Source of the DNA: Candidatus Pacearchaeota archaeon
GTDB lineage: Archaea > Nanoarchaeota > Nanoarchaeia > Pacearchaeales > GW2011-AR1
DNA length: 6,111 bases
Direction of reading: 5' to 3'
NCBI GenBank assembly: GCA_023228065.1
Contig: JALOBX010000019.1
Location: 1-6,111 of the forward strand
Of this stretch, positions 1 to 6,111 are shown one piece after another. The notes beneath the pieces were generated by a model. The model was not told the DNA's origin. It did not search any database and saw only the letters and a program-made list of their open reading frames with translations. The number at the start of each line of letters is the position of its first letter. Position 1 is the stretch's first letter. A program made the position numbers and the translations under genes.

Positions 1-2
1 AT

Positions 3-224
3 AGTAAGAACATTAAATGGGAATATGAAAAAGACACTTTCAAACTAAAGGATACTACATATACTCCTGATTTTTATTTAAATGATAAAGATATGTATGT
101 TGAGATTAAAGGATTTATGCACGCTGATGCTTATTTTAAAATTAAGGAGTTTATATTGAGTAATCCTAATATTAAATATATGCTAATGACTAGAAGTGAT
201 TTGAAAAAATCGGGAGTAATCTAA
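3..224 (+). CDS. PD-(D/E)XK-type nuclease, C-terminal fragment (5' end outside window)
   Basis: An open frame runs from the left edge to a TAA at 222-224 and encodes 73 residues. The core is YTPDFYL (about residues 20-26 of the fragment), an eight-residue gap, then YVEIKG (32-37). This is the D...ExK arrangement of the PD-(D/E)XK nuclease superfamily, with the catalytic Asp in PDF and Glu/Lys in EIK. The segment before it (KWEYEKDTFKL) and the closing MLMTRSDLKKSGVI resemble small phage endonucleases and resolvase-like proteins of that fold. The family is inferred by eye from motif spacing. The N-terminal half is missing, so I cannot tell a stand-alone phage nuclease from the nuclease end of another homing endonuclease. 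Its stop overlaps the next start by one base (TAATG), so the two genes are probably co-transcribed and translationally coupled. Confidence 0.75.
   Translation, partial: SKNIKWEYEKDTFKLKDTTYTPDFYLNDKDMYVEIKGFMHADAYFKIKEFILSNPNIKYMLMTRSDLKKSGVI
212..216 (+). promoter_or_regulatory. Shine-Dalgarno site for the LamG gene
   Basis: GGGAG lies 7 bases before the ATG at 224, inside the last codons of the preceding nuclease gene. It fixes the start at 224 and fits a TAATG-coupled gene pair. Confidence 0.7.
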
Positions 225-1390
225 TGTCCCTTCCAGAAATAGATTTTTGTGAGTATGCGACAGATTTGGCTTGTCAACAGGCGTATGTAACGAATGATGC
301 AATAAGTAGTAAGGTTAAAGTATTACACCATTTTGACACAGATTCTTTTACTGATGAAGCTGGGCATAGTTTTACAAATTCTGGTTGTTCTCGTGATACT
401 ACCAATAAAATATTTGGTGCTGGAAGTTTATTAGTTCCTGATGGAGGGAATAAATCAATTTATGCTTCGGCTTCTACTGATTTTAATTTAGGTAGTAGTG
501 ATTTTACTATTTCATATAGAATTAGAAAATTAGATAGTGGTGCTAATTATAGAATTCGTGTAGCAGGGACACCAGATGCTGCTTGGACTACTGCTGGAAG
601 TAATTGGGTTATTGGAACTAAAGATTATGCAGGAACAAAGATGGGGGTATATTTTTATATTTCTAATGGGATTAGTTTTTTACAACTATTATCTACTACC
701 GAAGTAAATGATACAAATTGGCACACAATATCAATAGAGAGATTTGGTAATACTGTATATGCATATATTGATGGCATAAGAGATGCTACAACATTGGATG
801 TTACTGGATTTACTGTTAATAATGCTGCTAATGCTTTATATATTGGTATGCGTGGTATAGGTGATACACAAGGATTTTACGGAAATATAGATGAATTTCA
901 ACTTTTAGTTGGTTTAGCTCTTCGCCAAGGAGTAGCAAGTTATACTGTAGAAACGCAAGCATATCCTGTTAATCTTCAATCCTACTCCGAAGCCACGATT
1001 AAAACTCAAGGAAGTTATGCGTTGAAGGCGGTGGCGGCACAGACGGATAGTTTGAATAAGACATTAACTCGTACTGTCAGTCCAACGATAGATTTGAGCA
1101 ATCAAACTCAAATTAAATTTGATATACGTTCTAATAGAACTGGTAGTAATATTAAGATTGGATTTCATGATTCTGGAGGAACTACTACAGAATATACTCC
1201 AAATATAACTTCCGCTAATGAATTTCAAACTTTTACTATAGATATAAGTGGAGTGAGTAATGCTAATAAAGATGCGATAGATTCCATAATTTTGACCCAA
1301 GTAAATGCTGATAGTTCTACTACTTGGTATTTAGATAATGTTTTTGCTACATCTGGGTTCCCAAGAAGCTTTGGAGTTATAATAATCTAA
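224..1390 (+). CDS. LamG/concanavalin-A-like domain protein, probable phage virion or tail protein
   Basis: The 388-residue product has two beta-rich modules. Residues about 31-240 read as a LamG (Laminin_G_3/concanavalin A-like) jelly roll: an opening VLHHFD strand, KIFGAGSL, the central DFTISYRIR strand, NWHTISIERFGNTVYAYIDG (165-184), and a closing GFYGNIDEFQL (217-227). Residues about 250-375 look like a galactose-binding/CBM-type sandwich that opens with YSEATIKTQGSYALKAVA and closes with TTWYLDNVFA. There is no signal peptide or membrane segment. LamG modules are common in phage tail and appendage proteins, where they are thought to bind carbohydrate. That role is inferred here and no tail-fibre trimerisation region is visible. 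A GGGAG at 212-216 and the overlap with the preceding stop support the start. The last residues, FPRSFGVIII, look unlike the end of a domain and overlap the opposing gene by 14 bases. Confidence 0.8.
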   Translation: MSLPEIDFCEYATDLACQQAYVTNDAISSKVKVLHHFDTDSFTDEAGHSFTNSGCSRDTTNKIFGAGSLLVPDGGNKSIYASASTDFNLGSSDFTISYRIRKLDSGANYRIRVAGTPDAAWTTAGSNWVIGTKDYAGTKMGVYFYISNGISFLQLLSTTEVNDTNWHTISIERFGNTVYAYIDGIRDATTLDVTGFTVNNAANALYIGMRGIGDTQGFYGNIDEFQLLVGLALRQGVASYTVETQAYPVNLQSYSEATIKTQGSYALKAVAAQTDSLNKTLTRTVSPTIDLSNQTQIKFDIRSNRTGSNIKIGFHDSGGTTTEYTPNITSANEFQTFTIDISGVSNANKDAIDSIILTQVNADSSTTWYLDNVFATSGFPRSFGVIII

Positions 1391-1997
1391 TTTTACGTTT
1401 TAGTTGGCGGGAAGCACTAAAATGTTGAATCACTGGTTTATCTTGTATTTTTGGTGGGGAACCGTCGGGAAGTGTAGAAATCCAACAGTAGGTTACCGGC
1501 AAATAATAAATATTTATATCCTTTCTTTCTAAAATCAGATCCGAGAGCACCTTCTGTTCCCATTTATAGTCTTTTATTGCTCTATCATACCATTCTTTAA
1601 CAAATTCTCTTACTTTTTGAGTGTTGTTAAACCACATTGATCCTGTAAGTAGTTCTTTGTTATCTTCCTTATGCCCATACCACTCTTTCCACGAAAGATA
1701 ATGACACGCCAAATCAAACTCTTCTTTAATTTCATCAAATAATTTTGGGTAAGAACAAACTTCGGCATCTACATCAATACTTACCACATTATATTCAGAA
1801 TACTTTTCTAAAGTATGAAGTATGGTTAATGGTTTTTGAGCCACGTTTTTTAGCCAAGAACCTTTATTTTCTACTTCTTCTATATTATATTTAATGTTAA
1901 ATTTATCAAGACTTGGAATTAACTGTGAATATAAAATGTCTTTGTAGGGCGTTTGGGCGGTATAAAAACAGCTAACTAAAAATGGTTTGTTCTTCAT
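1377..1997 (-). CDS. Nucleotide-diphospho-sugar transferase-like protein (GT-A type)
   Basis: The 206-residue product has GT-A glycosyltransferase features. It has an N-terminal strand (PFLVSCFYTAQTPY), a hydrophobic strand ending in a DxD motif (VVSIDVDAEV, D75/D77) that would bind the metal and nucleotide-sugar phosphate, and TGSMWFNNT (118-126). It also has an acceptor-side WEQKVLSDL (146-154) and a late His (H192 in VIQHF). This order matches the small nucleotide-diphospho-sugar transferase families found in phages and bacterial glycan loci. Sugar and acceptor cannot be read from the sequence. The ATG at 1995-1997 lies inside the last codons of the upstream homing endonuclease gene in another frame, with a 26-base overlap. 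No convincing Shine-Dalgarno precedes it (only A/T-rich sequence), so translation probably depends on coupling. Its 3' end overlaps the convergent LamG gene by 14 bases. Confidence 0.75.
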   Translation of the reverse strand: MKNKPFLVSCFYTAQTPYKDILYSQLIPSLDKFNIKYNIEEVENKGSWLKNVAQKPLTILHTLEKYSEYNVVSIDVDAEVCSYPKLFDEIKEEFDLACHYLSWKEWYGHKEDNKELLTGSMWFNNTQKVREFVKEWYDRAIKDYKWEQKVLSDLILERKDINIYYLPVTYCWISTLPDGSPPKIQDKPVIQHFSASRQLKRKIRLL

Positions 1998-2970
1998 TAA
2001 ATTTTATTATTTTCTTAATTACTTTATTAATATTTCCTAATTCACATTCCCATATAACTAAAGTATCATAACCATGTTTTTTATAAGTTTCTAATCTTAA
2101 TTTATCTCTTTCTTGTGTATTTCTGTGCCAATAGTCTCCAAACAGTTCTATTATTTTTTTCTGCCCATTACAATTTATGAAATCGGGACAAAATCCACTA
2201 ATAATAATCTGACCATTCCCAACAAATTTATATTTATTTGTAAATAATGTATTAAGTAAGTTATTTAAAATAGTTTCTGGTTTATTTGGCTTTGTATTAA
2301 AAGAATTTAATATAAGTTTTATTTGTTTTTCTCTATATTTATCATCTTTCCATCTATCTATATTATCACAAGATTTACATTTATTTCCCTCTTTCCATAC
2401 TTCTTTACCACATCCATCAATACAATAATATTTCTTAGATGTTATTCCATCTTTCCAGTTAGGATTGTTTTCTGGAATAGACATTCTAAATTTAGCCCAA
2501 CATTTCTGACACATATTAGTTTTTGAATCATACCAAATTTCTTTACCACAATTCACACAATATTTTATTGCTAATGTTCTGCCATCTTTATATCCGGGAC
2601 CATTTTTCCCCGCTAATTTATGATTACCAAAATTAGGATTATTTTCACCTTTATACTCGCCACGTTTAGATTTGCAAGCTACACATTGACAGCTTGATTC
2701 GTGAGAATAGTTTTTATAACATACTTTACATCTTTTAGCGTAAATATTTTTAACTTCTTTTCCACAATCTATACATTTTGATTTATTATCCTTAAAATAC
2801 GGATTATTTTTACCGAGTGTTTCGCCTCTCTTAGCTTTACAAAAAGGGCATCCACAATTATTTTTATGAGGTTTTAAATTTCCTCTTTGTCTACAACTTC
2901 CACATAGACCAGACTTACTGCTCCTAGTTATTTCTTTTCCACAAAATCTACAAAAATATTGTTTTTTCAT
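1972..2970 (-). CDS. Homing endonuclease: zinc ribbons, NUMOD3-like motifs and Vsr-like nuclease domain
   Basis: This is a 332-residue protein read from the ATG at 2968-2970. A TTG at 2979 would add three residues, but the ATG overlaps the preceding TAA (TAATG). Residues 1-205 hold four CxxC...CxxC-type zinc ribbons: C7/C10/C23/C26, C66/C69/C81/C84, C138/C141/C154/C157, and C183/C187/C198/C201. Extra Cys clusters lie at 39-44 and 94-99. Between them are NUMOD3-like N-x-P motifs (GKNNPYF 53-59, GENNPNF 108-114, GKNGPGY 121-127, PENNPNW 166-172). Residues 230-325 match the Vsr/EDxHD nuclease fold: PET (E232), PDF (D263), IELFGDYWH (E275, D279, H282) and a Vsr-like LVIWECEL (304-311). The family includes phage homing endonucleases such as I-Bth0305I. 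It is probably a free-standing selfish gene that cuts HEG-less alleles of this locus. It separates two glycosyltransferase genes that would otherwise be adjacent. Confidence 0.85.
   Translation of the reverse strand: MKKQYFCRFCGKEITRSSKSGLCGSCRQRGNLKPHKNNCGCPFCKAKRGETLGKNNPYFKDNKSKCIDCGKEVKNIYAKRCKVCYKNYSHESSCQCVACKSKRGEYKGENNPNFGNHKLAGKNGPGYKDGRTLAIKYCVNCGKEIWYDSKTNMCQKCWAKFRMSIPENNPNWKDGITSKKYYCIDGCGKEVWKEGNKCKSCDNIDRWKDDKYREKQIKLILNSFNTKPNKPETILNNLLNTLFTNKYKFVGNGQIIISGFCPDFINCNGQKKIIELFGDYWHRNTQERDKLRLETYKKHGYDTLVIWECELGNINKVIKKIIKFNEEQTIFS
1998..2970 (-). mobile_element. Inferred free-standing HEG insertion between two glycosyltransferase genes
   Basis: The segment starts at the TAATG junction that ends the GT2-like gene and finishes at the ATG of the next glycosyltransferase gene. 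Removing it would restore a direct TAATG overlap of the two genes, the same style as elsewhere in the array. The downstream gene now starts without a clear ribosome-binding site, as expected if the insert took over the original one. Boundaries are inferred from the junctions. No target duplication or inverted repeats are seen, as is normal for homing. Confidence 0.5.
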
Positions 2971-3710
2971 TATAACCAATGACCTTTATTTGATTGAGTA
3001 ATTGTGGTAATATTTTCTTTTGAAAAACTCTCCACTTTATTTAGTCTTTTATTTTGTATAATATTATCTTTTATCCAATTTCCTTCAAGAATACTTCTGT
3101 CAAAAGTATAATATCCACTTCTGAACACAGTTCCACTGCTATCATGAGCTTTTTGATGATTTACAATTACTGGAACTTTAGATATTTGCAGTTCCCCCCC
3201 AGCTTCATACACTCTCATTACTACATCATTTTCAGATTGCCCGCAAACGAAATTTTTATCGTATCCCCCCAATTCATTAAAAAACTCTCTATCCATTACT
3301 CCAAAAGGAGCCATTCTTGGAGCATTTGGGTCTCGCCCCCTTAATCTATGCCATTCAGTAATATCCCTACCATCTTCAATAGTTCTAAACGCCGCCACTA
3401 ACTTTCTATTGTTAAAAGACTTAAAAAAAGCATACATATCATCTAAAGCGTGTGGTGGATAGGTGGAATCATCACTTCCCCAAGATACTAATTCACCAAC
3501 ACTTTCATTAAAACATATTTGATAACACTGAGCAGGCTTGCAAGAAGAATATATATATTTTAGTTCTGGATATTTAGATATATCAAACTGAGGTCTAACA
3601 TTTCCACATAAAATTATTTCATATTTTAAATCATTACTTCTTAAAGAATTTAATAGTTCTTGCCATATCTGTGGTCTTATAGCTGAACAGCATAATGAGA
3701 ATTTGGTCAT
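2970..3710 (-). CDS. Glycosyltransferase, GT-A fold, GT2-like
   Basis: The product is 246 residues from the preferred start. An N-terminal strand (KFSLCCSAIRP) is followed by a second strand (YEIILCGN, 30-37). Then comes SWGSDDSTYPP, whose DD (80-81) takes the place of the metal-binding DxD of GT-A enzymes. Downstream, LGGYDKNFVCGQSENDVVMRVYEAGG (a region from about 147 to 172) corresponds to the GGYD...E(D/N)D..R..xxG acceptor/base region of GT2 enzymes, and H185 lies in VNHQKAHD. No membrane segments are visible, so it is probably cytosolic. The start is set at the ATG at 3708-3710 because GGAG lies six bases upstream and because this ATG overlaps a TGA as ATGA. An ATG four codons earlier (3722) has no good ribosome site. 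Three G-runs (7, 6 and 5) fall inside the gene. Its stop overlaps the next start as TAATG. Confidence 0.82.
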   Translation of the reverse strand: MTKFSLCCSAIRPQIWQELLNSLRSNDLKYEIILCGNVRPQFDISKYPELKYIYSSCKPAQCYQICFNESVGELVSWGSDDSTYPPHALDDMYAFFKSFNNRKLVAAFRTIEDGRDITEWHRLRGRDPNAPRMAPFGVMDREFFNELGGYDKNFVCGQSENDVVMRVYEAGGELQISKVPVIVNHQKAHDSSGTVFRSGYYTFDRSILEGNWIKDNIIQNKRLNKVESFSKENITTITQSNKGHWL

Positions 3711-3820
3711 TTTTTTCTCCATGTGGTCTTAGAAATAGGGTAAATTTGAGTTTGTGAGTATCTGTGTTCGCTTATTTTGGTTAAAACGGGTAAATCTACT
3801 CTTTTCTTACTATTTTTCAA
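3707..3820 (-). CDS. Small uncharacterised ORF or gene remnant upstream of the GT2-like gene
   Basis: An open frame ends at TGA 3707-3709, overlapping the glycosyltransferase start as ATGA. Read from a TTG at 3818-3820, which has GGAG eight bases upstream (3829-3832), it gives 37 residues. The frame stays open further upstream to a GTG at 3889, but there it lies over the radical SAM tail remnant in another frame and has no ribosome site. The product is basic, carries RVDLPVLTKISEHRYSQ in the middle, and ends YPISKTTWRKK. I do not recognise a family. Coding is suggested by the coupled ATGA junction and by a composition that looks protein-like. It may equally be the surviving C-terminus of a larger gene, because it sits beside another gene fragment. 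Confidence 0.3.
   Translation of the reverse strand: MKNSKKRVDLPVLTKISEHRYSQTQIYPISKTTWRKK
3717..3720 (-). promoter_or_regulatory. Shine-Dalgarno site deciding the GT2-like start
   Basis: GGAG (on the minus strand) sits six bases before the ATG at 3710-3708. It lies after the competing ATG at 3722-3720, so it favours the shorter 246-residue product. Confidence 0.65.
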
Positions 3821-3842
3821 ATTTGGGGCTCCTACGCTTAAG

Positions 3843-3998
3843 TTAGTCCTTACCTCTTGGAACTCCGTAGAAGTGGCATTTATGACCACAGTAAGCTAAC
3901 TGGTCTCTTTTGCCTTCAATATGTTTTTTAATAATAGCCATTCTTTTTTCTCCATTCCAAATATCTGCTAAAGAAGCATGTTTACATCCTAAATCACA
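3843..3998 (-). pseudogene. Orphan C-terminal fragment of a second radical SAM/SPASM-like protein
   Basis: Fifty-one codons ending in TAA align with the C-terminus of the neighbouring 515-residue protein. LGCKHASLADIWN matches LGNIKEKSIFELWN with one gap, IIKKHIEGKR matches MLKKHVEGKR, AYCGHKCHFYGVPRG matches PYCGNKCDYWGIPRG. The CG.KC cysteine pair that would ligand an auxiliary iron-sulfur cluster is kept. Codons differ at many synonymous and non-synonymous positions, so this is a diverged paralogue and not a recent duplicate. The similarity begins just after the stop of the intact gene (4003-4005). The radical SAM core of this second copy is absent, and upstream in this frame the sequence only overlaps the neighbour's tail out of frame. 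Most likely a tandem paralogue lost its first few hundred codons by deletion. Confidence 0.7.
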
Positions 3999-4002
3999 GT
4001 AA

Positions 4003-5550
4003 TTAATACCCACGTGGTATGCCCCAATAATCACATTTATTGCCACAATAAGGTACTTCGTTTCTTTTTCCTTCAACGTGTTTTTTCAACATAAAAAGTC
4101 TTTTTTTACTATTCCATAATTCAAATATACTTTTTTCTTTTATATTTCCCAATACAAGTTCTCCTTCTGGGTCAAATCTGACACACACAGAAACATTGCC
4201 AAATCTATCTATAGATAATTTACTTAAAATTTCTAAGCAAATTCCATGTTCGGGGATTACTGGCGGTTTTTGGTAGTTAATACTTCCTTTTGGATCATGT
4301 AAAATTCTATTAACATGTAATAAATTAAAGTTTTTATAGGGTTCTTCATCTACTTTTCCTACAAACCTTAAAACTACTCTTGGTTTTAAATCCTTTTTTA
4401 AAATTAAAAATTTTTCAATATTATTGTATTGTAATTCTCGTTCTTCTTTTGTATCTCCCTCAATTATAGAAATACTAATTACATCTAAATTATTTATTAT
4501 TTCTGGAGCTTTTTCAACCAATTTTTTACCGTTGGTTACTAAATATGTTATACAATGCTTAAATAAACGAACAGCTTCTTTAAATCTAGGATATAAAAGA
4601 CTTTCACCATTATTATGGAAAGCAACTACGGTATTTTTTGGTAATTGTTTTGAGATTTTTTTAAGTAATTCAAAATCAATAAATCCATAATTTTGCTTAC
4701 CATATTTTCTTTCTCTTTCTCTTCTTCCGCAAAATACACAATTTTTATCGCAGAGAGAACTTAATTCTATGTTTAGATGATTTAATCCATAACTACTATA
4801 ATATTGACAAGTCCATCCTTTATAAGAACTTTTTTTCCTGCCTGTAGCCATAGCAATTAAATAATCATAAGTTAATTTATGTTCTTTACAAAAATTTAAT
4901 AAACATCTAGTAAAAAACTTTTCCCCACTTGGAGAAATTATTAAATATTCTTTGGCATTAGGGTTATTTTCTCCTTTAAATAAACCCAATAAACCACTTT
5001 TTACATTCATTTTAGAGGTATTTTTAGATATTTTATTTTTTATTTCTTTAGCTTTTTCTACGCCATAAACTTCTTCAAATGTTTTATTTTTCTTTTTATT
5101 GCTAAATATACGACTAACTTTTAACTCTATAGCCTTTTCTTTTCCATATCTTTCTTCGTAAGTTTTATTTTTACTAAATTTACTCATTTTTTCCTTTGAT
5201 TTTATGGAGTGTTTAAATCCACTAGTTCCTTCTCCTCCATCAGATAAATTTAATAATGTGTTTCTTCCTATAAGACTTATTATTTTTTTCTCCAAATTAA
5301 ATGATTCCACTTCAAATAAATTATCTTTTACTATAATTATAATTGGATGTAAATTTTTCTTTATGATTTTTTGTATTTTATAAAATAAATGATTATTCCC
5401 ATTTGCATTTCTATTTAAATGAGCTTTATACCTATTTCCATTTCCTTTCCCAACATAAAATGGTTCATAGTCAAACTCATATTCCCCATATTTGTATTTG
5501 CCAGGTTTTCTAGGGTCTAAATAGACATATACATAATACTTATTTTCCAT
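4003..5550 (-). CDS. GIY-YIG homing endonuclease fused in frame to a radical SAM/SPASM-like enzyme
   Basis: One uninterrupted 515-residue frame. Residues 1-251 form a GIY-YIG endonuclease: KYYVYVYLDP (GIY part), PFYVGKG (30-36, YIG part), R40, helix Glu (E87), and N101 in NLSDGGEG. NUMOD3-like GFKHSIKSKEKMSK (111-124) follows, then NNPN (195-198) and a helix-turn-helix/NUMOD-like region ending YKGWTCQYY (243-251), a normal end for such endonucleases. Residues 253-515 form a radical SAM enzyme: the CX3CX2C cluster C267/C271/C274 in SSLCDKNCVFCG, NNGESLLYP (313-321, the GGE-like SAM-binding strand), and a C-terminal SPASM/twitch-like domain with C438, C456, C502 and C506. There is no in-frame ATG near the domain border. 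GGAG precedes the ATG, which overlaps the VOC stop as TAATG. The substrate is unknown; with its neighbours, sugar or peptide modification is possible (inference). Confidence 0.85.
   Translation of the reverse strand: MENKYYVYVYLDPRKPGKYKYGEYEFDYEPFYVGKGNGNRYKAHLNRNANGNNHLFYKIQKIIKKNLHPIIIIVKDNLFEVESFNLEKKIISLIGRNTLLNLSDGGEGTSGFKHSIKSKEKMSKFSKNKTYEERYGKEKAIELKVSRIFSNKKKNKTFEEVYGVEKAKEIKNKISKNTSKMNVKSGLLGLFKGENNPNAKEYLIISPSGEKFFTRCLLNFCKEHKLTYDYLIAMATGRKKSSYKGWTCQYYSSYGLNHLNIELSSLCDKNCVFCGRRERERKYGKQNYGFIDFELLKKISKQLPKNTVVAFHNNGESLLYPRFKEAVRLFKHCITYLVTNGKKLVEKAPEIINNLDVISISIIEGDTKEERELQYNNIEKFLILKKDLKPRVVLRFVGKVDEEPYKNFNLLHVNRILHDPKGSINYQKPPVIPEHGICLEILSKLSIDRFGNVSVCVRFDPEGELVLGNIKEKSIFELWNSKKRLFMLKKHVEGKRNEVPYCGNKCDYWGIPRGY
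4798..5550 (-). mobile_element. Inferred HEG insertion at the 5' end of the radical SAM gene
   Basis: Codons 1-251 of the fused gene make up an apparently entire GIY-YIG/NUMOD3 endonuclease. They begin at the TAATG junction with the VOC gene and end within two codons of where a radical SAM protein of this type would normally begin (SYGLNHLNIELSSLC). The natural reading is that a homing endonuclease gene landed at the start codon and fused with its host gene. The boundary at 4797/4798 is approximate. Confidence 0.55.
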
Positions 5551-5957
5551 TATTCTCCACCGTTTACAGGTTCACACATTTCCAACATATTTTTTTCAGG
5601 GTCTCGGCAAAACATTACTTTATGAGTTCCACTTTTGTCTAATTTGATTTCGGAACAATCTATTTCAAATTCTCTTAACTTGTTTCTCATATATTGCACA
5701 TTTTCTACAGTAAAAGCTATATGATTAAAAGAATCGTTAGTTTTTTGGGGTAACCAATATAATTCTAATATATCTCCACTATCAGTAGCTAATTTGACCC
5801 AAGTTAGGGAATCTAATCCCAAAAGAGACTTAATAAAGTCTCCTTCCTCCACTTCACTATTTACATAGTGCAAACCTAATACTTTTCTATAGAAGTAGTC
5901 GGCTCGTTCCAGATTATCCACACATAAGCAGCTATGTCTAATGTTTTTTATACTCAT
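5550..5957 (-). CDS. VOC family (glyoxalase/bleomycin resistance fold) metalloenzyme
   Basis: The 135 residues, a typical length for one VOC protein, carry two beta-alpha-beta-beta-beta modules. Candidate metal ligands sit at the expected places: H8 (NIRHSCLCV), E65 (DILELYW), H79 (FNHIAFTV) and E126 (NMLEMCEP). The pattern ADYFYRKVLGL (19-29) is the usual first helix, and FCRDPEKNMLEM (116-127) is the usual last hairpin. Members include glyoxalase I, methylmalonyl-CoA epimerase, dioxygenases and resistance proteins. With all four ligands present, an enzyme is more likely than a binding protein, but the reaction cannot be assigned. Its ATG overlaps the TGA of the aminotransferase (ATGA), and its stop overlaps the next start (TAATG), so it is tightly coupled on both sides. 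The nearest purine-rich ribosome site, GAGG at 5971-5974, is 13 bases upstream, which is long and suggests reliance on coupling. Confidence 0.85.
   Translation of the reverse strand: MSIKNIRHSCLCVDNLERADYFYRKVLGLHYVNSEVEEGDFIKSLLGLDSLTWVKLATDSGDILELYWLPQKTNDSFNHIAFTVENVQYMRNKLREFEIDCSEIKLDKSGTHKVMFCRDPEKNMLEMCEPVNGGE
5555..5561 (-). promoter_or_regulatory. Shine-Dalgarno site inherited by the endonuclease-radical SAM fusion
   Basis: GGTGGAG on the minus strand, in the last VOC codons, ends four bases before the ATG at 5550-5548. It probably served the radical SAM gene before the endonuclease was inserted (inference). Confidence 0.6.
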
Positions 5958-6109
5958 TGTAGTTTAATGACCTCTTTTATGATATTTAGTCCTTCCATCA
6001 TAGCTTCATTTGTAAGCGTTAAGGGGGGAGCTAACTTCACGGATGTTTTATGTGTTCTTATGAGTAATAAACCTTTTTTAAAACATTCCATAACTATTCT
6101 ATCAGCTTC
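5954..6109 (-). CDS. Class III PLP-dependent aminotransferase, C-terminal fragment (5' end outside window)
   Basis: Fifty-one C-terminal residues run in from the right edge and stop at TGA 5954-5956. CFKKGLLLIRTHKTSVKLAPPLTLTNEAMMEGLNIIKEVI is the closing region of class III (acetylornithine/4-aminobutyrate-type) aminotransferases. In those enzymes the small domain ends with a KGLL strand, a (R/K)LAPPL strand and a final helix of the EGL.I..E type. The PLP-binding lysine and substrate-binding residues lie outside the window, so the amino acceptor is unknown. In this gene set it could aminate a keto-sugar or an aldehyde (inference). It is translationally coupled to the VOC gene through an ATGA overlap and heads the part of the array seen here. 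Confidence 0.75.
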   Translation of the reverse strand, partial: EADRIVMECFKKGLLLIRTHKTSVKLAPPLTLTNEAMMEGLNIIKEVIKLQ

Positions 6110-6111
6110 TT

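What the first reader, a model, noticed from the sequence alone, without database searches (positions are those of the whole stretch)
4003..5550. Whole homing endonuclease fused in frame to the N-terminus of a radical SAM enzyme
The GIY-YIG/NUMOD3 endonuclease appears complete up to its usual C-terminal YKGW..QY ending. The radical SAM protein appears complete from its usual first strand (LNHLNIELSSLC). They are joined within about two residues, with no stop and no in-frame ATG at the border. Intron HEGs are often fused to the upstream exon. Fusion to the N-terminus of a catalytic host enzyme, with no intein splice motifs, is unusual. The enzyme would have to work with a 250-residue nuclease tag, be proteolytically freed, or be inactive. 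The fusion could also give the HEG shelter if the enzyme is needed.
Basis: partly seen in the sequence, partly recalled or inferred. Interest (0 to 1): 0.85.

Follow-up and report, generated by a model that had tools for sequence, protein, structure and literature searches.

The report
Homing nuclease fused to phage enzyme
A selfish DNA-cutting gene in a virus-like genome has become joined, as one continuous protein, to the front of an enzyme that probably helps make an unusual sugar; the same joint protein occurs in two other, distant sequences, so it is an old, kept arrangement and not a sequencing slip.

Summary
ORF 5550-4003(-), 515 aa, is a whole GIY-YIG endonuclease (about 1-252) read straight into a whole radical SAM/SPASM enzyme (about 255-515), with no stop and no nearby start. 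An assembly artefact is very unlikely: two other database proteins (P0001, P0002) share the architecture and junction spacing at 59% and 50% identity. Trees of each half group the three fusions (moderate support), which also share a nuclease-loop deletion not seen in 162 other HEGs measured: one old fusion is likely. Active-site residues of both halves are kept. New: in viral contig L085 a GIY-YIG HEG of another subfamily sits at the same border as a separate ORF overlapping the radical SAM start, an intermediate state; and just after the fusion's stop lies a roughly 50-codon relic of a second radical SAM gene's end, as if the fused cassette had replaced a resident allele. Best reading: a homing gene that took over the enzyme's translation start, so the enzyme is made only by reading the nuclease, and that travels with its own copy of the enzyme. 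Neither activity nor homing is shown.

The parts
4003..5550 (-). Fused ORF, 515 aa: GIY-YIG homing endonuclease + radical SAM/SPASM enzyme
   Evidence: same architecture in P0001 and P0002
4795..5550 (-). Nuclease half (residues 1-252); Y6/Y8/Y10, Y32-V33-G34, R40, E87, N101 kept; ends in YKGWTCQYY
   Evidence: PF22945 E=4.7e-10; invariant in 3 of 3 fusions; 35 of 36 conserved columns kept
4003..4788 (-). Radical SAM/SPASM half (residues 255-515); C267, C271, C274 core cluster; C438, C456, C502, C506 further invariant Cys
5550..5550 (-). One-base overlap of the VOC stop with the fusion's ATG (TAATGG): possible translational coupling
   Evidence: same arrangement as nrdA/mobE UAAUGA (PMC2988022)
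3843..3998 (-). Relic: about 50 codons of the C-terminal end of a second radical SAM/SPASM gene, in another frame, with its own stop; similarity is clear from about 3983
   Evidence: SPASM E=0.032, below cut-off; 22 of 44 residues identical to the window's own enzyme end, 24 of 44 to L085; 91 of 142 bases
5550..5957 (-). VOC (glyoxalase-superfamily) gene upstream; lies directly before radical SAM in HEG-free loci L099, L125, L131, L134, L141
   Evidence: PF00903
5954..6109 (-). End of an aminotransferase gene, cut by the window edge
   Evidence: tblastn to the end of the class III aminotransferase-like gene of L099

Best explanation
A phage-type GIY-YIG homing endonuclease gene inserted, probably once and long ago, at the VOC/radical SAM gene border of a viral sugar-modification cassette. 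It took a start that overlaps the VOC stop and replaced the radical SAM start codon, so that the two genes became one frame. SHOWN: the fusion, its occurrence in three divergent proteins, kept active-site residues in both halves, HEG-free relatives with the empty site, and a relic of a second radical SAM gene end. INFERRED: both halves work in one two-domain chain; the nuclease still cuts HEG-free alleles (or nearby DNA) of co-infecting relatives, and repair copies the HEG together with its own enzyme copy; the relic is the end of a resident allele displaced in such an event; the fusion shelters the HEG, because a stop or frameshift in it would also remove the enzyme.
For: Same fusion in P0001 and P0002 over 100% of the query. 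The three fusions form one group in the radical SAM trees (SH-aLRT 86; 89/93) and in the nuclease tree (92). Shared loop of 7 residues against 10-16 in 162 other nucleases. Conserved columns kept: nuclease 35, 35, 33 of 36; radical SAM 57, 55, 56 of 60. Empty site VOC|radical SAM in 5 of 65 loci, 7-nt overlap in viral L099. TAATG overlap. L085: another HEG at the same border, overlapping the radical SAM TTG start. Relic at 3998-3843; a second family hit, weak, in only 1 of 65 loci. Equal GC3 of the two halves (0.138, 0.135), below VOC (0.234, p=0.009).
Against: No tree support reaches the starred level. Only 3 members known, all from short or unplaced contigs. The fused enzymes keep slightly fewer conserved columns than most HEG-free ones (121 of 131 keep 58-60 of 60). 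Other window genes have GC3 as low as the fusion, and the relic's GC3 does not differ significantly from the fusion's (p=0.20). The relic is short and could stem from a decayed second gene. No cutting, homing or enzyme activity was tested. L085 is 1 of 19 viral loci; 18 had their neighbours printed and no other HEG directly upstream was recognised by eye.
Confidence: 0.6

Rival explanations
1. Read-through in decay: the HEG lost its stop, and the nuclease, the enzyme or both are inactive; the joint protein is a transient by-product.
For: Fused radical SAM halves keep 55-57 of 60 near-invariant columns, where 121 of 131 HEG-free ones keep 58-60. The middle of the nuclease half is poorly modelled.
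Against: Fusion shared by three proteins only 50-59% identical to the window's or to it, open frames throughout, all cluster Cys and the nuclease motif residues kept.
Confidence: 0.15
2. Two separate products: the enzyme is released by internal translation start or by proteolysis at the border, so the fusion is only on paper.
For: In L085 the enzyme starts at a TTG with AAGGA a few bases before it inside the HEG's last codons. The window has an ATG at codon 234 and P0001 a Met near its junction.
Against: No start codon with a Shine-Dalgarno-like sequence at the window junction; P0001's Met lies elsewhere and P0002 has none at the border, so no conserved internal start. No protease site was looked for.
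Confidence: 0.12
3. Domestication: the nuclease half no longer homes and serves the host cassette or the phage in another way (for example as a DNA-binding regulator, or as a weapon against rivals).
For: Long retention in one gene context. Intron HEGs of T4 also act as autorepressors (PMC2988022, passages). An intron HEG of another phage aids competition (PMC11620839, abstract in the listing).
Against: Full nuclease motif kept in 3 of 3; the relic suggests gene replacement; no direct evidence of a regulatory or competitive role.
Confidence: 0.1
4. The relic is unrelated to homing: a tandem second radical SAM gene decayed beside the fusion.
For: The relic is clearly a second family member (22 of 44 identical).
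Against: A second family hit occurs in only 1 of 65 loci, and weakly; the held DNA is 5-17 kb per locus, so distant copies would be missed.
Confidence: 0.35

Closest known systems
Fungal mitochondrial mobile ORFs that make hybrid genes (Glomus atp6, atp9, cox2, nad3; Allomyces atp6; PMC3630166, passages read)
   Same: A homing nuclease gene travels with a replacement piece of its host gene, can be in phase with it, and leaves the native gene end as a relic downstream.
   Different: There the inserted C-terminus comes first and the nuclease follows; here the nuclease is N-terminal and a complete enzyme follows. Mitochondria, not phages.
Free-standing phage HEGs such as T4 mobE and the seg genes (PMC2988022, passages read)
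   Same: GIY-YIG in the seg genes, insertion at gene borders, one-base stop/start overlap as in nrdA/mobE, cut sites away from the HEG.
   Different: Those are separate ORFs; here there is no stop before the next gene.
mobE insertion splitting nrdA of phage Aeh1 (PMC2988022, passages read)
   Same: A HEG enters an enzyme gene and the enzyme survives.
   Different: There the enzyme is cut into two chains; here it stays whole and gains an N-terminal nuclease.
L085 (IMG/VR): HEG directly upstream of radical SAM
   Same: Same border, GIY-YIG HEG, radical SAM start tied to the HEG end.
   Different: Separate ORFs; HEG of another GIY-YIG subfamily (phrog_314).
GIY-YIG domain fusions surveyed in PMC1564403 (passages read)
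   Same: GIY-YIG domain joined to other enzymes; the authors note that many fusions may come from the domain's mobility.
   Different: Partners in the passages read are nucleic-acid enzymes; the word 'radical' has 0 occurrences in that text.
BtrN, radical SAM dehydrogenase
   Different: About 21% identity; no nuclease; substrate of the window enzyme unknown.

Membership tests
GIY-YIG homing endonuclease (PF22945 type) | Catalytic motif residues (Tyr, YVG, Arg, Glu, Asn) | tested here: met
   Invariant in 3 of 3 fusions; 35 of 36 conserved columns in the window protein. Which residues are catalytic is partly recalled; Arg, Glu and Asn are named in PMC2988022
GIY-YIG homing endonuclease (PF22945 type) | Site-specific cutting that drives inheritance of its own gene | not testable with these tools
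   Needs cut assays and phage crosses
Free-standing phage HEG | Own ORF with own stop | tested here: not met
   Frame runs on into radical SAM
Intron-encoded HEG | Lies in a group I intron | tested here: inconclusive
   No Rfam match up to E=1 in the window; HEG frame continues directly into the enzyme
Intein | Splicing domain with host protein on both sides | tested here: not met
   No intein family in Pfam at E<=0.1; no host protein part before the nuclease, whose match begins at residue 5
Radical SAM/SPASM (BtrN-like) | CxxxCxxC cluster motif | tested here: met
   C267, C271, C274 invariant in 21 of 21
Radical SAM/SPASM (BtrN-like) | SPASM/twitch domain with further cluster Cys | tested here: met
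   PF13186 E=1.5e-7; C438, C456, C502, C506 invariant in 21 of 21
Radical SAM/SPASM (BtrN-like) | Sugar or aminocyclitol dehydrogenase activity | not testable with these tools
   Substrate unknown
mORF-type gene hybrid (fungal) | Native gene end left as relic downstream | tested here: met
   About 50-codon radical SAM tail just after the fusion; its origin as the native gene is inferred
mORF-type gene hybrid (fungal) | HEG lies after the inserted gene end | tested here: not met
   Here the HEG lies before the gene; compare

The most novel reading that the evidence does not exclude
A self-contained replacement homing element: the nuclease and a full working copy of the gene it attacks are one polypeptide. 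Each homing event would swap the victim's enzyme for the element's own (leaving only a tail, as at 3998-3843), and the enzyme can never be made without the nuclease. This would be selfish addiction by translational fusion, without intron or intein.
Probability: 0.35. Interest if true: 0.75.

Novelty: new variant of a known kind. Interest (0 to 1): 0.56.

Why it matters
Selfish homing genes usually spare their host genes by sitting in introns, inteins or between genes. A lasting fusion to the front of a catalytic enzyme, kept over deep divergence, suggests another way: take over the gene's start and supply the gene. It gives a testable account of how such genes may escape decay, and HEG-free, HEG-adjacent (L085) and HEG-fused alleles of one enzyme form a ready series for experiment.

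Tried and rejected
Assembly slip: judged very unlikely because two other proteins have the same fusion; reads were not seen. Intron: no Rfam match. Intein: no Pfam intein match in the window protein. Several independent fusions: disfavoured, not excluded, by trees and the shared loop deletion. I first suspected conflicting trees of the two halves (P0001 with P0002 at 99 in the nuclease tree; the window nearer to P0001 by radical SAM identity); clade tests on the radical SAM tree rejected neither of the two pairings tested, the third being the weakly supported best tree, so I dropped it; no such test was run on the nuclease tree. Loop count: 20 of 185 rows were not measured; one of them (P0076) looks shorter than the usual range by eye, though not as short as the fusions.

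Led nowhere: no own genome held; no blastn match of the window in the phage records; a 37-base junction pattern absent from IMG/VR; tblastn of the fusion against phage records matched only the nuclease half (12 records). The longest HEG-containing frames among the viral HEG loci (25 listed, seven printed) show no recognisable host enzyme by eye; not scanned with Pfam. BFVD structure search: the 50 rows shown name nucleases and radical SAM proteins separately. Literature: nine searches listed no paper that, from title and abstract, treats a HEG-radical SAM fusion; the library lacks most subscription journals. Only passages of PMC2988022, PMC3630166, PMC10448857 and PMC1564403 were read.

Full report

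NOT AN ARTEFACT. P0001 (504 aa, 59%) and P0002 (518 aa, 50%) match over 100% of the query, while 18 other radical SAM proteins (P0003-P0020) among the 120 rows listed of 335 cover only about half. A search aimed at the radical SAM half gave 65 hits; only these two carry the nuclease domain. A profile search again listed only these two fusions among 120 rows of 391. These searches score a word-limited set of candidates, so more fusions may exist. All three fusions have the same spacing from the KGW motif to the first radical SAM strand. For the pairs window-P0001, window-P0002 and P0001-P0002, identity is 54, 50 and 55% in the nuclease half and 68, 60 and 58% in the enzyme half.

ORIGIN. HEG-free relatives typically start at about window residue 252 ('M..nGL..(V/I)N.EL'). 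Of 65 loci (19 viral, 46 from genomes), 60 could be read at the cluster motif. One of these is cut off there (L136); in the other 59 the open frame before the motif is 14-131 codons. No locus gave tblastn hits to both halves. Two more contigs (L146, L147, identical over the 3 kb compared) are also HEG-free. VOC hits lie in 27 of the 65 loci, directly before radical SAM in five: a 7-nt overlap in viral L099, 3 nt apart in L125 and L134, 23 nt in L141, 59 nt to a TTG in L131. In the other 22, VOC lies elsewhere in the held DNA. The nuclease thus sits at the VOC/radical SAM border. Its ATG shares one base with the VOC stop (TAATGG), the arrangement described for nrdA/mobE (UAAUGA; PMC2988022, passage).

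ONE FUSION EVENT IS LIKELY. The three fusions form one side of a branch in a 134-row radical SAM tree (SH-aLRT 86), a 25-row careful tree of chosen rows (89/93) and a 185-row nuclease tree (92); none reaches the starred level. A shared character supports this: from the IG motif to the catalytic Asn the fusions have 7 residues, 162 other nucleases 10-16 (20 of 185 rows not measured).

BOTH HALVES LOOK KEPT. Of 36 nuclease columns conserved in at least 80% of 182 relatives, the fusions keep 35, 35 and 33. Of 60 radical SAM columns conserved in at least 95% of 131 HEG-free relatives, they keep 57, 55 and 56, where 121 of the 131 keep 58-60. So the fused enzymes are somewhat more divergent, but no cluster Cys is lost.

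AN INTERMEDIATE. In viral contig L085, whose radical SAM protein has the highest local identity to the window's (63%), the gene directly upstream is a GIY-YIG homing endonuclease of another subfamily (phrog_314, E=7.9e-36; NCBIfam TIGR01453, E=5.7e-14, just under its cut-off; PF01541 only E=0.0045, below cut-off). Its stop overlaps the radical SAM TTG start (TTGA), with AAGGA six bases before the TTG. A weak nuclease-like scrap lies further upstream (7027-7329; phrog_12434, E=2.5e-6; no Pfam hit). So a second kind of HEG has entered this border, and there the enzyme's start already lies in the nuclease's last codons. Neighbours were printed for 18 of the 19 viral loci (not L091); by eye no other HEG stands directly upstream.

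A RELIC. About 20 bases after the fusion's stop, another frame begins to resemble the C-terminus of a radical SAM/SPASM gene and continues for about 50 codons to its own stop (to 3843; SPASM E=0.032, below cut-off). It is identical in 22 of 44 residues to the window's own end and in 24 of 44 to L085, and in 91 of 142 bases to the fusion's end, so it is no fresh duplication. Only 1 of 65 loci shows a second family hit, a weak one. The simplest reading is a resident radical SAM gene overwritten by the incoming fused cassette down to its last fifth; this resembles the displaced native gene ends left by fungal mobile ORFs (PMC3630166, passages). GC3 is equal in the two fused halves (0.138, 0.135) and lower than in VOC (0.234, p=0.009), but other window genes are as low, and the relic (0.204) does not differ significantly from the fusion (p=0.20).

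FUNCTION OF THE ENZYME. BtrN is the nearest solved relative; that it oxidises an aminocyclitol is recalled, though the entry title names 2-DOIA. In viral relatives the gene lies near sialic- or pseudaminic-acid-like synthase and cytidylyltransferase genes (L083, L085; best NCBIfam hits TIGR03569 and TIGR03584, both below cut-off). The window adds two glycosyltransferase-like genes (one below its Pfam cut-off) and a tail-fibre-like protein. A role in making an unusual sugar is likely; the substrate is unknown.

VERDICT. Observation confirmed; interpretation supported and extended. I file it as a new variant of phage homing endonuclease gene, in translational fusion with an enzyme. Activity of either half, and homing itself, remain to be shown.

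Noticed in passing
window 1972-2979 (-): A second nuclease-like gene: zinc-ribbon-like repeats followed by a DUF559 (E=3.9e-7) domain, lying between two glycosyltransferase-like genes; possibly another mobile nuclease.
   Followed up: no
protein P0034 (614 aa; no window coordinates): A nearly whole nicotinate/nicotinamide phosphoribosyltransferase (PF17767, PF04095; residues 6-378) is followed in frame by the same kind of GIY-YIG nuclease (from 382): the mirror order, nuclease at the C-terminus of an enzyme.
   Followed up: partly
window 3-224 (+): End of a short phage endonuclease-like protein (DUF1064/TnsA-like); a homologue lies in L087 near radical SAM, VOC and nucleotide-sugar-transferase-like genes.
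   Followed up: no
window 224-1390 (+): Laminin-G-like protein with weak hits to phage baseplate and tail-fibre families, supporting a viral origin of the window.
   Followed up: no
L099 10943-11362 and 11853-13028: Endonuclease VII-like gene (E=6.5e-21), followed by a gene that looks like a TnpB-type transposase accessory protein by eye, near the HEG-free VOC/radical SAM site.
   Followed up: no
L140 8001-8779: The radical SAM gene of this Desulfobacterales genome appears to be broken by a frame change near 8270.
   Followed up: no
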